Assembly (NCBI GenBank): GCA_018000455.1
Contig: JAGNJW010000001.1
Coordinates: forward strand, 186,001-250,000
DNA: 64,000 bases
Source of the DNA: Acidobacteriota bacterium
Lineage (GTDB): Bacteria > Acidobacteriota > Vicinamibacteria > Vicinamibacterales > UBA2999
Direction of reading: 5' to 3'
The notes under the pieces are model-generated. The model was not told the DNA's origin. It ran no database searches and was given only the letters and a program-made list of their open reading frames with translations. Shown piece after piece: positions 1-64,000 of the stretch (positions are counted from its first letter, which is position 1; the number at the start of each line of letters is the position of its first letter). Made by a program: the position numbers and the translations under genes.

Positions 1-1430
1 CCATGCGCAAGCTGCTGCCGGCCATCTACAACCTGAAGTCCGACGGACTACTGAGCGACCACTTCACGCTCGTGGGCGTCGGACGCGATCCGATGGCACG
101 CGAGCAGTATCAGGAGAAGGTGCGCCGCGACCTCGAACGCTTCGGGCCGCAGCCCGTCGACCGCGAGCGGATGACCTGGATCGCCGACCGCGCCACCTAC
201 ATCACCGGCGCCTACGACAGCGAGACGACCTACCGTCAGCTCAGCGACACACTACTCGGCGGCGACGGCCCCAGGAGCGTGCTGTTCTACCTGGCGACGC
301 CGCCCAGCCTGTTCGAGCCAATCATCGAACGCCTCGGCTCGGTCGGACTGGCCGACGAAGCGTTCGGCGCGTGGCGGCGGGTCATCATCGAGAAGCCGTT
401 CGGGCGGGATCTCGAAACGGCACGCGAACTGAACCACAACATTCTGTCGGTGCTGCGCGAGTCCCAGGTCTACCGCATCGACCACTACCTGGGCAAAGAG
501 ACCGTGCAGAACATCATGGCGCTCAGATTCGGCAACGGCATCTTCGAGCCGCTCTGGAATCGCAGCTACATCAACCACGTGCAGATCACGGTCGCCGAAA
601 CCGTCGGTGTCGAACAGCGCGGCGGCTACTACGACACGTCTGGCGCGCTGCGCGACATGGTGCAGAACCACCTCTTCCAGTTGCTGGCCGTCACGACGAT
701 GGAGCCGCCATCGTCGTTCCAGGCCGAGCCCGTGCGTGACGAGCGCCTCAAGGTGCTCGAGGCCGTGCGGCCGTACACCGCGGAATCAGCCGCGCGTGAC
801 GTCGTGCGAGGCCAATACGGCGCCGGCGAGAACGGCGCCCGCCAGGTGCCCGGCTATCTGGCCGAACCGAAAGTGGCGCCCGACTCCGAGACCGAGAGCT
901 ACGTGGCGCTCAAGGTGCTCATCGACAACTGGCGCTGGGCCGAGGTGCCGTTCTACTTGCGCACTGGCAAGCGGATGCCCACGCGCGTCACCGAGATTGC
1001 GGTGCAGTTCAAAGGGGCGCCGCACGCGCTCTTCCGCGAGACGCAGATCGACCGCATGCACCCCAACTGGCTGGTGCTGCGCATCCAGCCGAAGGAGGGC
1101 ATCTCGTTGCAGTTCGAAGCCAAGGTGCCCGGGCCGCGCGTGCGGCTGGATACGGTCAAGATGGACTTCTCGTACGCCGACTACTTCGGCCAGTCGCCCA
1201 ACACCGGCTACGAAACCTTGCTCTACGACTGCATGATCGGCGATGCCACGCTCTTCCACCGGGCCGACGTCGTCGAGACCGGGTGGGACATCGTGAAGCC
1301 GCTGCAGGACTCCTGGCAGGAGACCGCCGCGGCGCCGGTCGAGTCGTACGCAGCCGGCTCGTGGGGGCCGGCTGGCGCAGATACCCTGCTCCGCCGCGAT
1401 GGACGGGCCTGGCGCGAGCCGGTCGCGTGA
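1..1430 (+). CDS. zwf: Glucose-6-phosphate 1-dehydrogenase, 5' end outside window
   Basis: Oxidises glucose 6-phosphate to 6-phosphogluconolactone with NAD(P)+, the entry to the oxidative pentose phosphate and Entner-Doudoroff routes, in the cytosol. The reading frame enters from the left edge. The first visible residues, [11 protein letters not shown], align with the stretch that in G6PDs directly follows the N-terminal nucleotide-binding GASGDL motif, so the ATG at position 3 is an internal Met and only about 20-40 residues are missing. The catalytic signature RIDHYLGKE is intact near visible residues 157-165, and the substrate-binding EKPFGRDL precedes it. The C-terminal domain is complete and ends in TGA at 1428-1430. 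The downstream glucosidase follows directly with a possible GTGA overlap, suggesting co-transcription. Confidence 0.96.
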
Positions 1431-1456
1431 GGCGCACCGCTGTGACGGCCAGCACG

Positions 1457-4135
1457 ATGAGCGCCTCTGCCACGGCCACAGCGACGACCGCCGAGCACGA
1501 ACGCCTCGACCAGCAGCATGCGCGCAGCGCCCACTGGAGCCGCTGGGGCCCGTACCTGAGCGAGCGCGCGTGGGGCACGGTGCGCGAGGACTACAGCAGC
1601 GACGGCACGGCGTGGGAGTACTTCCCGCACGACCACGCCCGCTCGCGTGCCTATCGATGGAATGAGGACGGGCTCGGCGGCATCTGCGATCGGCATCAGC
1701 GCATCTGTTTCGGTCTGGCGCTGTGGAACGAGCGGGATCCGTTTCTCAAGGAGCGTCTCTACGGGTTGACGGGCAACCAGGGCAATCACGGCGAAGACGT
1801 CAAGGAGCAGTACTTCTATCTCGACTGCACGCCGACGCACTCGTACATGAAATGGCTCTACAAGTACCCGCAGGCCGCCTTCCCCTACGACGTGCTGCTC
1901 GATGAGAACCGGCGGCGGGGCCGCGGCGAGCCAGAATTCGAGCTGATGGACACCGGCATCTTCGACCTCGACCGCTACTTCGACGTGTTCGTGGAGTACG
2001 CAAAGGCTGGCGCCGAGGACATCCTGGTCGAGATTACGGCCTGCAATCGCGGTCCCGATCCCGCGCCGCTGCACCTGCTGCCGACGGTGTGGTTCAGGAA
2101 CACCTGGTCGTGGACCGAAGGCAGTGAGCGCCCCGAGATGGCCGCCAGGGCCGGCGCCGATGGTGCCACGATCCAGATCGACGAGCCGATGTACGGCCGG
2201 CGTTGGCTGCACTGCGAGGGCGCGCCGGCGCTGCTCTTCACCGACAACGAGACCAACACCGCGCGTCTCTTCGGGGCGCCGGGGCCGCGATTCGCCAAGG
2301 ATGGCATCAACGACCTCGTCGTGCATGGGCGACTCGACGCGGTCAACCCCGAGCAGCGCGGCACCAAGGCGTCGGCACACACGCGCGTCGTCGTGCCGGC
2401 CGGCGGCCAGGTGCGGTTGCGGCTCAGGCTCACCGACCAGGACCCGGCCGTGCACCGGGAAGCACCGTTCGCCGTGGCCTTCGACCGAACGTTGGCGACC
2501 CGTAAGCGCGAAGCCGACGCCTTCTACGACACGCTCGCGCCGGCATCGGACACCCCCGAGGCGCGCCAGATCATGCGCCAGGCGTTTGCCGGGCTGCTGT
2601 GGTCGAAGCAGTTCTATCACTACGTCGTGAAGGACTGGACGGAGGGCGACCCGGCCCAGCCGGCACCGCCCTCAGACCGGCGCGCCCGCAACGGCGAGTG
2701 GACCCACTTGTTTGCGGCCGACGTCATCTCGATGCCCGACAAGTGGGAGTACCCGTGGTACGCGGCGTGGGATCTGGCCTTTCACTGCGTGCCGCTCGCG
2801 CTGGTCGATTCCGAGTTCGCCAAGGCGCAGCTCGTGTTGATGCTGCGCGAGTGGTACATGCACCCCAACGGCCAGATGTCGGCCTACGAGTGGGCGTTCG
2901 GCGACGTCAACCCGCCGGTGCACGCCTGGGCGGCGTGGCGCGTCTACAAGATCGAAAAGCGGCGCCGCGGCGTCGGCGACCGCGTGTTCCTCGAGCGTGT
3001 CTTCCAGAAGCTGACCCTCAACTTCACGTGGTGGGTCAACCGCAAGGACGCCGACGGACGCAACGTCTTCCAGGGCGGCTTCCTCGGCCTCGACAACATC
3101 GGCGTCTTCGACCGCAGTGCCGAGCTGCCCACGGGCGGCCGCCTCGAGCAGTCGGACGGCACCAGCTGGATGGCGATGTACAGCCTCAACATGATGGCGA
3201 TCGCGCTCGAGCTGGCCGACGGCAACCCGGCGTATGAAGACATGGCGAGCAAGTTCTGGGAACACTTCCTGAACATCTCCAAGGCCATGAGCCACTGCGG
3301 CGGTCAGGAGGGGCAGGCACTCTGGAACGAGGAGGACGGCTTCTTCTACGACGTGCTCCACCTGCCAGACGCGCGCCAGGTGCCCATCAAGGTGCGGTCG
3401 ATGGTGGGCCTCATCCCGCTCTTCGCCGTGGAAACCCTCGAGCCCGAACGCCTCGAGCGCCTGCCGGCCTTCAAGCGGCGGCTCGAGTGGTTCATCGAGC
3501 ACCGGCCCGACCTGAGCGCGGGCGTGGCGAGCATGGACACGCCGGGACGGGGCGCCCGGCGCCTGTTGAGCGTGCTCGATCCGGCGCGTCTCAGACGGGT
3601 GCTGGCGGTGATGCTCGACGAGAACGAGTTCCTCTCGCCCTACGGTGTGCGAGCGCTGTCACGCACGCACCGGGAGCTGCCGTACGTGCTGCCGGTGAAC
3701 GGCACCGAACATCGCGTGGACTACGAACCCGGAGAGTCGACGACCGGCCTCTTTGGCGGCAACTCGAACTGGCGCGGCCCGATCTGGTTTCCCGTCAACT
3801 TCCTCTTGATCGAGTCGCTGCAGAAGTTCCATCACTATTTGGGCGACGGATTCACCGTGGAGTACCCGACCGGCTCGGGCCACATGCTGACGCTGTGGGA
3901 GGTTGCCGCCGAGCTCTCACGCCGCCTGTCGCGCATGTTCCTGCGCGACGCTCACGGCCGCCGTCCGATCAACGGCACGCTCGAGAAGTTCCATACCGAT
4001 CCGCACTGGCGCGATTTGATTCTCTTCCACGAGTACTTCCACGGCGACACGGGCGCCGGGCTCGGGGCGAGTCACCAGACCGGCTGGACGGCCCTGGTCG
4101 CGAAGCTCTTGCACCAGACGGATAGCCACGACTGA
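1457..4135 (+). CDS. GH63/MGH1-like glucosidase, about 892 aa
   Basis: A large cytosolic (no signal peptide) glycoside hydrolase resembling the bacterial proteins annotated simply as glucosidase, with a C-terminal (alpha/alpha)6-barrel of the GH63/mannosyl-oligosaccharide-glucosidase type. Visible hallmarks are the N-terminal block [18 protein letters not shown], a tryptophan/tyrosine-rich centre ([16 protein letters not shown]) and the C-terminal [13 protein letters not shown] typical of these barrels. The substrate cannot be deduced; alpha-glucosides or glycosylglycerates are plausible. The start is uncertain: ATG 1457 was chosen, but GTG 1442 and GTG 1427 (the latter overlapping the zwf stop as GTGA) are in frame and none has a strong Shine-Dalgarno. 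Location directly after zwf suggests that released glucose is fed to the pentose phosphate pathway. Confidence 0.85.
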
Positions 4136-4374
4136 GCCACGACTCGTCCGAAGGGCCACACGCTGCCAGAGGGCCTCGAGCGTCAGCGGCCCATCGGCCA
4201 AGGCCCACGCCTCGGTCGAACCGGCGCTTGACGCAGGCGGCATCAAGCCACGAGCCACCAGGGAGCCGAACGATGGGTGACTCACCATGCGGCGGATGGT
4301 CATACGCGTGGATCGCTGTCGCGAGGGGAAAGCCAGCCCGTGGCCGCGCTGGCGCCATCGCTACCCGGGTCGCG

Positions 4375-5544
4375 CTATTCGCCAAGGACGCGCAGCGCTG
4401 CGGCCGTACCCGCGCCGGGCGAGGCGATCGCCTTCTGGACGTGCAGCGCATCGCCCAGGGCGTCGAGACACAGCGCCACCATGGCCGCGGTGGAGCCGGC
4501 ACCCATGAGGCCGACGCGGAAGATCTTTCCGGCCAGCGGTCCGAGGCCGGCGCCCACCTCCATGTTGAAGCGCTGGAGCAGGTGTTGGCGCGCGCTCGCC
4601 TCGTCGGCGCCGGCCGGGACGCGAATGGCGTTGAGCGTCCACAGGCGTTCCCCTGCCGGCGGCAGCAGCGAGAGGCCCAGCGCCTCGACGCCGGCCGTGA
4701 GCGCCCGGTGGTGACGCTCGTGGCGCGCCCACCGCGCGGCCAGTCCTTCCTCCTCCACCGCCATCAGCGCCTCACGTAGCGCGTAGATCAACGACGCCGA
4801 CATCGTGTGGTGATACTTCCGGCGCACCCAGTAGTCTTCGAGCAACCCGAGGTCGAGGTAGAAGCTGCGGCACTCGACCCGTCGCTCGAGCGCGCGCGGG
4901 GTGAACACCACCGGCGACAGGCCCGAGGGTGCTCCCAGACACTTCTGGCTGCAGCTGTAGACGGCGTCGAGGTCCCAGGCGCCGACGTCGAGCGGCATCC
5001 CGCCGAGCGACGTCACGGCATCCACGACCACGATCGCTCCCTGCTCGTGGGCGAGGGCCGCGATCTCCTGCACCGGGTTGAGGACGCCGGTGGAGGTCTC
5101 GGCGTGCACGACGGTCACCACGTCGGCCGCCGACGCCTTCAAGGCCCGCCGCACGGCTTCGGGATCGATGGCCCGCCCCCATTCGGCCTCGATCCGCGTC
5201 ACCGTGCCGCCGTACCTCGTGCAGATGTGGGCCAGTCGATCGGCGAAGTAGCCGGTCACCACCGACAGCACGCGTGTGCCGGGCTGCACCAGGTTGGCGA
5301 CGGCCAGCTCCATCCCCGAGGTGCCGGTGCCAGACACCGCGAAGGCGAACGACCCATCCGGCGCCTGATAGACCCGCGCGAGCCTGGCGCGCAGGTCGTC
5401 CATGATCTCGACAAACTGCGGATCCAGATGGCTGAGCATGGGCGCGCCGAGCGCCCGCATGACACGCGGGGAGATTGGGCTCGGGCCGGGTCCGAGCAAC
5501 AGCCGTTCGGCAGCAGGAAGCATGAGAGAGCGTATTGCTCCCAT
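4375..5544 (-). CDS. Alanine-glyoxylate/serine-pyruvate-type aminotransferase (class V, PLP)
   Basis: A PLP fold-type I, class V aminotransferase of about 389 aa in the AGT/SGAT/purine-catabolism family. These enzymes move an amino group from alanine, serine or a related donor to glyoxylate or another 2-oxo acid. The PLP lysine lies in SCSQKCLGAPSG, matching the AGT motif SQK.L.AP.G. The preceding VVVDAVTSLGG holds the PLP-binding Asp, and the N-terminal LLLGPGPSPISPRVM is the family's typical opening. Start ATG 5544 was chosen; ATG 5523 is also possible, and the 18 residues upstream of 5544 look like basic low-complexity sequence. It is divergent from the oxalate-CoA-ligase-like gene with about 65 bp between the starts. 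In that company a role in glyoxylate/oxalate metabolism is likely, but the exact amino donor is unknown. Confidence 0.9.
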   Translation of the reverse strand: MGAIRSLMLPAAERLLLGPGPSPISPRVMRALGAPMLSHLDPQFVEIMDDLRARLARVYQAPDGSFAFAVSGTGTSGMELAVANLVQPGTRVLSVVTGYFADRLAHICTRYGGTVTRIEAEWGRAIDPEAVRRALKASAADVVTVVHAETSTGVLNPVQEIAALAHEQGAIVVVDAVTSLGGMPLDVGAWDLDAVYSCSQKCLGAPSGLSPVVFTPRALERRVECRSFYLDLGLLEDYWVRRKYHHTMSASLIYALREALMAVEEEGLAARWARHERHHRALTAGVEALGLSLLPPAGERLWTLNAIRVPAGADEASARQHLLQRFNMEVGAGLGPLAGKIFRVGLMGAGSTAAMVALCLDALGDALHVQKAIASPGAGTAAALRVLGE

Positions 5545-5609
5545 GGTCGGCCGCGCAAGCCGAGGCGCGCGTTGACGGCGACTGACCTGCTGAGGCACAG
5601 TGCAGCGCT

Positions 5610-7127
5610 ATGAGTGCAACCGACCCCACACCCACGACGCTGGTGGGTCTGTTCGCCACGACGCCGGCGAATCAGACGGCGATCGTGCTGCCAGAGCAGA
5701 ACATCCACATCACCTACGGGCAGCTCCGCGCGCAGGTCGCCTCGGTTACCGCGGCGCTCGCCGGCGCCGGCATCCGTCGTGGGGATCGGGTGGGCATGGC
5801 CATTCCGAACGGGCTGCCCACCATCGTGGCGTTTCTCGCCGCTGGCGAGGCGGGCACGGCCGCGCCGCTCAATCCGGGCTACAAGGAAGAGGAGTTTCGC
5901 TTCTTCCTCGAAGACACCAACGCCAAGGTGCTGCTGCTGCCGGCCGACGGCGCCGACGAGGCGCGCCGCGCCGCCGGCGACAAGGTGCCGGTGCTCACCG
6001 TGAGCATGGACGAGGCCGGGACCGTGGCCATCGCCGGCGCGCCCTCGGGCAAACCGAAAATCGCCGCGTCGATCGACGACGTGGCGCTCATCCTGCACAC
6101 GAGCGGCAGCACGGGCCGGCCCAAGCGCGTGCCCCTCAGCCATGCCAACCTCTCCATCTCGGCACAGAACGTGGCCGCCAGCTACGCGCTGACGTCGAGC
6201 GACGTGTCGCTGTGCGTGATGCCGCTCTTTCACGTGCACGGGCTCGTTGCCTCGACGCTGGCCACGCTTGCCAGCGGCGGCACGGTGGTCGTGCCCGCCA
6301 AGTTCAGTCCGCTCTCCTTCTGGCGAATCGCGCGCGATCACGGTGCCACGTGGTATTCGGCCGTGCCCACGATTCACCAGTTGCTGCTCGCGCGCGTGGA
6401 ATCTGGCGCCCCGAAGCCGGCCGGCGCCGAGAAGCTCCGCTTCATCCGCTCGTGCAGCGCGTCGTTGCCGCCGCAGGTGATGCACGACCTCGAAGCGGCC
6501 TTTGGCGCGCCCGTGCTCGAGGCCTACGGCATGACCGAGGCGGCGCACCAGATGGCATCGAATCCACTGCCGCCGGGCGATCGTAAGCCGGGCTCGGTGG
6601 GGCCGGGCACGCGCGTGGGCATCAGCATTCGCGACGCCAATGGCGCGGAGTTGGCGCCCGGCGAGCGCGGGGAGGTGTGCATCCACGGCCCCAACGTCGT
6701 CACCGGCTACGAGAACAACCCCGAAGCCAACGCCACGGCGTTCTTCGGCCAGTGGTTCCGCACCGGCGATCAGGGCTTTCTCGACGAGCAGGGGTACCTC
6801 ACGCTCTCGGGCCGCCTGAAGGAGATGATCAATCGCGGCGGGGAGAAGGTCTCGCCGCGCGAGATCGACGAGGTGCTGATGGCGCACCCGGCCGTCGGCG
6901 AAGCCGTGTGTTTCGGCGTGCCACACAAGATGTGGGGCGAAGAGGTGGCGGCGGCGGTGACGCTCTCGGGCGCGGCCACCGAAGCCGAGCTGCTGGCGTT
7001 CTGCAAGGAGCAGCTGGCCGAGTTCAAACGGCCCAAGCAGATCCACATCACCGACACCATTCCCCGCACCGCCACTGGCAAGATCCAACGGCGGATCGTG
7101 GCGCAGGCCTTCGCGCCTCCCGCCTAG
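5610..7127 (+). CDS. AMP-dependent acyl-CoA synthetase, oxalate-CoA ligase (AAE3/PCS60)-like
   Basis: An ANL-superfamily adenylating enzyme of 505 aa. The AMP/P-loop signature HTSGSTGRPKRVPLSHANL occupies about residues 163-181, the A5 motif is YGMTEAAHQM, the hinge region reads GRLKEMINRGGEKVSP, and the A10 lysine is about K491 in TATGKIQRR. The HTSGSTGRPK...PLSHAN block and INRGGEKVSP are those of oxalyl-CoA synthetases (plant AAE3, yeast Pcs60), which convert oxalate, ATP and CoA to oxalyl-CoA. Resemblance is from memory and a medium-chain acyl-CoA ligase cannot be excluded by eye. It heads a plus-strand run: the reductase-like gene begins 14 bp later, then an OxlT-type antiporter, which supports oxalate as substrate. 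No oxalyl-CoA decarboxylase or formyl-CoA transferase is visible in the window. Confidence 0.85.
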   Translation: MSATDPTPTTLVGLFATTPANQTAIVLPEQNIHITYGQLRAQVASVTAALAGAGIRRGDRVGMAIPNGLPTIVAFLAAGEAGTAAPLNPGYKEEEFRFFLEDTNAKVLLLPADGADEARRAAGDKVPVLTVSMDEAGTVAIAGAPSGKPKIAASIDDVALILHTSGSTGRPKRVPLSHANLSISAQNVAASYALTSSDVSLCVMPLFHVHGLVASTLATLASGGTVVVPAKFSPLSFWRIARDHGATWYSAVPTIHQLLLARVESGAPKPAGAEKLRFIRSCSASLPPQVMHDLEAAFGAPVLEAYGMTEAAHQMASNPLPPGDRKPGSVGPGTRVGISIRDANGAELAPGERGEVCIHGPNVVTGYENNPEANATAFFGQWFRTGDQGFLDEQGYLTLSGRLKEMINRGGEKVSPREIDEVLMAHPAVGEAVCFGVPHKMWGEEVAAAVTLSGAATEAELLAFCKEQLAEFKRPKQIHITDTIPRTATGKIQRRIVAQAFAPPA

Positions 7128-7141
7128 CAGGCCGCCGCCAC

Positions 7142-8131
7142 GTGAAGATCGTCATTGCCGGCGCCGGCGCCATCGGCGGCTACCTCGGCGCCAAGCTCGC
7201 ACAGGCCGGCGCCGACGTGGTGCTGGTCGCGCGCGGTCCGCATCTGCGGGCCATGCAGGAGCGCGGCCTGCGGGTGCTCAGTCCCGACGGCGACTTCGAG
7301 GTCCGGCCTCAAGTGACCGCCGACCTGGCCACGGTGGGTCAGTGCGACGTCGTGTTCCTGGGCGTCAAGGCCCATGCGCTGACGGCCCTCGCCCCGACGC
7401 TCGGGCCGCTCTTCGGACCGGACACGGTGGTCGTGAGCACGCAGAACGGCATCCCGTGGTGGTACTTCCAGAACGTCGGCGGCGAGCTCAACGACCTGCG
7501 ACTCGAACGCGTCGATCCCGGCGGCGTCATCGCGGATGCGATCGAACACCGCCGGGTGGTCGGGTCGCTCGCCTACTTTGCGACCGATCTGGCCGAGCCC
7601 GGCGTGGTCAGGCATATCGAGGGCAACCGCATCAGTTTCGGCGAGCCCGACGGCAGCAAGAGCGAGCGGGCCAAACGCATCGCCGACGCGTTGATCGCTG
7701 GCGGTCTGCGCTGCCCGGTCACGGCGCGCTTCCGCCACGAGATCTGGGTGAAGCTACTCGGCAACGTGGCCTTCAATCCAATCAGCGCCCTGACCGGCGG
7801 GACGCTCGAGGAGATGGCGCGTCATGCCGACGTGTCGCAGGTCGTGCGCGAGCTGATGGCCGAGACCGAGGCCGTGGCCGCCCTTCTCGGCATCGAGCTG
7901 CCGATTTCGATCGACCAGCGGATGGCGGGCGCCGAAAAGGTGGGCGCTCACAAGACGTCGATGCTGCAGGACTGGGAAGCCGGCCGCCCGATGGAGCTCG
8001 AAGCGGTGGTGGGCGCGGTGGTGGAGTTGGGCGATCGCCTCGGCGTGGCGATGCCCGCCACGCGCGCAGTCTACGCGTGCGCGAAGCTGCTCGATGCACA
8101 CCGCGGGCAGCGTACGGTCGTCAAGGCGTGA
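7142..8131 (+). CDS. 2-dehydropantoate 2-reductase family protein (PanE/ApbA-like)
   Basis: About 329 aa with GTG start at 7142, placing it 14 bp after the acyl-CoA ligase. The N-terminus KIVIAGAGAIGGYLGAKLA is the Rossmann GxGxxG dinucleotide-binding motif. STQNGIPWWYF carries the family's QNG substrate loop, and WVKLLGNVAFNPISALTG holds the conserved lysine/asparagine helix of ketopantoate reductases. The family reduces 2-oxo acids to 2-hydroxy acids with NAD(P)H. In this operon the substrate is more likely another small 2-oxo acid than ketopantoate, but that is inference from context only. The long insertion GGELNDLRLERVDPGG after the QNG loop is seen in KPR paralogues found in catabolic clusters rather than in pantothenate PanE. 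Confidence 0.88.
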   Translation: MKIVIAGAGAIGGYLGAKLAQAGADVVLVARGPHLRAMQERGLRVLSPDGDFEVRPQVTADLATVGQCDVVFLGVKAHALTALAPTLGPLFGPDTVVVSTQNGIPWWYFQNVGGELNDLRLERVDPGGVIADAIEHRRVVGSLAYFATDLAEPGVVRHIEGNRISFGEPDGSKSERAKRIADALIAGGLRCPVTARFRHEIWVKLLGNVAFNPISALTGGTLEEMARHADVSQVVRELMAETEAVAALLGIELPISIDQRMAGAEKVGAHKTSMLQDWEAGRPMELEAVVGAVVELGDRLGVAMPATRAVYACAKLLDAHRGQRTVVKA

Positions 8132-8153
8132 CCGTCAGGGTCGGAACTCCGCT

Positions 8154-8159
8154 AGGAGG
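8154..8159 (+). promoter_or_regulatory. Shine-Dalgarno deciding the antiporter start
   Basis: A perfect AGGAGG lies six bases before GTG 8166 and only one base before GTG 8161, so 8166 is the supported start of the MFS gene. The longer upstream reading frame from 8094 would overlap the reductase gene and has no such site. Confidence 0.75.
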
Positions 8160-8165
8160 CGTGCG

Positions 8166-9404
8166 GTGAACGTGCACAATCGCTGGTTTCAGCTGGTCGC
8201 GTCGCTCGTGGCCATGATCATGATCGCCAACCTGCAGTACGCCTGGACGCTCTTCGTCCAGCCGCTGCAGGCCGGCACGGGCTGGAAGCTCTCGGACATC
8301 CAGACCGCCTTCACCTTGTTCATCCTCTGTCAGACCTGGGTGCAGCCGCTGGATGGCTGGCTCATCGACCGGCTCGGGCCGCGCTGGTTCATCACGGCGG
8401 CCGGGCTGCTCTGCGGGCTGGGGTGGGCTGGCATGGCCTACGCCACGTCGCTGCCCATGCTCTACACCCTGTACTGCCTGGCGGGCGTCGGTGCGGCGTT
8501 TGTCTACAGTGGCTCGATTGGATCGGCGCTCAAGTGGTTCAAGGATCGGCGGGGGCTCGCCTCGGGCATCATGGCCGCGGGGTTTGGCGGCGGCACCGCG
8601 CTCTTCATCCCCTTCATCTCCGCGACCATCGCTTCGCAGGGCTATCAGGCCGCGTTTCTCGCAACCGGCCTGGCGCAAGGGCTGGTGATCGCGCTGGTGG
8701 CGCAAGTGCTGCGACATCCGCCGGCCGATCGCGCGGCGCCGAAGGCCGTCGTCACGACCGCCAGCGGCAACGTCGGGCGCCATCACTTCACGACGCTGGA
8801 GATGCTGCGCACGCCGCAGTTCTACACGATGTACGTGATGTTCATCCTGATGGCCACCGGCGGCCTGCTCGTGACCGCCAACGCCGGACCGATGGCGCGG
8901 TCGTGGGGTCTGTCGGCAGCGGCGCTGACCCTGGCGGCCACGCTCAGCCCGATTGCCAACGGCGCGGCCCGGGTGTTCTGGGGCTGGGTCTCCGACCGGC
9001 TCGGGCGCGAGAACACGATGATCCTCACCTTCGTCCTGCAGGCGATCTGCCTGTTTCTCGTGGTCGCTGTCGGTCAGTACTCCGCGGCGATGTTCTCGGT
9101 GACCCTGGTGCTGGTCTACTTCACCTGGGGCCAGATCTTTGCGCTCTTCCCCGCGACGGCGGGCGACTACTTCGGCAGCAAGCACGCCACCTCGAACTAC
9201 GCCGTGCTCTACACCGCCAAGGGCGCGGCCTCGATCATCGGCGGCTGGTTCGGCGCCTTCCTGTACGAACAGTCTGGGAGCTGGACGATGGGCTTCTATG
9301 GCAGCGCCACCATGGCGCTGATAGCGGCGGGCATGGCCGTGGCACTGCGCGCGTCCCGGGAATCCGGCCGCGCCGTGGCGCCAGTGCCGGCGGTGGCCAA
9401 GTAG
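8166..9404 (+). CDS. OxlT/OFA-type MFS antiporter (oxalate:formate family)
   Basis: A 12-TM major facilitator protein of about 412 aa closely patterned on Oxalobacter OxlT. Shared blocks include NRWFQLV at the N-terminus, QYAWTLFVQPLQ in TM1, QTAFTL, EMLRTPQFY between the two halves and FWGWVSDRLGR. The two charged residues that bind the carboxylates in OxlT (Arg272 and Lys355 there) are both retained, as R269 in NGAARVFWGW and K352 in LYTAKGAASIIGG. That makes a dicarboxylate or oxalate substrate more likely than for other OFA members, which often lose them. The role would be inner-membrane exchange of oxalate (or a close analogue) against a monocarboxylate. The stop TAG shares its last base with the next gene's GTG start (TAGTG). 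Confidence 0.9.
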   Translation: MNVHNRWFQLVASLVAMIMIANLQYAWTLFVQPLQAGTGWKLSDIQTAFTLFILCQTWVQPLDGWLIDRLGPRWFITAAGLLCGLGWAGMAYATSLPMLYTLYCLAGVGAAFVYSGSIGSALKWFKDRRGLASGIMAAGFGGGTALFIPFISATIASQGYQAAFLATGLAQGLVIALVAQVLRHPPADRAAPKAVVTTASGNVGRHHFTTLEMLRTPQFYTMYVMFILMATGGLLVTANAGPMARSWGLSAAALTLAATLSPIANGAARVFWGWVSDRLGRENTMILTFVLQAICLFLVVAVGQYSAAMFSVTLVLVYFTWGQIFALFPATAGDYFGSKHATSNYAVLYTAKGAASIIGGWFGAFLYEQSGSWTMGFYGSATMALIAAGMAVALRASRESGRAVAPVPAVAK

Positions 9405-10225
9405 TGGAGACGCCGGCCACCCAACTCGCCGACGAACTGACGCGGGCCTACGCCGAGCGACAGTGCATCGCCGTGCCGAGCGGGCGGGGAAGCGGGTTCG
9501 ACCTGGCCGAGGCGTATGCGGTCGAGGACGAGCTCAGGCGCCGTCACGTGGCTGGCGGTCGCACGGTCGTCGGCTGCAAGGTGGGCTACGCCAACAAGGC
9601 CATGTGGCGGGCGCTGAAGCTCGACACGCTGGTGTGGGCCCACATGTACGACCACACCGTCTCCCATGCCGTTGCCGGGCGGGCGTCGCTCTCGTTAGGC
9701 GCGATGGTATCGCCGAAGATCGAGCCCGAGATCGTAATGAAGTTATCGAGCGCGATTCCTGACGGCACCCGCGACGCCGCCGCGGTGCTCGGGTGCGTCG
9801 AGTGGATCGCCCTCGGCTTCGAGATCATCGACTGCGTCTACGCAGACTGGAAGTTCCAGCCAGCCGACTTCGTGGCCTCGTATGGCCTGCACGCGGCGCT
9901 GGTCGTCGGCGAGCCACTCAGCGTCACCCCAGCCGGGATTCCCACGTTGGTCGAGGCGCTTGCCGCCTTCACGGTGTCGCTGCGCAAGGGCGGTGAGGTC
10001 GTGGCCGAGGGCGCGGGCCGAAACTCGCTGCGCAGCCCGGCGCTGTGCCTGGCGGAACTGGCGGCGGCGCGCACGAGGCAGCCTGGCACCGCGCCGCTTG
10101 CCGCCGGAGACCTCATCAGCTCCGGCACGCTCACCGAATCCCAGCCCATTGGCGGGGGTGAGCAGTGGAGCGCCGAGGTCGCCGGGCTCGACCTCAGACC
10201 GCTGACGCTCGATCTCGTGCCGTAG
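9404..10225 (+). CDS. 2-keto-4-pentenoate hydratase-like protein (FAH superfamily)
   Basis: About 273 aa, GTG start overlapping the antiporter stop by one base, hence translationally coupled. It belongs to the fumarylacetoacetate hydrolase superfamily (MhpD/XylJ hydratases and 4-oxalocrotonate decarboxylases), which use a divalent metal to hydrate or decarboxylate unsaturated 2-oxo acids. Visible metal ligands are the E-x-E of SPKIEPEIVMKL plus a downstream Asp within EIIDCVYADWKF. The C-terminal GDLISSGTLTESQPI is the usual hydratase ending. Neither a ring-cleavage dioxygenase nor another meta-pathway gene is nearby, so a role in aromatic catabolism has no contextual support. Action on an oxo-acid linked to the oxalate/glyoxylate genes is the alternative, unproven. 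Confidence 0.85.
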   Translation: METPATQLADELTRAYAERQCIAVPSGRGSGFDLAEAYAVEDELRRRHVAGGRTVVGCKVGYANKAMWRALKLDTLVWAHMYDHTVSHAVAGRASLSLGAMVSPKIEPEIVMKLSSAIPDGTRDAAAVLGCVEWIALGFEIIDCVYADWKFQPADFVASYGLHAALVVGEPLSVTPAGIPTLVEALAAFTVSLRKGGEVVAEGAGRNSLRSPALCLAELAAARTRQPGTAPLAAGDLISSGTLTESQPIGGGEQWSAEVAGLDLRPLTLDLVP

Positions 10226-10289
10226 GCCGAATCGGGCGCACACGCCGGCCGAGCACCACGACTGCCTGTCCCGCGGCAAGCGACGCGGG

Positions 10290-11018
10290 TCAGTACAGCT
10301 GCGAGCAGTAGGTCCACATCTGGTGGTGCCAGAACGGCCAGTCGTGGCCGCCCTTGTCACCCCAGTCGTCGAGCGAGTGCGGGACACCCTTGCTGCGCAG
10401 GACATTGGCGAAGTGGTAGGACGGGCCCTTGTCCTCGAACGGGCCGTGCCCGGTCACGATGCGGATGTCGCACGTCGCCAAGTGGCCGTAGGTCCAGGGG
10501 TCGGACAGATTGGGCACGTAGTCGATCGGGTTGTTGTAGTAGAAGTTGTCGTCGTAGAGCCCGTCCATCGACCGCTTCATGTCGTAGACGCCGGAGAGCG
10601 CGAAGCAGCGCTTCACGGCGTCGGGGTGTTTCAGGATGGTGTTGGCGGCGTGGTAGGCGCCAAGCGACGCGCCCATCACGCCGACGGGCGGCAACCCGTT
10701 GCAATGGTGATGGATGAAGGGGATCACCTCCTGCCGCACGTAGGCGTCGTAGCAGCGCAGCACCCAGCTGCGATGGAACGGGTGGGCCTGCTTGTTGAAG
10801 AGCCCCTCCGCCGTCACCGAGCGGATGCAGAAGACCTTGATCCGGCCTGCTTCGATGAGCGGGCCAAGCGTCCGGATCATGCCCTGCCCTTCCTGCTCCC
10901 ATTCGTCGCCGAGGCTCGTGGGGAAGAACAGGAGCGGCGCGCCGAAGTGGCCGTAGACGGCGACCCCCATGTCCCAGCCCAGATTCGGTGAATGCCAGTG
11001 ATGGTGCTCGCGCTGCAT
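10290..11018 (-). CDS. Esterase-D-like alpha/beta hydrolase
   Basis: A 242-aa cytosolic protein of the putative-esterase family. The nucleophile elbow GASLG puts the catalytic Ser at S118. A late His in DKGGHDWPFW is the probable triad His, and the Asp lies in the last third. The opening HSPNLGWDMGVAVYGHFG and the phrase LLFFPTSLGDEWEQEG are characteristic of a conserved bacterial subfamily whose substrate is not known. ATG 11018 was chosen because homologous sequence begins there; a much longer open frame continues upstream but is antisense to the next gene and is not coding. It is divergent from the BNR protein, with about 90 bp shared. Confidence 0.88.
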   Translation of the reverse strand: MQREHHHWHSPNLGWDMGVAVYGHFGAPLLFFPTSLGDEWEQEGQGMIRTLGPLIEAGRIKVFCIRSVTAEGLFNKQAHPFHRSWVLRCYDAYVRQEVIPFIHHHCNGLPPVGVMGASLGAYHAANTILKHPDAVKRCFALSGVYDMKRSMDGLYDDNFYYNNPIDYVPNLSDPWTYGHLATCDIRIVTGHGPFEDKGPSYHFANVLRSKGVPHSLDDWGDKGGHDWPFWHHQMWTYCSQLY

Positions 11019-11111
11019 GGTGGGAATTATGACCGAGATGCAGCCGAGGGCGACCCGGCGCACTGGCGAATCCCGCGTGATATCGTGGCCCCAACTTCTG
11101 GAGTGCATGCC

Positions 11112-14100
11112 ATGACCCGGTCTCGACTTGTCCTTGCCGCCGTTCTCCTTCTTACCGCCGTGCAGGTTCCTCAGGTCGCGCTGACCGCGGCCGCGCAGTC
11201 CGGCACCTCGGTCGATCCGTCGTACCTCGATCTGCTGCGCTGGCGCTCGGTCGGCCCGTCGCGTGGCGGGCGCGTGGTAGCGGTGAGCGGCGATCCGGTC
11301 AACAAGTTCACCTTCTATCAGGGCACGACCGGAGGCGGGGTCTGGAAGACCGAGGACGGCGGGCTCAATTGGGCCAACGTGTCCGATGGCTTCTTCAGAG
11401 CCGGGTCGGTCGGCGCCATCGCTGTCGCGCCGTCGAACCCGAACGTCGTCTATGTCGGGATGGGCGAGGGCTGCATCCGCGGCAACGCCTCCTACGGCGA
11501 CGGCATCTACAAGTCGATCGACGCCGGCAAGACCTGGACGCACATGGGCCTTGAAGCCACCAAGCAGACGGGACGCCTGGCCGTGCATCCCACCAATCCC
11601 GACATCGCCTGGGTGGCCGCCCTCGGCGACCCGTGGGGGCCGAGTCCCGATCGTGGCGTCTACAAGACGGGCGACGGCGGGCGCAGCTGGCAGAAGGTCC
11701 TCTTCAAGGACGAGAACGCCGGCGCTATCGACCTGGTGTTGGATCCCGGCAACCCGAACGTAATGTACGCCTCCACGCTGGAACTGCGGCGCTATCCGTG
11801 GGGCTTCAGGAGCGCCGGTCCCGGCACCGCCCTTTACAAGTCCACCGACGGCGGTGACACGTGGACCGACATCAGCGACATGCCTGGGCTGCCGAAGGGC
11901 GACAAGGGCCGCATCGGCATCGCACTGGCGCCCTCGCAGCCCGACCGCGTGTGGGCGATCATCGACGCCGCAGGCGAAGCCCAAGGTATCTACCGCACAG
12001 ACGACGGCGGCGCGACGTGGACCCACCTGACCGACAACGCCGACCTCACGCAGCGCCCGTGGTACTACCACCACATCTTCGCCGACCCCCAGAACGCCGA
12101 GGTGCTGTGGGCGCTCAACGTCAATCTGTGGAAGTCGACCGACGGCGGCACCACCTACACGGAAGTCGACGTGCCGCACGGCGACAACCACGCCCTGTGG
12201 ATCGATCCCCAGGATTCACAGCGCATGGTCGAGGGCAACGACGGCGGCGCCACCGTCACCTTCAACGGCGGCAAGTCGTGGTCCACGATCCTCAATCAGC
12301 CCACCGCCCAGCTCTATCACGTGGCCGCCGACAACCAGGAGCCGTACCATCTCTACGCGTCGCAGCAGGACAACACCACCATCTCGGTGCCGAGCCGCTC
12401 CGACCATGGCCGCATCACCATCGAGGAATGGGAGACGGTGGGCGGCGGTGAGGACGGTTACGTCGCACCGCATCCCACCGACTCCGACATCGTCTACGCC
12501 GCCGATCACCACTGGCTCTACCGCTACGACCGGCGCACCAAGCAGGTGCGCGACATCTCGCCGAACCCCGAGACGCACTACGGCTGGGGCGCAGCCGATA
12601 TCAACTTCCGTTTCTGGTGGACCTACCCGGTGATGGTGTCGCCGCACGATCCGAAGACGCTGTACGTCACCTCCCAGATGGTGCACCGGACCCGCAACGA
12701 GGGCCAGAGCTGGGAGGTGGTCAGCCCCGACCTCACGCGCGCCGATCCCAAGACGCTCGAGAAGACGCCGTCATACCTCAACCCGTCGCCGGGCGAGTTC
12801 TGGGGACCGATCACGCGCGAGGCCTACGGCCCGGAGTGGTACGCGACGATCTTCGCGTTTGCCGAGTCGCCGAAGCAGGCCGGCGTGCTGTGGGCAGGAT
12901 CGGACGACGGCTACGTCCACCTGTCGCGCGACAACGGCACCTCGTGGATCAAGGTGTCGCCGCCCGATCTGCCGGAGTTCGCCCTCGTCAGCATCATCGA
13001 CCCGTCGCCGCACGACGCCGGCACCGCCTACGTGGCGGCCACCCGCTACAAGCTGCAGGACAACGCGCCCTATCTGTACAAGACGGCGGACTACGGGAAG
13101 ACGTGGACGAAGATCGTCGATGGCATTCCGGCCGATGACTTCACGCGGGTCATTCGCGAGGATCCAGACCGCAAGGGATTGCTCTACGCCGGCACCGAGA
13201 CCGGCGTCTACGTCTCGTTCGACGACGGCGGACATTGGCAGTCGATGCGGCTCAACCTGCCGGTGGTGCCCGTGCACGACCTGGTGGTCAAGAACGGCGA
13301 CCTGCTCGCCGCCACCCACGGCCGCTCGTTCTGGATTCTCGACAACGTCGCCCTCCTGAGCCAGTTGACGCCGGCCGCCCTGACCGACACCGTGCGGTTG
13401 TTCGACCCGCGGACCACGGTGCGCTACGGCCGGGGCGCGTCGCTGGCTGGCACCGCCGCCACCGCCCCCAACATCGACGGCGCCAATCCGCCGACGGGCG
13501 TCGTGGTGCCCTTCTATTTCAAGACGGCGCCGACGGCGCCGGTCACGCTGACCATCTCGAAAGACGGGACCGGCCCTGGCGCGGGCGTGGTACGCACCGT
13601 CACCTTCGACCCGCCGGGCGTCGCCCCCGGCGGCCCGCGCCGTCCGATCGCGCGCGCCGGCGCCAATACCTACGTGTGGGACATGCGCTATCCGGCCTCG
13701 ACGGTGCTGCCCGACGCGGTGTTCCAGGGACGCGCCGTGGGGCCAGTGGCGCCGCCTGGCGCTTACACGCTCGAACTGTCGGTCAACGGCGCGACCACCA
13801 GCACCACGGCGACGATCGTCAAGGATCCGCGCGTCACCTACACTGACGCCGACCTGGAGACCCAGTTCGCGTTCCTCATCGACGTGCGCGACAAGCTCAC
13901 CGAGACGATGACGGTCGTCTCGCGCGTGCGCGACACGCGCCGCGAGGCCGAGGACCTGGTGAAGAAGGCGAAGGAGACCAGGCGCGGCCGCACGCCGGAG
14001 TCCCAGGCGCTGCTCGACAAGGCGATGACCGACCTGAACAACCGCCTCTACACGATCGAAGAGCGGCTGGTGCAGTATCGCGCCAGGGCGAATCAGGACC

Positions 14101-14306
14101 TCATCGCCAATCCGACGGGCATCGACAGCAAGCTGGCCCGGCTCCTCGGATTCGCTTCAATGGGTGACGGACCACCCACCGACGGCGCCAAGGATCTGCT
14201 GAAGCGGCTCACCGAGGGGATCGCCGAGCGCACCACGGCGCTCGACGTGGTGGGCAAGCAGGAACTGGCGACGCTCAAGCGCCTGGCCACGACGCTCTCG
14301 AAGTAG
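11112..14306 (+). CDS. Secreted BNR/Asp-box (VPS10/sortilin-like) repeat protein, 1064 aa
   Basis: An N-terminal signal peptide of about 28 residues is followed by a double beta-propeller built from Asp-box repeats. Many S/T-x-D-x-G-x-T/S-W motifs are visible, for example STDGGDTWTDIS, TDDGGATWTHL, SRDNGTSWIKV and TADYGKTWTKI. The region after about residue 800 (GVVVPFYFKTAPTAPVTLT onward) is a beta-sandwich, and the last 150 residues are helical and charged (RDTRREAEDLVKKAKETR), possibly coiled coil. Proteins of this length and order are abundant in Acidobacteriota and Gemmatimonadota and are annotated as VPS10-domain or glycosyl hydrolase proteins. Catalytic function is not established. Start ATG 11112 precedes the hydrophobic signal sequence directly. 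Confidence 0.9.
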   Translation: MTRSRLVLAAVLLLTAVQVPQVALTAAAQSGTSVDPSYLDLLRWRSVGPSRGGRVVAVSGDPVNKFTFYQGTTGGGVWKTEDGGLNWANVSDGFFRAGSVGAIAVAPSNPNVVYVGMGEGCIRGNASYGDGIYKSIDAGKTWTHMGLEATKQTGRLAVHPTNPDIAWVAALGDPWGPSPDRGVYKTGDGGRSWQKVLFKDENAGAIDLVLDPGNPNVMYASTLELRRYPWGFRSAGPGTALYKSTDGGDTWTDISDMPGLPKGDKGRIGIALAPSQPDRVWAIIDAAGEAQGIYRTDDGGATWTHLTDNADLTQRPWYYHHIFADPQNAEVLWALNVNLWKSTDGGTTYTEVDVPHGDNHALWIDPQDSQRMVEGNDGGATVTFNGGKSWSTILNQPTAQLYHVAADNQEPYHLYASQQDNTTISVPSRSDHGRITIEEWETVGGGEDGYVAPHPTDSDIVYAADHHWLYRYDRRTKQVRDISPNPETHYGWGAADINFRFWWTYPVMVSPHDPKTLYVTSQMVHRTRNEGQSWEVVSPDLTRADPKTLEKTPSYLNPSPGEFWGPITREAYGPEWYATIFAFAESPKQAGVLWAGSDDGYVHLSRDNGTSWIKVSPPDLPEFALVSIIDPSPHDAGTAYVAATRYKLQDNAPYLYKTADYGKTWTKIVDGIPADDFTRVIREDPDRKGLLYAGTETGVYVSFDDGGHWQSMRLNLPVVPVHDLVVKNGDLLAATHGRSFWILDNVALLSQLTPAALTDTVRLFDPRTTVRYGRGASLAGTAATAPNIDGANPPTGVVVPFYFKTAPTAPVTLTISKDGTGPGAGVVRTVTFDPPGVAPGGPRRPIARAGANTYVWDMRYPASTVLPDAVFQGRAVGPVAPPGAYTLELSVNGATTSTTATIVKDPRVTYTDADLETQFAFLIDVRDKLTETMTVVSRVRDTRREAEDLVKKAKETRRGRTPESQALLDKAMTDLNNRLYTIEERLVQYRARANQDLIANPTGIDSKLARLLGFASMGDGPPTDGAKDLLKRLTEGIAERTTALDVVGKQELATLKRLATTLSK

Positions 14307-14567
14307 GGTCTCGCTCGGGGGTTCGGATGCCCGATAGTGACGCATTGGAGTCATGCGCCATGAACACTTCGCCCCTGCCCCAGCACCGATCATCCTCTCG
14401 ATACGATTCGTGCCGACGACACGACCGACGAGCTCGCGGTTCATCGCGATTGAGGGGCGTGCCCCCCAAATCGAGCCTCGCCTGCCAAGATCCCGACGCC
14501 ACACTCGCGTTCCCCAGTGCAGGTCGACATAATCCGCCCGGCGACGAGTTCTCCAACGGAGGCTGCA

Positions 14568-15016
14568 TGTCACTATCCACGGCTCGAGTCACAATCGCGA
14601 TCGCGTTGTTGGCACTTCCCGCCGCCGTGCACACTGTCGGGCGCAGTTGCTCGGCAGGTTCAGATGGCAGACGCAGCCCTACTGCAACGTGCTCACGCTG
14701 TTCGTGGTAAAGCAGGGTGCCGGCTACAGCCTGGCCGGGGCCGACGACATGGGCGGCGGAGGCGCCACGCGGCGGGGGCGGCTGTCGTCCACGGCCCGGG
14801 GTTCAACATGCCCAATCCCTTGCTCGTGGAAAGGACGAGGACCAATCCCGGGGAGTCGTTCATGACGCCGAAGGCCGGCCGCTTGACGATCATGAAGTTC
14901 GTCAGCTCCATGCCTCCTGTAGCGCCGGCGTGGCGAATTACCTGTTCCTCGTGCTTGACGGTGAGCCCATCCGCGGGAGCGCGGTTCACAACCCCGTGGC
15001 CGAGCACCCCGGCTGA
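14568..15016 (+). pseudogene. Decayed gene for a small secreted protein, at least two frameshifts
   Basis: A Shine-Dalgarno-like GGAGG precedes ATG 14568, and the first frame encodes a clear signal peptide (MSLSTARVTIAIALLALP) but stops after 47 codons. The continuation lies in the next frame, where FRWQTQPYCNVLTLFVVKQG then AGYSLAGADDMGGGG can be read. Further on, AAVVHGPGFNMPN is in the third frame. From memory these pieces follow the order of a secreted family containing FRWQ.QPYCN....V..QGG.YTLDG.DDQCG...AAV.G.AF.NPNG, common in Acidobacteriota and of unknown function. The last part before TGA 15014-15016 is not recognisable. The gene cannot produce a full product as it stands; sequencing indels are the alternative explanation. 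Confidence 0.5.
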
Positions 15017-15018
15017 CC

Positions 15019-15303
15019 CTACTGGGTTTCCAGTTCGATGCCACCGACCCAACCGGCCGCAAGGTTGAAGAGGCTGGCGCCGACGAGCGACGCCACGAAT
15101 CCCATGCACCCATAGAGCAAGGGCAGGAGGATGACGGCTGCGGCGCCGAAGATCATCCCCATCATTCCCGTGTCCGATCCGCCCATCGCCCCGCCGACCA
15201 CCGACACCGCCGAGGCGATGCCACCGACAATCAGGCCGATCAGCGCGTAGAGCGCCCCGCTGATCTTCGCCACCGACATCGGTCCAATTCGCTTGACGAT
15301 CAT
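15019..15303 (-). CDS. Small membrane protein, 94 aa
   Basis: A short hydrophobic protein with two to three predicted membrane segments: about residues 16-40 (LYALIGLIVGGIASAVSVV), 48-70 and possibly 70-85. The N-terminus MIVKRIGPMSVAKISGALYA matches a family of small conserved inner-membrane proteins of unknown function, in which the motif K-R-(I/V)-G-x-x-S-x-A-K-x-S/G is constant. The start is well supported: on the minus strand AAAGGAGA (15309-15316) sits five bases before ATG 15303. No operon partner is evident; the convergent neighbour is the decayed gene ending two bases away. Confidence 0.8.
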   Translation of the reverse strand: MIVKRIGPMSVAKISGALYALIGLIVGGIASAVSVVGGAMGGSDTGMMGMIFGAAAVILLPLLYGCMGFVASLVGASLFNLAAGWVGGIELETQ

Positions 15304-15399
15304 GGGGCTCTCCTTTGGCAGGGTGCGCGGAATGCGAACCGGGCCGAGATGCTACTGCAAGATTCCCTTCCGGGCCAACGGTGATCCGACGCCAGGTGT

Positions 15400-17112
15400 T
15401 CAGTCGTGACCGGCCGGCACTTCGAAGTCGTACTGCCACTGCCGATGGCTCTCGGCCGAGAAGCACACGCCGAAACCGTCCACGACCGTGCACGACGGCA
15501 CGTGTGGTGCGCCGGGGGGCACGAGCGTGGGCAGCAGATCCGGCCGCACCACGTAGAGCGTCCCGGGCGTGGCGAGACCGTCGCGGATCTCCTGCTGCAG
15601 CTCTGCGCAATACGCCGCCGCGCGCCGCGCATCGTGACGCGAGGCGCCGCCGGCGTTCACAGCCAGGCCGTAGCGTCCGGCCACCAGCGCGAAGGCACGA
15701 TAGTCGATGGCGCCGTCGCGATCGCAGAGGTTCGATGGAACGAGGACGATGCGCTCGTAGTGGGGCGGGACGACGCTCCAGAACCGGCTCGCCAGTGGAT
15801 TCCGCAACCCATAGTCGCCGGCGCTGTGCACGTCGCGTGACATGCCGGCGACGTCGGCGGCCTGCACGGCCACGGCAAGGCCCAGGAGCGCCAGCGCCGT
15901 GCGCGGCGTGAAGCGGGTGGCCGCGAACGCGATAGCGGCGACGATCGCGTAGTGGAGCGCCCAGATCATCCGTCCGTTGCTGCGGAACGCGACGAGTGGC
16001 CCCCACCACCGGCTGTCGTAGGTCGCGAGCGTATATGGTCCAGCGGTGACCACCGGGCCGACGGCCATTGCGGCCATGAAAAGCAGCCCGGCCACGAGCG
16101 GCAGGTGCGGCCGAATCGCGATCCACCAGGCAGCCGGGCGCGGCGACGCGAGGCCCGATCCGACGACGATGGCGCCGAGCAACAGGGTTCCCGCGCCCAG
16201 GTACGAGTAGCCTTCGTACTGCAACGGGCTGGCGTAGCGAATGAGGCCGGGCGCCAGCAGGCTCCGGCTCTCGGCGGGCATGATGAAGGTGAGCAGGTTG
16301 GCGGAATAGGCGCCGAATCCGCCGATGGTCAGTCCGTCGCCCGGCACCATCAGGCTGCCCGATTGCCAGAGCGCCACCCACACCGCAGCGAGCGCGAGCG
16401 AGCCGTGCAGGGCGATCGTGAGCACCTGCCGCGGCGCGGCCAAGACCTGGCGAAGGCTGATGGCGCCTCTCATCGTGAGCACCATCGGTAGTAGGTAGGG
16501 CTGCACCGCGGCGGTCACCGCCGCCAGCCCTGCCCACGCGATGGCGCGTCGCAGCGATACCTGATGGGCATCAGCTTTCAAGGCGAGCCACAAGCCTGCC
16601 AGCAGCAGCCAATGCGCCGTGAGAGCCGGGTGGCCGAACCGAAGGATGAGCGGAGGGCTGAGCACGAAGAGCAGCGCGCCGAGCCACTGCAGCACCGGCC
16701 GCGGCGTGGCCAGCTGCATCAGCAGCGCGCCGAACACCCCTTGCAGCGCGGCCGACAGCACCAGCCACATCCCGATGAACTGAAACACCGCCGGCAGCAG
16801 CGGGTCGAGCAGCTTGAAGAACACCGAGGCGATCGGAATCGAATCGGTCAGCCCCACCGAGCCGCCCATGGGCCACATCAGATGCGGCGTCGCGCCAAGC
16901 GGCAGCGTCCAGGGGCCGGTGCGGAAGAGATGCCAGCCGAAGAAGTGCACGCTGAAGTCGCCGCGCATCAGCCACTCGACGTTCAGCGGGTAGACCAGCG
17001 CGGGCCCGAGCGCGGCCGTCATCATCACCGCCCCGCAGACCCCGGCGATCGCCGGCACGAGCGGGTCGTGCCGGCCGGGCGGGCTCACGCGCACTGCGTC
17101 AGGGCTCGTCAT
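15400..17112 (-). CDS. DUF6311 multi-pass membrane protein, 570 aa
   Basis: An integral membrane protein with about 11-12 hydrophobic segments and a C-terminal extracytoplasmic domain from about residue 430. The N-terminal loop after TM1, HFFGWHLFRTGPWTLPLG followed by a Trp/Pro-rich block with SVGLTDSIPIASVFFKLL, is the signature region of DUF6311, a family with the architecture of polytopic GT-C-like glycosyltransferases. Acidic residues in the first large loop would be the place to look for catalysis, but no enzymatic activity is established. Its start codon lies 12 bases beyond the end of a broken peptidase gene on the same strand, so it may be transcribed from that gene's old promoter. 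Confidence 0.85.
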   Translation of the reverse strand: MTSPDAVRVSPPGRHDPLVPAIAGVCGAVMMTAALGPALVYPLNVEWLMRGDFSVHFFGWHLFRTGPWTLPLGATPHLMWPMGGSVGLTDSIPIASVFFKLLDPLLPAVFQFIGMWLVLSAALQGVFGALLMQLATPRPVLQWLGALLFVLSPPLILRFGHPALTAHWLLLAGLWLALKADAHQVSLRRAIAWAGLAAVTAAVQPYLLPMVLTMRGAISLRQVLAAPRQVLTIALHGSLALAAVWVALWQSGSLMVPGDGLTIGGFGAYSANLLTFIMPAESRSLLAPGLIRYASPLQYEGYSYLGAGTLLLGAIVVGSGLASPRPAAWWIAIRPHLPLVAGLLFMAAMAVGPVVTAGPYTLATYDSRWWGPLVAFRSNGRMIWALHYAIVAAIAFAATRFTPRTALALLGLAVAVQAADVAGMSRDVHSAGDYGLRNPLASRFWSVVPPHYERIVLVPSNLCDRDGAIDYRAFALVAGRYGLAVNAGGASRHDARRAAAYCAELQQEIRDGLATPGTLYVVRPDLLPTLVPPGAPHVPSCTVVDGFGVCFSAESHRQWQYDFEVPAGHD

Positions 17113-17124
17113 CCACGGCGGGCG

Positions 17125-17620
17125 CTATTGCCGGATCGTCGTCGTGCCGTGCCGCTCGTTGTTGAAGCGAATCATCGCCCAGGGCAGGTTCTCGAAGTTG
17201 TAGTACCAGGTCGGACCGTCGCGACCCGGGCGCTTCCTCCACGTGCGTGACCTGCGAGACGGCGCCCTCGGCATCCATGTAGCACACGAAGGTCTGCGAG
17301 CCCTTGGGCGTGCCGTCCGCCGTGGACGCGACGCGGTCGCCACTGCGTGACCAGCGCGCGTTGCCGCCGCGCGCGAGGAAACGGTGCTTCGAGCGATCGG
17401 CGTTCATGATCCACAGCGACGAGTCGCGCTTGTCGTTCAGCTTGTCGAAGCCCTGCCGCGTGTAGACGATCTGCGAGCCGTCAGGCGACGCTTGCGGGTC
17501 GGCGACTGTTTCGTACTCCCAGTAGAGGTCGAGCGTCAGCCGGTCGGCCGCGGGTGCCTGGCCCAGGAGAACGGCGGGAGCCATGGCGAGAACGAACGCC
17601 GCGATTGCGCCACGGAGCAT
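17125..17620 (-). pseudogene. Truncated S9-type peptidase fragment
   Basis: The 5' end encodes a signal peptide (MLRGAIAAFVLAMAPAVLLG) and about 100 residues of a TolB/WD40-like propeller as found at the N-terminus of S9 (prolyl oligopeptidase/acylaminoacyl-peptidase) enzymes: DPQASPDGSQIVYTRQ, SSLWIMNADRSKHRFLARGG, ARWSRSGDRVAS. After THVEEAPGSR, near 17225, the sensible frame changes and only WYYNFENLPWAMIRFNNERH followed by seven residues is read before the stop at 17125-17127. The latter is unlike an S9 C-terminus and I do not recognise it. The whole catalytic alpha/beta-hydrolase domain (roughly 500 residues) is missing. This is most simply a deletion that joined the 5' part of a peptidase gene to the 3' end of another gene. 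Confidence 0.7.
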
Positions 17621-17666
17621 GGGAACCTCCTTCGGGAGCCGACGAGGGCCGCGCTGGTCGCGCGAC

Positions 17667-18644
17667 TCAGCGCTTCTCGCGTGCCTGCACGCCGCGCACG
17701 GCGCCGGCGATCATCCGATTGAGCGCGGCAATCGACAGTCCCCCTTCGTCGGTGGGTGGAATGGTCGCAAAGCCGATGGCCGAAGCTTTGGGATAGCGCT
17801 TGAAGATCTGCTCGAAGAGCGCCGCCAGCTCCTCGCTCGACGGTCCGCCTGGCACCTTGTTGCCATGGGCCATCACCTCCCGCGGGTTGAGCACGTCCAT
17901 GTCGATGTGCACGTAGATCTTGTCGGTGAGACGGTTCAGGCGGTCGAGCTGCGCCCATACGGCAGGCGTCATCTGCTGTAGATCCTCCACCGACACCTGT
18001 TCGATCTGGGAGTCGTCCAGCAGGCGCTGCTCGAGCGGGTCGGTGAGTCGCACGCCGCCCATCACGATGTGGCGGTCCGACAACGGCGGGTCGAGCTTGG
18101 CATCCCGCTGCAAGACCGGCAGCGCGCGCCCGGTGGCGATCGCCACCGGCATGCCGCCCATCGAGCCGCTGCGCGTGGTGTCCGGCGTATTGAAGTCCGG
18201 ATGCGCATCGAGCCACAGCATGCCAATCCTGATGGGCTCGCGCGTGGGCCCGGTCTTCTGCAGCCCCGAGACCATGCCTGGCATCGACGGACAGGTGGCA
18301 AACAAGCCCACCGTGAAGTAGCCGTCCTTCTCACTTTGGGCCACGAGGTCGGAATAGTGCCCGAGCGCCATGCCCAGCTTCTTCCACGTGCCGTATTCCG
18401 TCGCCTCATCGGCGGTGAGCGAAGATTGCGCCACGCGCACGGTCGCCCCAAGGTCGGCGAGCAGCTTCTGGACGCCGCCGTTGGCCATCGTGTCTGGCCC
18501 CTTCGACGTTCCGGTGGGAGAGTACGGCTGCAGGGCGAGCGTGACGCGCAGGGCGCCGTCGGCACCCGTGTACTTCTGCGCGAAGGCCGGCGCCGACGAC
18601 ACGACCGCGGTCGTCAGTAGAACAGTGAGCACTCGTATCGACAT
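17667..18644 (-). CDS. Secreted arginase/ureohydrolase-family protein, one metal ligand missing
   Basis: A 325-aa protein with an N-terminal signal peptide (MSIRVLTVLLTTAVVSSAPAFA), placing it in the periplasm or outside the cell, unusual for ureohydrolases. Two of the three Mn-site motifs are present: WLDAHPDFN (D146, H148, D150) and HIDMDVLNP (D248, D250), corresponding to DAHxD and SxDxDxxDP. Where arginases have GGDHS with the first metal-binding His, this protein reads TVGLFATCPSMPGMV (111-125), so that His is absent and a Cys (C118) lies nearby. Either the binuclear site is altered or the protein has a different activity. The gene is separate from the neighbouring broken peptidase, and the substrate is unknown. 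Confidence 0.82.
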   Translation of the reverse strand: MSIRVLTVLLTTAVVSSAPAFAQKYTGADGALRVTLALQPYSPTGTSKGPDTMANGGVQKLLADLGATVRVAQSSLTADEATEYGTWKKLGMALGHYSDLVAQSEKDGYFTVGLFATCPSMPGMVSGLQKTGPTREPIRIGMLWLDAHPDFNTPDTTRSGSMGGMPVAIATGRALPVLQRDAKLDPPLSDRHIVMGGVRLTDPLEQRLLDDSQIEQVSVEDLQQMTPAVWAQLDRLNRLTDKIYVHIDMDVLNPREVMAHGNKVPGGPSSEELAALFEQIFKRYPKASAIGFATIPPTDEGGLSIAALNRMIAGAVRGVQAREKR

Positions 18645-19007
18645 GGCTGGCTCCGAGACGGCGACCCGTCCGGGGTCGCCGGATGGATTCTAGACGTTCC
18701 CGGCTGCATCCGGCTGCGTGGTTCGACCAGTACCAAGACGGCACAGCGTGCCGAGACGGCACAAGTCACTGGCTCTCGACCGACCTAACGCCGGATTCAT
18801 TGAGACATTCGTGTTCGTCGCAAGCCAGGCAGGCGGAGAAATGCCTCGAGCCGGCTGATTCGATGTACCGCCCTGGCACAGGCCGAGGCTTCAATGCGGC
18901 GCCAAGCGTGCGCGGTGTCGACGGCTGAACCACTGTGTTCGCGTTGAGTTACGGACGGCCTGCCAGGTGGCGCGCCGACTGGCCTCGGCATTGCTGACAA
19001 GAGAGGC
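18645..19007. other. Divergent intergenic region, about 360 bp
   Basis: No credible gene. It must carry the promoters of the arginase-like gene (minus) and the subtilase gene (plus). The only structure noticed is the 9-bp inverted repeat at 18659-18681 described separately. No clear -35/-10 pair could be assigned by eye. Confidence 0.5.
18659..18681 (-). repeat. Perfect 9-bp inverted repeat in the arginase-like gene leader
   Basis: CGGCGACCC at 18659-18667 and GGGTCGCCG at 18673-18681 are exact inverted copies around a 5-nt loop. It lies 14 bases upstream of ATG 18644, just beyond the GGAG ribosome-binding site. It could form an RNA hairpin in the leader or be a protein-binding site. In GC-rich DNA such stems also arise by chance. 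Confidence 0.45.
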
Positions 19008-22000
19008 ATGAGTCCTCGCTCTACCTTGTCCACGTCGCGCAAGACCCGTTCGGTGCCCCGCAGCGCCCCGCGAGGCAGCATGCGTTGGTCCGCTGGCTGG
19101 CTCACGGGTGCAGCCGCGTTGATCGTCGTTCTCGCCGCTACGGTCGCGCCGCAAGCGCAGAGCCACGGCAAGAACCGCGGACCCCAGCGCCGTGGCGCGC
19201 ATGTCGACCGCGTCTTGTCGGAGCGCCTGGACAAGGGCGACCCGACCATGCGTGAGCGCGTCATCGTGACGTTCAAGCCCGGCGCCAAGGCCCGTAAGCT
19301 GCAGCAGCTGCGCGCGCTCGGCGTCAGGATCGATCGCGACTTCGGCGTCATCGAGGCCATGGCGGCCGAGATGCCGCGTGGCTTGCTACGCGAGCTCGCC
19401 GACCAGGACGACGTGGCGTCGGTCTCGGTGGACGCGAAGGTCACGGCGATGCAGTCGATGCCTACGCCGGGCGCGACCTTCACCGTCACGAGCACCGCCA
19501 ACTCCGGCGCCGGCACGCTCCGCCAGGCGATTCTCGATGCCAACGCCCGACCCGGGTACGACGCGATTGTTTTCAACATCTCGGGCAGCGGCGTCCGCAC
19601 GATCTCGCCAACGTCCCCCCTTCCTGGCATCTGGAGCCCCGTCCTCCTCGACGGCTGGAGTCAGCCGGGATTCACGAGCACGCCGCTCATTCAGTTGAAC
19701 GGCACGAATGCCGGGGCCAGCGCCGAGGGGCTCGCGTTCTGGTCGGGCTCCGACGGCAGCACGGTGCGCGGGTTCGTGATCAACCGTTTCGATGGCCGCG
19801 GCATCGAGTCGTGGCAGGTCAACAACCTGACCGTCCAGGGCAACTGGGTCGGCCTGAGCAGCAACGGGTTGTCAGCCTCGCCGAACAATGAAAACGGGGT
19901 GTATCTGGGCCGCGGCACCGGACATGTCGTGGGCGGCACGGGCGCCAACCAGCGCAATGTGCTGTCGGGCAATGCGCAGCGTGGACTGGTGTTCGATCGC
20001 GTCAGCAACAGCACCGTCGTCGGCAACTACGTCGGCACCGACGTCCAGGGCGTGAACGACGTCAACGGCACCGTCACCAACTACGCCCAGTCGGGCATGG
20101 TGCTGTGGGGCGACTCGACGAACAATGTCATCGGTGGCACGACGCCCGCCGAGCGCAACGTCTTCTCCGGCAACAACCACTACGGCCTCGAGTTCGCCGC
20201 CCCGGGGGTCGTTAACAACGTGGCGCGCGGCAACTACTTCGGCGTATCCAGCACCGGCAGCTCGGCGCTGCCAAACAAGAGCGGCGGCGCGTCGTACTGG
20301 GGCGCCGGTCCTGGAAACGTCGTCGGCGGCACGGCACCAGGTGCGGGCAATGTGCTCTCTGGAAACCTCGGGCACGGCGTCTACGTGGGCAACTTCACTA
20401 CCGGCGCCATCATCCAGGGCAACAACATCGGCATGAACGCGGGGCGTACGGCCTCGCTCGGCAACGCTTGGGAAGGGGTGTTCTTCGACCAGTCGTCGAA
20501 CGGTCTGGTCGGCGGCACGGCTCCCGGCGCCGGCAACACGATTGTTGGAAGTGGCCTCGCCGGCGTGGCCGTCGTGGGCGGCACGGGCAACGCCGTCCTC
20601 GGCAACTCGTCGAGCGGCAACGGCGGCATGGGCGTGGACCTCGACGGCTGGGGCCCGACGAGCAACGACACCTTGGATCCGGATTCCGGCGGCAACAACC
20701 TGCAGAACAAGCCGGTCGTGACCAAGGCCGTGACCACCGGCAACCTGGTGGAAGTGACGGGCTCGCTCAACAGCACGGCGAACAGCTACTTCCGCGTCGA
20801 GCTCTTCGCGAGCACCGCGCTCGGAAGCTCCGGCCACAGCGACGGACAGACCTTCCTGGGCGCCGCCAACGTCACGACCAACAGCAGCGGCAACGCCAGC
20901 TTCACCACCACGCTCGCCGCACCGGTGGCGTTCGGACAGTTCGTGACGGCCACGGCCACCAAGACGACCAGTGGCTTTGCGACCTTTACCGACACCTCGG
21001 AGTTCAGCAGCGCCGTCACGGCGACGCTGGCGCCCTACAGCTTGCGGACCACGCTGGCGCTGGATGCGCCGATCGGTTCCGCTGCGATGACGACACGCAC
21101 GGGCACCGGAGTAACCATTGCGGTGATCGACTCGGGTGTGTTGCTCGATGGCGGCAGCGCGTCGCGCATCAAGACCACCCGCGACTTCACGACGGGCAGC
21201 ACCAATCCGGCGCACATCTTGCCACTCGACCCCCACGGACACGGCACGCACGTAGCCGGGTTGATGGGCAGTAGCCAAGCCGACTACAAGGGCGTGGCCC
21301 CGAATGTGAGCTACGTGAGCCTGCGGGTGTTGAACTCGCTCGGCGCCGGCTCGACCAGCAGCGTCATCAACGCCGTGCAGTGGGCCGTGGCCAATCGGGT
21401 GGCCTACGGCATCGGCGTCATCAACCTTTCGCTGGGCCATCCGATCTACGAGCCGGCGGCCACCGATCCGCTCGTGCAGGCGGTCGAGGCGGCGGTGCGC
21501 GCCGGCATCGTGGTGGTGACGTCGGCGGGCAACTACGGTACCAACCCGGTGACCGGCCAGGTCGGCTACGCGGGCATCAGCTCGCCCGGCAACGCCCCCT
21601 CCGCCATCACCGTCGGGGCCCTGCGCACCCAGGACACGACAGGGCGCTCGGACGACCGCATGGCCGAATACAGCTCGCGAGGGCCCACGTGGTTCGACGG
21701 CTTCGCCAAGCCCGACGTCATTGCGCCTGGCCACCGCCTGCTCGGACCGGCCAACATCACACAAACGCTCTACACGCTGTACCCGTCGGCCCGCACCACC
21801 GTGGGCGGGCGTCCCTACCTGCGCCTGAGTGGCACGAGCATGGCGTCGGCCGTGGTGGCCGGCACCGTGGCGCTGGTGCTCGAGCAATCGAAGAGCACCT
21901 TCGGCGCGGTGCTGCCGCCCAACGCGGTGAAGGCGCTCCTGCAGCACACGGCTTTCCCGATGCGCGACGACCAGTCGGCGCCGTACCACGGGCTCGCCCA

Positions 22001-22430
22001 GGGCGCCGGGGCACTGAACCCGATGGGCGCGATGAGTTTGGCCGCCGTCCTCAACCCCACCGTGCCAGTCGGCAGTTCGTGGCTGGTGTCGGGCGTGACG
22101 CCGTCGACGACCGTGGACGGGCAGAACATCGTGTGGGGCGAAAACATCGTCTGGGGCGAGAACATCGTCTGGGGCGAAGCCGTTTACACGAACCGCGCAG
22201 CCTGGGCGAACAACGTCGTCTGGGGCGAGAACATCGTGTGGGGCCAGAACATCGTCTGGGGCAGCAACATCGTCTGGGGCCAGAACATCGTCTGGGGCAA
22301 CAACATCGTCTGGGGGAACAACATCGTCTGGGGCGAGAACATCGTCTGGGGTGAAAACATCGTCTGGGGCGCGAACATCGTGTGGGGGAACAACATCGTG
22401 TGGGGCGAAATCCTCGGGGGGCAGCCATGA
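19008..22430 (+). CDS. Chimeric secreted subtilase: propeptide, beta-helix, S8 protease, NIVWG repeats (1140 aa)
   Basis: Domains in order: signal peptide about 25-52; I9-like propeptide about 80-145 (RERVIVTFKPG); right-handed beta-helix about 158-570, opening with GTLRQAILDAN and carrying at least four [VIL]xGGTxxxxxN turns such as NVVGGTAPGAGNVLSGN; a linker beta-sandwich; subtilisin domain about 690-1010 with triad D708 (VIDSG), H745 (HGHGTHVAG) and S944 (GTSMASAVVAG) and oxyanion Asn in SAGN; then 14 xNIVWG hexapeptides at 1039-1133. The beta-helix thus sits between the propeptide and the protease, an unusual position. ATG 19008 is used for numbering; ATG 19080, with GAGG before it and directly starting the signal sequence, is an equally good start. 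Substrate unknown; the beta-helix suggests binding to polysaccharide or a surface. A GNAT gene follows 34 bp downstream. Confidence 0.92.
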   Translation: MSPRSTLSTSRKTRSVPRSAPRGSMRWSAGWLTGAAALIVVLAATVAPQAQSHGKNRGPQRRGAHVDRVLSERLDKGDPTMRERVIVTFKPGAKARKLQQLRALGVRIDRDFGVIEAMAAEMPRGLLRELADQDDVASVSVDAKVTAMQSMPTPGATFTVTSTANSGAGTLRQAILDANARPGYDAIVFNISGSGVRTISPTSPLPGIWSPVLLDGWSQPGFTSTPLIQLNGTNAGASAEGLAFWSGSDGSTVRGFVINRFDGRGIESWQVNNLTVQGNWVGLSSNGLSASPNNENGVYLGRGTGHVVGGTGANQRNVLSGNAQRGLVFDRVSNSTVVGNYVGTDVQGVNDVNGTVTNYAQSGMVLWGDSTNNVIGGTTPAERNVFSGNNHYGLEFAAPGVVNNVARGNYFGVSSTGSSALPNKSGGASYWGAGPGNVVGGTAPGAGNVLSGNLGHGVYVGNFTTGAIIQGNNIGMNAGRTASLGNAWEGVFFDQSSNGLVGGTAPGAGNTIVGSGLAGVAVVGGTGNAVLGNSSSGNGGMGVDLDGWGPTSNDTLDPDSGGNNLQNKPVVTKAVTTGNLVEVTGSLNSTANSYFRVELFASTALGSSGHSDGQTFLGAANVTTNSSGNASFTTTLAAPVAFGQFVTATATKTTSGFATFTDTSEFSSAVTATLAPYSLRTTLALDAPIGSAAMTTRTGTGVTIAVIDSGVLLDGGSASRIKTTRDFTTGSTNPAHILPLDPHGHGTHVAGLMGSSQADYKGVAPNVSYVSLRVLNSLGAGSTSSVINAVQWAVANRVAYGIGVINLSLGHPIYEPAATDPLVQAVEAAVRAGIVVVTSAGNYGTNPVTGQVGYAGISSPGNAPSAITVGALRTQDTTGRSDDRMAEYSSRGPTWFDGFAKPDVIAPGHRLLGPANITQTLYTLYPSARTTVGGRPYLRLSGTSMASAVVAGTVALVLEQSKSTFGAVLPPNAVKALLQHTAFPMRDDQSAPYHGLAQGAGALNPMGAMSLAAVLNPTVPVGSSWLVSGVTPSTTVDGQNIVWGENIVWGENIVWGEAVYTNRAAWANNVVWGENIVWGQNIVWGSNIVWGQNIVWGNNIVWGNNIVWGENIVWGENIVWGANIVWGNNIVWGEILGGQP
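22122..22406 (+). repeat. 18-bp coding tandem repeat (14 xNIVWG hexapeptides)
   Basis: Fourteen copies of an 18-bp unit encoding x-N-(I/V)-V-W-G, where x is E, Q, N, S or A, arranged as three copies, an 11-residue interruption (EAVYTNRAAWA) and eleven copies. The interruption breaks the six-residue register by one. Units differ at synonymous positions (GTG/GTC, GGC/GGG), so the array is not a fresh expansion. It forms the extreme C-terminus of the subtilase. Confidence 0.95.
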
Positions 22431-22464
22431 CACGTCGACAGCACTGGCTGCGAGGTGAATCGTC

Positions 22465-23136
22465 ATGGAGATGATGCCCTACCACCCCACTACGAGCCGT
22501 GACGCGCGCGAGCACGCCTGCTCCAGCGTCACCCTCCCGAGTGCGGACATCCTCGCCGACTGGCGTGAGGGGCTGCCGGTGCTCCGCGGCGCCGGCTGCA
22601 CCTTGCGCGAGCTGACGGCCGCCGACGCGGGGTCGCTCGTGGCGCACCTGACGACCGAAGAGGTGAGCCGGTTCGTGTCGCCGCCGCCGTCGAGCGTTCC
22701 GGCGTTCGAGCGGTTCATCGCGTGGACCCATGCGGAGCGCGCGGCAGGCCGCTATGCGTGCTTTGCGGTGGTGCCCGAGGGCGCGACCCTGGCCGTGGGC
22801 CTGCTGCAGATCCGCCTCCTCGAGGCCCAGGCCGGCACGGCCGAATGGGGCTTCATCCTCGGGTCGGCCTACTGGGGCACGGGCTTGTTCATCGACAGCG
22901 CTCAGCGAGTCGTCGACTTCGCCTTTGCGCACATGGGCCTGCACCGCTTGGAGGCGCGCGCGGCCGTCAAGAACGGCCGCGGGAACGGCGCGCTCTTGAA
23001 GCTCGGCGCCGTGCGCGAAGCCACCCTGCGCCAATCCTTCGTGCGTCACGGCGAGCGGCTCGACCAGGTGCTCTGGGCGATCTTGCGTGACGACTGGCGG
23101 ATGAGGATCCTGCCGCGCACCCACTCCGTGCACTGA
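22465..23136 (+). CDS. GNAT-family N-acetyltransferase (RimJ/RimL-like)
   Basis: A 223-aa acetyl-CoA-dependent acyltransferase. The fold is recognisable from LRELTAADAGSLVAHLT at the start, AEWGFILGSAYWGTGLFIDS for the beta4/acetyl-CoA loop, and HRLEARAAVKNGRGNGALLK, where the RGNG segment matches the N-x-x-S pyrophosphate-binding turn used by RimL-type enzymes, with Gly for Ser. About 35 residues precede the domain. It follows the subtilase by 34 bp on the same strand and is probably in the same transcript, but what it acetylates is unknown. Confidence 0.88.
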   Translation: MEMMPYHPTTSRDAREHACSSVTLPSADILADWREGLPVLRGAGCTLRELTAADAGSLVAHLTTEEVSRFVSPPPSSVPAFERFIAWTHAERAAGRYACFAVVPEGATLAVGLLQIRLLEAQAGTAEWGFILGSAYWGTGLFIDSAQRVVDFAFAHMGLHRLEARAAVKNGRGNGALLKLGAVREATLRQSFVRHGERLDQVLWAILRDDWRMRILPRTHSVH

Positions 23137-23175
23137 GCCCTTACCGCGGCGTCACCGACGACGCGGCCCGCGTGC

Positions 23176-23730
23176 CTACTTCCTGCGTGCGGCCGCGTAG
23201 GCCTTGGCCCAGTTGAGTGCTGGCGAGGTCGGCTCGTCGTACGACTGCAGGGCTTCAGTCCACGCGCGCGGTCCGTCCCAGCCGTCGACGACGACGCGTT
23301 TGATCATCCACATCGCCGCAGCGCGGCCGCCCCCGGCGCAGTGCACGAAGATGGGCTGATTGGCGGCATCGCTCGTGACACGCAGGAATTCCCGTACGGT
23401 CGGCTCGACGTCGTCGGCGGGCGACGCGGGTGTGTTGAAAGGCAAATGCACGTAGCGCAGGCCGGCCGCGGCCGCCGCCGCCCTTTCGGCCTCGAGATCG
23501 GCACCCTCCTCGCTCGCCATGCGGAGATTGACGACGGTCTTGAAACCCATCGCCTTGAGTCCCGCGACGGCCGACGGCGTGGTGGCGCCGGCGCAGGCCA
23601 TCGTCACATCCACCTGCGTGAAGTTGGTCACGCCCTCGACCGGCGTCTTCACCGGCTGCGCGCCGGCAAGCGACGCGGCCACTGTCAGGCCCGCGACCGT
23701 TGTGGCGAGCACGTGCCGGCCGATGTTCAT
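23176..23730 (-). CDS. Secreted protein-tyrosine-phosphatase-like protein (DUF442/BLH-type)
   Basis: 184 aa with a signal peptide (MNIGRHVLATTVAGLTVAASLAGA), so extracytoplasmic. The core carries GFKTVVNLRMASEEG and a C-x4-R active-site loop, HCAGGGRAAAMW. That is one residue shorter than classical HCx5R phosphatases and is the form found in the DUF442/beta-lactamase-hydrolase-like and DSP-like families, whose substrates are mostly unknown. The start at ATG 23730 was chosen because the signal peptide begins there; the open frame extends further upstream without homology. It is convergent with the GNAT gene. Confidence 0.85.
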   Translation of the reverse strand: MNIGRHVLATTVAGLTVAASLAGAQPVKTPVEGVTNFTQVDVTMACAGATTPSAVAGLKAMGFKTVVNLRMASEEGADLEAERAAAAAAGLRYVHLPFNTPASPADDVEPTVREFLRVTSDAANQPIFVHCAGGGRAAAMWMIKRVVVDGWDGPRAWTEALQSYDEPTSPALNWAKAYAAARRK

Positions 23731-23941
23731 AGGGCGGATGCTACTACACGGCCGTTCCGAGCGGGAGGTCAGCCCTCGCCCATGCGTCGCCGAACGCGAG
23801 CCCGCAGTGGGCCACCATGCCGCCGGGCATATCGAGGCGCAGCCGCAGCGTCGCACCAAGCACTGCCTGGCAGCATGGGACCGCCGCCTCGGCGCCGTGC
23901 CTGCGATTGACGCGCCCGCACGACAGGGCTAGAGTGCGCGC

Positions 23942-25663
23942 GTGCAGGTCATCCGCAGCCGCCGCCAGTTCGATGTCTGCATCGTCGGGTCGGGCGCCGG
24001 CGGCGGCATGGCCGCCAAGGTGCTCACCGAAGCGGGCGCCGACGTCGTGATGCTCGAGGCCGGGGTGATGTGGGACCCGGTGCGCGACTCGAAGATGTTC
24101 GCCTGGTCGTACGACAGCCCACATCGCGGTGCGGCCACGCCGGCGCGGCAGTTCGGCGAGTTCGACGCTGGCCTCGGCGGCTGGACGCTCGACGGCGAGC
24201 CTTACACGCAGGGCCCCGGCACCACGTTCGACTGGTTTCGCACGCGCATGCTCGGCGGCCGCACCAACCACTGGGGCCGCATCTCGTTGCGCTTCGGCCC
24301 CGATGATTTCCGGCGCCGCAGCCTCGACGGCTTGGGCGACGACTGGCCGATCAGCTACGACGACCTGAAGCCGTACTACGACAGGGTCGACGACCTGATT
24401 GGCATCTTCGGCTCGGTGGAGGGCCTGCCCAACGAGCCCGATGGCCACTTCCTGCCGCCACCGCGGCCGCGCTGCTACGAGCTGCTCATCAAGCAGGCCG
24501 CCGACGCACTGAAGATCACCTGCATCCCGTCGCGGCTGTCGATCCTCACGCAGCCGCACAACGGCCGCAAGGCGTGTCACTACTGCGGCCAGTGCGGCCG
24601 CGGCTGCGCCGTCCACGCCAACTTCTCATCGCCGTCGGTGCTGCTGCCGCCGGCCCAGGCCACTGGCCGTCTGACGCTCGTCACGAGCGCGATGGCGCGC
24701 GAGGTGACGACCGACACCAACGGTCTTGCCACCGGCGTCACCTACATCGATACGTCGACCGGCCGTGAGAACCACGTGCGGGCCCGCATCGTCGTGCTCG
24801 CGGCCAGCGCCTGCGAATCGGCGCGGTTGCTCCTCAACTCGCGCTCGTCGCGCTTTCCGCACGGCCTCGCCAACTCGAGCGGCACGGTGGGACGCTACCT
24901 CACCGATACGACCGGCGTCGGCGTGTCGGGATTCATCCCGAAGCTGATGGACCGCGTGCCGCACAACGAAGACGGCGTGGGCGGCGCGCACCTCTACATG
25001 CCGTGGTGGCTCGACAACCGCACGCTCGACTTCCCACGCGGCTACCACATCGAGATCGGCGGCGGCCTCGACATGCCGAGCGCCGGATTCCTCGGCGGCA
25101 TCCACAAGTACACGGGCACCGGCACCAACGGCCAGGCGATCGCGCCCGGCGGTTATGGGCGCCGGCTGAAGAACGACTACCGCCGGCTCTACGGCTCGGC
25201 CGTGTACTTCTCGGGGCGCGGCGAGATGGTGCCCAACGAGCACAGCTACTGCGAGATCGACCCGGTGGTGGTCGATCGCTGGGGCATTCCCGTACTGCGC
25301 TTCCACTTCCGCTGGACCGACTACGAGTGGAAGCAGGCGTTGCACATGCAGCAGACCTTCCGCGGGCTCATCGAGCAGATGGGTGGCACGCCGCTGTCGC
25401 CGATGCCCGGTCCCGACCAGGGCTACGGCATCGCGCCCGGCGGCCGCATCATCCACGAGGTGGGTGTCACGCGCATGGGCCACTCGCCCTCGACGTCGGT
25501 CCTGAACAGCCACTGCCAGGCGCACGACGTCAAGAATCTGTTCGTGGCCGATGGCGGCCCGTTCGTGACCAACGCCGACAAGAACGTCACCTGGACGATC
25601 CTCGCGCTGGCCATGCGCACGAGCGAACACATCGCCGACCAGCGTAAGGCGGGGGCGATCTGA
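23942..25663 (+). CDS. GMC-family FAD sugar dehydrogenase with C-x5-C-x3-C (Fe-S type), 573 aa
   Basis: A glucose-methanol-choline oxidoreductase. The FAD-binding GSGAGGGMAAKVL is at about residues 17-29 and the GMC block GGRTNHWGR follows. Near the C-terminus come the HEVGVTRMG active-site region and FVTNADKNVTWTI. Cys212, Cys218 and Cys222 (CHYCGQCGRGC, with an additional Cys215) have the spacing I recall for the [3Fe-4S] ligands of bacterial FAD-glucose dehydrogenase alpha subunits. The enzyme would oxidise a sugar or glycoside hydroxyl and pass electrons on through the Fe-S site. The GTG start is the only one matching the N-terminal sheet. It overlaps the small subunit gene (TGATG), so the two are translated together. 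Confidence 0.92.
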   Translation: MQVIRSRRQFDVCIVGSGAGGGMAAKVLTEAGADVVMLEAGVMWDPVRDSKMFAWSYDSPHRGAATPARQFGEFDAGLGGWTLDGEPYTQGPGTTFDWFRTRMLGGRTNHWGRISLRFGPDDFRRRSLDGLGDDWPISYDDLKPYYDRVDDLIGIFGSVEGLPNEPDGHFLPPPRPRCYELLIKQAADALKITCIPSRLSILTQPHNGRKACHYCGQCGRGCAVHANFSSPSVLLPPAQATGRLTLVTSAMAREVTTDTNGLATGVTYIDTSTGRENHVRARIVVLAASACESARLLLNSRSSRFPHGLANSSGTVGRYLTDTTGVGVSGFIPKLMDRVPHNEDGVGGAHLYMPWWLDNRTLDFPRGYHIEIGGGLDMPSAGFLGGIHKYTGTGTNGQAIAPGGYGRRLKNDYRRLYGSAVYFSGRGEMVPNEHSYCEIDPVVVDRWGIPVLRFHFRWTDYEWKQALHMQQTFRGLIEQMGGTPLSPMPGPDQGYGIAPGGRIIHEVGVTRMGHSPSTSVLNSHCQAHDVKNLFVADGGPFVTNADKNVTWTILALAMRTSEHIADQRKAGAI

Positions 25664-26328
25664 TGCCGGAGGTCAACCGCCGCGAGATGCTGCGCCTGCT
25701 GTCGGCCGCGCCTCTGGCCGCCGGCTTCACGTGGACCAGCGTCGAGGTGGCGAACGCGCACGAGGTGCGGCAGGCGGCCCAGGCAGCCACCGGCGCCCGC
25801 TACGTGCCGAAGTTCTTCAGTGCGCACGAGTGGGAGACGGTGGGCGTGCTGGCCGATCTCATCATTCCGCGCGACGACCGCTCCGGCAGCGCCACCGACG
25901 TCGGCGTGCCGGCCTTCATCGATGCGCTGATGCTCGACGAACCGGTGCTGCCGCTCGAATCGCGGCGCCAGACGGCGATGCGCGGCGGCCTGGCGTGGCT
26001 CGACCTCGAGTGTCAGCGCCGCTTCGACAAGACGTTCGTGGGCTGCGCGGAGGCGGAGCGCACGGCCGTGCTCGACGACATCTCGTGGCCGGTGCCAGAG
26101 CCCGCCCCGGGCACGCCGCCGCCGGTGCCCGACTTTGCCCCGGGCCGCACGTTCTTCTTCAGCTTCCGCGACCTGACGGCCTCGGGTTTCTGGACGACCA
26201 AGGCCGGCATGGCCGACCTGCAGTTCATGGGCAACCGCGCGGTGGCCGAATGGACGGGCTGTCCCGACGAGGCGCTCAAGCAGCTCGGCGTCGACGGCAC
26301 GGGCGCGGCGGCGAAACCCGCGCGCTAG
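25663..26328 (+). CDS. Gluconate 2-dehydrogenase subunit 3-family protein (Tat-exported small subunit)
   Basis: 221 aa. A twin-arginine motif (NRREMLRLLSAAPLAAGF) shows Tat export, and the DUF-like subunit-3 core begins at about residue 45 (FFSAHEWETVGVLADLIIPRDD). In characterised systems this subunit is required for maturation and export of the flavoprotein, which lacks its own signal and is carried across as a complex. The stop-start overlap with the GMC gene upstream shows coupling. No cytochrome c subunit follows, so the electron acceptor must be encoded elsewhere. Confidence 0.9.
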   Translation: MPEVNRREMLRLLSAAPLAAGFTWTSVEVANAHEVRQAAQAATGARYVPKFFSAHEWETVGVLADLIIPRDDRSGSATDVGVPAFIDALMLDEPVLPLESRRQTAMRGGLAWLDLECQRRFDKTFVGCAEAERTAVLDDISWPVPEPAPGTPPPVPDFAPGRTFFFSFRDLTASGFWTTKAGMADLQFMGNRAVAEWTGCPDEALKQLGVDGTGAAAKPAR

Positions 26329-26340
26329 CCAGGCGGGCGC

Positions 26341-27078
26341 TTAGAGCGGCCTGATCCTGATGTTGCGATACGACACGGGATCGCCGTGGTCCTGCAGTGC
26401 GATGTGGCCGCGGGTGGCGCGGCCGTAGCCCTTCCAAGCGTCGAACTTGCTCGCCGCGACGCGGGCCTCCCAGTCGGGGCTCCACAGCTCGTACTCGAGC
26501 AGCTTCACGCCGTTCATCCAGTGCTCTACGTACGCGCCCTTCACCACCAGGCGCACGGCGTTCCACTCGCCAACCGGCTTCGTCACGTCACGGGCCGGCG
26601 CGTGCAGCGCGTAGTTCGATCCGGCGGAGGTCTCCGGGGCCTTGCCGTCGGCGTGGCCGGCGTTGTCGAGCACCTGCATCTCGGGGCCCGTCTCGTAGGT
26701 CTGGGCGCCGTCCGCCGTGACGCGGAACATGATGCCGCTGTTGCCCCCGGGGGTGAGCTTCCACTCGAGCTGCAGTTCGAAGTCGTCGAACTGGTCGACG
26801 GTCATGAGATCGCCGCCCGCGCCGGTGCGCACGAGCGCGCCCTCGACGGCCGTCCATCCACTGGGTGGTTCGGTGGTCCGGAAGCCGCGCCAGCCGGCCA
26901 GCGTCGTGCCATCGAAGAGCAGGCGCCAATCCGAAGCCCGTTCCATCGAAGTCAACGTGATCGGTGCCTTCGCGCAGGCGCCGATCGCGCCGCAGGCAAG
27001 AGCGAGTGCCAGCCGGGGCGCCCACCTGAGCGTGGCCCTCGTTCTGGTTGTCGCTTGCGCTGATTGGTTCCAAGACAT
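26341..27078 (-). CDS. DUF1080 lipoprotein (3-keto-disaccharide hydrolase-like)
   Basis: 245 aa: signal sequence with a lipobox IGAC (Cys35), then one DUF1080 lectin-like beta-sandwich from about residue 50 (WRLLFDGTTLAGWRGF). The core includes GNSGIMFRV and YETGPEMQVLDN, both diagnostic of this family, and ends YRNIRIRPL. DUF1080 members include hydrolases that cleave 3-keto-glycosides produced by a dehydrogenase. Paired here with GMC dehydrogenases and a Gfo/Idh/MocA enzyme, that role is likely. It would act in the periplasm attached to a membrane. It lies 34 bp after the Gfo/Idh/MocA gene on the same strand and is convergent with the GMC operon. Confidence 0.9.
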   Translation of the reverse strand: MSWNQSAQATTRTRATLRWAPRLALALACGAIGACAKAPITLTSMERASDWRLLFDGTTLAGWRGFRTTEPPSGWTAVEGALVRTGAGGDLMTVDQFDDFELQLEWKLTPGGNSGIMFRVTADGAQTYETGPEMQVLDNAGHADGKAPETSAGSNYALHAPARDVTKPVGEWNAVRLVVKGAYVEHWMNGVKLLEYELWSPDWEARVAASKFDAWKGYGRATRGHIALQDHGDPVSYRNIRIRPL

Positions 27079-27112
27079 CGGATGCTTCCTCTCACCGATC
27101 GCGCCGGTCGCA

Positions 27113-28354
27113 CTACTCGCCCCGCGCCGTTCCGCCGCGCGCCACCGGCGGCACGTAGCGCAGCAGGCCCTCGGGCTTCCACGGAATGACGCGACCCTCT
27201 TCCGCGCTCATGTAGCAGGCCATCAGCAGGTCGGTCACGTCGCGGCCGGCATGGAAGTTCAACTCGGGCTGGATACCGCGCGAGAAAGCGGTGACGAAGG
27301 CGCGGTTCTCGCCCTCGTAGCCGTACTCGGCGCTCTCGTTGCCAATGAGCGGCATCAACCCCTGCTCGGCGTTTTGCTTTTCGAGCAGGTCTTCACCGAC
27401 CATGCCCTCCAGACGGCGCGACAGGAAGACCTTGGTGCCGGTGTCGAGCGTGCTGCTCGACATCGAGTACTCGGGGCCCATCAGTTCCATCGTCAGGCGC
27501 AGGCCGGCGCCCACGTAACTCCACGACGTCGTGGCTTCGACCACCAGGGGCTGACCCTGCTCGTCTTCGTAGCGCACCATCGCGCGCGCGAAGTCCTCGC
27601 TCGGGTGACGCGTGTAGTCGACCTGCTTGGTCATCATGCCCTGCAGCAGGCTGGCGTATTCGGGACGGCCCCACTTCAGCGTGGCGATCTGCGCCGAGAC
27701 CTCGGTGACACGGATGCTGTCGCGCGGAGCGCCGGGCGCGGTCAGGAGGAAGCGGCCCACCTCCAGGCTGTGGCACATCATGTCGTTCAGCACGCCGCCG
27801 CCCTGCAGGTCGCCCTGCCAGAACCACGGCGTGTGCGGACCGCCGTGCTCTTCGGCGGCACGCGCCAGGTAGGGACGTCCGGCCACGGCGGCGCCGCGGG
27901 CCCAGACGATGGCCTTGCCGCGCTCGACCGCCGGCGCGAAGAGCTGATTCTCGAGATAGCCGTGCAGCAGGCCGCTCTGCTCGACCAGTTCGACCATCCG
28001 CGCCGCTTCGGCGGCGTTGCGGCCGAGCGGCTTCTCACACGCCACGGCCACCAGGCGCGCCCCTCGTCCGAGCGTGGCGACGATACGCTCCATGTTGTCG
28101 ATGCGGGCGTAGTTCGGGCCGCAGATCCAGATGCAGTCGATCGACGGGTCTTCGACCATCGCCTCGAGGGTGGGAAACGCCTTGGCCTCACCGACGCCCA
28201 GCTCGCGGGCCAGCGCCGCGGCCTGTTCGGCGTTGGCGGGCGTCGGACTCCACACGCCGCGCACGTCCCCGTCCCTCACCGCCTGCCAGGAGCGGATGTG
28301 GAACGTCGTCATGAAGCCGCTGCCGATGAACCCGACACCAAGACGCCTGGCCAT
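27113..28354 (-). CDS. Gfo/Idh/MocA-family oxidoreductase, 413 aa
   Basis: An NAD(P)-dependent sugar oxidoreductase without a signal peptide. The Rossmann motif GFIGSGFMTTFHIRSW opens the protein, EKPLGRN is the family EKP motif with its catalytic Lys, and GGGVLNDMMCHSLEVGRFLL carries the conserved active-site His of the second domain. Family members interconvert hydroxy and keto sugars. Some catalyse 3-oxidation or reduction of glycosides, which fits the surrounding 3-keto-glycoside genes. It is first in a two-gene operon with the DUF1080 lipoprotein and divergent from the NupG-like transporter; the 67-bp gap between them holds a palindrome. Confidence 0.92.
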   Translation of the reverse strand: MARRLGVGFIGSGFMTTFHIRSWQAVRDGDVRGVWSPTPANAEQAAALARELGVGEAKAFPTLEAMVEDPSIDCIWICGPNYARIDNMERIVATLGRGARLVAVACEKPLGRNAAEAARMVELVEQSGLLHGYLENQLFAPAVERGKAIVWARGAAVAGRPYLARAAEEHGGPHTPWFWQGDLQGGGVLNDMMCHSLEVGRFLLTAPGAPRDSIRVTEVSAQIATLKWGRPEYASLLQGMMTKQVDYTRHPSEDFARAMVRYEDEQGQPLVVEATTSWSYVGAGLRLTMELMGPEYSMSSSTLDTGTKVFLSRRLEGMVGEDLLEKQNAEQGLMPLIGNESAEYGYEGENRAFVTAFSRGIQPELNFHAGRDVTDLLMACYMSAEEGRVIPWKPEGLLRYVPPVARGGTARGE

Positions 28355-28388
28355 TCGTTAATCGCCTCCCGCGCAGAGAAAGTGACGC

Positions 28389-28398
28389 CACTATAGTG
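28389..28398. promoter_or_regulatory. 10-bp palindrome between divergent transporter and Gfo/Idh/MocA genes
   Basis: CACTATAGTG is an exact palindrome in the 67-bp gap, containing a TATAGT that could serve as a -10 element in either direction. It is placed for an operator or overlapping divergent promoters. No regulator gene is adjacent. Confidence 0.3.
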
Positions 28399-28421
28399 CA
28401 ATCCGCTATCATCGCCGCTCC

Positions 28422-29651
28422 ATGGACACGACGAGGCGTACCCGCTCGCGGCTGGCCGTGATGATGTTCCTGGAGTACGTCATCTGGGGCTCGTGGCTGC
28501 CGCTGCTGGCGCTCTATCTCACCGACGTGTTGCACTTCTCGGGCGCCGAGATCGGATGGGTGTTCGCAACGCCGGCCGTGGCGTGTGTGGTGGGTCTCTT
28601 TGCGGGCGGCCAGGTGGCCGATCGGCTCCTCTCGACCGAACGGATGCTGGCAATCTGCCAGGTCATCGGCGGCACGGCGATGTTCGCGCTCGCCTGGCAG
28701 CGCACGTTCTGGCCGTTCCTGCTCGTGATGCTGGTCCACCAGCTCGCCTTCATCCCCACGGTGGCCCTCACGAACGCGGTCGTGTTCCACAACGTGGCCG
28801 ATGCGCGCAAGGACTTCGGACCGATGCGCATGTGGGGCACGATCGGCTGGATCGCCGCCAGCTGGCCGTTCGTCTTCCTGCTGGCCGGCAAGACCGGCGA
28901 CAGCCTGCACACGGCCCTGGGGAGCATCTTCATCGTGGCGGGCGTCGCGTCGTATGCACTGGCGGCGTTTGCGTTCCTGCTGCCGCGGACGCCTCCGAGC
29001 CCCGGCGTCGAGGGCAACGCGCCGCTCACGGCGATCAAGCTGCTGGCCGTGCCGTCGCTGGCCGTGCTGTTCGTGGTCACGCTGCTCGACGCGCTGGTGC
29101 ACCAGTGCTACTTCCAGTGGACGAGTCCGTTTCTGGAGCGGGCGGGGCTGCCGGCCAACTGGATCATGGCGGCCATGAGCATCGGCCAGGTGGCCGAGAT
29201 CGTCACGATGGGGACCCTTGGCGCCGTACTGGCTCGCTTCGGATGGCGCGCGACGTTGGCGCTCGGCATTGCGGCCCATGCCGCCCGCTTCTTCATCTAC
29301 GCGATCGGCGACCCCCTGTGGCTGATGGTGGCGGTGAACCTCGTGCACGGCATGTGCTACGCGTTCTATTTCGCCGCCGTCTACATCTACGTAGACGAGC
29401 AGTTTCCGAAGGACGCGCGCACGAGCGCACAGGGGCTCTTCAACCTGCTCATCCTCGGCGTCGGTCCGTTTGCCGGCAGCCTGCTTTGGGGCGGTCTGGG
29501 CGACCGCTTCCGCACCGCCGCCGGCGAGGTCGACTTCCAGCGCCTGTTCTTGGTGCCGGCGTGGCTCGGAGTGGCGGCGATGGTGCTGCTGCTCGTGGCG
29601 TTCCATCCGCGAGCCGTTCCGGCCGCGTCAGCTGACACCATGAGGGCATGA
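28422..29651 (+). CDS. NupG-like MFS transporter (nucleoside:H+ symporter family)
   Basis: A 12-TM protein of 409 aa of the Nuc_H_symport type. Hallmarks are the TM1 stretch MMFLEYVIWGSWLPLL, the loop FGPMRMWGTIGWIAA after TM4 and the C-terminal GPFAGSLLWGGLGDRF. Such transporters are repeatedly found in sugar-isomerase/Gfo-Idh-MocA clusters of Acidobacteriota, Planctomycetota and Bacteroidota, where the cargo is likely a sugar derivative rather than a nucleoside. Its stop overlaps the next gene's start as ATGA, so the isomerase-like protein is translationally coupled. Confidence 0.9.
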   Translation: MDTTRRTRSRLAVMMFLEYVIWGSWLPLLALYLTDVLHFSGAEIGWVFATPAVACVVGLFAGGQVADRLLSTERMLAICQVIGGTAMFALAWQRTFWPFLLVMLVHQLAFIPTVALTNAVVFHNVADARKDFGPMRMWGTIGWIAASWPFVFLLAGKTGDSLHTALGSIFIVAGVASYALAAFAFLLPRTPPSPGVEGNAPLTAIKLLAVPSLAVLFVVTLLDALVHQCYFQWTSPFLERAGLPANWIMAAMSIGQVAEIVTMGTLGAVLARFGWRATLALGIAAHAARFFIYAIGDPLWLMVAVNLVHGMCYAFYFAAVYIYVDEQFPKDARTSAQGLFNLLILGVGPFAGSLLWGGLGDRFRTAAGEVDFQRLFLVPAWLGVAAMVLLLVAFHPRAVPAASADTMRA

Positions 29652-30538
29652 CCATGGGCACACACGCGATCAGCCGGCGGGGCGCGCTGCAGCGGGTGGG
29701 TGGCCTTCTTGCCGCGACGCTCGTCGGGCCGGTGGCCGCGGGTTCAGCTTCCGGGCAGACGCCGGCGCGTGCCGTCACGCGCGGGCGGCTGCGCCAATCG
29801 GTGAGCCGCTGGTGCTACCAGAAGATGCCGCTGCCCGATCTCTGCCGCGCCATCGCGGCGCTCGGCGTGCCGGCCATCGATCTGCTCGAGCCGGCCGACT
29901 GGCCGGTGGCGCGCGACCACGGGCTCGTGTGCTCGATGGGCTACGGCGGCGGCGGCTCGATCCGCGACGGGTTGAACAACCCCGCCAATCACGACCGCAT
30001 CGTCGAGGGTCTCACGGCCGCCCTGCCCAAGGCCGCGGCCCTGGGCGTGCCCAACCTCATCACCTTCTTCGGCAACCGCCAGGGCAGAAGCGACAAGGAG
30101 GCCATCACGCAGTGCGTGACCGCGCTGAATCGTCTTAAGGGCCCCGCCGAAGCCCACGGCGTAACGATCTGCGTCGAGCTCCTGAACAGCAAGGTCGACC
30201 ACGCGGACTACCAGGGCGACCGGACGCCGTTTGGCGTCGAGGTGGTGGGCGCGGTGAACTCACCGCGCGTGAAGCTGCTCTACGACATCTACCACATGCA
30301 GATCATGGAAGGCGATGTCATCCGGACCATCCGGCAGCATCACACGCACATCGCGCACTACCACACGGGCGGCGTGCCGGGCCGACACGAACTGGACGAC
30401 ACGCAGGAGCTGCAGTGGGCCCCGATCTGCCGGACCATCGTCGACACCGGCTTCACGGGCTACCTGGCGCACGAGTTCGTGCCGGTGCGCGATCCGCTGA
30501 CCTCGCTGCGCGAAGCGGTCGTGCTCTGCGACGTCTGA
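29648..30538 (+). CDS. Hydroxypyruvate-isomerase-like TIM-barrel protein, Tat signal
   Basis: 296 aa; AP-endonuclease-2/xylose-isomerase-like TIM barrel. The N-terminus has a Tat-type leader (HAISRRGALQRVGGLLAATL) and the barrel starts at SRWCYQKMPLPDLCRAI. Probable metal ligands are the Glu of VTICVELLNSKVDH, the Asp of LLYDIYHMQIMEGD, His in HIAHYHTGG and the Glu of LAHEFVP. It is annotated by similarity with hydroxypyruvate isomerase (Hyi), but export to the periplasm and its neighbours argue for a sugar isomerase, epimerase or eliminase acting on an oxidised sugar. ATG 29648 overlaps the transporter stop; ATG 29654 is an alternative. Confidence 0.87.
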   Translation: MTMGTHAISRRGALQRVGGLLAATLVGPVAAGSASGQTPARAVTRGRLRQSVSRWCYQKMPLPDLCRAIAALGVPAIDLLEPADWPVARDHGLVCSMGYGGGGSIRDGLNNPANHDRIVEGLTAALPKAAALGVPNLITFFGNRQGRSDKEAITQCVTALNRLKGPAEAHGVTICVELLNSKVDHADYQGDRTPFGVEVVGAVNSPRVKLLYDIYHMQIMEGDVIRTIRQHHTHIAHYHTGGVPGRHELDDTQELQWAPICRTIVDTGFTGYLAHEFVPVRDPLTSLREAVVLCDV

Positions 30539-30572
30539 ACCGCGCCTCGCCAGCCGACGCCGGCCCGCGCGC

Positions 30573-31418
30573 TCACGCCGTCAGCACCTGCCTGGCGAAG
30601 TCGACGCAGGCCGTGACCTCGGCCAGCGTGCCCCTGGTGCCGGCGTACTCGTATTCGACGTAGGCGCGCACGGGCGACTTCGTGCGCTTGAGCCACAGCA
30701 GCACCTCGCGGATCGGCGTGTCGCCCGTGCCCCACGGCACGTTGTCGCCCTGGCGTTTCCGCCGGTCCTTCAGGTGCAGGTTGGTGATGCGATCGTGATG
30801 CCCTTCGAGGAACGGGAGGGCATCGAAATCCGCCGCCGTGAAGTGACCGATGTCGAGATTGATGCGAAACCAGGGCGACATCTCGAGCGCCGTCATGAAG
30901 CTCTGCGGCGTGGCGAACTCGTTCGGGTCGGTGAGGTTCGAGTGGTTGTGCATCGCCACCGGGAGGCGATGCTTCTCGACGAACGGCACGAGCCGCCTGG
31001 CGACCGCCAGCGTGGTCGAGGCCGTGATCACCTCCGCACCCAGGGCCTTGGCGGCGGTAAACCCGTGGTCGATCTCGTCGTCGGTGAACTTGGCGGCGAA
31101 ACTGTAGTTGTAGGCGTAGATGGACATCCCGGCGGCGGTGAAGCGGCGGCGGATGTCTTCGTAGTAGCCCGGGCCAGGCGCCGGCCGTTGGATCTGCGGC
31201 GACCACAGCTCGCACTCGTCGACGCCGCACGTCTTCATGGCGGCGAGGATGACGTCCACCCCGTTGGCCGCTCCGGCCTTGGCAATGTCACGGAAGCTGT
31301 AGGTCTGCACGCCCAGACGTACGCCGCCCACGGGCGCGCCACTGGACCACCGTGCGGTGAGGGCGGGCACGACCAGGCCGGCCGCGGCGGCGCGGGAGAA
31401 CTGACGTCGGGTCATCAT
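30573..31418 (-). CDS. Sugar phosphate isomerase/epimerase-type TIM barrel, Tat signal
   Basis: 281 aa with a twin-arginine leader (MMTRRQFSRAAAAGLVVPAL) followed by GVQTYSFRDIA, the usual first strand of these proteins. Metal ligands are likely in VAMHNHSN, INLDIGHFTAADFD, ITNLHLKDR and AYVEYEYAG. Exported relatives in 3-keto-glycoside and C-glycoside loci act as isomerases or as the catalytic half of beta-eliminating deglycosidases. ATG 31418 is supported by GAGCGAGG about eight bases upstream. It is the third gene of a minus-strand operon behind a GMC dehydrogenase and its small subunit, 26 bp after the latter. Confidence 0.88.
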   Translation of the reverse strand: MMTRRQFSRAAAAGLVVPALTARWSSGAPVGGVRLGVQTYSFRDIAKAGAANGVDVILAAMKTCGVDECELWSPQIQRPAPGPGYYEDIRRRFTAAGMSIYAYNYSFAAKFTDDEIDHGFTAAKALGAEVITASTTLAVARRLVPFVEKHRLPVAMHNHSNLTDPNEFATPQSFMTALEMSPWFRINLDIGHFTAADFDALPFLEGHHDRITNLHLKDRRKRQGDNVPWGTGDTPIREVLLWLKRTKSPVRAYVEYEYAGTRGTLAEVTACVDFARQVLTA

Positions 31419-31444
31419 GCGTGCAGCCTCGCTCTCATTCGACA

Positions 31445-32131
31445 CTAGGCGTGCGGCGCCCACGATCGGTCGCCCGGCGCGAGCGGCACGTCCGGATCGA
31501 AGCGCCCCGGGGACTCGATGTACCGCATGGCCTGCGTGTAGCCGATCTCGGAGGTGAAGTAACCGAGCAGCGCCAGCTCCTTCATCATGCGGAAGTAGTG
31601 CGCCGGCACCTCGTCGTCGAGCGGCGCCGGCGGCGGGTAGCGCGTGCGGATGGTGACCCGTTCGGCCATCGCCGTCTTCTGCTCGCGATCCAGCACCTCG
31701 AGCAGCGCCAGGCGCTCGGCTGGCGTCGCCTCCATGAAACCGCGGCCGCTACGGGCGCGGCAGGCGGCGTCGAGAGCGAGCAGGCCGTCGCGAAACACCT
31801 GCTGGTTGGCATCGGTGTAGACGTCGGTGACCATGAGCGCCATGAAGGCGCCGGTCGTGGCGGCCTTGGCGCCGGGCGTCGACGTGGTCGGCAGGATGGT
31901 GTCGGCGATCTCGTCGAGCAGCGCGATGTCCGCGGGCGTGAAGGTGCCGATGCCCTGCGTCATCGCCCGCTCGAGCGCTCCGTCTGCCAAGGCATACGCC
32001 TCGAGGCGCGTGCCGCCGATGAGCGCGGCGCCGCCCATCAGCATCGCCACCCGCTGCAGCGCGTCGCGGCGCGTCATGCCGGCGTGGGGCCCGTCGTCGA
32101 GCGGTCGCGTGGTGTTGGCCCTGTGGCTCAT
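31445..32131 (-). CDS. Gluconate 2-dehydrogenase subunit 3-family protein, second copy
   Basis: 228 aa. A twin-arginine leader lies slightly inside the N-terminus (GMTRRDALQRVAMLMGG), then comes the subunit-3 core (TFTPADIALLDEIADTILPTT) ending in TSEIGYTQAMRYIESPGRF. It follows the second GMC gene by 11 bp and would be its Tat-exported partner. It differs strongly from the copy at 25663-26328, so the two pairs are not a recent duplication. Confidence 0.9.
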   Translation of the reverse strand: MSHRANTTRPLDDGPHAGMTRRDALQRVAMLMGGAALIGGTRLEAYALADGALERAMTQGIGTFTPADIALLDEIADTILPTTSTPGAKAATTGAFMALMVTDVYTDANQQVFRDGLLALDAACRARSGRGFMEATPAERLALLEVLDREQKTAMAERVTIRTRYPPPAPLDDEVPAHYFRMMKELALLGYFTSEIGYTQAMRYIESPGRFDPDVPLAPGDRSWAPHA

Positions 32132-32142
32132 GGTGCGAGTTC

Positions 32143-33837
32143 CTAGAGATTGCTGCGCTTCAACTCCTCGACCGCAAACGCCGAAGCGCGCGCGGTGAGG
32201 GCCATGTAGGTGAGCGACGGATTCACGCACGCGCCCGACGTCAGGCACGAACCGTCGGTCACGAACACGTTCGGGCAGTCCCACACCTGGTTGTGCCCGT
32301 TGAGCACCGAGGTCTTCGGGTCGCGGCCCATGCGCGCGGTGCCCATCTCGTGGATACCCATTCCCGGGTAGTACTGGTTGTCGTAGATCCGCACGTCGCT
32401 GACACCAGCGGCCTCGAGCATCTCGGCCATGTCGTTCATCATGTCGCGGCGCATCAGGTGTTCGTTCTCGCCGGTCTGGCAGTCGATCGCCACGACGGGC
32501 TGACCCCAGGCGTCGGTGCGCGACTCGTCGATGGTGATGCGGTTGGCGTGGCTGGGCAGCATCTCGCCAAACGCGGTTGCGCCCATGCGCCACGGGCCCG
32601 GCCTGGCCATGGCGTCCTTGAAGTCGCCGCCGACACCGAGTTCGGCTACCGCGCGCTCCCACCCCTGGCGGTTCGCGCTGCCCTGATAGCCGAAGCCGCG
32701 CAGGTAGGGCCGCTTGTCGCTGCCGAGGTTGCGGTAGCGCGGGATGTAGAAGCCCGTCGGGCGACTGCCGTAGACGCTGCGGTCTTCGAATTCGTGGACG
32801 ACGCCGTTGGCGCCGCAGCGGAAGTGGTGATCCATCAGGTTGTGACCGAGCTCGCCGCAGCTGCTGCCGAGTCCGCCGGGCCACACCTCGCGTGCCGAGC
32901 GCATCAGGATCCACGTGGAGTTGATGGTGGAGGCGCACAGGAACACGACCTTCGCCGAGTAGACGGTGGTCTGGCGCGTGGCGGCGTCGATCACGCGCAC
33001 GCCGGTGGCGCGCTTGCGATCCTTGTCGTAGACGACGTCGGTCACGATGGCGTGAATCCTGAGCGTGAGGCGGCCGGTGGCCATCGCCGCCGGCAGGGTC
33101 GACGACTGCGTGCTGAAGTAGGCGCCGTAGGGACACCCCGAGCGGCAGGCGTTGCGATGCTGACAGCGACCACGGGTGCCGAGCGGCTGCGTCAGGTTGG
33201 CCGTGCGTCCTGGGATGATCCGCCGTGTGCCCTCGAACTGCCGCGACAGCCGGCCGGCGATCGCCGCTTCCGCCACGTTGAGCGGCATGGCCGGCTGGAA
33301 CTGGCCATCGGGCAGCTGCGGTATCCGCTCGACCGATCCCGAGATACCCGCGTGACGTTCGGCGTGGTCGTACCACGGCGCGATGTCGGCGTAGCGGATC
33401 GGCCAGTCCACCGCGATGCCCTCGCGGGCGTTGGCCTCGAAGTCGATGTCGCTGTGGCGGTAGCTCTGCCGGCCCCAGGTGAGCGAGCGGCCGCCCACCT
33501 GGTAGCCGCGGTACCAGTCGAAGCGCTTGATCTCGGTGTACGGCGACTCACGCTCGTCGGTCCACCAGTCGGGCTGCCTCTCGCTCAGGGGGTAGTCGCG
33601 CTTGAGCACCGGATAGGCGTCGACCAGCTCACGCGTCCGGCTGCCGCGGTGGGGGAACTCCCACGGCGCCTTGCGAGCGACGGTGTAGTCCTTGACGTGT
33701 TCGACGTTCTTGCCGCGCTCGAGCAGCAGCACGCGCAGGCCGCGCTCGGTCAGCTCCTTGGCGGCCCAGCCGCCAGAGATGCCGGAGCCCACCACGATGG
33801 CGTCGAAGGCTTCTGGCTGTGACTGCATCGCGCGCAC
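32143..33837 (-). CDS. GMC-family FAD sugar dehydrogenase, second copy, 564 aa
   Basis: FAD-binding VVGSGISGGWAAKELTERG at about residues 15-33, GGRSLTWGRQSYR, and a C-terminal active-site block HEMGTARMG, then VTDGSCLTSGACVNPSLTYM. Cys225, Cys231 and Cys235 in GRCQHRNACRSGCPYG repeat the C-x5-C-x3-C pattern of Fe-S-containing GMC dehydrogenases. No signal peptide, as expected when the small subunit supplies the Tat signal. It heads the operon GMC-small subunit-TIM barrel. Probable substrate class: glycosides or free sugars in the periplasm. Confidence 0.92.
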   Translation of the reverse strand: MRAMQSQPEAFDAIVVGSGISGGWAAKELTERGLRVLLLERGKNVEHVKDYTVARKAPWEFPHRGSRTRELVDAYPVLKRDYPLSERQPDWWTDERESPYTEIKRFDWYRGYQVGGRSLTWGRQSYRHSDIDFEANAREGIAVDWPIRYADIAPWYDHAERHAGISGSVERIPQLPDGQFQPAMPLNVAEAAIAGRLSRQFEGTRRIIPGRTANLTQPLGTRGRCQHRNACRSGCPYGAYFSTQSSTLPAAMATGRLTLRIHAIVTDVVYDKDRKRATGVRVIDAATRQTTVYSAKVVFLCASTINSTWILMRSAREVWPGGLGSSCGELGHNLMDHHFRCGANGVVHEFEDRSVYGSRPTGFYIPRYRNLGSDKRPYLRGFGYQGSANRQGWERAVAELGVGGDFKDAMARPGPWRMGATAFGEMLPSHANRITIDESRTDAWGQPVVAIDCQTGENEHLMRRDMMNDMAEMLEAAGVSDVRIYDNQYYPGMGIHEMGTARMGRDPKTSVLNGHNQVWDCPNVFVTDGSCLTSGACVNPSLTYMALTARASAFAVEELKRSNL

Positions 33838-33971
33838 TCTAGCACGGCCCGAGGGCCCGGCATGCCGGTCGGTCGCCGACCAGGCGCTGCGCGGCGTCTT
33901 GGCGGCCGTGAGCCCGGTTGCCGCTCCTCTTCGCTTACACGGACAAGCACGTTGGAAAGGACAGCTCCCTG

Positions 33972-34265
33972 ATGAGACAGATTCAGACGCTCCTCCTCAC
34001 GTCGGTGTTCGCGCTGGTCGCGAGCCTGCCATCGGCCCCGGCCGGCGCACAGGTCGTGACGTTCCAGCAGCAGTTGGTCGCGCCCACACCCGGCACCTCG
34101 TTCGGCAGGGCCAGCGATGTCGATGGCTCGACAGCGGTCGTTGGCGCTTCGGTCGAGGATTCGCAGCGCGGTGCCGCCTACGTGTTCGTCAAGAACGGCA
34201 GCACCTGGGAGCCGCAACGGCGGCTGACAGCCAGCGATGCCGCACCAACGTCGCAGTTCGGTACG
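33972..34265 (+). pseudogene. 5' fragment of a secreted FG-GAP repeat protein
   Basis: An intact start (ATG 33972, with AAAGGA about 10 bases upstream) and signal peptide (MRQIQTLLLTSVFALVASLP) lead into integrin-alpha-like FG-GAP repeats: GTSFGRASDVDGSTAVVGAS, then AAYVFVKNGSTWEPQRRLTA and APTSQFG. The sequence then loses all similarity and runs antisense into the 3' end of the sigma factor gene, stopping at 34361. FG-GAP proteins of this type normally have several hundred residues of repeats, so most of the gene is gone. The break lies between about 34262 and 34292. Confidence 0.75.
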
Positions 34266-34292
34266 GGGCGCCGCCCGTCGTTCAGCAATCAC

Positions 34293-34856
34293 CTACGGGC
34301 TGAGGCGTTGCACCAGCCACGCCTGCGCCATGCTGAAGTCGCGCTTGGCGGTCGCCAGTGAGATGCCGAGCAGCTCGGCCGCCTCTGCGCGCCCGCATCC
34401 AAGGAAGGTGCAGAGCTGTATCAGCTCCGCCTTTCGTGGATCGATCTCGGCCAGCTCGTCGAGCGCCCGGTCGAGATCCAGGAGGTCGTCGTGATTCACG
34501 TCGAGTACCGCCATGTCGTCGCTGAGTGGTACCCGCACGCGGTGCGCGCCCCGTTTCTCGGCATGGCGAGCACGGGCGTGATCGACTAAGAGATGCCGCA
34601 TCACGCCGGCGGCAAAGCCGAAGAAGGCCCGCCGGTTCACGAAGTTGGCCTTCTCCTGCTGCAGGAGCCGCAAGTACAGATCGTGCACGAGCACCGTGGC
34701 CTGCAAGGTGCCCGGGCGTTCGCCCGCCATGAAGCGGGAGGCCATGCTGCGCAGCTCAGGATAGACCGCCGGAATCAGGCGTTCGAGCGCGGCGGCATCA
34801 CCGTGGCCCCAGCGGTGGAGCAGCTGCGTGAGGTGTCCTGGCGGTGTGTCGGCCAT
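34293..34856 (-). CDS. ECF RNA polymerase sigma factor, TIGR02999-type
   Basis: 187 aa. Region 2 begins HLTQLLHRWGHGDAAALERL and includes GTLQATVLVHDLYLRLL, the hallmark of the TIGR02999 ECF-like group abundant in Acidobacteriota and Planctomycetota. Region 4 ends RAEAAELLGISLATAKRDFS, the helix-turn-helix reading the -35 element. No anti-sigma factor is adjacent. Instead a Ser/Thr kinase with TPRs is transcribed divergently with only 30 bp between start codons, suggesting control by phosphorylation as known for some kinase-linked ECFs. ATG 34856 was chosen; the frame stays open to an ATG at 34928, which would overlap the kinase. Confidence 0.9.
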   Translation of the reverse strand: MADTPPGHLTQLLHRWGHGDAAALERLIPAVYPELRSMASRFMAGERPGTLQATVLVHDLYLRLLQQEKANFVNRRAFFGFAAGVMRHLLVDHARARHAEKRGAHRVRVPLSDDMAVLDVNHDDLLDLDRALDELAEIDPRKAELIQLCTFLGCGRAEAAELLGISLATAKRDFSMAQAWLVQRLSP

Positions 34857-34886
34857 CGTGCTTGGGGATACTATTCGGGGTCCGGT

Positions 34887-37304
34887 ATGGATGTCACCCG
34901 CTGGCAGCGGCTCGAAGAGCTGTTTCACTCCCTATCCGACCTGGCCGCCGGGCCGGAGCGCGAGGTGCGCGTAAGGGCGCTCTGCGAACACGACCCGGAT
35001 CTGGCCACGGCCCTTGGCCGCCTCCTAGCCGCCAACGACAGCCTCCGCGGCGTGGGAGCGCCGGTAGACCAGCACCTCGGCGTGCGGCTTGGCAGCTACG
35101 AGATCGACACCCTGATTGCCCGTGGCGGCATGGCGTCGGTTTATGCGGCACACCGCGCGGATGAGCAGTTCAACCAGCGCGTGGCCGTCAAGATCATGGA
35201 CCTGCGGCTGTCGGACCCGTCGCTCGTGGCCCGGTTCAAGGCGGAGCGCCAGATTCTGGCCGGGCTCGAGCATCCGGCGCTGACGCGGCTCCTCGATGGC
35301 GGCGTGACGGGCCTCGGCGAACCGTATCTGGTGATGGATTACGTTGAGGGCCAGCCGATCGATCTGTACTGCGACGAGCATCGGCTCGACATCGCCGGCC
35401 GCCTGCGCCTCTTTGCCCAGGTCTGCGCCGGAGTGGCCTTCGCGCATCGGCACCTCGTGCTCCACCGCGACCTGAAGCCGGCGAACATCCTGGTCACGGC
35501 GGAGGGTCTCGTGAAGATCGTGGACTTCGGCACGGCCACGTTGCTGCAGCCGGAGCGGCTGATGACCGTATCGCCGGCGCCGCTGACGCCGGCCTACGCG
35601 AGCCCCGAACAGCTCACCGGCCAGGCCGTGGATACGGCCAGCGATCAATACAGCCTGGGCCTGGTGCTCTACGAGCTTCTGACCGGGGTGGCGCCCTTTG
35701 CCACGCGCGCGTCGCTGATGGCGGCGGTGGAACGGGCGCTGGCGGGGGTGGAACCCACCGCACCGCACATGGCGGTGATCGAGGGCGCGCCAGGCCCGCG
35801 ACGCACCTCGCTGGCGCGACTGCGGCGTCAGCTCAAGGGCGACCTCGGCACGATCGTGCGCAAGGCGCTCGTGGCCCACACTGCCGAGCGCTACGCCAGC
35901 GTGCAGCACCTGGCCGACGACCTGGATCGCTGGACGCGCGGGGAACCCATTCTGGGGCGCACGCCGTCGGTGGCCTATCGGGCGTCGCGCTTCGTGCACC
36001 GGCACTGGGTGGCCGTCTCGGTGGCAACGACGTTGCTGGTGTCGCTCGTGGCGGCAACCGCCGTGTCGTTCCAGCAGGCCTCGATCGCCCGCGCCGAATC
36101 CGGCAAGGCACGACAGCTCAACCGGTTCCTGACTGACATGCTGTCGTCGGCCAACCCGAGCTGGTTCAACGCCAACGCGGGCAATGCCGGCTCGATCACC
36201 GTGCGCGAGGTGCTGGATGGGGCGAGCATGCTCATCGAGACGGAGCTGAGCGACCAGCCGGCGGTCGAGGCCGAGTTGCGACGGACGCTGGGACGCACCT
36301 ATATCGGGCTGGGTGTCGTGGACCAGGCGCTGCCGCATCTGAACCGGGCGCTGGCCCTCTACCAAGGTGAGGCGGACGCTTTCGGCATCGCCTTCACTCA
36401 GATGCTGCTGGGGGAACACCGTATACGGACAGGCGACTTCAAGGCGGCCGAGGGGTTCCTGCGAGAGTCGATCGCCTACGTGCGGTCCCGCGGGTCGTTG
36501 GCCGACCCGGAGCTGCACCTGATTGCCACCAACGATCTGGCCGTCGCCCTCAACTATCAACAGCCCGGGCACGCCGAGGCCGTGGCACTGTTGCGGGAGT
36601 CCCTCGAGGTGTCAGATCGCAGCGGCCTCAATCGGGCCGGCGCCAGCGTGGTTGTGCACAACCTTGCTTTCCTGGCTCTCCGGAACGGACAGATCGACGA
36701 GGCCGAAGTACTTCTTCGCGACACGCTCCGGCGCATGAATGCTCTGCCAGTTGAAGTACCCGAGCGCAGCCTGGTGCATGGAACGCAGTCGGACCTGTTC
36801 TTCCAGCGAGGCAACTACGCTGAGGCCGAGCGCCAGGCGGCCGCCGCGGTCGAGGGGGCGGCGCGCACGCTGCCGGCCGACCATCCGATTCAGCCGGTCT
36901 ACCAGGCGGCGTGGGGGCGGACGCTCGTCGCCGCCGGGCGGCTCGAGCAAGGGCGAACGGTGCTGCTCCAAGCATTCGACAGCATCAGCAAGATGCGCCC
37001 CGCAGGCCACATCGACCTGGTTGCGTCACTCATTGGGCTGGGGTCCGTCGATCGCCTCCAAGGTCGGCTGAACGAGTCCGAGCAGCTTCTCCGCCAGGCG
37101 CGGGCGATTGTCGTGCAGCACCCAGCCTATACGGAACATACGGCGGCCGCGGCCGCCGAGCTGGGCCTCACGCTGGGCGCACTGGGGAAGGCCAGCGAGG
37201 CTCACGAACTCTTGAAGGAGAGCCACGCCGTGCTTCGGGCGGCCTATGGTGATGAACACCCCCTGACCCAACAAGCGCTCGCGCGACTGCAGGGCAGCGA
37301 GTAG
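34887..37304 (+). CDS. Membrane Ser/Thr protein kinase with TPR sensor, 805 aa
   Basis: A PknB-like kinase domain spans about residues 70-350: glycine-rich loop ARGGMASVY, ATP-binding K102 (VAVKIM), catalytic loop HRDLKPAN with D195, and DFG at 213-215. One membrane segment follows at about 374-394, then a C-terminal region with several TPR-like pairs (for example VDQALPHLNRALALYQGEAD and QIDEAEVLLRDTLRRMN), ending in a kinesin-light-chain-like AYGDEHPLTQQALARLQ. An unusual helical segment of about 65 residues precedes the kinase (ELFHSLSDLAAGPEREVRVR), typical of acidobacterial kinases paired with ECF sigma factors. Topology suggests that the TPRs lie outside and the kinase inside. Confidence 0.92.
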   Translation: MDVTRWQRLEELFHSLSDLAAGPEREVRVRALCEHDPDLATALGRLLAANDSLRGVGAPVDQHLGVRLGSYEIDTLIARGGMASVYAAHRADEQFNQRVAVKIMDLRLSDPSLVARFKAERQILAGLEHPALTRLLDGGVTGLGEPYLVMDYVEGQPIDLYCDEHRLDIAGRLRLFAQVCAGVAFAHRHLVLHRDLKPANILVTAEGLVKIVDFGTATLLQPERLMTVSPAPLTPAYASPEQLTGQAVDTASDQYSLGLVLYELLTGVAPFATRASLMAAVERALAGVEPTAPHMAVIEGAPGPRRTSLARLRRQLKGDLGTIVRKALVAHTAERYASVQHLADDLDRWTRGEPILGRTPSVAYRASRFVHRHWVAVSVATTLLVSLVAATAVSFQQASIARAESGKARQLNRFLTDMLSSANPSWFNANAGNAGSITVREVLDGASMLIETELSDQPAVEAELRRTLGRTYIGLGVVDQALPHLNRALALYQGEADAFGIAFTQMLLGEHRIRTGDFKAAEGFLRESIAYVRSRGSLADPELHLIATNDLAVALNYQQPGHAEAVALLRESLEVSDRSGLNRAGASVVVHNLAFLALRNGQIDEAEVLLRDTLRRMNALPVEVPERSLVHGTQSDLFFQRGNYAEAERQAAAAVEGAARTLPADHPIQPVYQAAWGRTLVAAGRLEQGRTVLLQAFDSISKMRPAGHIDLVASLIGLGSVDRLQGRLNESEQLLRQARAIVVQHPAYTEHTAAAAAELGLTLGALGKASEAHELLKESHAVLRAAYGDEHPLTQQALARLQGSE

Positions 37305-37715
37305 CGGCCGCACGAACTCCTGGATGAGGAAGTTGTGCTCCGGCGAATGCTCGCGCAGCCGGTCGACCACGACGTCGCGATCGGGCGTGAGGTCAAACAG
37401 ACACGCCTTGGTCTGGATGTGCGCTCCCTCGGGGATGTGCGCCGAGAGATAGGTCTGATTCGACCACGCGCCGGTCGTCACGACCTGGCGCTGACACCGG
37501 AACTCGCCTTGCGCGGTGACGACGGCGATCTCGGCGCCGCTGCTCGACACGCGCTCGATCGCGCAGTTGTCGAACACCTGCGCCCCCCGCCGCTTCGCCA
37601 GGTCGGGATGGGCGCTGTTGCCTCGGGCGGCCATCACGAGTCCGCTTTCCTGCTGGTAGGGCCCGCAGACGGGACCGTCGAAGCGAAACGCCGGCCAGCG
37701 GCGCCGGATTCGCAC
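37305..37715 (-). pseudogene. Internal fragment of a sarcosine-oxidase-like FAD oxidoreductase (DAO family)
   Basis: The minus strand encodes the middle of a DAO-family flavoenzyme: IRRRWPAFRFDGPVCGPY, QESGLVMAARGNSAHPDLA, VVTTGAWSNQTYLSA and CLFDLTPDRDVVVDRL, which are consecutive blocks of sarcosine/N-methyltryptophan oxidases. The N-terminal FAD-binding GxGxxG third is missing, and the reading runs off into the antisense of the kinase gene right after DRLREH, where a normal protein would continue with the HGFKF-type C-terminus. Both ends are thus lost, and no start codon or ribosome site is convincing. It is a remnant abutting the sigma-kinase module. Confidence 0.75.
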
Positions 37716-37844
37716 TCGTTAGCGCGATGCTGTGGCTGTTCATTCGTCCCGACCGGGGCGTCTACCCGTTGCCCGTCGGCGCCGCCGGGTGATACCTTCC
37801 GGCGTCCGGAGGACGTTCATGACGAGTACTACGCAGGCACAGGC

Positions 37845-39842
37845 ATGCTGACAGGGCGGTGGTGGCGCCTCGCCGTGACCGGCCTCGTGTGCGCTGGCGT
37901 GAGCATGGCTGTGCCGCGCAAGGCTGGTGCGCAGCCGGCTCCCGGCCTCGAGACGATCGCGCAGTTCGAGCGCTATCCCTTGCTCGTCGACGAGGCCCAA
38001 GCGCAATACGTCTCCAGCTACGACCGCACCGGCAAGAACGACGACGGGTTCGCCGGCCGCTACTCCGCGCTCTACGTGGATCAGAAGGGCGAACACGTGA
38101 TCTTCGACGTGAAGGGTCCGGGCGCGGTCTACACGCTATGGTTCACGAGCCGCGAGCACGGCTGGGCGGCGCTTGGCTGGGGGCGCCTCAAGTTCTACTT
38201 CGACGACGAAGCTCGGCCGCGGCTCGACATGGATGCCGACGAGTTCTTCAGCGGCCGGCGTCCGCCGTTTGCCGCGCCATTCGTCTTCGATCGCTTCGCC
38301 AGCTCCGGCGGCTACGTCAGCTACCTGCCGCTGCCGTTTGCGCGACGGCTGAAGATTACGACCGAGCGTCGTGTGGGGTTCTACAACGTCTACTACCACT
38401 CGTTTTCGTCGACCCGGCAGGTGGAGAGCTGGACCGGACGCGAAGACACGAGCGCGGTGGCCCGCATGTGGCGCCAAGCCGGTCGCGATCCGAAGGGCAG
38501 TGGCAACGCCGAGGTCTTCTCTGGCACCGTTGCATTGCCCGCGCCTGCCATGCCCGACGGCGACATGGTGCCGGTAGCAGCGCCGGTCTTCGAGTGGAGC
38601 GGAACCGGCGCCATCACGTCGCTGCGATTCAATCCGCTGGGCCCGCTCACGCCGTATCAGCTCAATCACCTGCTGCTGCGGATCTACTGGGACGGCGAGA
38701 CCACGCCGTCGGTGTCGGCGCCGCTCGGCAGCTTCTTCGGGTCGGGACTGGGCGAGGCGTCCGTCAAGGCGGTGCCGCTCGGCATGAGCCCGTCGGGCGA
38801 CTACTACTGCTATCTGCCGATGCCGTTCTGGTCGCTGGCGCGCATCGAGATCGTGAACGAGAATCCCGGGGCGGCCCCGCCGATGTGGTGGGAAGTGCGG
38901 TTGGCGAAAGACACCGGCATCGAGTACCCGCGTGACGCCAGCGGCTACTTCAAGGCGCACTACCGGAAGGAATGGCCGACGACCACCGGCCACGACTACC
39001 GCCTGCTCGACACCACCGGACGTGGCGTGTATGTGGGCCAGACGATGACGGTCGAGCCGATCCGGCCGGAGATTAAGCGCTGGTGGGAAGGCGACCTGCG
39101 CGTCTACGTGGACGATCGCCGGCATCCAGCCTTTCACGGCACCGGACACGAGGACGAGTATCTTGGCGGCTGGTCGAACGAGTGGCTGATGAATCCGTAT
39201 TCGCTGCCGATGCACGGCCAGCCGGCCACGCGCGACCTCACCCAGGTGGACTTTCAGTGGAACGCCAGCACCACCGTGTATCGCTTTTTCCCCGGCGGCG
39301 TGCCGTACCTGTCGCATCTGACGGTCTCGACCGAGCACGGCGTGGCCAACCAGGCACCGGCCATGTACTCGAGCGTGGCCTACTACTACGAACAGGGCAC
39401 GCCGATGCGCCAGGTCGACACGCTCGACATCGGACTGGCGAGCGACGAGCAACGGCATCGCTACCGCGCGACGCCCGCCTCGCCGGTGACGCGGCTCGTG
39501 GCGCAGTTCGAGGGCGTCAACGACGCCGTGGACGTGACCGACGAGGGCCGCGAGGTGGCCAGGACCTCGCAGTTCTCGATGGCCGTGCCGGACTCGGCTC
39601 GGGGCCTCAGATTGCGCCGGCTCTACGACCAGTCGGCCATTCAGGACGCGGAGGTGTGGGTGAACGGCACCAACGCCGGCGCGTGGTATTCGGCGGCCAC
39701 CAACACGACGAAGCGCTGGGCCGAGAGCGATTTCCTGATCCCGGCCTCGCTCGTGGCTGGCCGCTCCACGCTCGACATCGAGATTCGCGTCGTCTCCGGG
39801 ACGTGGAGCGAGTACCGCTACGAACTCTGGGCGGCGCCGTGA
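37845..39842 (+). CDS. GH172 (DUF2961) secreted glycoside hydrolase, 665 aa
   Basis: An N-terminal signal peptide (MLTGRWWRLAVTGLVCAGVS) is followed by the jelly-roll DUF2961 domain. Characteristic pieces are FDVKGPGAVYTLWF, PLPFARRLKI, YYHSFSS, DYYCYLPMPFW, and the diagnostic GTGHEDEYLGGW (GTG.ED in the family). A second beta-sandwich occupies about residues 520-665. Characterised GH172 enzymes act on alpha-D-fructofuranosides or D-arabinofuranosides, but related DUF2961 proteins in soil bacteria have unknown substrates. ATG 37845 directly starts the signal peptide. It would release sugars that the dehydrogenase locus upstream could oxidise, though linkage is only by proximity. Confidence 0.9.
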   Translation: MLTGRWWRLAVTGLVCAGVSMAVPRKAGAQPAPGLETIAQFERYPLLVDEAQAQYVSSYDRTGKNDDGFAGRYSALYVDQKGEHVIFDVKGPGAVYTLWFTSREHGWAALGWGRLKFYFDDEARPRLDMDADEFFSGRRPPFAAPFVFDRFASSGGYVSYLPLPFARRLKITTERRVGFYNVYYHSFSSTRQVESWTGREDTSAVARMWRQAGRDPKGSGNAEVFSGTVALPAPAMPDGDMVPVAAPVFEWSGTGAITSLRFNPLGPLTPYQLNHLLLRIYWDGETTPSVSAPLGSFFGSGLGEASVKAVPLGMSPSGDYYCYLPMPFWSLARIEIVNENPGAAPPMWWEVRLAKDTGIEYPRDASGYFKAHYRKEWPTTTGHDYRLLDTTGRGVYVGQTMTVEPIRPEIKRWWEGDLRVYVDDRRHPAFHGTGHEDEYLGGWSNEWLMNPYSLPMHGQPATRDLTQVDFQWNASTTVYRFFPGGVPYLSHLTVSTEHGVANQAPAMYSSVAYYYEQGTPMRQVDTLDIGLASDEQRHRYRATPASPVTRLVAQFEGVNDAVDVTDEGREVARTSQFSMAVPDSARGLRLRRLYDQSAIQDAEVWVNGTNAGAWYSAATNTTKRWAESDFLIPASLVAGRSTLDIEIRVVSGTWSEYRYELWAAP

Positions 39843-40402
39843 TCAGGGCCACGGGACCCATACTGAGCCGCCTGACACGCACAGGCATCGCCGTCGTTCT
39901 GACCGCACTTCTCGCAGGTGCTGCATGCGCGCAACAGGACGCCGCCACGAGCGATGCCGCTGCTCCAGCGCTGCAGTTGGCCGCGCCGGCGGTGCCCGAG
40001 GCCGTCAACGGCTGGCGCGAGTATCCACTGAGAGACGGCGTGGTTTCGATTCAGCCCAAGTGGCGCACCGACGTGGTCGACGTGCCGGTGCCGGCCGGCG
40101 AGGGACGCGAATACAAGGTGACGATGTAGAAGGGCGAGGAGCTGGTCTACAACATCAGCTACGGAACACTTGCCGACCCCGGCAAGATACGCACCGAGTG
40201 TCACGGCCACACCCGGCAGGTCGACGGCGTGGGCGACCTGATGTTCACGCCAAGACCGGCGGCACGCCAGAGAGCGGCGTCGTCACCGCGCCGTGGGACG
40301 GCATCCACCGCTGGTATCTCAAGGACGACAGCCCAGGGACGTGGTCGTGACGTGGTCGTGAATCTGGAGCTGGCGGGCTTCTACGCCTTCGAGACCCAGT
40401 AA
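39840..40402 (+). pseudogene. Broken gene for a membrane-anchored protein: amber stop, 1-base loss and 11-bp duplication
   Basis: GTG 39840 overlaps the GH172 stop (GTGA) and starts a hydrophobic leader (SRLTRTGIAVVLTALLAGAA) and a soluble domain. The frame is cut by TAG 40127-40129, but the same frame continues sensibly as KGEELVYNISYGTLADPGKI. Near 40249 one base appears lost, and the next frame carries AKTGGTPESGVVTAPWDGIH and RWYLKDDSP. There an exact tandem duplication GACGTGGTCGT (40338-40348 and 40349-40359) shifts the frame again. After it VVVNLELAGFYAFETQ ends at TAA 40400-40402. Restoring these three lesions gives one continuous protein of about 185 residues. I recognise no characterised family; the C-terminal part resembles small transmembrane-anchor proteins. 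Confidence 0.7.
40338..40359 (+). repeat. 11-bp perfect tandem duplication
   Basis: GACGTGGTCGT occurs twice head to tail. Removing one copy restores the frame between RWYLKDDSP and VVVNLELAG in the surrounding broken gene, so it is most likely a slippage mutation. Confidence 0.85.
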
Positions 40403-40415
40403 GTCGCGCGGCGGA

Positions 40416-41549
40416 TCAGACCTTGAAGAAGATCCGCTTGCGGTACAGGAAGTAGCACAGCCGCCACTCCAGCGTGAAGATCGCCAGCGCCGAGAGGATG
40501 CCCATCGGGACGAGCGGCACGCCGGCCATCGACATCAGCCCGTTGGTGATCGCGGTCACGTAGTCGGTGAACCAGCGGTTGCCGACGATCTCGAAGAACA
40601 GATAGATGAAGAGCGAGTTCATCCCGACCACCGTGAAGAAGGTCACGAGCGGCCGGACCTTGCGCACGTCGTACAGCCAGTAGCAGGCTGCCAGGCCGAG
40701 CAGCACGTAGCCGCCGGACGCGAGCACGAAGGAACTGGTGGCGATGCGCTTGATGATCGGCGTCACCGTCCAGTCCAGGCCGTATCCCACGGCCAGCGCG
40801 GCCAGTCCGGTGACGACGAGCCAGCGAAGCTTCTCCCGGCTGCTCGTGGGCGAGAGCAGGAGTTGGCCGGCCACGGCGCCCCAGATCGTGTGTGCGGCGG
40901 TGGGCAGGCAGTTGATCGCCACCCAGCCTTCCGGGTTGATCTTGCGCATCAGCACCCAGTCGATGAAGTTGCCGATGTTGTGCTGATCGACGAACGGCTG
41001 GTCGAACCCGGCGACGGCCGGCACGCGGTAGAGCGCTTCGGTCAGCACCAGCAGGCCGAGGCTGAAGGCGATCTGCCACCACAGCGGCCGCCAGAAGATG
41101 AAGAACGCCACGAGCAGCGTGAACGAGAGCTGCGTCAGCACGTCCCACAGCTCGAACGACAGCCCGTCGGGGCGCACGGCGTAGTCGAGCACGCCCCAGA
41201 AGAAGAGCCACCAAGAGCGTCTGAGGGCCTTGCGCAGCGAAGTGGTCCAGGGCACGCTCGCGTCTGCCTGGCGCGTCAGCGACAGCGCCAGCGCGGTGCC
41301 GGCGATGAACATGAATCCGGGCTGAATCAGGTCCCAGAAGCGGAGCCCGTGCCACGGATGGTGGTGCAGTTGCAGCGCCAGACCGTGGAACGGCGTGCCG
41401 TCGAGTTCCAGCAGGCGCGTGTAGAGCCTGGTGCTCTCGAGCATCAGCAGCACCATGATGCCGCCGCGCATCACGTCGAGCGACAGCAGGCGGTCGGGAA
41501 GGGCGGCGGCCTGCGACGGCTGATTGCTACCGGAAGCGCGTGGGCTCAT
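40416..41549 (-). CDS. HGSNAT/YeiB-like membrane acyltransferase (DUF5009), 377 aa
   Basis: A polytopic membrane protein with about 10 TM helices. The opening RLLSLDVMRGGIMVLLMLES is the DUF5009/heparan-alpha-glucosaminide N-acetyltransferase-type start, followed by GLRFWDLIQPGFMFIAGTAL. Members are proposed to transfer acetyl groups across the membrane to sugars or to act in envelope modification. The catalytic His of HGSNAT lies in the early lumenal loop; the loop here is His-rich (LQLHHHPWHGL). ATG 41549 was chosen as closest to the conserved start; ATG 41579 is in frame and neither has a clear ribosome site. It is convergent with the broken gene upstream. Confidence 0.82.
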   Translation of the reverse strand: MSPRASGSNQPSQAAALPDRLLSLDVMRGGIMVLLMLESTRLYTRLLELDGTPFHGLALQLHHHPWHGLRFWDLIQPGFMFIAGTALALSLTRQADASVPWTTSLRKALRRSWWLFFWGVLDYAVRPDGLSFELWDVLTQLSFTLLVAFFIFWRPLWWQIAFSLGLLVLTEALYRVPAVAGFDQPFVDQHNIGNFIDWVLMRKINPEGWVAINCLPTAAHTIWGAVAGQLLLSPTSSREKLRWLVVTGLAALAVGYGLDWTVTPIIKRIATSSFVLASGGYVLLGLAACYWLYDVRKVRPLVTFFTVVGMNSLFIYLFFEIVGNRWFTDYVTAITNGLMSMAGVPLVPMGILSALAIFTLEWRLCYFLYRKRIFFKV

Positions 41550-41615
41550 AGGGGGCGAAGTCTGCCACAGCGCGTCCACGCTGTCACCGACGCGCCAGCG
41601 CGCGGCCGGAAGCGG

Positions 41616-41984
41616 TCACTTCTCGGACCACACTGCCAGTTCGTTCCCGCTCGAGTCCGCAAAGTGAAAGCGGCGGCCTCCTGGGAACTCGAACGTCTCT
41701 TTCGTGATCCGTCCGCCCGCCTCACGCACGCCGGCGATGGTCGCCTCGAGATCCCTGGAGTAGAGGATGACCAGCGGCCCGCCCGCTGAGACCGACGAAG
41801 CCACTCGAATGCCTCCGGTCTCGCCGCCGTCCTTCTGAATACCGGCATAGGTGGGGCCGTAGTCGTTGAACCGCCAGCCGAACGCGCTGTCATAGAAGCG
41901 CCTCGCCTGGTGCATGTCGAGCACCGACAGCTCGATGTAGTCGATTGCGTGATGAACGTGAGGTGCGTCGGCCATGTGGGTCAC
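41616..41984 (-). CDS. VOC-superfamily (glyoxalase-like) protein
   Basis: 122 aa, one vicinal-oxygen-chelate domain of two beta-alpha-beta-beta-beta units: AIDYIELSVLDMHQARRFYD, AFGWRFNDYGPTYAGIQ, then DLEATIAGVREAGGRITKET and FPGGRRFHFADSSGNELAVW. The ending SGNELAVW supplies the usual Glu ligand; His at the start (HHAIDYIEL) is the other metal-ligand candidate. Such stand-alone VOC proteins are glyoxalase/bleomycin-resistance relatives and mostly uncharacterised. It is the last gene of a four-gene minus-strand operon, 18 bp after the L7/L12-like gene. Confidence 0.88.
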   Translation of the reverse strand: MTHMADAPHVHHAIDYIELSVLDMHQARRFYDSAFGWRFNDYGPTYAGIQKDGGETGGIRVASSVSAGGPLVILYSRDLEATIAGVREAGGRITKETFEFPGGRRFHFADSSGNELAVWSEK

Positions 41985-42002
41985 TCTCGCAATAGCGTGC
42001 CG

Positions 42003-42446
42003 TCAAAGAGCGTAGTAGAAGATGACGCCCGAGATCACCAGGAGAGCCACCACCCAAGCAAGTGCACCTCTGGCCCTTGGGACCTCGCCGGGCGAGTGCG
42101 TTCCGGGCGAGTGCGTTCGCAGGCTGGCACCTGCCACCTGGTGACCCGCTTCGACGGCGTCCTTTGCCTCCTTCAGGCCAAGGCCCGTCTGCTCGCGCAA
42201 GAGCCTGATGGCGTCGATCTTGTCTCCGCGCCTCATCGCCTCCACAACCGACGGCGGCAACGCAGCTCCCGGCGTCGACGACGGCAGGCGCGCGGTGCTC
42301 CCACGCATGTGCGCGTCGATGGCGTCTTTGGCTTCCTTCAGGCCGAGTCCGGTGGCCGCGCGCAGCAGCTTGACGGCCTCGATCGTGTGGCCTCGTGCGA
42401 CGGCATCGCGGACATCGGCGGGTAACGGAGAGATCGGCAGGGTCAT
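42003..42446 (-). CDS. Membrane-anchored protein with two L7/L12 C-terminal-like helices
   Basis: 147 aa. Two segments about 55 residues apart, TIEAVKLLRAATGLGLKEAK (21-40) and KIDAIRLLREQTGLGLKEAK (76-95), each match the conserved TGLGLKEAK helix-turn-helix of ribosomal protein L7/L12's C-terminal domain, the part that binds translation factors. The beta strands and the rest of L12 are lacking. After a Pro/Ser/His linker, residues 128-145 (ALAWVVALLVISGVIFYY) form a membrane helix, so the helices face the cytoplasm from a tail anchor. Proteins of this sort are automatically named ribosomal L7/L12, but this is not the ribosomal stalk protein. It overlaps the DUF1801 gene by 4 bases (ATGA). 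Confidence 0.8.
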   Translation of the reverse strand: MTLPISPLPADVRDAVARGHTIEAVKLLRAATGLGLKEAKDAIDAHMRGSTARLPSSTPGAALPPSVVEAMRRGDKIDAIRLLREQTGLGLKEAKDAVEAGHQVAGASLRTHSPGTHSPGEVPRARGALAWVVALLVISGVIFYYAL

Positions 42447-42898
42447 GGGCAGCCGTCCTCGGCTTCACATCGTCGCTTCATGTCAGCGTAGGCTGCCACG
42501 ATGCAGGCGGCCACCGCCGTGGCGTCGATGTCGCCATCTGGCCTGAGTGTCACATGGCGCATGAACTTGCCCGTGCCTTCCATCAGGCGCGCGGGATCGG
42601 CCATCTCGGCGCCGTGGAAGAAGCCGACATTGACGTGCGCCGTGAAGGCGTCGACATACGCAAATGCTGCGTCCCCGACGCACGCGGTCGGGTGGCCATC
42701 GTGCAACACCTCTCGCACGTCGTCTCCGCACTGGCGCATCACCTCGAACCAGCGCTGCGCAATCGCACCCAATGCGCCTGACTGCTGCCGCATCCAGCCG
42801 CCGATGGCCGGGTCGCGCCTGACCGCACCGGGGAACCGCATGAGTCGGCGGTTGGGTGGATGCGCCCCGCTGCGGGCCGCTCGGGTCACTCGAGGCAT
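42443..42898 (-). CDS. DUF1801 domain protein
   Basis: About 151 aa in the DUF1801/YdhG-like superfamily: WFEVMRQCGDDVREVLHDGH near the start of the domain, AYVDAFTAHVNVGFFHGAEM in the middle, and LMEGTGKFMRHVTLRPDGD towards the end, a block constant in this subfamily. The molecular function of DUF1801 is not established. The first 19 residues (MPRVTRAARSGAHPPNRRL) look unlike homologues, so the true start may be ATG 42841. Translationally coupled to the next gene by ATGA. Confidence 0.85.
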   Translation of the reverse strand: MPRVTRAARSGAHPPNRRLMRFPGAVRRDPAIGGWMRQQSGALGAIAQRWFEVMRQCGDDVREVLHDGHPTACVGDAAFAYVDAFTAHVNVGFFHGAEMADPARLMEGTGKFMRHVTLRPDGDIDATAVAACIVAAYADMKRRCEAEDGCP

Positions 42899-42927
42899 CG
42901 CGATGTGCTGCGCAGCATGGAGACGTT

Positions 42928-43272
42928 CTACCGCTGCCAGAGGCCGTGGTGGATGCCGCCCTGGATGTAGATGGCGAACGTGCCGTGGCCGGGGATCTCC
43001 ATCGGCGGATGGGCGACCACACCGCCAGCCTTCACTACCGCAGCGACGGACGCTTCGATATCGTCCACCAGCCAGTATGGCCGTACCACCGGCTCCTCGA
43101 TCTCGTGCATCGGCGCCCGCACCCCCACCAGCGCGTCTCCCGGCAGCGGGGCCGTCCGGGCGTTGCCGAGCCGGGCATCCGGCGCGCCGAACTCAATCCG
43201 ATGCGCGGCGGCGTAGGCGGCACACACCGCGTCGACATCCTTGGTCACGATCTCGAGGTAGCGAACCTGCAT
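42928..43272 (-). CDS. VOC-superfamily (glyoxalase-like) protein, first gene of operon
   Basis: 114 aa with one VOC domain: MQVRYLEIVTKDVDAVCAAY, PYWLVDDIEASVAAVVKAGG and HPPMEIPGHGTFAIYIQGG. The final Glu ligand of classical glyoxalases is replaced by a Gln/Gly-containing sequence (IYIQGGIHHGLW), as in hydroxylase-like VOC proteins with reduced metal binding. It starts the operon VOC-DUF1801-L7/L12-like-VOC, with 29 bp to the DUF1801 gene. Confidence 0.86.
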   Translation of the reverse strand: MQVRYLEIVTKDVDAVCAAYAAAHRIEFGAPDARLGNARTAPLPGDALVGVRAPMHEIEEPVVRPYWLVDDIEASVAAVVKAGGVVAHPPMEIPGHGTFAIYIQGGIHHGLWQR

Positions 43273-43398
43273 GGTTCATTCACTCCTGCCTGGCGATGAC
43301 GCCCTCGGTCGGCCCGCCCTTGGTCACCCCCAGCGCGACATTCTACAGCGTTGCCCAGCGCTCACGGATGGCGGTCGCTCGTGAGAGACTGCCCAGGC

Positions 43399-45498
43399 AT
43401 GAGACGGCTGGCGATTCGCCTCCTCCTCTTGATGTCGGTCGGCGCCGCGGCCCTGGCGGCCGGTGGCGCCGTGCCACAGCCGTCGGCGCTGCCGCTCTCG
43501 CCGCCCACCTTCGACGTGGTGCTCGAGGAGGTGCAGATTCCGATGAGCGACGGCGTACGGCTGGCGGTGGATCTGTGGCGCCCCAAGGGCGCCGGCGATG
43601 ACCGGCCCTTTCCGGTGCTGCTCGAGTATCTGCCCTATCGCAAGAACGACGGACGCAGCGGCCGCTACGACCTCTATGCCCACTTCGTCCGCCGCGGCTA
43701 CGTCGTGGCGCGCGTCGACATCCGCGGCACCGGCAACAGCGAAGGCACGCTCATTCCCTACGAGTACAGCGAGATCGAGCAGCGCGATGGCGACCAGGTG
43801 ATCGACTGGCTGTCGAAACAGCCGTTTTCGAACGGCAACGTCGGGATGTTCGGCATCTCCTGGAGCGGCTTCAATGCCATCCACATGGCGATGCGCAACC
43901 CGCCGGCCCTCAAGGCCATCATCGCCGTGGACGCCACCGACGATCTCTACCAGGACGACGTGCACTTCATGGACGGGATGATGCATCTCGACTCCTGGGA
44001 GTGGCAGATGGACATCGCCAACTCGATGCCCGGCGCGCCCGACTACCGGATCGACGACAAGTTCTTCGCCGAGCGCTTCGATCAACCGCCCTGGATGCTG
44101 ACTTACAAGCGTCAGCAGCGCGACGGTCCCTTCTGGGACCGCACCGCCCTCAAGACGCGCTACGACGCCATCAAGATTCCCACCTTTGTCATCGGCGGGT
44201 GGTACGACGGCTACCGCGACAGCGTGCCGCGAATGTTGCAACACATGTCGGCGCCGGTGAAGGCCATCGTCGGGGCGTGGAACCACACCTTTCCGCACCG
44301 CCCGTATCCCAAACCCGGCATCGAGTGGCGGCGCGAGGCCGTGCGCTGGTTCGATCGGTGGCTCAAGGGACGCGACACCGGCATCATGGCCGAGCCGCGC
44401 TTTGCCGTCTACGCGCGGCAGTGGCATCCGCCGGGCCCGTACCTCGAAGAGGCGCCGGGAGCGTGGCGATACGAGGACGGGTGGCCGATCGCGCGTATCA
44501 AGGAGCAACTCTTCTATCCGCGGGCCGACCACTCGCTGGCAGGATCGGCCTCGGATCCGGGCGTGCACCTGCTCAAGTACGTGCCGACGACCGGCATCGA
44601 GGCCGGCGGACCGGTGATGTGGTTCGGCGACGTGGCGCACGACCAGCGACCGACCGACGCCTTCAGCCTGGTCTACGACACCGCACCGCTCGAGCGCGAC
44701 ACCGAGATCCTGGGATTGCCGCGCGCGATTCTGCATGTGTCGGCGGATGCGCCGCGGGCCAACTGGTTCGCGCGCCTCTCCGACGTCGCACCCGATGGCA
44801 CGGTGACGCTGGTGGCCAGTGCCGGGATCAATGGATCGCATCGCGACTCCGATCGCGATCCCTCGCCGCTCGTGCCGGGCCAGCGCGTCGCGCTCCAGAT
44901 CGAAATGCACTTCACGTCGTGGGTCTTTCCGGCCGGCCACCGGATGCGGTTGTCGATCAGCAACGCCCAGTGGCCGATGATCTGGCCGACGCCGTACGCG
45001 ATGACGACGTTGTTGTTTCTCGGGGGCGCGGACGCGACCCGGCTGCTGCTGCCGATCGTGCCGCCGGGCCCACGGCCACGGCCCGACTTCGCGCCAGCGC
45101 CGGAGACGAGAGAGACGCTGCCCGGCTTCGAGTCGATCGAGACCGGGTCGACGTCGGGCTACGGCGAGATCTCGTCAATCGAGCGTAATCCGCAGACCCA
45201 CACCACGCGCGTGGTGGCCACCAACGACAGCGGCACGCGCTATCCGTGGGGCGAGCAGCACGAGACCGAGAAGATCACCTACGAAGCCGACGACCATCAC
45301 CCCGAGTCGGCCTCGGTGCACGGCGAGTACTCAACCACGGTGGTGCTGACGGGCCGGACGCTGCGCTGGGAGAGCCAGGTCACGCTTCGGAGCGACCGCG
45401 AGAACTTCTTTTACACCAATCGCCGGCGCTTGTTCGAGAACGGTATGCTGGTGCGCGAGAAGACCTGGAACGACGTCATCCCTCGCGACTTCCAGTAA
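43399..45498 (+). CDS. CocE/NonD-family secreted hydrolase (S15/X-Pro dipeptidyl-peptidase type), 699 aa
   Basis: Signal peptide (MRRLAIRLLLLMSVGAAALA), then an alpha/beta-hydrolase with nucleophile S154 in GMFGISWSGF, acidic residue in IGGWYDGYRDS and His in VGAWNHTFPHRPYPK, and a C-terminal jelly-roll (VALQIEMHFTSWVFPAGHRM). This is the CocE/NonD architecture, whose members hydrolyse esters or N-acyl substrates outside the cytoplasm. Homologues average 600-650 residues; here about 100 extra C-terminal residues form another beta-rich region (TRVVATNDSGTRYPWGEQHE). Nine bases separate it from the cytochrome c gene, so an operon with the PQQ dehydrogenase is likely. ATG 43399 is the first residue of the signal peptide. 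Confidence 0.9.
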   Translation: MRRLAIRLLLLMSVGAAALAAGGAVPQPSALPLSPPTFDVVLEEVQIPMSDGVRLAVDLWRPKGAGDDRPFPVLLEYLPYRKNDGRSGRYDLYAHFVRRGYVVARVDIRGTGNSEGTLIPYEYSEIEQRDGDQVIDWLSKQPFSNGNVGMFGISWSGFNAIHMAMRNPPALKAIIAVDATDDLYQDDVHFMDGMMHLDSWEWQMDIANSMPGAPDYRIDDKFFAERFDQPPWMLTYKRQQRDGPFWDRTALKTRYDAIKIPTFVIGGWYDGYRDSVPRMLQHMSAPVKAIVGAWNHTFPHRPYPKPGIEWRREAVRWFDRWLKGRDTGIMAEPRFAVYARQWHPPGPYLEEAPGAWRYEDGWPIARIKEQLFYPRADHSLAGSASDPGVHLLKYVPTTGIEAGGPVMWFGDVAHDQRPTDAFSLVYDTAPLERDTEILGLPRAILHVSADAPRANWFARLSDVAPDGTVTLVASAGINGSHRDSDRDPSPLVPGQRVALQIEMHFTSWVFPAGHRMRLSISNAQWPMIWPTPYAMTTLLFLGGADATRLLLPIVPPGPRPRPDFAPAPETRETLPGFESIETGSTSGYGEISSIERNPQTHTTRVVATNDSGTRYPWGEQHETEKITYEADDHHPESASVHGEYSTTVVLTGRTLRWESQVTLRSDRENFFYTNRRRLFENGMLVREKTWNDVIPRDFQ

Positions 45499-45507
45499 AG
45501 GACTTCC

Positions 45508-46347
45508 ATGCGTTGGCACTCTGCGCTTCGTGCTGTTGCTCCGTGGACGCTGGCTGCGGGGTTGTGGCTGTGCAGCCCTTCGAACGCGGATGCTCAGGGC
45601 CAGCAACCGACGCCGCTGGCCAACCCCACCGCGGCCGACCTTGCCTCGGGCGCGAAGGTCTTCACCACCTACTGCGGGCGCTGCCATGGCTTCGACGGCA
45701 CTGGTGGATCGGGTCCGCCGCTGACGCGCCCGAAGCTGCGGCGCGCTGCCGACGACACCGCCATCCTCGACATCCTCGTCAACGGCATCCCCGGCACCTC
45801 GATGATGGCCGCCTGGATGCTCTCGGAGCCAGAGATGGCGCAAGTAACCGCCTACGTGCGAGCGCTGGGCCGGCGCGCCGAGGAGACGCCGCCGGGTAAC
45901 GCCGATCGCGGACGCGCCGTCTACGCTTCTGCTGGGTGTGCCACCTGCCACATCGTGCGCGGCGAGGGTGCGGTGCTCGGGCCGGAGCTCACCGAGATCG
46001 GGCTGTTGCGCGGTGCGGCCTACCTGCGCGAGTCGCTGCTGGCGCCGTCGGCCGCTCGTCCGGAACGGCCGGTGTTGTACGAACCGTACGGCTACCCGGC
46101 CTACGTCGTGGTCGTGGCCCAGCCGCGCCGCGGCGCGGAGGTATCGGGCGTGCTGGTGAACGAAGACTCGTTCACCCTCCAGTTGCGCGATCGCACCGGT
46201 CGGTGGCATTCGCTGCGCAAGACCGACCTCAGTTCGCTCGCCTACGAACCACGTACGAGCCTGATGCCGGCATATGGCGAGCGGCTGACCAAGGAACAGA
46301 TGAACGATCTCGTGGCCTACTTGATGACCCTGCGAGGCGGACGATGA
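45508..46347 (+). CDS. Di-heme cytochrome c, 279 aa
   Basis: A secreted c-type cytochrome with a signal peptide (ending near NADAQG) and two CxxCH heme sites: CGRCH at 56-60 and CATCH at 144-148. The first domain has a candidate sixth ligand Met in GTSMMAAWMLSE; the second resembles the heme domain attached to PQQ dehydrogenases and ends SLMPAYGERLTKEQMNDLVA, with Met as ligand. It probably takes electrons from the PQQ dehydrogenase encoded next, with which it shares an ATGA stop-start overlap. Confidence 0.93.
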   Translation: MRWHSALRAVAPWTLAAGLWLCSPSNADAQGQQPTPLANPTAADLASGAKVFTTYCGRCHGFDGTGGSGPPLTRPKLRRAADDTAILDILVNGIPGTSMMAAWMLSEPEMAQVTAYVRALGRRAEETPPGNADRGRAVYASAGCATCHIVRGEGAVLGPELTEIGLLRGAAYLRESLLAPSAARPERPVLYEPYGYPAYVVVVAQPRRGAEVSGVLVNEDSFTLQLRDRTGRWHSLRKTDLSSLAYEPRTSLMPAYGERLTKEQMNDLVAYLMTLRGGR

Positions 46348-47948
46348 CGCCGCGCAGCCGCGTGACCCTGACCGCCTGCCTGGCCGTGGCATGTGCCCAT
46401 GCGGCCGTGCTGGCGCAGGTGCCGTACGCGAGGCTCGCTTCTGCCGAACGCGAGCCGGCCTCGTGGCTGACCTATTCAGGCACCTACGACGGCCATCGCT
46501 TCTCGCCGCTGGCTGAGATCACACCCGAGAACGTGGCCCGCCTGCGACCCGCCTGGGTCTACCAGGTGGTCGAGCCCGGTCTGGTCGAGATGACGCCGAT
46601 CGTGGCCGACGGCGTCATGTATGTCACCGAGTCGCGCAGCCAGGTGGCCGCGCTCGACCTGCGCACGGGACGTACGCTGTGGCGCTACGACCCGCAGATC
46701 CCCAAGGCCGTGCGGGCGATTGGCTACGCGCCGGTCAACCGCGGCGTGGCGGTGCTCAACGACCGCGTCTACGTGGGCACGCTCAACGCGCACCTGGTGG
46801 CGCTCGACGCCGCCTCGGGCGCCGTGCGGTGGGACGTGCAGGTGGCCGACAACGCGCTCGCCTACGGCATCACATCGGCGCCGCTGGCCGTGGACGGCAA
46901 GATCATCATCGGCGTCAGCGGCGGTGAGGCGGGCATTCGTGGCTTCCTCGACGCCTACGACGCCGCGACCGGAGCACGGCTGTGGCGCTTCTACACCGTG
47001 CCCGGGCCGGGCGAACCCGGCCACGACAGCTGGGGCGGTGACAGTTGGAAGACCGGCGGGGCGCCCACGTGGCTGAGCGGCAGCTACGATCCCGAGCTGA
47101 ACCTCCTCTACTGGGGCGTCGGCAATCCGGCGCCCGACTGGAACGGCGATCATCGTCCGGGCGACAACCTGTACAGCTCGTCGCTCATCGCCCTCGACGC
47201 GCGCACCGGCGCGCTCAAGTGGCACTTTCAGTTCACCCCGCACGACACGCACGATTGGGACGCCAATCAGATCCCGGTGCTGGTGGACGCCGAGCTCGGC
47301 GGGCGGTCGCGTAGGCTGGTCGTCACGGCCAATCGCAACGGGTTCTACTACGTGCTCGACCGTGCCACGGGCGAGTTCCTGAAAGGCACGGCCTACGCCA
47401 AGCAGACCTGGGCGCGCGGGCTCGACGCCCGCGGGCGGCCGATGGTGCTGCCAGATACCGAGCCGTCAGAGCAGGGCACGCTGGTGTGGCCGAGCCTGCA
47501 GGGCGCCACCAACTGGTTCAGCCCCTCGTACGACGCCAGCCGGCGGCTGCTGTTCGTGCCCGTGCGCGAGATGGCCTCGCGCTACTTCAAGGCCGAGGCC
47601 GAGTACGTGCCCGGCACGCCGTTCATGGGCGGCGGGGAGGTGCTCGACCCGTCGAGCGAGGCCTACGGCGCGGTGCGCGCCCTCGACGTCGTGACCGGCG
47701 AGCGGCGCTGGGAGCACAAGCTGCTGTCGCCGCTCTGGGCCGGCGTGATGGCTACGGCCGGTGGCCTGGTGTTCGGCAGCACGAACGAAGGCAACGTCTT
47801 CGCGCTCGACGCGGCCAGCGGCCGCGCCTTGTGGGATTTTCAGACCGGCGGCGCCTGCGCGGCCAACCCGGTGTCGTTCCAGATCGATGGCCGCCAGCAC
47901 GTCGCGACCGCCTGCGGCCGGGCCCTGTTTATCTTCGCGCTGCCTTGA
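46344..47948 (+). CDS. PQQ-dependent alcohol/methanol-dehydrogenase-type enzyme, 534 aa
   Basis: Signal peptide followed by an eight-bladed W-motif propeller: WLTYSGTYDGHRFSPLAEI at the start, VNRGVAVL, GHDSWGGDSWKTGGAP, and the active-site HDTHDWDANQIPVL. The probable catalytic Asp is D304, with a second Asp two residues later (D306, DWD), the extra aspartate associated with lanthanide rather than Ca2+ in XoxF/PedH-type enzymes. The vicinal Cys-Cys that precedes VNRG in methanol dehydrogenases is absent (GYAPVNRG). It is periplasmic and should oxidise an alcohol using PQQ. The cytochrome c gene upstream overlaps its start. Length is short of the 570-600 typical of quinoprotein ADHs, and no fused heme domain is present. 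Confidence 0.92.
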   Translation: MTPRSRVTLTACLAVACAHAAVLAQVPYARLASAEREPASWLTYSGTYDGHRFSPLAEITPENVARLRPAWVYQVVEPGLVEMTPIVADGVMYVTESRSQVAALDLRTGRTLWRYDPQIPKAVRAIGYAPVNRGVAVLNDRVYVGTLNAHLVALDAASGAVRWDVQVADNALAYGITSAPLAVDGKIIIGVSGGEAGIRGFLDAYDAATGARLWRFYTVPGPGEPGHDSWGGDSWKTGGAPTWLSGSYDPELNLLYWGVGNPAPDWNGDHRPGDNLYSSSLIALDARTGALKWHFQFTPHDTHDWDANQIPVLVDAELGGRSRRLVVTANRNGFYYVLDRATGEFLKGTAYAKQTWARGLDARGRPMVLPDTEPSEQGTLVWPSLQGATNWFSPSYDASRRLLFVPVREMASRYFKAEAEYVPGTPFMGGGEVLDPSSEAYGAVRALDVVTGERRWEHKLLSPLWAGVMATAGGLVFGSTNEGNVFALDAASGRALWDFQTGGACAANPVSFQIDGRQHVATACGRALFIFALP

Positions 47949-48114
47949 GAGCGATTCCGCGCGTGTTGAAGCATGCGTCCTCAACTCCTTGCCGACTTCG
48001 GTGTGCTCTTGTTCGTCGGGGTCATCGAGGACGCGACCGAGCCGACTGTATGGGTACCGTCGTCGCGTTCGGATCGGACCAGGCTGTCACGACCGCCGCG
48101 CGACGTGCGTGCCA

Positions 48115-49533
48115 TCAGCCGCGCGGCCGCACGTTGTGGTTCATGCGGAACAGGTTGCGCGGATCGAACTTCGCTTTGATCTCGGCAAGACGTCCGGCAT
48201 TGGCGCCGTAGGCGGCGGCCACCGGATCGTCGCCGTCGTCCGGCATGAAGTTGCTGTAGGAACCGCCGGTCGCGAACGGCGCCGTCGCCGCAAACTGCTT
48301 GCGCGCCCAGGCGATACACCGATCGTCATCGGCGGCCGCGTCCCACCGCGTGTGGATGTTCATCACATAACGCGTGTCGCGGTGCGGGTAGGCCGTGGCG
48401 TCGCTGGCGATGCGCCCCTGCGCCCCGCCAAGCTGGGCGATGAAAACCTCCGACGCGTCCGACGGCAGTGAGTTGGTCGTAGCGATGAGCTGCTCGAGGA
48501 GGCCATCGGCCAGCTCGGTAAAGTTGTGTGACTTCCAGTAGTTGCGGGCGCCGGGCGTGAGCAGCGGATCGAAGGCCTGCTGCCACGCGGCAAACGGCTG
48601 GACGCCGATGTGCGTCCCGACCGGTGCGCCAAACGCCTGCAGCGGCGCCAGTGCGCGCTCGCCCTCAGCCGGGTCTCCGCAATACGCCAAGGCGAAGATG
48701 ACCACCGGCTTGCCGTGGACCTCGGCGGGCAGGAACGGCAGCGGCGGTGCCTTGCGGAGCACGGCCCACACGGTGAGCTCGTCCGGCGCACCGCCACTGA
48801 AGTCCCGATAGAAGGCGAGCGCCTCCCGGGCCGCCGACATGGGGTGCACGATCAGTCCAGACAAGACATTCGGGCCGACACGGTGGGCCTGAAAACGGAA
48901 GCTCGTGACGACGCCGAAGTTGCCGCCGCCGCCGCGCACGGCCCAGAACAGATCCGGGTTCTCGGTGGCGCTGGCGGTCAGTACCTCGCCCGAGGCGGTC
49001 ACGACCTCGGCCGACAGCAGGCTGTCGATGGTCATGCCGTGCTTGCGGCTCAGCCAGCCGAACCCCGCGCCGAGCGTCAGGCCGGCGACACCGGTCGTGG
49101 AGTTGATCCCCGTAGGCACGGCCCAGCCGGAAGGTCCTGTCACGGCATCAAGGTCGGCCAGAGTGGCTCCCGGGCCAACCGTCACGACACCTGTCTTGGC
49201 GTTGAGGTCGACGGCGCGCATCGTGGAGAGGTCGATCATCAGTCCGCCCTCCACCACCGAGTTGCCGGCGATGTGATGGCCGGCGCCGCGGATCGAGACG
49301 AGCGCGCCGCTGTGGCCCGCGAAGCCGACCGCCTTCACGACGTCGTGTGACGACACGCACCGGGCGACCAGTGCCGGGCGGCGGTCGACCATGCCGTTCC
49401 AGATGGTTCTCGCCTCGTCGTAGCCCTTGTCACCAGAGGCCAGGAGCGCTCCTTCGAGAGCCGCGCGGAGGTCTTGCACCAACTTGTCGTCGAGATCGAC
49501 GTCGCGGCCTTCGAGCCCTCGAATCATTGCCAT
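48115..49533 (-). CDS. BBE-type FAD-linked oxidoreductase, 472 aa
   Basis: A cytosolic flavoprotein of the berberine-bridge-enzyme/6-hydroxynicotine-oxidase family. The FAD-binding PCMH part holds RGAGHHIAGNSVVEGGLMID, where H86 would carry the covalent 8-alpha bond. The position of the second covalent ligand (Cys in GLTCD of related proteins) is Ile here (GMTIDSLLSA), so FAD should be singly attached. The BBE C-terminal strand motif reads FDPRNLFRMNHNVRPRG. Start ATG 49533 is fixed by AAAGGAG at 49539-49545. Substrates in this family are sugars, alkaloids and phenolics; none can be deduced here. Confidence 0.9.
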   Translation of the reverse strand: MAMIRGLEGRDVDLDDKLVQDLRAALEGALLASGDKGYDEARTIWNGMVDRRPALVARCVSSHDVVKAVGFAGHSGALVSIRGAGHHIAGNSVVEGGLMIDLSTMRAVDLNAKTGVVTVGPGATLADLDAVTGPSGWAVPTGINSTTGVAGLTLGAGFGWLSRKHGMTIDSLLSAEVVTASGEVLTASATENPDLFWAVRGGGGNFGVVTSFRFQAHRVGPNVLSGLIVHPMSAAREALAFYRDFSGGAPDELTVWAVLRKAPPLPFLPAEVHGKPVVIFALAYCGDPAEGERALAPLQAFGAPVGTHIGVQPFAAWQQAFDPLLTPGARNYWKSHNFTELADGLLEQLIATTNSLPSDASEVFIAQLGGAQGRIASDATAYPHRDTRYVMNIHTRWDAAADDDRCIAWARKQFAATAPFATGGSYSNFMPDDGDDPVAAAYGANAGRLAEIKAKFDPRNLFRMNHNVRPRG

Positions 49534-49690
49534 GGCAGCTCCTTTGGTTCTGGTCGCCACAGATGACCTGCGGCGCACACGAGGTGGGACCCCTATTCGT
49601 GCACGTCAGGACATCGCGGTCAAGGCGCGAATGCACGCACGCGTCGATCGGCGGAGAAATGGTGCATTCGGTTCGTGGGTAGAATGAACC

Positions 49691-52600
49691 GTGTCGTATG
49701 CAGCGGGCGCCAGGCTCGGACCGTATCTCGTCGAGGCCGCGCTCGGTCGCGGCGGCATGGGAGAAGTGCTGCGAGCCCGCGACAGCCGGCTCGATCGGAC
49801 CGTGGCCATCAAGGTGCTGCCGCCGAGCGTGGTGTCCGATCCCGACCGGCGCGTCCGCTTCGAACGCGAAGCCAAGGCGATCGCCCGATTGCAGCACCCG
49901 CACATCTGCAGCGTCTTCGACGTGGGCACAGGCGAAGTGCCCTATCTTGTGCTCGAGTACCTCACGGGTCGCACGCTGACCGAGCGGCTCGCCGAGGGCC
50001 TGGTGCCCTTCGATGAGGCCGTCTCGTGGATCGACCAGCTCAGCCGCGCGCTGGCGTACGCGCACGGCCAGGGCGTCGTCCACCGCGATCTGAAACCAGC
50101 CAACGTCATGATCACGCCGCGAGGCGCGACGCTGCTCGATTTCGGCCTGGCCACACTCGACGCGTCTGGTCCCGCCAGTGAGATCGCAACGTCGGTGGGC
50201 ACACCGGTCACCGCGGCGGGACTGATACTCGGGACGCCTGGATACATGTCGCCCGAGCAGGCCAGCGGGTCTACCGCCGATGCCCGCAGTGACATCTTCG
50301 CGTTCGGCGTGCTGTGCTACGAACTGCTCACCGGCGCTGCGGCCTACCGCCGGACGACGCCGGCCGAAAGCCTGACGGCACTGTTTGGCGAGCCGCCGCT
50401 ACCAGCGTCCCGCGTCCGTCCGACGCTGCCAGTGGCCGTCGATGAGGCGCTCGGCCGATGCCTCGCCAGGGCTCCGGAAGCGCGGTACGCCAGCATGACC
50501 GACGCCGTTGGCGCGCTGTTGGAAGCGCTGCGCAGTCACGCGGCACCCGTCGTGACCACGCCACTCGCGTCGTCGCTACCGGCGACAGCGGGCCCGCTCA
50601 TCGGGCGCGCGCGGGAGGTCGAAGAGGTCGGTACCTTGCTGGCGACGCCAGACGTGCGGCTGGTGTCGCTGACCGGCGCCGGTGGCACCGGCAAGACGCG
50701 TCTGGCGATCGACGTCGGGCGCGCGCTGGCGTCGCGCTATCCGGGTGGCGTGCGGTTCGTGGCGCTCGCCGCCATCACCGACGTAGCCGTACTGGAGTCG
50801 GCCATCGCCCAGGAATTGGGCGCGAAGCTATCGGCGGGCACGGCCCTCCCCAGCGCCGTGGCCAGCTCGTTCGCCGAGAGTCAGCGCGGAGCGACCCTGC
50901 TCGTCCTCGACAACTTCGAGCAGCTCGTCGACGCGTCGGTGTTGCTGGCGCACCTGCTGGCCGCGGTGCCCGCCCTGGAGCTGCTCGTGACGAGCCGCAG
51001 CGTGCTGCGGCTGAGCGGCGAGCACGAGTATCCCGTACTGCCCCTGGCGGTGCCTGACCTGACGACCCGCCTCTCGGCGTCGGCCCTCGAACAGGTGCCG
51101 GCGGTGGCCCTCTTCGCCGAGCGTGCGCGCGCCGCCAACCCCGCCTTTGTCATCCAGCCGGACAATGCCGCGGCAGTGGCGGCAATCGTCGCCCGGCTGA
51201 ACGGCTTGCCGCTCGCGCTCGAGCTGGCGGCCGCCAGGATTCGTGCCTTCACGCCCCAAACGCTCCTGCCAAAGCTCGAACGCAGCCTCCAGCTGCTGAC
51301 CTCGGGTGCGCGCGATCTCCCGCTGCGCCAGCAGACGCTGCGGAACACGATCGACTGGTCGCACAGTCTGCTCACCGAGCCGGAGCAACGCTTGCTGCGC
51401 CGCCTAGCAGTGTTCGTGGGAGGCTGCACGCTCGAGGCCATCGAGGCCGTGTGTGACGCGGCCCAGGACCTGGACGTCGATGCCGTCGACGGCGTGTCGT
51501 CACTGGTCGACAAGAACCTGGTGCAACAACGCGCGCTGCCGGATGGCGACACGCTGATCACGATGTTCGAGACGATTCGTGAGTACGCCGCCGAGCGGTT
51601 GACGACCGCGGCCGAGCGCGAGGCGGTCGCGCGCGCGCACGCCGCCTACTACCTTCTCCTGGCCGAGGACGGCGACGCCGCCATGGCCGGCGACGAGCGT
51701 GAGATGTGGCTCCGCCGCTTCAGCGTCGAACACGACAACTTCCGTGCGGCGTTCGATTGGGCCGTCAGGGCCGGGCAGCTCGACTGGGCGCAGCGCCTCG
51801 GCCTGGCGCTGTTTCGCTTTTGGCAATGGCGCGGGCATGCTGTCGAAGGCCTGGCCCGCTTGCGGCAGCTGGCGGCTCTCCGCACCGACGCCGCCTCACC
51901 AGAATGGGCGCGGTTGCTCATGTACGTCGGCATTCTGGCGTCGGAGTTGCGCGACGAGGAAGCGTCGGATCGCGCTTTCCTCGAGAGCCTGGCCATCTCG
52001 AGACAGCTCGGGGATGACAACTCAGAGGCCGTCACGCTCAACAATCTTGGCGTCGCGAACCAGCAGCGAGGCGCCTACGACTCGGCGACTCGGTACTTCG
52101 AGGAGGCCCTGGCACACTGGCGGTGCGTCGACGACGCCAGCAGCGTCGGACGCGCGCTCAACAATCTGGCCGCGATCGCGATTGCACAGCGGGCATACGA
52201 GCGGTGCCGTGCGCTCAATGCCGAGGCCCTCGCGATCTTCGAGAGCGAAGGCGATACGGCCAGCGTGGCCCTGACCCTGCAGGCCATGGGCGACACCAGC
52301 CGCGCAACGGCCCGACCCGACGAAGCCGACGAGCACTATCGTCGCGCCCTCGGCACCTGGCAGTCGCTCGACGATCGGCTCGGTGTGGCCGGGGCGCAAC
52401 TCGACATCGGCTCCCTCGCCGTGGATCGGGGCCAGCCGGCCCAGGGACGCGTGGCCCTGCGCCAGGCCATCGACGGCTTCAAGGCTCTCGGCTACACGCG
52501 TGGTCTCGCCCGCGCGATCGAGGAAGTGGCCATCGCTCTGGCCAGCGAAGGGCAGCACGAGCCGGCGCTGCGCCTGGCGGGCGGGGCCGCCACCTTACGC

Positions 52601-52762
52601 CGTGGCACGGCCGTGGCAGCGAGCGGCGCCGAGAAAGAGCGACTGGCGCACCTGATTGGCCCGCTTCGAAATGCGCACGGCGACCAGGCGTGGTTGGCCG
52701 GAGGCGACTTGGACGAAGCCGCGCTGATCTCGGAGGCGCGCGCCGCCGCCGACCGCGGCTAG
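49691..52762 (+). CDS. Ser/Thr protein kinase fused to STAND ATPase and TPRs, 1023 aa
   Basis: Kinase domain about 10-280: ALGRGGMGEVLRARD, K41 (VAIKVL), HRDLKPAN with D133, and DFG at 150-152. A STAND/NB-ARC-like ATPase follows: LIGRAREVEEVGTLL, Walker A GAGGTGKT (329-336), Walker B TLLVLDNFEQL, sensor TSRSVLRLSGE and GLPLALELAAARI. The last 350 residues are TPR-like (LNNLGVANQQRGAYDSATRY, LNNLAAIAIAQRAYERC). There is no transmembrane segment, so it is a cytosolic signalling protein. The GTG start is the only one near. The stop TAG 52760-52762 shares a CTAG palindrome with the stop of the convergent DUF4242 gene. It is divergent from the BBE gene with 157 bp between. Confidence 0.93.
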   Translation: MSYAAGARLGPYLVEAALGRGGMGEVLRARDSRLDRTVAIKVLPPSVVSDPDRRVRFEREAKAIARLQHPHICSVFDVGTGEVPYLVLEYLTGRTLTERLAEGLVPFDEAVSWIDQLSRALAYAHGQGVVHRDLKPANVMITPRGATLLDFGLATLDASGPASEIATSVGTPVTAAGLILGTPGYMSPEQASGSTADARSDIFAFGVLCYELLTGAAAYRRTTPAESLTALFGEPPLPASRVRPTLPVAVDEALGRCLARAPEARYASMTDAVGALLEALRSHAAPVVTTPLASSLPATAGPLIGRAREVEEVGTLLATPDVRLVSLTGAGGTGKTRLAIDVGRALASRYPGGVRFVALAAITDVAVLESAIAQELGAKLSAGTALPSAVASSFAESQRGATLLVLDNFEQLVDASVLLAHLLAAVPALELLVTSRSVLRLSGEHEYPVLPLAVPDLTTRLSASALEQVPAVALFAERARAANPAFVIQPDNAAAVAAIVARLNGLPLALELAAARIRAFTPQTLLPKLERSLQLLTSGARDLPLRQQTLRNTIDWSHSLLTEPEQRLLRRLAVFVGGCTLEAIEAVCDAAQDLDVDAVDGVSSLVDKNLVQQRALPDGDTLITMFETIREYAAERLTTAAEREAVARAHAAYYLLLAEDGDAAMAGDEREMWLRRFSVEHDNFRAAFDWAVRAGQLDWAQRLGLALFRFWQWRGHAVEGLARLRQLAALRTDAASPEWARLLMYVGILASELRDEEASDRAFLESLAISRQLGDDNSEAVTLNNLGVANQQRGAYDSATRYFEEALAHWRCVDDASSVGRALNNLAAIAIAQRAYERCRALNAEALAIFESEGDTASVALTLQAMGDTSRATARPDEADEHYRRALGTWQSLDDRLGVAGAQLDIGSLAVDRGQPAQGRVALRQAIDGFKALGYTRGLARAIEEVAIALASEGQHEPALRLAGGAATLRRGTAVAASGAEKERLAHLIGPLRNAHGDQAWLAGGDLDEAALISEARAAADRG

Positions 52763-53058
52763 GCGCGCGCCGGCCGCACGGGATCGGCGGCGTCGAGCGT
52801 CGGGTTGAGCAGCCGGCGCACCCGCGACACGCGATCCGCGGGCAGGCCCAGGCGTTTGGCGTGCTCCTTGATTTCGGCTTCGTCCGGTGACAGGTACACG
52901 CAGTAGACCTTGTTGTCGCACACGTAGCTGTGCAGCCACTGCACGCTCTGCTTCATGCCCTGAATCACGTCGAGCGAGCGCAGCGACAGATCTTTGAGCT
53001 CGGCGTCCGACAGCGCACCGGCGTTGGGAATCTCCCGTTCGATCACGAATTCCGGCAT
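52759..53058 (-). CDS. DUF4242 (SCO4226-like nickel-binding) protein
   Basis: 99 aa. PEFVIEREIPNAGALSDAEL is the DUF4242 opening, and WLHSYVCDNKVYCVYLSPDE carries the conserved His and Cys positions. In Streptomyces SCO4226 the homologous fold binds nickel; other members are uncharacterised. ATG 53058 was chosen because homology begins there, although the frame is open for 24 more codons. It lies downstream of the TonB receptor on the same strand but beyond a hairpin terminator. Its stop codon (CTA on the plus strand, 52759-52761) overlaps that of the kinase-ATPase gene. Confidence 0.88.
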   Translation of the reverse strand: MPEFVIEREIPNAGALSDAELKDLSLRSLDVIQGMKQSVQWLHSYVCDNKVYCVYLSPDEAEIKEHAKRLGLPADRVSRVRRLLNPTLDAADPVRPARA

Positions 53059-53168
53059 CGACGCTCCCCAGTTGGGCCGACTCGCTCCGCCCGAAGGCGT
53101 CAGCGGCCAGCGACTCGCTGAGTATGGCACGGGGAGGCGAGCATCGCTCCGACTGCGCCGTACGCAGA

Positions 53169-53198
53169 AGAGGGGGGATGGCCTCCCCCCTCTCCCGT
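53169..53198 (-). terminator. Hairpin terminator after the TonB receptor gene
   Basis: GAGGGGGGA (53170-53178) and TCCCCCCTC (53184-53192) form a perfect 9-bp stem with a 5-nt loop, 47 bp past the receptor stop. On the minus strand it is followed by TTCTGCG, so the T tract is weak. It is placed to end the receptor transcript before the DUF4242 gene. Confidence 0.65.
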
Positions 53199-53238
53199 GT
53201 CTATCGGACGCCGGCGCGAGCCGGCTGCCGTTCCATGT

Positions 53239-56200
53239 CTAGAACTGGAACTTCACCATGAAGTACGCCTTGGTGCCGTCCTCGAAGAGGTCGGCCATCT
53301 TGTAGCGGACGTCATAGGCACTTGCGCCATCCGGCGACGCCAGGATCAGCGCGTTGTAGTCGTAGCCCTGGGCCAGGTCGATGTTCGACAGGTCGATGGC
53401 CGACGACTGGCGGGGCGAACCCGCGCCCTTGTTCACGTAGTTGAACAGGTGACGTGCCGTCTTTTGATTGAACAGGTTCGTTACGTTCAGTTCGAAGCGC
53501 ACCCGCTTCTCGTTGGCAAACTTCAGCGAGTGCGACAGGAGCAGGTCCGTCCGAGAGTAGACCGGGGTCCGTCCCAGGTCGCCGCGGCCATTGACCATCA
53601 CCGGAATCTGATTCACCGTGTTGACGTAGGTGGTGAGCGGGGTGCCGCTGCCGGCGTAGACGAACGCGCCGACCTGCGTGCCGAAGGGAAAGTCGTAGGC
53701 GCCGTAGAGCTTCACGACGTGCGGACGGTCCGTCGCCAGACGGCCAACCACGTCGAGGTTGCCCTTCGAATCCCACAGCAACTCGTCGAGGTCCCACGCG
53801 CGGTTCACGTTGCCGCCAGCGCGCGCGATAGTGCCCCCCTGCTGCTGCGCCGTCCCGCTGCTCACGCCCGTGGTCGGCGTCGTGATCTCGTCGGACGAAG
53901 CCAGGCCGGCGTAGTTGCCATAGAGGCGGCTGTAGGTGTAGTTCGCGCTGAAGAAGTAGCCCTGCGACAGCCGGCGGCTGAAGCCGAGTTCGAGCGCGTC
54001 GTAATCACGCTGCGGCTTCGGCGTGACGAAGGGCGCGGTATTGCCGGAGATAGGGGTAATCGTGCTCTGGCCACGTCCGGGGTTGCCAATCACGTAGACC
54101 TCGTTGCCCTGCGCGTCGAGTGCGCCGAGATCCTCGATGGTCTCGAGCAGGTCGTTGTGGATGTAGCGCACGGTCACGACGCTGTTGCGGCCCAACTGAT
54201 ACTCGGAACCCAGGCTCGTGCTGGCCTGCCGCATCGGTTTGAGGTCCGGATCGATCGAATCCGCAAACGACGGCACGCGGCGATCGCGGCAGCTGCCGGG
54301 CACGGTCCACAGGTCCGGTCCAGGCATGTTCGACAGATTCAGACTGCCGAGGTTGAGCGTGTCGAGGCCCCGGTAGGAGATGCACCAGGTTTCCGCGCCG
54401 AAGGAGCCACGCGGGAGGTTGTACTTGGTCCAGTCGTAGTAGAGCCCCCAGCTGCCGAAGACCTTGAACTTGCCATCGCCCCAGACGTCGTAGGCCGCGC
54501 CGAGACGCGGTGCGATCTTGTCCTTCATCGTGAAGTGGATGGCCGTCTCGAGGTACTCGGGCCGGAAGCTCGGGACCTTCTCGTCTTCGGTCCGCACGCC
54601 GAGGTTGAGGGTCAGCTTGTTGCCGATCGTCCACTGATCCTGGATGAACAGGGAGTGGATGTCGGCGCCGGCCTTGTTGGTGGTGCGGCGGTCGTTGACC
54701 TCGTAGTAGCCGTAGGTCCCCTTGCCGCGATTGACGCCGCCGAACACGAACGAACCGCCCCAGTTGATCTGGACGAAGCCGCCCGGATAGTAGGTGTTGA
54801 TGTCGTTCACGACGTGCTGGAAGCCGTAGCCCGCCTTGATTGTGTGGAAGCCGCCGGCGTTGAACACCTTGTTGACATCGACGTTGAAGGTGGCGCGCTT
54901 GGTGGTGTCGAAGTCGGCTATCTGCGCGCGCGGCGTGTTCTCGAACCCGACGCCGCCCTGCAGGTCGGCCGGGATGAGGTTGTTCACGGCCGCCGTGGAG
55001 GTGAGGTAACGGTACGACGTCGTGTCGGGGATGCCAGTATCGCTGTAGCGGTCATGGAAGTAGCCACCGCGCAAGCTCATGAACGTGCTGTTGTTGAGCG
55101 TGATGTCGATGGTGCCGGCCGTGTTGACCTGGTTCTGTTCGTAGCCGCGGTCGTTCTGGATCGACTGCGATGCCAGCGTCGAGGTCAGCGCGTTCGCGCC
55201 CTGGCCGTTGTAGCCCGGCAGCGTGCCGGTGGCCTTGGTCGGGGTCCACAAGGCTGACCAGTTGGCGTTGAAGCGCTTGGCGCCATAGGTGAGCTTGCCG
55301 AACCCCTGCTGGGTCCAGATCGTGCGATCGATTTCGCCGGCCGTATCCGAAAAGTTGTAGGGGTTGGTCCGTTTGTCGACGCGCGGGGAGTAGGCCGTGA
55401 AGAAAAACAGCTTGTTCTTGACGATCGGGCCGCCCAGCGAACCTCCGAATTCGTTGACGTTGCGCGGCGATTCCTTGTCCTGGGTGTAGAAGGCCGTCGC
55501 TTCGGTTTGCGGGTCGAGGACCAGCCGCTTGACCGGGCCGGCGCTGAGGGCGCTGCCCTCGAAGTAGTAGTGGCCTTCGCCGCGGAACGTGTTGCCGCCG
55601 CTCTTGGTCACCGCGCTGACGACGCCGCCGAGCGCGCCGCCGTACTCCGCCGAGATACCGCTCGTCTTGACCTGCACTTCCTGCAGGTACTCGAACACCG
55701 TGTTCTGGCGCGACCGGCCGTCGACCAGCGAGTTGGTCACGGTGCCGTCGACAGTGAACGAGTTCTCGGCGCCGCTGGCGCCGTTGACCTGCATGCCACC
55801 TTCGATCTCGCCCTGGTTCACCGAGGGCGCCGACAAGGCAATCGACTGAAAGGAGCGCGCCTTCGGCATGAGTTCGAACTCCTCGGCGGCGATGTTGTGG
55901 GCGATCAGCGTGCTGCGGCTGTCGACCAGCGGCGCCGCGGCACTGACCGTGACCGTCTCGGTGAGTCCACCGACACCCAACTGCGCGTCGAGGGTGAACG
56001 CACGACCCAGCACGACGCTGACGTCGTTGCGCTGCACACCCGAGAACCCGCTGAGCTCGAAGGTCACGTTGTAGCGGCCGGGGTTCAGATCCAGGGCGAA
56101 GTACTGCCCCCTCTCGTCGGTGACATACGTCTTGGTGTCGGCATTCGCGACGTTGGTCACGACGACGGTGACGCCCGGGATTGCCGCGCCCTGCTGGTCA

Positions 56201-56301
56201 GTGACCTGCCCCTGAAGCGTGCCGAATCGTTCCTGCGCCGTTGCGAGACCGCCAACGGTCAGCGCAAACGCGACGAGGAAGGCAATTGCGCGTGTGTTCA
56301 T
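53239..56301 (-). CDS. TonB-dependent receptor, Oar-like with CarboxypepD_reg domain, 1020 aa
   Basis: Outer-membrane protein: signal peptide (MNTRAIAFLVAFALTVGGLA), CarboxypepD_reg-like beta-sandwich about 27-105 (TLQGQVTDQQGAAIPGVTVV), plug about 110-230 (GALGGVVSAVTKSGGNTFRG), then a 22-stranded barrel ending in TKAYFMVKFQF with C-terminal Phe for BAM recognition. Such Oar-like receptors are numerous in Acidobacteriota and import or bind large ligands, mostly unidentified. The gene is monocistronic: GGGGAGAG serves as ribosome-binding site before ATG 56301 and a hairpin terminator lies downstream. The ligand cannot be predicted. Confidence 0.93.
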   Translation of the reverse strand: MNTRAIAFLVAFALTVGGLATAQERFGTLQGQVTDQQGAAIPGVTVVVTNVANADTKTYVTDERGQYFALDLNPGRYNVTFELSGFSGVQRNDVSVVLGRAFTLDAQLGVGGLTETVTVSAAAPLVDSRSTLIAHNIAAEEFELMPKARSFQSIALSAPSVNQGEIEGGMQVNGASGAENSFTVDGTVTNSLVDGRSRQNTVFEYLQEVQVKTSGISAEYGGALGGVVSAVTKSGGNTFRGEGHYYFEGSALSAGPVKRLVLDPQTEATAFYTQDKESPRNVNEFGGSLGGPIVKNKLFFFTAYSPRVDKRTNPYNFSDTAGEIDRTIWTQQGFGKLTYGAKRFNANWSALWTPTKATGTLPGYNGQGANALTSTLASQSIQNDRGYEQNQVNTAGTIDITLNNSTFMSLRGGYFHDRYSDTGIPDTTSYRYLTSTAAVNNLIPADLQGGVGFENTPRAQIADFDTTKRATFNVDVNKVFNAGGFHTIKAGYGFQHVVNDINTYYPGGFVQINWGGSFVFGGVNRGKGTYGYYEVNDRRTTNKAGADIHSLFIQDQWTIGNKLTLNLGVRTEDEKVPSFRPEYLETAIHFTMKDKIAPRLGAAYDVWGDGKFKVFGSWGLYYDWTKYNLPRGSFGAETWCISYRGLDTLNLGSLNLSNMPGPDLWTVPGSCRDRRVPSFADSIDPDLKPMRQASTSLGSEYQLGRNSVVTVRYIHNDLLETIEDLGALDAQGNEVYVIGNPGRGQSTITPISGNTAPFVTPKPQRDYDALELGFSRRLSQGYFFSANYTYSRLYGNYAGLASSDEITTPTTGVSSGTAQQQGGTIARAGGNVNRAWDLDELLWDSKGNLDVVGRLATDRPHVVKLYGAYDFPFGTQVGAFVYAGSGTPLTTYVNTVNQIPVMVNGRGDLGRTPVYSRTDLLLSHSLKFANEKRVRFELNVTNLFNQKTARHLFNYVNKGAGSPRQSSAIDLSNIDLAQGYDYNALILASPDGASAYDVRYKMADLFEDGTKAYFMVKFQF

Positions 56302-56943
56302 GAGTCATCTCTCCCCGAGAGCCATTCAGCGCTCTCGCCCTATGTGCTATCGCCGGCTGATGCCGCGAAGAACCTATATGCCTCTGTTGGACCCTGTGCA
56401 AGTCCGCTGCGGCCCGTCCCGAAATCGGTCACCGGCGCCGCCCCGGCGCGTTGTACCGGGGCGCCCAACTGCGTTCCCAGTACAGGTGGCGTGCCACCGA
56501 CCTCGGCTACGCGAATGTCAAGCCCATGGAAGATCCGTGCCAGTCAACCGAAGGAAATATGCGAGACACCGGGCCTCTCCATTTGGATCACAAGGCGCCA
56601 GCCGAAGAAAAACACCCGGTATCTTGGATTTCAAATCGCTACGCATCGCAAATCCTGGATCGGTCACGTGGTCGCCAATCCACCCCGCCTCGCGTGCTGA
56701 TCGTCCGATCCCGACGACGACTCCAATGTCATGCAGTTCGACGCAGGGGTGACGACTGGGCATGAGCGGCTTGTGGGCCGGCGGCGCCGCGGACTCGAAC
56801 CGCGCGACGACGAATTCGACACCGCCTGTCGAATACCCGGACAGCGTCGCCGGTTGGCGTCTGGCCGAATTGACGCCACTTCTCGCTCCCATAGCCAGGG
56901 TGGAACGACCCATGCGCAGGGCCGCGGCCTGGTCAGTTGCTGA
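56302..56943. other. Intergenic region, about 640 bp, no gene recognised
   Basis: Upstream of the TonB receptor gene. Several short open frames exist but none has homology I recognise or a ribosome site. The stretch around 56600-56660 is noticeably richer in A and T than its surroundings and may hold the receptor promoter. A T-arm-like sequence at 56788-56804 was examined and rejected as a tRNA. Confidence 0.5.
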
Positions 56944-57283
56944 CCCGCCGGCGAGCGTGGATTCAGCCTCGCCGAACTGCTCGTGGTGGTGGCCCTCATC
57001 GCGGTCGGCATCGGCATCGCGATCCCGGTGACGCAGTCGATGGTTGACCGGGCGAAGAACGACGGCAACCACGAGATATCCCTTCGCGATGATCACGGGC
57101 AAGGCGGTACCCTTCCCGAAGCCGGGTGGCTGGGGTGTCGAGGAATACGGATCGGATGGCGGCGTGCACGACTTCATGCGCATGCTGGAGGACTGAGGAG
57201 GCCAGACGCTGCCGCCCGGGACGCCAATGTTCCGCGCCGTCAACTCGCTGAAGGTCCGCCAGATTCTACGCCCCAACGAGTAG
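56944..57283 (+). pseudogene. Remnant of a type IV prepilin/pseudopilin gene
   Basis: From 56953 the plus strand reads ERGFSLAELLVVVALIAVGI, a textbook prepilin cleavage site (G before F) with Glu at +5 and the hydrophobic N-terminal helix, followed by PVTQSMVDRAKNDG. There is no start codon: the same frame is closed by TGA at 56941-56943. After about 57060 the sensible frame changes to FAMITGKAVPFPKPGGWGVE and YGSDGGVHDFMRMLED, interrupted by TGA at 57194-57196 and ending TAG 57281-57283. The DGGVHxFxRxLED phrase resembles a C-terminal segment of acidobacterial pilin-like or pilus-assembly proteins, from memory. The gene has lost its start and carries at least one shift and one stop. Confidence 0.6.
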
Positions 57284-57321
57284 GCGCGGCGGCTCATCGG
57301 TGACTGGCGGGTCGGCCGTGG

Positions 57322-58365
57322 CTACTTCTTCGGCTGGCTCAAGAGAGCGATGAGGATCGGATCGGAGGGCAGGAACTGCAGCTGGTCGTTGACTGCAATG
57401 AAGTTGTAGTTGGTGCCGGTCACGAGCCGGACGTGAAAGGCCTGCTTGTCGGAGCCGTAGACGGCGTTCTTCGCGGTCTCGCGCATCGCGGTCCGCGGCA
57501 CTTCCCACACGTGCACGTTGCTGTCGTTGGTGAAGCCGATCTTGTCGGACGTGAAATAGAAGACGCCGACGCAGAAGGTCTCGAAGACGTTGCCGTGATC
57601 GTGCACGACGCGCCAGGCGCCGAGCGGCTCGTCGCTGGCGGCTGAGGCGTTCCCGCGGGCGGTGCCAGCCTTGGGCGTGGCGCCCATCTTCTTGCTGAAA
57701 TCTGCGATGGGCAGGGCGCTGTTCTTCGACGAGATGAGCGGCCTCGCATAGTCGATCGGCACGGCGAAGTTCAGGTTCTGCGCGCCCTCGGCGACGACGC
57801 CCGCGCTGGTGATGCCGATCACCTGGCCCTGGATGTTGAAGAGCGGCCCGCCGGAGCTGCCCGGGGAAATCGGCACGCTGATCTGCATCAGGCGATACCC
57901 CTCGGCCTGGCGATACGCCGACACGACGCCCACCGAGACGGTGTGCTCGAGGCCCTGGGGATTGCCAATGGCCACGGCCTCTTCTCCAGGCTCCGGCGCG
58001 TCCGAGGCAAGAGTCACCACCGGCAGTTTCTTGAAGGCCCGGATCTTCAGCACGGCGATGTCCCGGCGCTCGTCGTGATCCATGACCTCGACCCGGTCGT
58101 AGATCTCGCCGTCCTTCATCTTGATCTGGAGGGCGTTGGCACCCTGGATGACGTGGTAGTTGGTGACGATGATGCCGTCGGCGTCGACGACGAAGCCGCT
58201 GCCGATGCTGGCCACCTGGCCCTTGCTATCGACGTTTCCGATGAACACGACCGCCGGCGCCATGGCCTTGGTCAGCTCGGGCACGGTATAGCGCTTGGCC
58301 TGCGCGCCAAGAACCGCGGGCACGGCGAGCAGGGCGACCAGCGTCAGGCGGACGGCGAGTGTCAT
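57322..58365 (-). CDS. Secreted trypsin-like (S1C/HtrA-type) serine protease without PDZ domain, 347 aa
   Basis: Signal peptide (MTLAVRLTLVALLAVPAVLG) and a DegP-like protease domain, about residues 26-215. The triad is H71 (VTNYHVIQG), D102 (ERRDIAVLKI) and S171 (ISPGSSGGPLF). Where HtrA proteins carry PDZ domains, this protein has about 130 residues of unrecognised sequence (GAWRVVHDHGNVFETFCVGV onward) that may be a substrate-sensing or dimerisation domain. AAAGGA six bases before ATG 58365 supports the start. It is probably periplasmic, in protein quality control or processing of an unknown target. Confidence 0.9.
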   Translation of the reverse strand: MTLAVRLTLVALLAVPAVLGAQAKRYTVPELTKAMAPAVVFIGNVDSKGQVASIGSGFVVDADGIIVTNYHVIQGANALQIKMKDGEIYDRVEVMDHDERRDIAVLKIRAFKKLPVVTLASDAPEPGEEAVAIGNPQGLEHTVSVGVVSAYRQAEGYRLMQISVPISPGSSGGPLFNIQGQVIGITSAGVVAEGAQNLNFAVPIDYARPLISSKNSALPIADFSKKMGATPKAGTARGNASAASDEPLGAWRVVHDHGNVFETFCVGVFYFTSDKIGFTNDSNVHVWEVPRTAMRETAKNAVYGSDKQAFHVRLVTGTNYNFIAVNDQLQFLPSDPILIALLSQPKK

Positions 58366-58424
58366 CGGATGGATCCTTTCCGGCGAAGGGCCCGCGAAAC
58401 CAACGGGTCGTGCCAGCTCGGCGA

Positions 58425-58655
58425 TTATCGCAGAACTCGCGGCTGGCGTTTGGGGCGGTGCGGTCTGGCCATCATGGCGGATACGTTGACGGCGGCGACC
58501 TCCCATACGATTCGGCGGTCTACCTTCGCCACCCCGTGAATCAGTATGTTGCGGCACGCAATGAGGCGACGGTCGTCCCTGACCTGCGCGGCCGCGGCGG
58601 CATCCGTCCTGGCGAGCTGCGCCAACGCCTTGCCGATGCGCCGACGTTCGAGCAT
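58425..58655 (-). pseudogene. HepT/DUF86 (HEPN RNase toxin) remnant
   Basis: 76 codons encoding the C-terminal two thirds of a HepT-like protein: IGKALAQLARTDAAAAAQVR, then DDRRLIACRNILIHGVAKVD and RRIVWEVAA. The Rx4H motif of the HEPN nuclease (RNILIH) is intact. The first roughly 40 residues are missing: in the ATG frame an upstream TGA closes the way, and the NhaC gene ends only 62 bp away. The MntA-type nucleotidyltransferase antitoxin normally next door is absent. I read it as a decayed toxin-antitoxin locus; expression of the shortened protein is unlikely but not excluded. Confidence 0.65.
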
Positions 58656-58717
58656 CAGCGCGCTTCGTGGGCTGGACGATCACGGTGGTCTCGGTTCGGT
58701 CCGTACCCTGCCGCTCG

Positions 58718-60133
58718 CTAGCCGGCCAGTAGACCCATCACCGCGTAGCCGGCGGCGGCCACCGCGCCGGCCGCCAGCGCGTAGGGCAACTGCGTGGTCA
58801 CGTGGTCCATGTGATCCGAGCCGGCGCCGAACGACGACAGGCAGGTGGTATCGGATACCGGTGAGCAGTGGTCGCCGAACAGCCCACCACCGACCAGCGC
58901 CCCCACGGCCGCGAGCACGCCGCTGTCGACGGTACCGCCCGACAGGCTCATCGCCGTGGGCAGCACGAACGGGGTGAGGATGGCGTAGGTGCCCCACGAC
59001 GTGCCGGTGAAGAACGAGATCACCCCGCCCGTGACGAAGGTGACCACCGGCACCATGCCGGCCGTCATCCACCCTTCGGTGAGCGAGATGACGAACCGCG
59101 ACGCCCCGAGGGTCTGCGAGATCGAGTTGATGCAGTACGCCAGCGCCAGGATCACGATGGCTGGAAACACCGCCTTGATGCCCTTGACCGCCACGTCGAC
59201 GCCGTCGCCGACGCTGGCGAAGTGGCCGCCGATGGCCATCGCCACGGCTTGGTACATCACGGCGGCCAGGAAGGCCTCGAGGATCTTCGTCGTCCCCAGA
59301 ACGAAGAACGTGCCGAGCGAAATGCCGAGGACGATCGCCACCGGCACGAGCAGGTAGGCGCCGAGCCGCGTCCGGATGCCAGGCCGCGGGCGAATCTCGT
59401 TCATCTCGTCGCCCGCCAGCGGCGTCGCGCCGTCCCGGATCAGCTTGCCCTCGTTCTGGGCGCGCCGATCGGCCGCCCGCATGGCTCCCAGGGCCGGCAC
59501 GATCTCGAAGGCCGCGGCACCCGCCAGCAGAAGGGCCAGCCAGCCGTACAGGTTGAAGGGAATGGCCTTGACGAAGACGGCCATGCCGTCCTCGACGGAC
59601 TGGATGGAGCCGTAACCATTGAGCAGTCCGGCGATGTAGACGGCCCAGCCGCTGATCGGCACCAGCGTGACGACGGGCGCGCTCCCCGAGTCGAGGATGT
59701 AGGCCAGCTTCTCGCGCGAGACGCGATACCGGTCGGTGATCGGCCGGGCAATCGGACCGGCGAAGAGCGGGCTGAAGTAATCGCTGAAGAAGACGAAGAT
59801 GCCCAGGCACCAGGTGAAGCCCGTGGCAGCCCGGCGCGTGCGGATCCGGCTCGAGGCCCAGTCGCCGAATGCCGCAATCACGCCGGCGCGCAGGTAGAAC
59901 GCGATCATCACGCCTACCGCCACCTCGATCATCATCACCCAGATGAAGTCGGGCGTTCCCAGCGCCTGTTGGAACGTGCGGACCAGGCCCGTCGCCGGGT
60001 CGAAGCCGGCGAGCACACCGCCCACCACGCAGCCCACGAGCAGGGAAAAGGCGGCGTTCTTCGTCCAGAAGGCGAGAAGCAAGGCGAGCACGACAGGCGC
60101 CAGCGAGAGCGCACCGCTCGATGCCTCTGGCAT
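58718..60133 (-). CDS. NhaC-family Na+/H+ antiporter-like transporter, 471 aa
   Basis: A polytopic membrane protein with about 11-12 TM helices of the NhaC/MleN group, which exchanges Na+ for H+ and sometimes couples to malate/lactate or amino acids. Landmarks are the TM block with WCLGIFVFFSDYFSPLFAGP, DRYRVSREKLAYILDSGSAP, VISFFTGTSWGTYAILTPF and GGGLFGDHCSPVSDTTCLSS, the last being the GDHCSP.SDTT signature of the family. GAGGAGACGACC precedes ATG 60133, 16 bp after the saccharopine-dehydrogenase-like gene, so they form one operon; the transporter may handle an amino-acid-related substrate. Confidence 0.9.
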   Translation of the reverse strand: MPEASSGALSLAPVVLALLLAFWTKNAAFSLLVGCVVGGVLAGFDPATGLVRTFQQALGTPDFIWVMMIEVAVGVMIAFYLRAGVIAAFGDWASSRIRTRRAATGFTWCLGIFVFFSDYFSPLFAGPIARPITDRYRVSREKLAYILDSGSAPVVTLVPISGWAVYIAGLLNGYGSIQSVEDGMAVFVKAIPFNLYGWLALLLAGAAAFEIVPALGAMRAADRRAQNEGKLIRDGATPLAGDEMNEIRPRPGIRTRLGAYLLVPVAIVLGISLGTFFVLGTTKILEAFLAAVMYQAVAMAIGGHFASVGDGVDVAVKGIKAVFPAIVILALAYCINSISQTLGASRFVISLTEGWMTAGMVPVVTFVTGGVISFFTGTSWGTYAILTPFVLPTAMSLSGGTVDSGVLAAVGALVGGGLFGDHCSPVSDTTCLSSFGAGSDHMDHVTTQLPYALAAGAVAAAGYAVMGLLAG

Positions 60134-60149
60134 GGTCGTCTCCTCGCGC

Positions 60150-61340
60150 TCAGCGCGGCTCGTCCACCAGGACGTCGGTCGTCGTGGTCGCGATGCCCCG
60201 CGCGGCGAGGGCGTCGGTGAAGGGGGCACAGGGCACGTCGGTGACCGGCGACAGCAGGCCACGTCTGGTGATGAGACCGGCGCCGATCATGTGGGCGCCG
60301 ATACTGGCGGCGTAGCCGACCGTGCGGCTCATCGCGGTCAGGCCGGTGTCGAGATCGCGGCGGTCGATCACCTGGTGCACGACGCGCCGGGTCGCGCCGT
60401 CGCGCACGCCATCGACCTCGACGCGAAGAATGGCGACATCGCGCTCGTCGGCGCCATAGTGCAAGCGCGGTTCCAGCGCGCGCGCGAGATACCGGCGGCG
60501 GTCGACCTGGACGCCGTCGACCTCCACGGCGCCGTCGTCCAGCAGGCCCATCGCTGCCACGATTCTCCAGAACGCGCTATGTCCCGGATAGCGCATGGCG
60601 TAGCGTCCGGCGCGCGTGAGCTTCGACACGTCGCAACCGAGCAGGCGGGCGTAGTGGACGGCGTCGCCGTTCGGGAACGCTTCGAGCCGGCCGATCCCGT
60701 CGATCCCGATCTCGTGGACAAGCTCGGGTCGGAACTGATCGGTGTCGCCGAACTCGACGACGACGCCGTCGCGCACGAGGCGGCCGGGCCGATGGTAGGA
60801 CCGCAGCACCCCTTCGAACGTCCAGCTGACCTTGTAGCGGAGGGGGTTGTCCGCGGCGGCAGGTTCGGGAACGCCGGCGCCGTAGCAGACGATGCCGGTG
60901 ACCTCGTCGAAGCGCCGCACGGCGTCGCCGAGCAGCACGAGATCGATACCAGGATCCAGGCCGAGTTCCGGCAACAGGGTGACACCCTTGGCCCGGGCCT
61001 GGTCAGCGAGAGCTCGCAGTTCGGGCGTCACGTAGAACGTGTTCACGAGGTGCACGCCGTGCTCCACGGCCGCCGCCGCCACCGTGCCGATGAAGGGCAC
61101 CGGCAGCAGATCGATGACCACGTCGTGGCCCCCGGCGACGAGACGGCCAATCGAGCCGGCGTCGGCCGCGTCGAGCGCCGCGCACGCCACCTTGGCGCCG
61201 TAGTCGCGCGCGGCAACGTGGGCGCGTAGCGCCTCGACGTCGCGGTCGGCGGCGACGACTCGAGCGACCGCGTCGCTGCGGACCAGGTCGTGGAGCGCAG
61301 CCCGGCCTTGCATTCCGGTGCCCAGCAGGAGGACGTTCAC
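60150..61340 (-). CDS. Saccharopine-dehydrogenase-family oxidoreductase, 396 aa
   Basis: NAD(P)-binding Rossmann domain with VNVLLLGTGMQGRAALHDLV at the extreme N-terminus, so GTG 61340 was taken as start (ATG 61385 adds 15 residues without homology). LLPELGLDPGIDLVLLGDAV is the saccharopine-dehydrogenase motif (G.DPG..), and the C-terminal domain supplies GLTAMSRTVGYAASIGAHMI. The family includes lysine-ketoglutarate reductases/saccharopine dehydrogenases and carboxynorspermidine dehydrogenase; the actual substrate is not deducible. In an operon with an NhaC-type transporter, uptake and oxidative breakdown of an amino-acid derivative is plausible. Confidence 0.87.
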   Translation of the reverse strand: MNVLLLGTGMQGRAALHDLVRSDAVARVVAADRDVEALRAHVAARDYGAKVACAALDAADAGSIGRLVAGGHDVVIDLLPVPFIGTVAAAAVEHGVHLVNTFYVTPELRALADQARAKGVTLLPELGLDPGIDLVLLGDAVRRFDEVTGIVCYGAGVPEPAAADNPLRYKVSWTFEGVLRSYHRPGRLVRDGVVVEFGDTDQFRPELVHEIGIDGIGRLEAFPNGDAVHYARLLGCDVSKLTRAGRYAMRYPGHSAFWRIVAAMGLLDDGAVEVDGVQVDRRRYLARALEPRLHYGADERDVAILRVEVDGVRDGATRRVVHQVIDRRDLDTGLTAMSRTVGYAASIGAHMIGAGLITRRGLLSPVTDVPCAPFTDALAARGIATTTTDVLVDEPR

Positions 61341-61631
61341 AGGTGACGCCGCGCCCACCGTACTCCCGACCGGCGCGCGACGCAAGCGCCGGGTCGCACG
61401 TCTGGGCCGCGTTCGCCGTACACCGAGATCGACTACTCCCCGCGTGAAGCGCCGTGCAGAGGGGCAGTGCGGCTGAGCCAGGGCTGAACCTACCGGTCGG
61501 CATCCACATCGGCCCGGGTCCGCCGGGCGTCATCTATCTCGGGGAATCAGGCTACCGAGGAGGTGCTGGTGCGGCATCCCGCACTGCGAGTCTCTTCTTC
61601 ATGACACGGCCTCGTCACGAGTGAGATCGCG

Positions 61632-62642
61632 TCAGCGCACCCGTGACGGCACGTGCGAGGCATTCTCCAGTTCAGTGCTGAGAGCCGCCAAGAACGTCTC
61701 GGCGATCTTTCGGTACCCGGCTTCGTTCGGGTGCAGGCCGTCGGCGCTGTTGTAGCGATTGGGGTCGCTCGCCATGGCCTGGTAGACATCCACCAGGACG
61801 GCGTTCTCGCCACGCGCCATCGCGCGGATCCCGTCGTTGAAGACCGTGATGACCGAGTTCGAGATGCCGCGCGTCGCATGGACATTGGGCGGGGTCAGCG
61901 TGGCGATGAACACCCGGACCCCCTCGAAGCGAGCGACCTTGACGATGTCGTTGACACCGACCAGCCCAGGTCCGATGCCCGATGCACCGAGGCGGAGGTC
62001 GTTGTAGCCGTCGAGGACGAGCACGACATCGGGCCGGTACCGGCGAATCTCGCCTAAGACCCGGTGGGCCCCGTCCACGGCGGTCTCCCCGCCCTTGCCG
62101 GCGTTGATCACGGTGATGGCCTGCGTGGTGTAGCGACTCGCCAGGAGCTGCTGGAGGACGGCGGGATACGACTCGTTCGGCACCTCGCGCAGGATCTCGG
62201 GCGGATCGCCGCCGGGGTTCGCCGTGGCGATAACGCCGAGGGTCACGCTGTCGCCGAAGGCCAGGAACCGGGTCTTCGCGAATGTCGGCAGCCGCGACAC
62301 GGCCACGGCAAAGGTACAGGACGCAGTCTGTCCCGCCTGGTCGGTGGCGGTGCAGCGTATGTCGGTTGAGCCGAGCGGAAACGGTTGTCCCGATTCGGGG
62401 ATGCACGTCACGGCGATCGGAGGCACGCCGCCCTGGGCCGTCGGCTTCTCGTAGGTCGCCGGCGCGCTCGTGTCCACCGTCGTCAGTGACATGGGCGCCG
62501 GACATACTAGCGTGGATAACGCGGATGGCGGCGGCGTGCTCGGGCTGGTGGGAGTGGTGGACCCAGACCCGCCGCAGGCAGCTGTCAGTGCCAGCATCGC
62601 GAGCAGGCCGGCGCGTGCGGCCCAGCCAGGTTGCTCGGCCAT
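61632..62642 (-). CDS. SGNH/GDSL-family lipoprotein with HYR-like domain, 336 aa
   Basis: Lipoprotein signal with lipobox LTAAC (C23), a Ser/Thr/Pro linker, an HYR-like immunoglobulin domain about 45-116 (FPLGSTDIRCTATDQAGQTA), then an SGNH hydrolase. Its nucleophile is S132 in FLAFGDSVTLG, with block III LVLDGYNDLRLG and the Asp/His dyad in NSADGLHPNEAGYRK. It would hydrolyse esters (lipids or acetylated sugars) at the cell surface or in the periplasm. ATG 62642 was chosen as directly preceding the signal; ATG 62678 is in frame. It lies about 100 bp after hflC on the same strand and could be co-transcribed. Confidence 0.9.
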   Translation of the reverse strand: MAEQPGWAARAGLLAMLALTAACGGSGSTTPTSPSTPPPSALSTLVCPAPMSLTTVDTSAPATYEKPTAQGGVPPIAVTCIPESGQPFPLGSTDIRCTATDQAGQTASCTFAVAVSRLPTFAKTRFLAFGDSVTLGVIATANPGGDPPEILREVPNESYPAVLQQLLASRYTTQAITVINAGKGGETAVDGAHRVLGEIRRYRPDVVLVLDGYNDLRLGASGIGPGLVGVNDIVKVARFEGVRVFIATLTPPNVHATRGISNSVITVFNDGIRAMARGENAVLVDVYQAMASDPNRYNSADGLHPNEAGYRKIAETFLAALSTELENASHVPSRVR

Positions 62643-62746
62643 CCTGACAATCTCGTCCCGTTGCCGCCGGATATCCATGCCGTCGATCTGCACGCCATTG
62701 TGCTCCAGCGGGATTCTTCCGATGGCACGTGCCACGACCGGCACGA

Positions 62747-63676
62747 CTAGCGCGGGCGTTCCAGGAACTTCAGGAAGTCGCTTCCGGTGTCGAGGATGAG
62801 CATCGTGCCTGGGTCGACGACCTTTTCGTAGGCCTCGAGCGAGCGCGTGAAGGCGTAGAAGTCGGCGTCGCGGGCATAGGCTGACGAGTAGATGCCGGTG
62901 GCCTCGGCGTCGGCATTGCCTCGCAGCGTCTCGGCTTCCTTGAAGGCCTCCGACTGGATTCGCTGCAGTTCCCGTTCGCGTTCGCCTTCGATGCGGGCCG
63001 CTTCGCCCTGGCCCTCGGACCGGAACAGCTCCGCAATCCGCTGCCGCTCGGCGATCATCCGGGCGAAGACGTCGCGCTGTACTTCCTCGACGTAGTTGAT
63101 GCGCTTGATACGAAGATCCAGCAGCTCGATCCCCAGATCGGACGTGCGCTCGGCCGCCCGTTCCAGGATCTCGCGAGAGACCTGCTCGCGCCCCTTGACG
63201 ATCTTGTTGAGGATCACTTCCTCTTCCTCGGCCTCGATGGGAATGTCCTCCCGGCTGCGGTTGGTGTTGCGCACCAGCTCGATGAGATCGTAGCGGGCCA
63301 CGGCGTTCCTGGTTTCGCCGTCCAGGATGTCGTCGAGCCGCGACTGGGCCCCGCGCTCGTCGCGCAGCCGCTCGAAGAAGCGCAGCGGATCGACGATCCG
63401 CCAGCGGGCGTAGGTGTCGACCCAGATGAACCGCTTGTCCTTGGTGGGCACCTGGTTGGGATTGCCGTCCCACTCGAGGAAGCGCCGGTCGAAGTAGTTG
63501 GCCTGCTGGATGAACGGCACTTTGAAGTGCAGGCCGGCATCCGTGATCGGCGTGCCGACCGGATCGCCGAACTGGGTGATGATCACCTGCTCGGCCTCGC
63601 CGACCGTGAATGCGGACGACGAGTAGACGACCAGCGCGGCGGCCAGGGCTCCGATGGCGAGACCGCGGCGGTTCAT
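62747..63676 (-). CDS. hflC: HflC, SPFH/prohibitin-domain membrane protein
   Basis: 309 aa: one N-terminal TM anchor (LAIGALAAALVVYSSSAFTV), then the SPFH/band 7 domain (EQVIITQFGDPVGTPITDAG, DTYARWRIVDPLRFFERLRD), and a long helical coiled coil (RIEGERERELQRIQSEAFKE) ending DFLKFLERPR. With HflK it forms the large cage around FtsH that modulates membrane proteolysis. Its ATG overlaps the hflK stop by four bases (ATGA), the usual hflKC arrangement. The family is universal and the protein is of normal length. Confidence 0.95.
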   Translation of the reverse strand: MNRRGLAIGALAAALVVYSSSAFTVGEAEQVIITQFGDPVGTPITDAGLHFKVPFIQQANYFDRRFLEWDGNPNQVPTKDKRFIWVDTYARWRIVDPLRFFERLRDERGAQSRLDDILDGETRNAVARYDLIELVRNTNRSREDIPIEAEEEEVILNKIVKGREQVSREILERAAERTSDLGIELLDLRIKRINYVEEVQRDVFARMIAERQRIAELFRSEGQGEAARIEGERERELQRIQSEAFKEAETLRGNADAEATGIYSSAYARDADFYAFTRSLEAYEKVVDPGTMLILDTGSDFLKFLERPR

Positions 63677-64000
63677 CGCTCACCTCGCGGGGCAGCAGCC
63701 GCCGGCGGCGCCGGACTGGCCGGGCGGGCCGGGGCGGCCTTGAGGCCATCGAGCGGCAGCAGCGGGACGATGCCGCGCGCGTTGGCATCCACGAACAGCT
63801 TGTTGCCCATGCGCGGCAGTACCCGCTCCATCGTCTCGAGATACAGACGCCGGCGCGTCACGTCCGGCGACTTACGGTACTCCTCCTGGATGGACTTGAA
63901 GCGGGCGCTTTCTCCCTGCGCTCGATTGACGCGATTGAGACCGTAGCCCTCGGCCTCGAGCACCGCCTGCAGGGCCTCGCCCTTGGCGCGCGGAATCACC
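63673..64000 (-). CDS. hflK: HflK C-terminal part, 5' end beyond window
   Basis: The reading frame enters from the right edge. Visible residues are the end of the SPFH helix bundle (QAVLEAEGYGLNRVNRAQGE, SARFKSIQEEYRKSPDVTRR, LYLETMERVLPRMGNKLFVD), the KSPDVTRRRLYLETME block being diagnostic of HflK, and a Pro/Ala-rich tail (APARPASPAPPAAAAPRGER). It is the partner of HflC and overlaps its start codon. The GTG visible at 63997-63999 is internal, not the start. Confidence 0.95.
   Translation of the reverse strand, partial: VIPRAKGEALQAVLEAEGYGLNRVNRAQGESARFKSIQEEYRKSPDVTRRRLYLETMERVLPRMGNKLFVDANARGIVPLLPLDGLKAAPARPASPAPPAAAAPRGER

Follow-up and report, generated by a model that had tools for sequence, protein, structure and literature searches.

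In the 64,000-nucleotide stretch of Acidobacteriota DNA analysed here (the window), one gene appears to encode a subtilase with a beta-helix set between its propeptide and its protease, which raises the question of whether this arrangement is genuine and what becomes of the helix once the propeptide is removed. The preliminary description, which noticed the arrangement, suggested that the helix would be released with the propeptide, or hold it, and that the enzyme might be activated on contact with a polysaccharide or surface.

Domain layout of the subtilase

Positions 19008-22430 (+) form a single open frame of 1140 residues with zero internal stops, and a chance frame is ruled out by homology and fold. 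An ATG at 19008 extends the N-terminus by 24 residues, ahead of a signal peptide, which is followed by an I9-like propeptide, a right-handed beta-helix, an Ig-like cap, an S8 domain and a NIVWGx tail. The uninterrupted frame, the structural models and the homologues thus bear out a 1140-residue protein with the order propeptide, beta-helix, S8 and tail, as first described. The features are as follows:

19080-19163 (+), signal peptide, residues 25-52; hydrophobic MRWSAGWLTGAAALIVVLAATVAPQAQS, aligning with the N-termini of sister proteins
19191-19451 (+), I9-like propeptide, residues ~62-148; homology to sisters L063 and L064, and the model of sister L014
19473-20642 (+), right-handed parallel beta-helix, residues ~156-545; AlphaFold2, Foldseek and related Acidobacteria modules
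20703-20981 (+), Ig-like beta-sandwich at the end of the helix module, residues ~566-658; six predicted strands
21030-21065 (+), N-terminal segment of the catalytic domain, APYSLRTTLALD, residues 675-686; kept in all clade members
21102-22043 (+), Peptidase_S8 catalytic domain with D708, H745 and S944; Pfam, motifs and PDB relatives
22122-22418 (+), C-terminal NIVWGx hexapeptide repeats, 14 NIVWG/NVVWG units; from sequence
22465-23136 (+), GNAT acetyltransferase (Acetyltransf_3), directly 3' of the subtilase; Pfam E 7.4e-21

The sole Pfam match of the protein is Peptidase_S8 (residues 699-989, E 5.4e-45, 154.4 bits against a cut-off of 21.8), and NCBIfam returned S8 families alone, every one far under its cut-off. 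Of the three families proposed for a domain search (Inhibitor_I9, Beta_helix and Peptidase_S8), only the last was therefore matched, because the propeptide and the helix score under the Pfam cut-offs. The catalytic triad lies in the usual motifs (DSG 708, HGTH 745, GTSMA 942-946), and 9ues and 3afg are PDB relatives of the domain, which is intact as originally reported.

The window protein has no Pfam match to Inhibitor_I9 at E up to 1, hence the label I9-like. Its sister L063 exceeds the Pfam I9 cut-off (22.6 vs 21.2 bits), L064 falls slightly under it, and in L014, which has no insert, the propeptide is modelled as beta-alpha-beta-beta-alpha-beta, docked on S8. For the window's own propeptide AlphaFold2 predicted the expected strand-helix order with modest confidence (pLDDT ~50-73), and homology points to an I9-like propeptide, in agreement with the first assignment. 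Modelling was divided, with the helix taken from the window protein and the propeptide-S8 unit from L014, because combined alignments misplaced either the helix rows or the propeptide rows; the full-length model gave no usable placement of S8, with pLDDT ~30-45 across much of this domain, where the alignment is shallow.

The beta-helix, modelled by AlphaFold2 from the window protein and helix-module relatives, reached a pLDDT of mostly 95-98, so that structure prediction, the check by which the fold might have failed, upheld it. It carries a TLRQAI N-cap and rungs of the kinds NxIGG, NVxSGN and GNYIG. Against solved right-handed beta-helices, Foldseek placed it near DHS dehydratase (8wm1, 8.3e-15), AlgE4 (2pyg, 1.4e-6), alginate epimerase/lyase, VexL and tailspike depolymerases, matches that stand at the level of fold, with identities of ~11-15% to those enzymes and 19% to the best match, 8wm1. 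Up to E 1, no Pfam beta-helix model matched, and the assignment therefore concerns the fold and not the Pfam Beta_helix family; sequence relatives of the helix in the PDB were absent at E 0.01. The length of about 400 helix residues given at first holds approximately, though the helical part covers ~390 and is followed by an Ig-like domain of ~95 residues (pLDDT ~59-82) that had not been separated from it. A block LQNxP...DTSEFS also stands behind the helix in otherwise unrelated beta-helix proteins, and among the matches listed the module is ~40% identical to modules of other Acidobacteria proteins. Across ten aligned beta-helix modules the invariant columns are Gly, Asn, hydrophobic rung positions and one Arg, and Asp, Glu, His, Lys and Tyr are invariant nowhere, a pattern which would favour a scaffold or binding role over catalysis.

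At the C-terminus, the 14 units recur with a period of six and are modelled by AlphaFold, with low confidence, as 3-residue strands each six residues. The hexapeptide array noticed earlier is thus a true six-residue repeat, albeit of the NIVWGx type and without a Pfam hexapeptide match. The window protein ends in these WG repeats, and a C-terminal beta-barrel translocator is absent, with no such Pfam match. Tail repeats of six to ten residues are near-identical inside one protein and different across proteins (window 22122-22418; L004, L037, L054, L073 and others), with variants such as NIVWGE, DTLVWG, GIAWSD, NIVWST and TVIWGS; from their letters they look as if homogenised gene by gene.

Independent copy and rarity

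Another genome of the window's genus, uncultured Acidobacteria RBC068 (G013, CADEFD010000001.1), encodes a protein of the same domain order, 56% identical over residues 16-1139. Part by part, the two beta-helix subtilases share 66% identity in the propeptide, 44% in the helix, 52% in the Ig-like domain, 68% in S8 and 66% in the tail, and the downstream GNAT gene is the sole tested neighbour common to both loci. Misassembly, which the preliminary description had named as a possible source of the fusion, is ruled out by the identical order and the same downstream GNAT in this independent assembly. The placement of a beta-helix between propeptide and protease is confirmed.

The arrangement is rare. 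In sequence-based searches within one phylum, covering ~540 Acidobacteria genomes by handle count (family, order, class and a phylum sample), helix and protease occurred together in two proteins only among the matches listed, and the survey of homologues therefore added one further protein of the same order to that of the window. By comparison, WG-tail subtilases were found in 43 of the 43 genomes of the family, among the matches listed, and S8 matches in at least 123 of 162 genomes of the order; the helix module by itself was present in 21 of the 193 class genomes, where the frames that carry it are mainly 1000-3000 residues long. All fetched frames with both helix and S8 were copies of the two known proteins; the helix without S8 was seen in 53 frames, some of them redundant. 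A scan of genome contigs brought up, beside the relative already known, just two distant subtilases, and none of 451 matches in plasmid records spanned 80% of the query. Descriptions of a beta-helix between propeptide and subtilase, or of NIVWG, were not found in the open-access literature. A frame of 1275 residues in G031 was rejected as another case of a large insert, since its extra length is an upstream frame extension ahead of the normal start.

A clade with a filled junction

In a tree built from 60 S8 domains, the insert-bearing proteins all fall in one clade of nine (support 100), and eight of the nine members carry an insert between propeptide and protease. The members are distributed as follows:

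Beta-helix at the junction: the window protein and L011 (n=2)
Unnamed domain of ~200 residues at the junction: L002 (a paralogue in the window's genome), L012 and L063 (n=3)
DNRLRE/CBM96-like module at the junction: L016, L064 and the contig-cut L066 (n=3)
No insert at the junction: L014 (n=1)

L066, marked as having none in the tree, was rejected as insert-free, as it is cut by the contig end and starts inside a DNRLRE-like domain. The insert of L016 is a DNRLRE domain by NCBIfam (E 3.8e-12); of the two members scanned, L016 and L064, it alone passed the cut-off, L064 being unmatched. A domain ~30% identical to the DNRLRE members is the alginate-binding module CBM96, which has been solved (PMC9971899). 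The unnamed domain (L002:1072-1713, L012:919-1560, L063:2461-3102) is 41-54% identical among the three proteins, has zero Pfam or NCBIfam matches, and as an insert separates the protease core from the N-terminal helix.

The inserts do not share one position. The spacing from DAxV to LRxTL is 534-537 residues with the beta-helix vs 22-23 in members without it; LRxTL and the Asp strand are 18 residues apart when no insert is present, 25 with the beta-helix and 218-235 with the other two modules. The APYSLRTTLALD segment, a helix in the L014 model, accordingly divides an insertion site A before it from a site B after it: the beta-helix occupies site A, ahead of this N-terminal catalytic helix, and the other two kinds of module occupy site B behind it. 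With different insertion points, the junction has therefore been filled at least twice. Among helix modules the two protease-borne copies pair as sisters (support 99/96), and because they form a supported pair, a single gain of the beta-helix in a common ancestor of both proteins would be the simplest reading. The filling of this junction by the beta-helix and other modules across one clade is new here, and suggests that the site serves for docking exchangeable attachment modules, not as a trigger that departs with the propeptide.

Processing and fate of the beta-helix

Precursors of the I9-S8 kind are cut directly behind the last strand of the propeptide. The L014 model of propeptide and S8 (pLDDT 85.6, pTM 0.85) is closest in the PDB, with matches of ~420-460 columns that cover both parts, to the uncleaved precursors 3afg (ProN-Tk-SP), 3whi and 2e1p (pro-Tk-subtilisin). 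In prosubtilases the bond between propeptide and subtilase is cut in cis and the propeptide is then lost (PMC10580911). In the window protein the last propeptide strand and DAxV stand ~14 residues ahead of the helix, which would put the scissile bond near M148/Q149, between DAKVTAM and QSM and ~8 residues ahead of the helix.

Since the predicted cut precedes the helix, canonical autoprocessing would keep the helix on the protease, and the sister modules, lying behind the N-terminal catalytic helix, would be able to stay with the protease only. We consider it probable, with a fair degree of confidence, that the protein is a secreted I9-S8 zymogen with a surface module at the pro/mature junction, which loses its propeptide and retains the helix for targeting; of the fates open to the helix, retention on the protease after loss of the propeptide is the most likely. 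The propeptide would fold, inhibit S8 and be removed autocatalytically at its own C-terminus (~M148/Q149), and the beta-helix and Ig-like cap would stay on the mature enzyme as its N-terminal domain, tethering it to a glycan or surface, with the WG-repeat tail as a second, C-terminal structural element. Against this reading counts that a cut in cis would require the helix of ~390 residues to span from the active site to the N-terminus of S8. In the sisters, the DNRLRE/CBM96-like module or the unnamed domain would fill the same role behind the N-terminal catalytic helix. Surface recruitment would be the simplest role, requiring fewer assumptions than contact activation, and is favoured because one sister module is of the carbohydrate-binding kind and the helix diverges fast; divergence of the helix above that of propeptide, S8 and tail is as expected if it were the ligand-facing part.

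The release proposed at first, in which a cut ahead of the catalytic domain, between TATL and APYSLR, would set the helix free either together with the propeptide or as a fragment of its own, is disfavoured and in our judgement unlikely. The segment ATLAPY[S/T]LR is kept directly ahead of the catalytic domain in both beta-helix proteins and is predicted with low confidence, both of which would favour such a cut; by homology, however, the propeptide C-terminus should enter the active site a few residues past DAxV, ahead of the helix, so that a second cut at this segment would be required, and the sister modules behind the N-terminal catalytic helix cannot depart with the propeptide.

A sensor role, in which cleavage or release of the zymogen would wait until the helix has bound a polysaccharide or surface, we regard as decidedly improbable. 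The position of the helix between inhibitor and protease would suit such a role, as would the recurrence of beta-helix and CBM-like modules at the junction in one clade, but recruitment accounts for the same pattern and the insert-free L014, with its normal short linker, should process as usual. Somewhat more doubtful again is a fuller version, in which binding of a surface polysaccharide would reroute the propeptide-protease chain and license autoprocessing, with the clade swapping the sensor module per ligand; if such gating were true, the protease would be switched on just where it is docked.

Chances are slimmer still for a neutral fusion, the module being a passive spacer without selected function. 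Its occurrence in two of ~540 genomes only, among the matches listed, and its place as the fastest-diverging part of the protein would agree with this, but two genomes whose proteins are 56% identical have preserved the open frame and both junctions, and eight of the nine clade members have some module. Least probable of all is a bifunctional enzyme in which the beta-helix itself acts as polysaccharide lyase or epimerase, as its Foldseek neighbours (AlgE4, alginate epimerase/lyase, VexL, tailspike depolymerases) might suggest, and a catalytic helix was rejected, since those matches are at fold level, no PDB sequence relative appears at E 0.01, and the ten modules have no conserved active-site set, with one Arg as the sole invariant charged or Tyr residue.

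Neighbouring genes

A GNAT gene lies directly 3' of WG-tail subtilases in 29 of the 54 loci uncut by a contig end, with a gap of 0-114 bases (for example L008:10719-11351, and L011, L012, L016, L063 and others), and two such genes stand in tandem in L016, L020, L032 and L036. Asn opens the most frequent tail unit in 29/29 loci with the GNAT gene vs 8/25 without it (Fisher p 2e-8, uncorrected for shared ancestry). At 17099-17620 (-), a stretch of ~170 residues resembles the beginning of an S9-type peptidase, signal peptide included, and stops early; it may be what is left of a truncated or frameshifted gene. An arginase-family protein (17667-18644 (-), Pfam E 9e-21) has an apparent signal peptide, which is unusual in this normally cytosolic family, and 23176-23859 (-) encodes a protein phosphatase of the BLH/DSP kind, also with an apparent signal peptide.

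Comparison with known systems

Large modules between propeptide and subtilase are rare, and the members of the clade provide a natural comparison (no insert, beta-helix, DNRLRE/CBM96-like module, unnamed domain) with two insertion points, suited to testing how far I9-S8 proteins tolerate inserts at the cleavage junction and whether modules serve targeting or gating. The junction could take binding modules without the catalytic core being touched.

WG-tail subtilases of the same order share the propeptide, S8 and WG tail with the window protein, often with a GNAT directly downstream; nearly all of them have a short linker, while the only clade with large modules at this place is that of the window protein. 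The large Acidobacteria beta-helix proteins with TLRQAI-capped, IGGT-type modules (for example G089:C113, 1530 aa; G006:C7, 3156 aa) contain the same module from cap to Ig-like domain at ~40% identity but, unlike the window protein, no protease in any such frame. In mature Tk-subtilisin, IS1 is a short N-terminal insert that binds calcium. The Tk-SP and Tk-subtilisin precursors (3afg, 2e1p) and pro-subtilisin E (3whi) have an I9-like propeptide docked on S8, as modelled for the insert-free L014, and 3whi, by its title an unautoprocessed pro-subtilisin E with an IS1 insertion, indicates that the precursor tolerates an engineered insert; that insert is short and a WG tail is absent from these proteins, whereas the window protein holds a whole beta-helix and Ig module of ~500 residues. 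Like the window protein, the subtilase autotransporter Ssp of Serratia marcescens joins a subtilase and a right-handed beta-helix in one secreted protein, but the solved Ssp has its protease at the N-terminus, a short helix of seven turns at the C-terminus and a C-terminal translocator (PMC9977779), none of which is the layout of the window protein, and the placement of the helix is thus as unusual as the preliminary description held.

Follow-up and report, generated by a model that had tools for sequence, protein, structure and literature searches.

A sigma factor-kinase pair in an acidobacterial genome is probably part of a three-gene cassette that occupies different sites in different species

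The window, the whole 64-kb stretch of DNA that was analysed (G000:C40:186001-250000, from a genome of 5.19 Mb in 54 contigs), contains a sigma factor gene and a kinase gene that diverge from a short common start region, with a truncated FG-GAP gene on the left and a fragment of a DAO/sarcosine-oxidase-like gene on the right. The features of this region are the following:

33908-33936, plus strand: putative sigma-dependent promoter GTGAGCCC-GGTTGCCGCTCC-TCTTCGCTT of the FG-GAP gene, with a motif and spacing common to cassette genes
33954-33969, plus strand: conserved leader/Shine-Dalgarno sequence GGAAAGGACAGCTCCC, position-locked to the third-gene leaders of L041, L043, L044 and L046
33972 to about 34262, plus strand: putative third cassette gene (secreted FG-GAP protein), 3'-truncated (FG-GAP_2, E 5.1e-11; signal-peptide-like start)
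34293-34856, minus strand: ECF43-like sigma factor, 187 aa (TIGR02999, PF07638)
34695-34697, minus strand: codon of the candidate phospho-Thr54 of the sigma factor (QATV motif, ECF43 comparison)
34857-34886, no strand: divergent start region of 30 bp between the sigma and kinase starts, GGATACTATTC
34887-37304, plus strand: PknS-like receptor Ser/Thr kinase, 805 aa (Pfam Pkinase 6.3e-38, TPRs, PDB match); layout: N-terminal segment, kinase domain (aa ~71-274), TM helix (about 36007-36072), C-terminal TPR region
37302-37721, minus strand: relic of a DAO/sarcosine-oxidase-like gene, outside the cassette (partial model match)

Matches to PF07638, TIGR02999, Pkinase and TPR models confirmed the original prediction of an ECF sigma factor with a divergent Ser/Thr kinase. 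The sigma gene matched PF07638 with an E value of 2.5e-45 in Pfam and TIGR02999 with 196.6 bits, above the cut-off of 126. Its coding sequence spans 34293-34856, with the ATG at 34856, and does not extend to 34928; the kinase ATG is at 34887. In ECF43 sigma factors the acidic sigma2.2 motif is replaced by QTTA-like motifs with a phosphorylated threonine (PMC13147305, PMC8999054). The window sigma factor also lacks the charged DxxD (DAED) and carries the conserved threonine (QTTA/QATE/STTA), with QATV where DxxD would stand, and QAT is invariant across the eight sigma orthologues compared (8/8). A Hanks-type Ser/Thr kinase gene adjoins the sigma gene in the window (34887-37304) and also in L041-L048. 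The ECF43-like assignment is based on TIGR02999/PF07638, the QAT motif and the adjacent kinase.

The window kinase has the organization of PknS-like receptor kinases, with an N-terminal segment, a kinase domain, a single TM helix (judged from the sequence) and C-terminal TPRs, and its top PDB match is Xanthomonas citri PknS (9EED, E 1.9e-56, aa 3-350). Among known anti-phage defence proteins, only generic kinase-domain matches (PD-T4-6, MAD6) were found for the cassette, with none for the sigma factor or the fn3 proteins.

Copies of the pair, which the original prediction had suggested looking for at other loci, were found in genomes of the same genus, normally as trios. Among 162 genomes of the order, close sigma orthologues amounted to nine copies, confined to the five genomes of the genus and a single genome from a neighbouring one, each scoring above 330 bits, with the next matches below 191 bits. 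The distribution of the cassette covers this acidobacterial genus and the neighbouring one. Three genomes carry two copies each, and the genome of the window holds one complete trio in addition to the window copy. The gene beside or convergent to the sigma gene in the same-genus genomes encodes a secreted fn3 or fn3+FG-GAP protein, and this third gene was found in the trios L041-L044 and L046 and, in G002, on contig C33. A complete cassette has about 5 kb. The comparison genomes are fragmented draft assemblies labelled as MAGs, and some of the neighbour gene calls were made with a simple purpose-written gene caller.

Three gene orders were observed: kinase(-) sigma(+) fn3(-) in L042, L043, L044 and probably G002 (C138/C33); fn3(+) sigma(+) kinase(-) in L046; and sigma(-) fn3(+) kinase(+) in L041, the second copy of the window genome (contig C38), where a gene of the fn3/FG-GAP type lies between sigma and kinase. 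The cassette is thus not one rigid block. The make-up of the third gene also varies (fn3+FG-GAP, fn3 alone or FG-GAP first).

The positions of these copies were compared among the genomes. G003 carries a trio on contig C117 (L044, 791-6097) between a gltD-like gene and korA/korB, and this site is empty in all four other genomes (G000, G001, G002 and G004), where homologous spacers of 26-34 bp are found. The trio on contig C76 of G001 (L046, 3858-9431) lies beside the ATP-synthase operon, and the corresponding flanks are 132-179 bp apart in all four others (G000, G002, G003 and G004). A hairpin with a terminator-like sequence is conserved at this G001 site. On contig C26 of G004 the trio (L042, 11464-16510) is located between DUF411 and rsmH, where G000 (C11) has 65 bp, and G003 (C30) has its own trio on the opposite side of the same his-rsmH region. 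The names gltD-like, korA/korB, DUF411 and rsmH were read off protein starts rather than taken from database matches. L041 and L048/L047 occupy one shared place in two species.

At filled sites the interval between the intact flanks consists of the three genes alone. Filled and empty alleles of one site, which are the mark of a mobile cassette, were found at three sites, the window site not being among them. The ~4.6 kb on each side of the window copy have no syntenic match in the four same-genus genomes, so that the empty site of the window copy itself is out of view. The proposal that the unit arrived as a block agrees with the varied sites occupied by this sigma-kinase family and with the clean empty sites, but the unit normally comprises three genes and not two. 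The accompanying claim that insertion deletes or splits resident genes is contradicted at the best-resolved site, an intergenic gap of 26-34 bp with both neighbours whole.

As originally predicted, there is no obvious transposase: gene calling and Pfam revealed no transposase, integrase or recombinase in the filled intervals. No convincing target-site duplications or terminal inverted repeats were found in five copies. An 11-bp direct repeat in L046 (GTGGGTCGCAT) was rejected as a target duplication because it misses the right end of the insert. The sigma factor had no match in phages, matches of at most 46% identity in plasmids and one relative of 43% in viral contigs, and thus no vehicle is seen.

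The three genes could also have been assembled repeatedly because of their joint function, like reshuffled operons, instead of being moved as a block. This would fit the three orders and orientations among the copies, the varying third gene and a copy on contig C224 of G004 that has just a stub of it; however, several copies have identical order and the filled sites consist of exactly three genes between intact flanks, which makes repeated assembly unlikely.

For the same genome pairs, identity is usually lower between cassette proteins than between the products of neighbouring genes. Between G003 and G002 amino acid identity is 70% for the kinase, 73% for the sigma factor and 60% for fn3, versus 90% for korA and gltD, and between G000 and G004 it is 64% for the kinase and 67% for the sigma factor, versus 83-87% for the his genes (rsmH, 70%). 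Copies at different sites are thus either old paralogues or have come from diverged donors, and do not represent recent jumps of one copy. The window kinase groups with the L042 and L041 kinases (97/98 support), and resolution of the fn3 tree is poor. The intact L041 copy was discarded as the source of the window copy, its kinase being just 58% identical.

An absence of movement would be compatible with part of these data. If many ancestral copies had been differentially lost, the empty sites would be only apparent and the window pair would be an old resident with decaying neighbours, as might be suspected from the age of the copies relative to species divergence, the one copy that is syntenic in two species and the three genomes with two copies each. 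Nevertheless, the sites empty in four genomes share a homologous spacer of 26-34 bp with intact gene ends, so that every site would require precise losses that occurred independently, and we regard this explanation as distinctly improbable.

The window copy differs from the trios in its third gene. FG-GAP homology stops about 30 bp short of the sigma stop, as the original prediction had stated, and the open frame continues to 34361, antisense to sigma. What remains is the promoter and the first ~98 codons of a gene that is convergent to sigma, like the third genes in L042-L044. The stub protein does not allow an end-to-end alignment with the other third-gene proteins. Its upstream region carries the bipartite motif GTGAGCCC-N12-NYYCCGTTY, which also precedes the third genes of L041, L043 and L046 and the L046 kinase; the motif was derived from few sites, and the -10 half of the window promoter deviates from the consensus. 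In the window and in L041, L043, L044 and L046, the leader GGAAAGGAC(A)GCTCCC directly precedes the start codon, and in a shuffle test its score was reached by 0/2000 shuffles for L044 and L046, 6/2000 for L041 and 42/2000 for L043. A search of five genomes with the promoter pattern gave 20 matches, about half of them intragenic according to the gene calls, versus 10 matches in the reversed control. Several intergenic matches precede cassette genes or genes of secreted proteins, many of the fn3/FG-GAP type, including an unlinked FG-GAP gene of the window genome (G000:C40:41154) and a serine-hydrolase gene in G004 (C4), downstream of which a region matches fn3.

Codon usage, which the original prediction had suggested comparing between the pair and its flanks, was atypical, with GC3 values of 0.824 for sigma, 0.840 for the kinase and 0.814 for the stub, against a mean of 0.894 (SD 0.026), and ordinary values for the flanking GMC oxidoreductase gene (32143-33837) and DUF2961 gene (37845-39842). 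GC3 was mostly below that of the flanks in the L044 and L046 cassettes, but not in L041 and L043. The bipartite promoter, the leader, the convergent position and the atypical codon usage together indicate that the window FG-GAP gene is, as judged from its sequence, the cassette's own third gene in a shortened form, rather than a victim of the unit's arrival, and the claim that the unit had cut a resident FG-GAP gene is not sustained. No close intact copy of this gene was found elsewhere in the same genome (best match, 46%), and no FG-GAP remainder was present on the far side of the pair. The copy on contig C224 of G004, otherwise devoid of a third gene, has a 67-aa secreted stub with promoter that is convergent to sigma, and truncation of the third gene may therefore have occurred twice.

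On the right side, the DAO fragment begins at the stop of the kinase gene and is missing its other end, as described originally. It matches positions 121-209 and 286-318 of 367 in a model built from seven full-length relatives and positions 124-209 of 353 in Pfam DAO, and, compared with the full-length proteins, some 120 residues at the N-terminus, some 75 internal ones and the C-terminus are missing. The fragment is consequently a relic of multiple deletions (at least three) rather than one cut gene, and a single insertion is insufficient to explain it. The proposal that it records the arrival of the unit is not supported, and its sequence points to an older relic, separate from the cassette. 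No intact close copy of DAO was found elsewhere in the genome and no close relatives across 43 family genomes, where matches reached 27-38% only. No DAO remnants were found left of the FG-GAP gene, the sole match there being the Rossmann start of a GMC oxidoreductase. A DAO-like gene on contig C30 of G003 was rejected as a relative of the relic on comparison.

The simplest form of the original prediction was that a two-gene sigma-kinase block was inserted and cut or deleted parts of resident FG-GAP and DAO genes. Both neighbours are indeed truncated within about 30-40 bp of a pair with atypical codon usage, but the promoter, leader and position of the FG-GAP gene, the lack of its remainder on the far side, the three separate losses in the DAO relic and the clean insertions elsewhere, which leave the neighbours whole, render this very unlikely. 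A joining of cassettes to wrong flanks in metagenome-assembled contigs, conceivable from the fragmented drafts and from the cassettes near contig ends (L043, L045 and L048), is hardly credible, because L042, L044 and L046 have both flanks within one contig, flanks match the empty-site counterparts base by base, and a complete trio is present besides the window copy in the 54-contig window genome.

The computed gene content, empty sites, promoter and leader sequences and truncations are thus best explained by a three-gene cassette that is located at different sites in different species, whose third gene is truncated in the window copy and is probably transcribed by a sigma factor that the kinase would switch on, and we consider this reading probable as a whole. 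It is possible, although on balance doubtful, that the cassette is a mobile unit of a new type, in which a sensor kinase, a sigma factor and the target gene with its promoter form a self-contained circuit that spreads among intergenic sites and among species without a recombinase of its own. Transposon-less genomic cassettes are small blocks in precise gaps, and relatives have the corresponding sites empty. The acidobacterial unit resembles them in filling precise gaps, but neither an integrase nor an attachment-site cassette or terminal repeat was found and its internal order varies.

Sensing, phosphorylation and promoter use are proposed here by homology. The TPR region would allow the kinase to sense an external cue, and the kinase would phosphorylate Thr54 in the QAT motif of sigma2.2. 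The phosphorylated residue may provide the charge needed for binding to RNA polymerase, and in this way switch the sigma factor on. The sigma holoenzyme would then transcribe from GTGAGCCC-N15-CCGTTC promoters, which precede the linked secreted gene and a small number of other genes.

In X. citri, PknS phosphorylates its sigma partner EcfK (PMC13147305). The window pair shares with PknS/EcfK the kinase layout (805 aa versus 833 aa in PknS), the adjacent genes and a sigma factor of the same type, in which a QAT motif replaces DxxD. The target of PknS/EcfK is the type VI secretion system, whereas the gene linked to the window cassette is a secreted fn3/FG-GAP gene with a predicted promoter, and the acidobacterial unit differs also in being found at different sites in different species. 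In the ECF43 system EcfP/PknT of Vibrio parahaemolyticus, the sigma factor is inactive until the neighbouring kinase phosphorylates a sigma2.2 threonine in STTA (PMC8999054). Thr54 of the window sigma factor is the equivalent of this threonine, and its phosphorylation is predicted. EcfP/PknT responds to polymyxin, and a partner gene of the fn3/FG-GAP type is not described in that report (PMC8999054).

The circuit is open to testing in E. coli through its predicted promoter and the Thr54 site, and the empty and filled sites provide a concrete system for studying the movement of recombinase-free gene blocks. Acidobacteria have many sigma E and Ser/Thr kinase paralogues, as noted for Solibacter (PMC3174227). 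If circuits arrive with their own target gene and promoter, a whole insulated response would be gained in one step and, if true, such one-step gains would help to explain the expansion of sigma E factors and kinases in the Acidobacteria.

The cargo of the his-DUF411-rsmH interval was compared at three loci, each from a different species:
L042, 4686-10986, his operon to rsmH
L043, 536-14100, his operon to rsmH
L099, 7528-10580, his operon to rsmH

This cargo varied: the interval holds a sigma-kinase module, of which two kinds occur, or a permease/PadR-like pair, or next to nothing. Because the cargo differs in the three species, the interval looks like an insertion hotspot.

Two further secreted-protein frames carry the predicted cassette promoter:
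G000:C40 (source genome), 40.6-41.2 kb (L049), FG-GAP gene
G004:C224 (same-genus draft; L048), 924-1125, minus strand, 67-aa secreted open frame

The FG-GAP gene runs straight into an fn3-like tail at its end, and a subtilase-like fn3 protein adjoins it. The 67-aa frame is convergent to the sigma gene, which its end abuts, and it may be another case of a truncated third gene, or else a genuine small secreted protein.

What looks like a duplicated pair is made up of two GMC oxidoreductase genes, each adjoining a small gene whose start is twin-arginine-like:
window, 23942-26328, first set
window, 31445-33837, second set

The kinases found at the same place in two species are the following:
L041 (second cassette copy of the source genome), 11355-13814
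L047, 4267-6417

Their kinase-domain parts share 84% DNA identity whereas DNA-level alignment is lost in the TPR half, which suggests that this sensor half has been swapped or is changing very fast.
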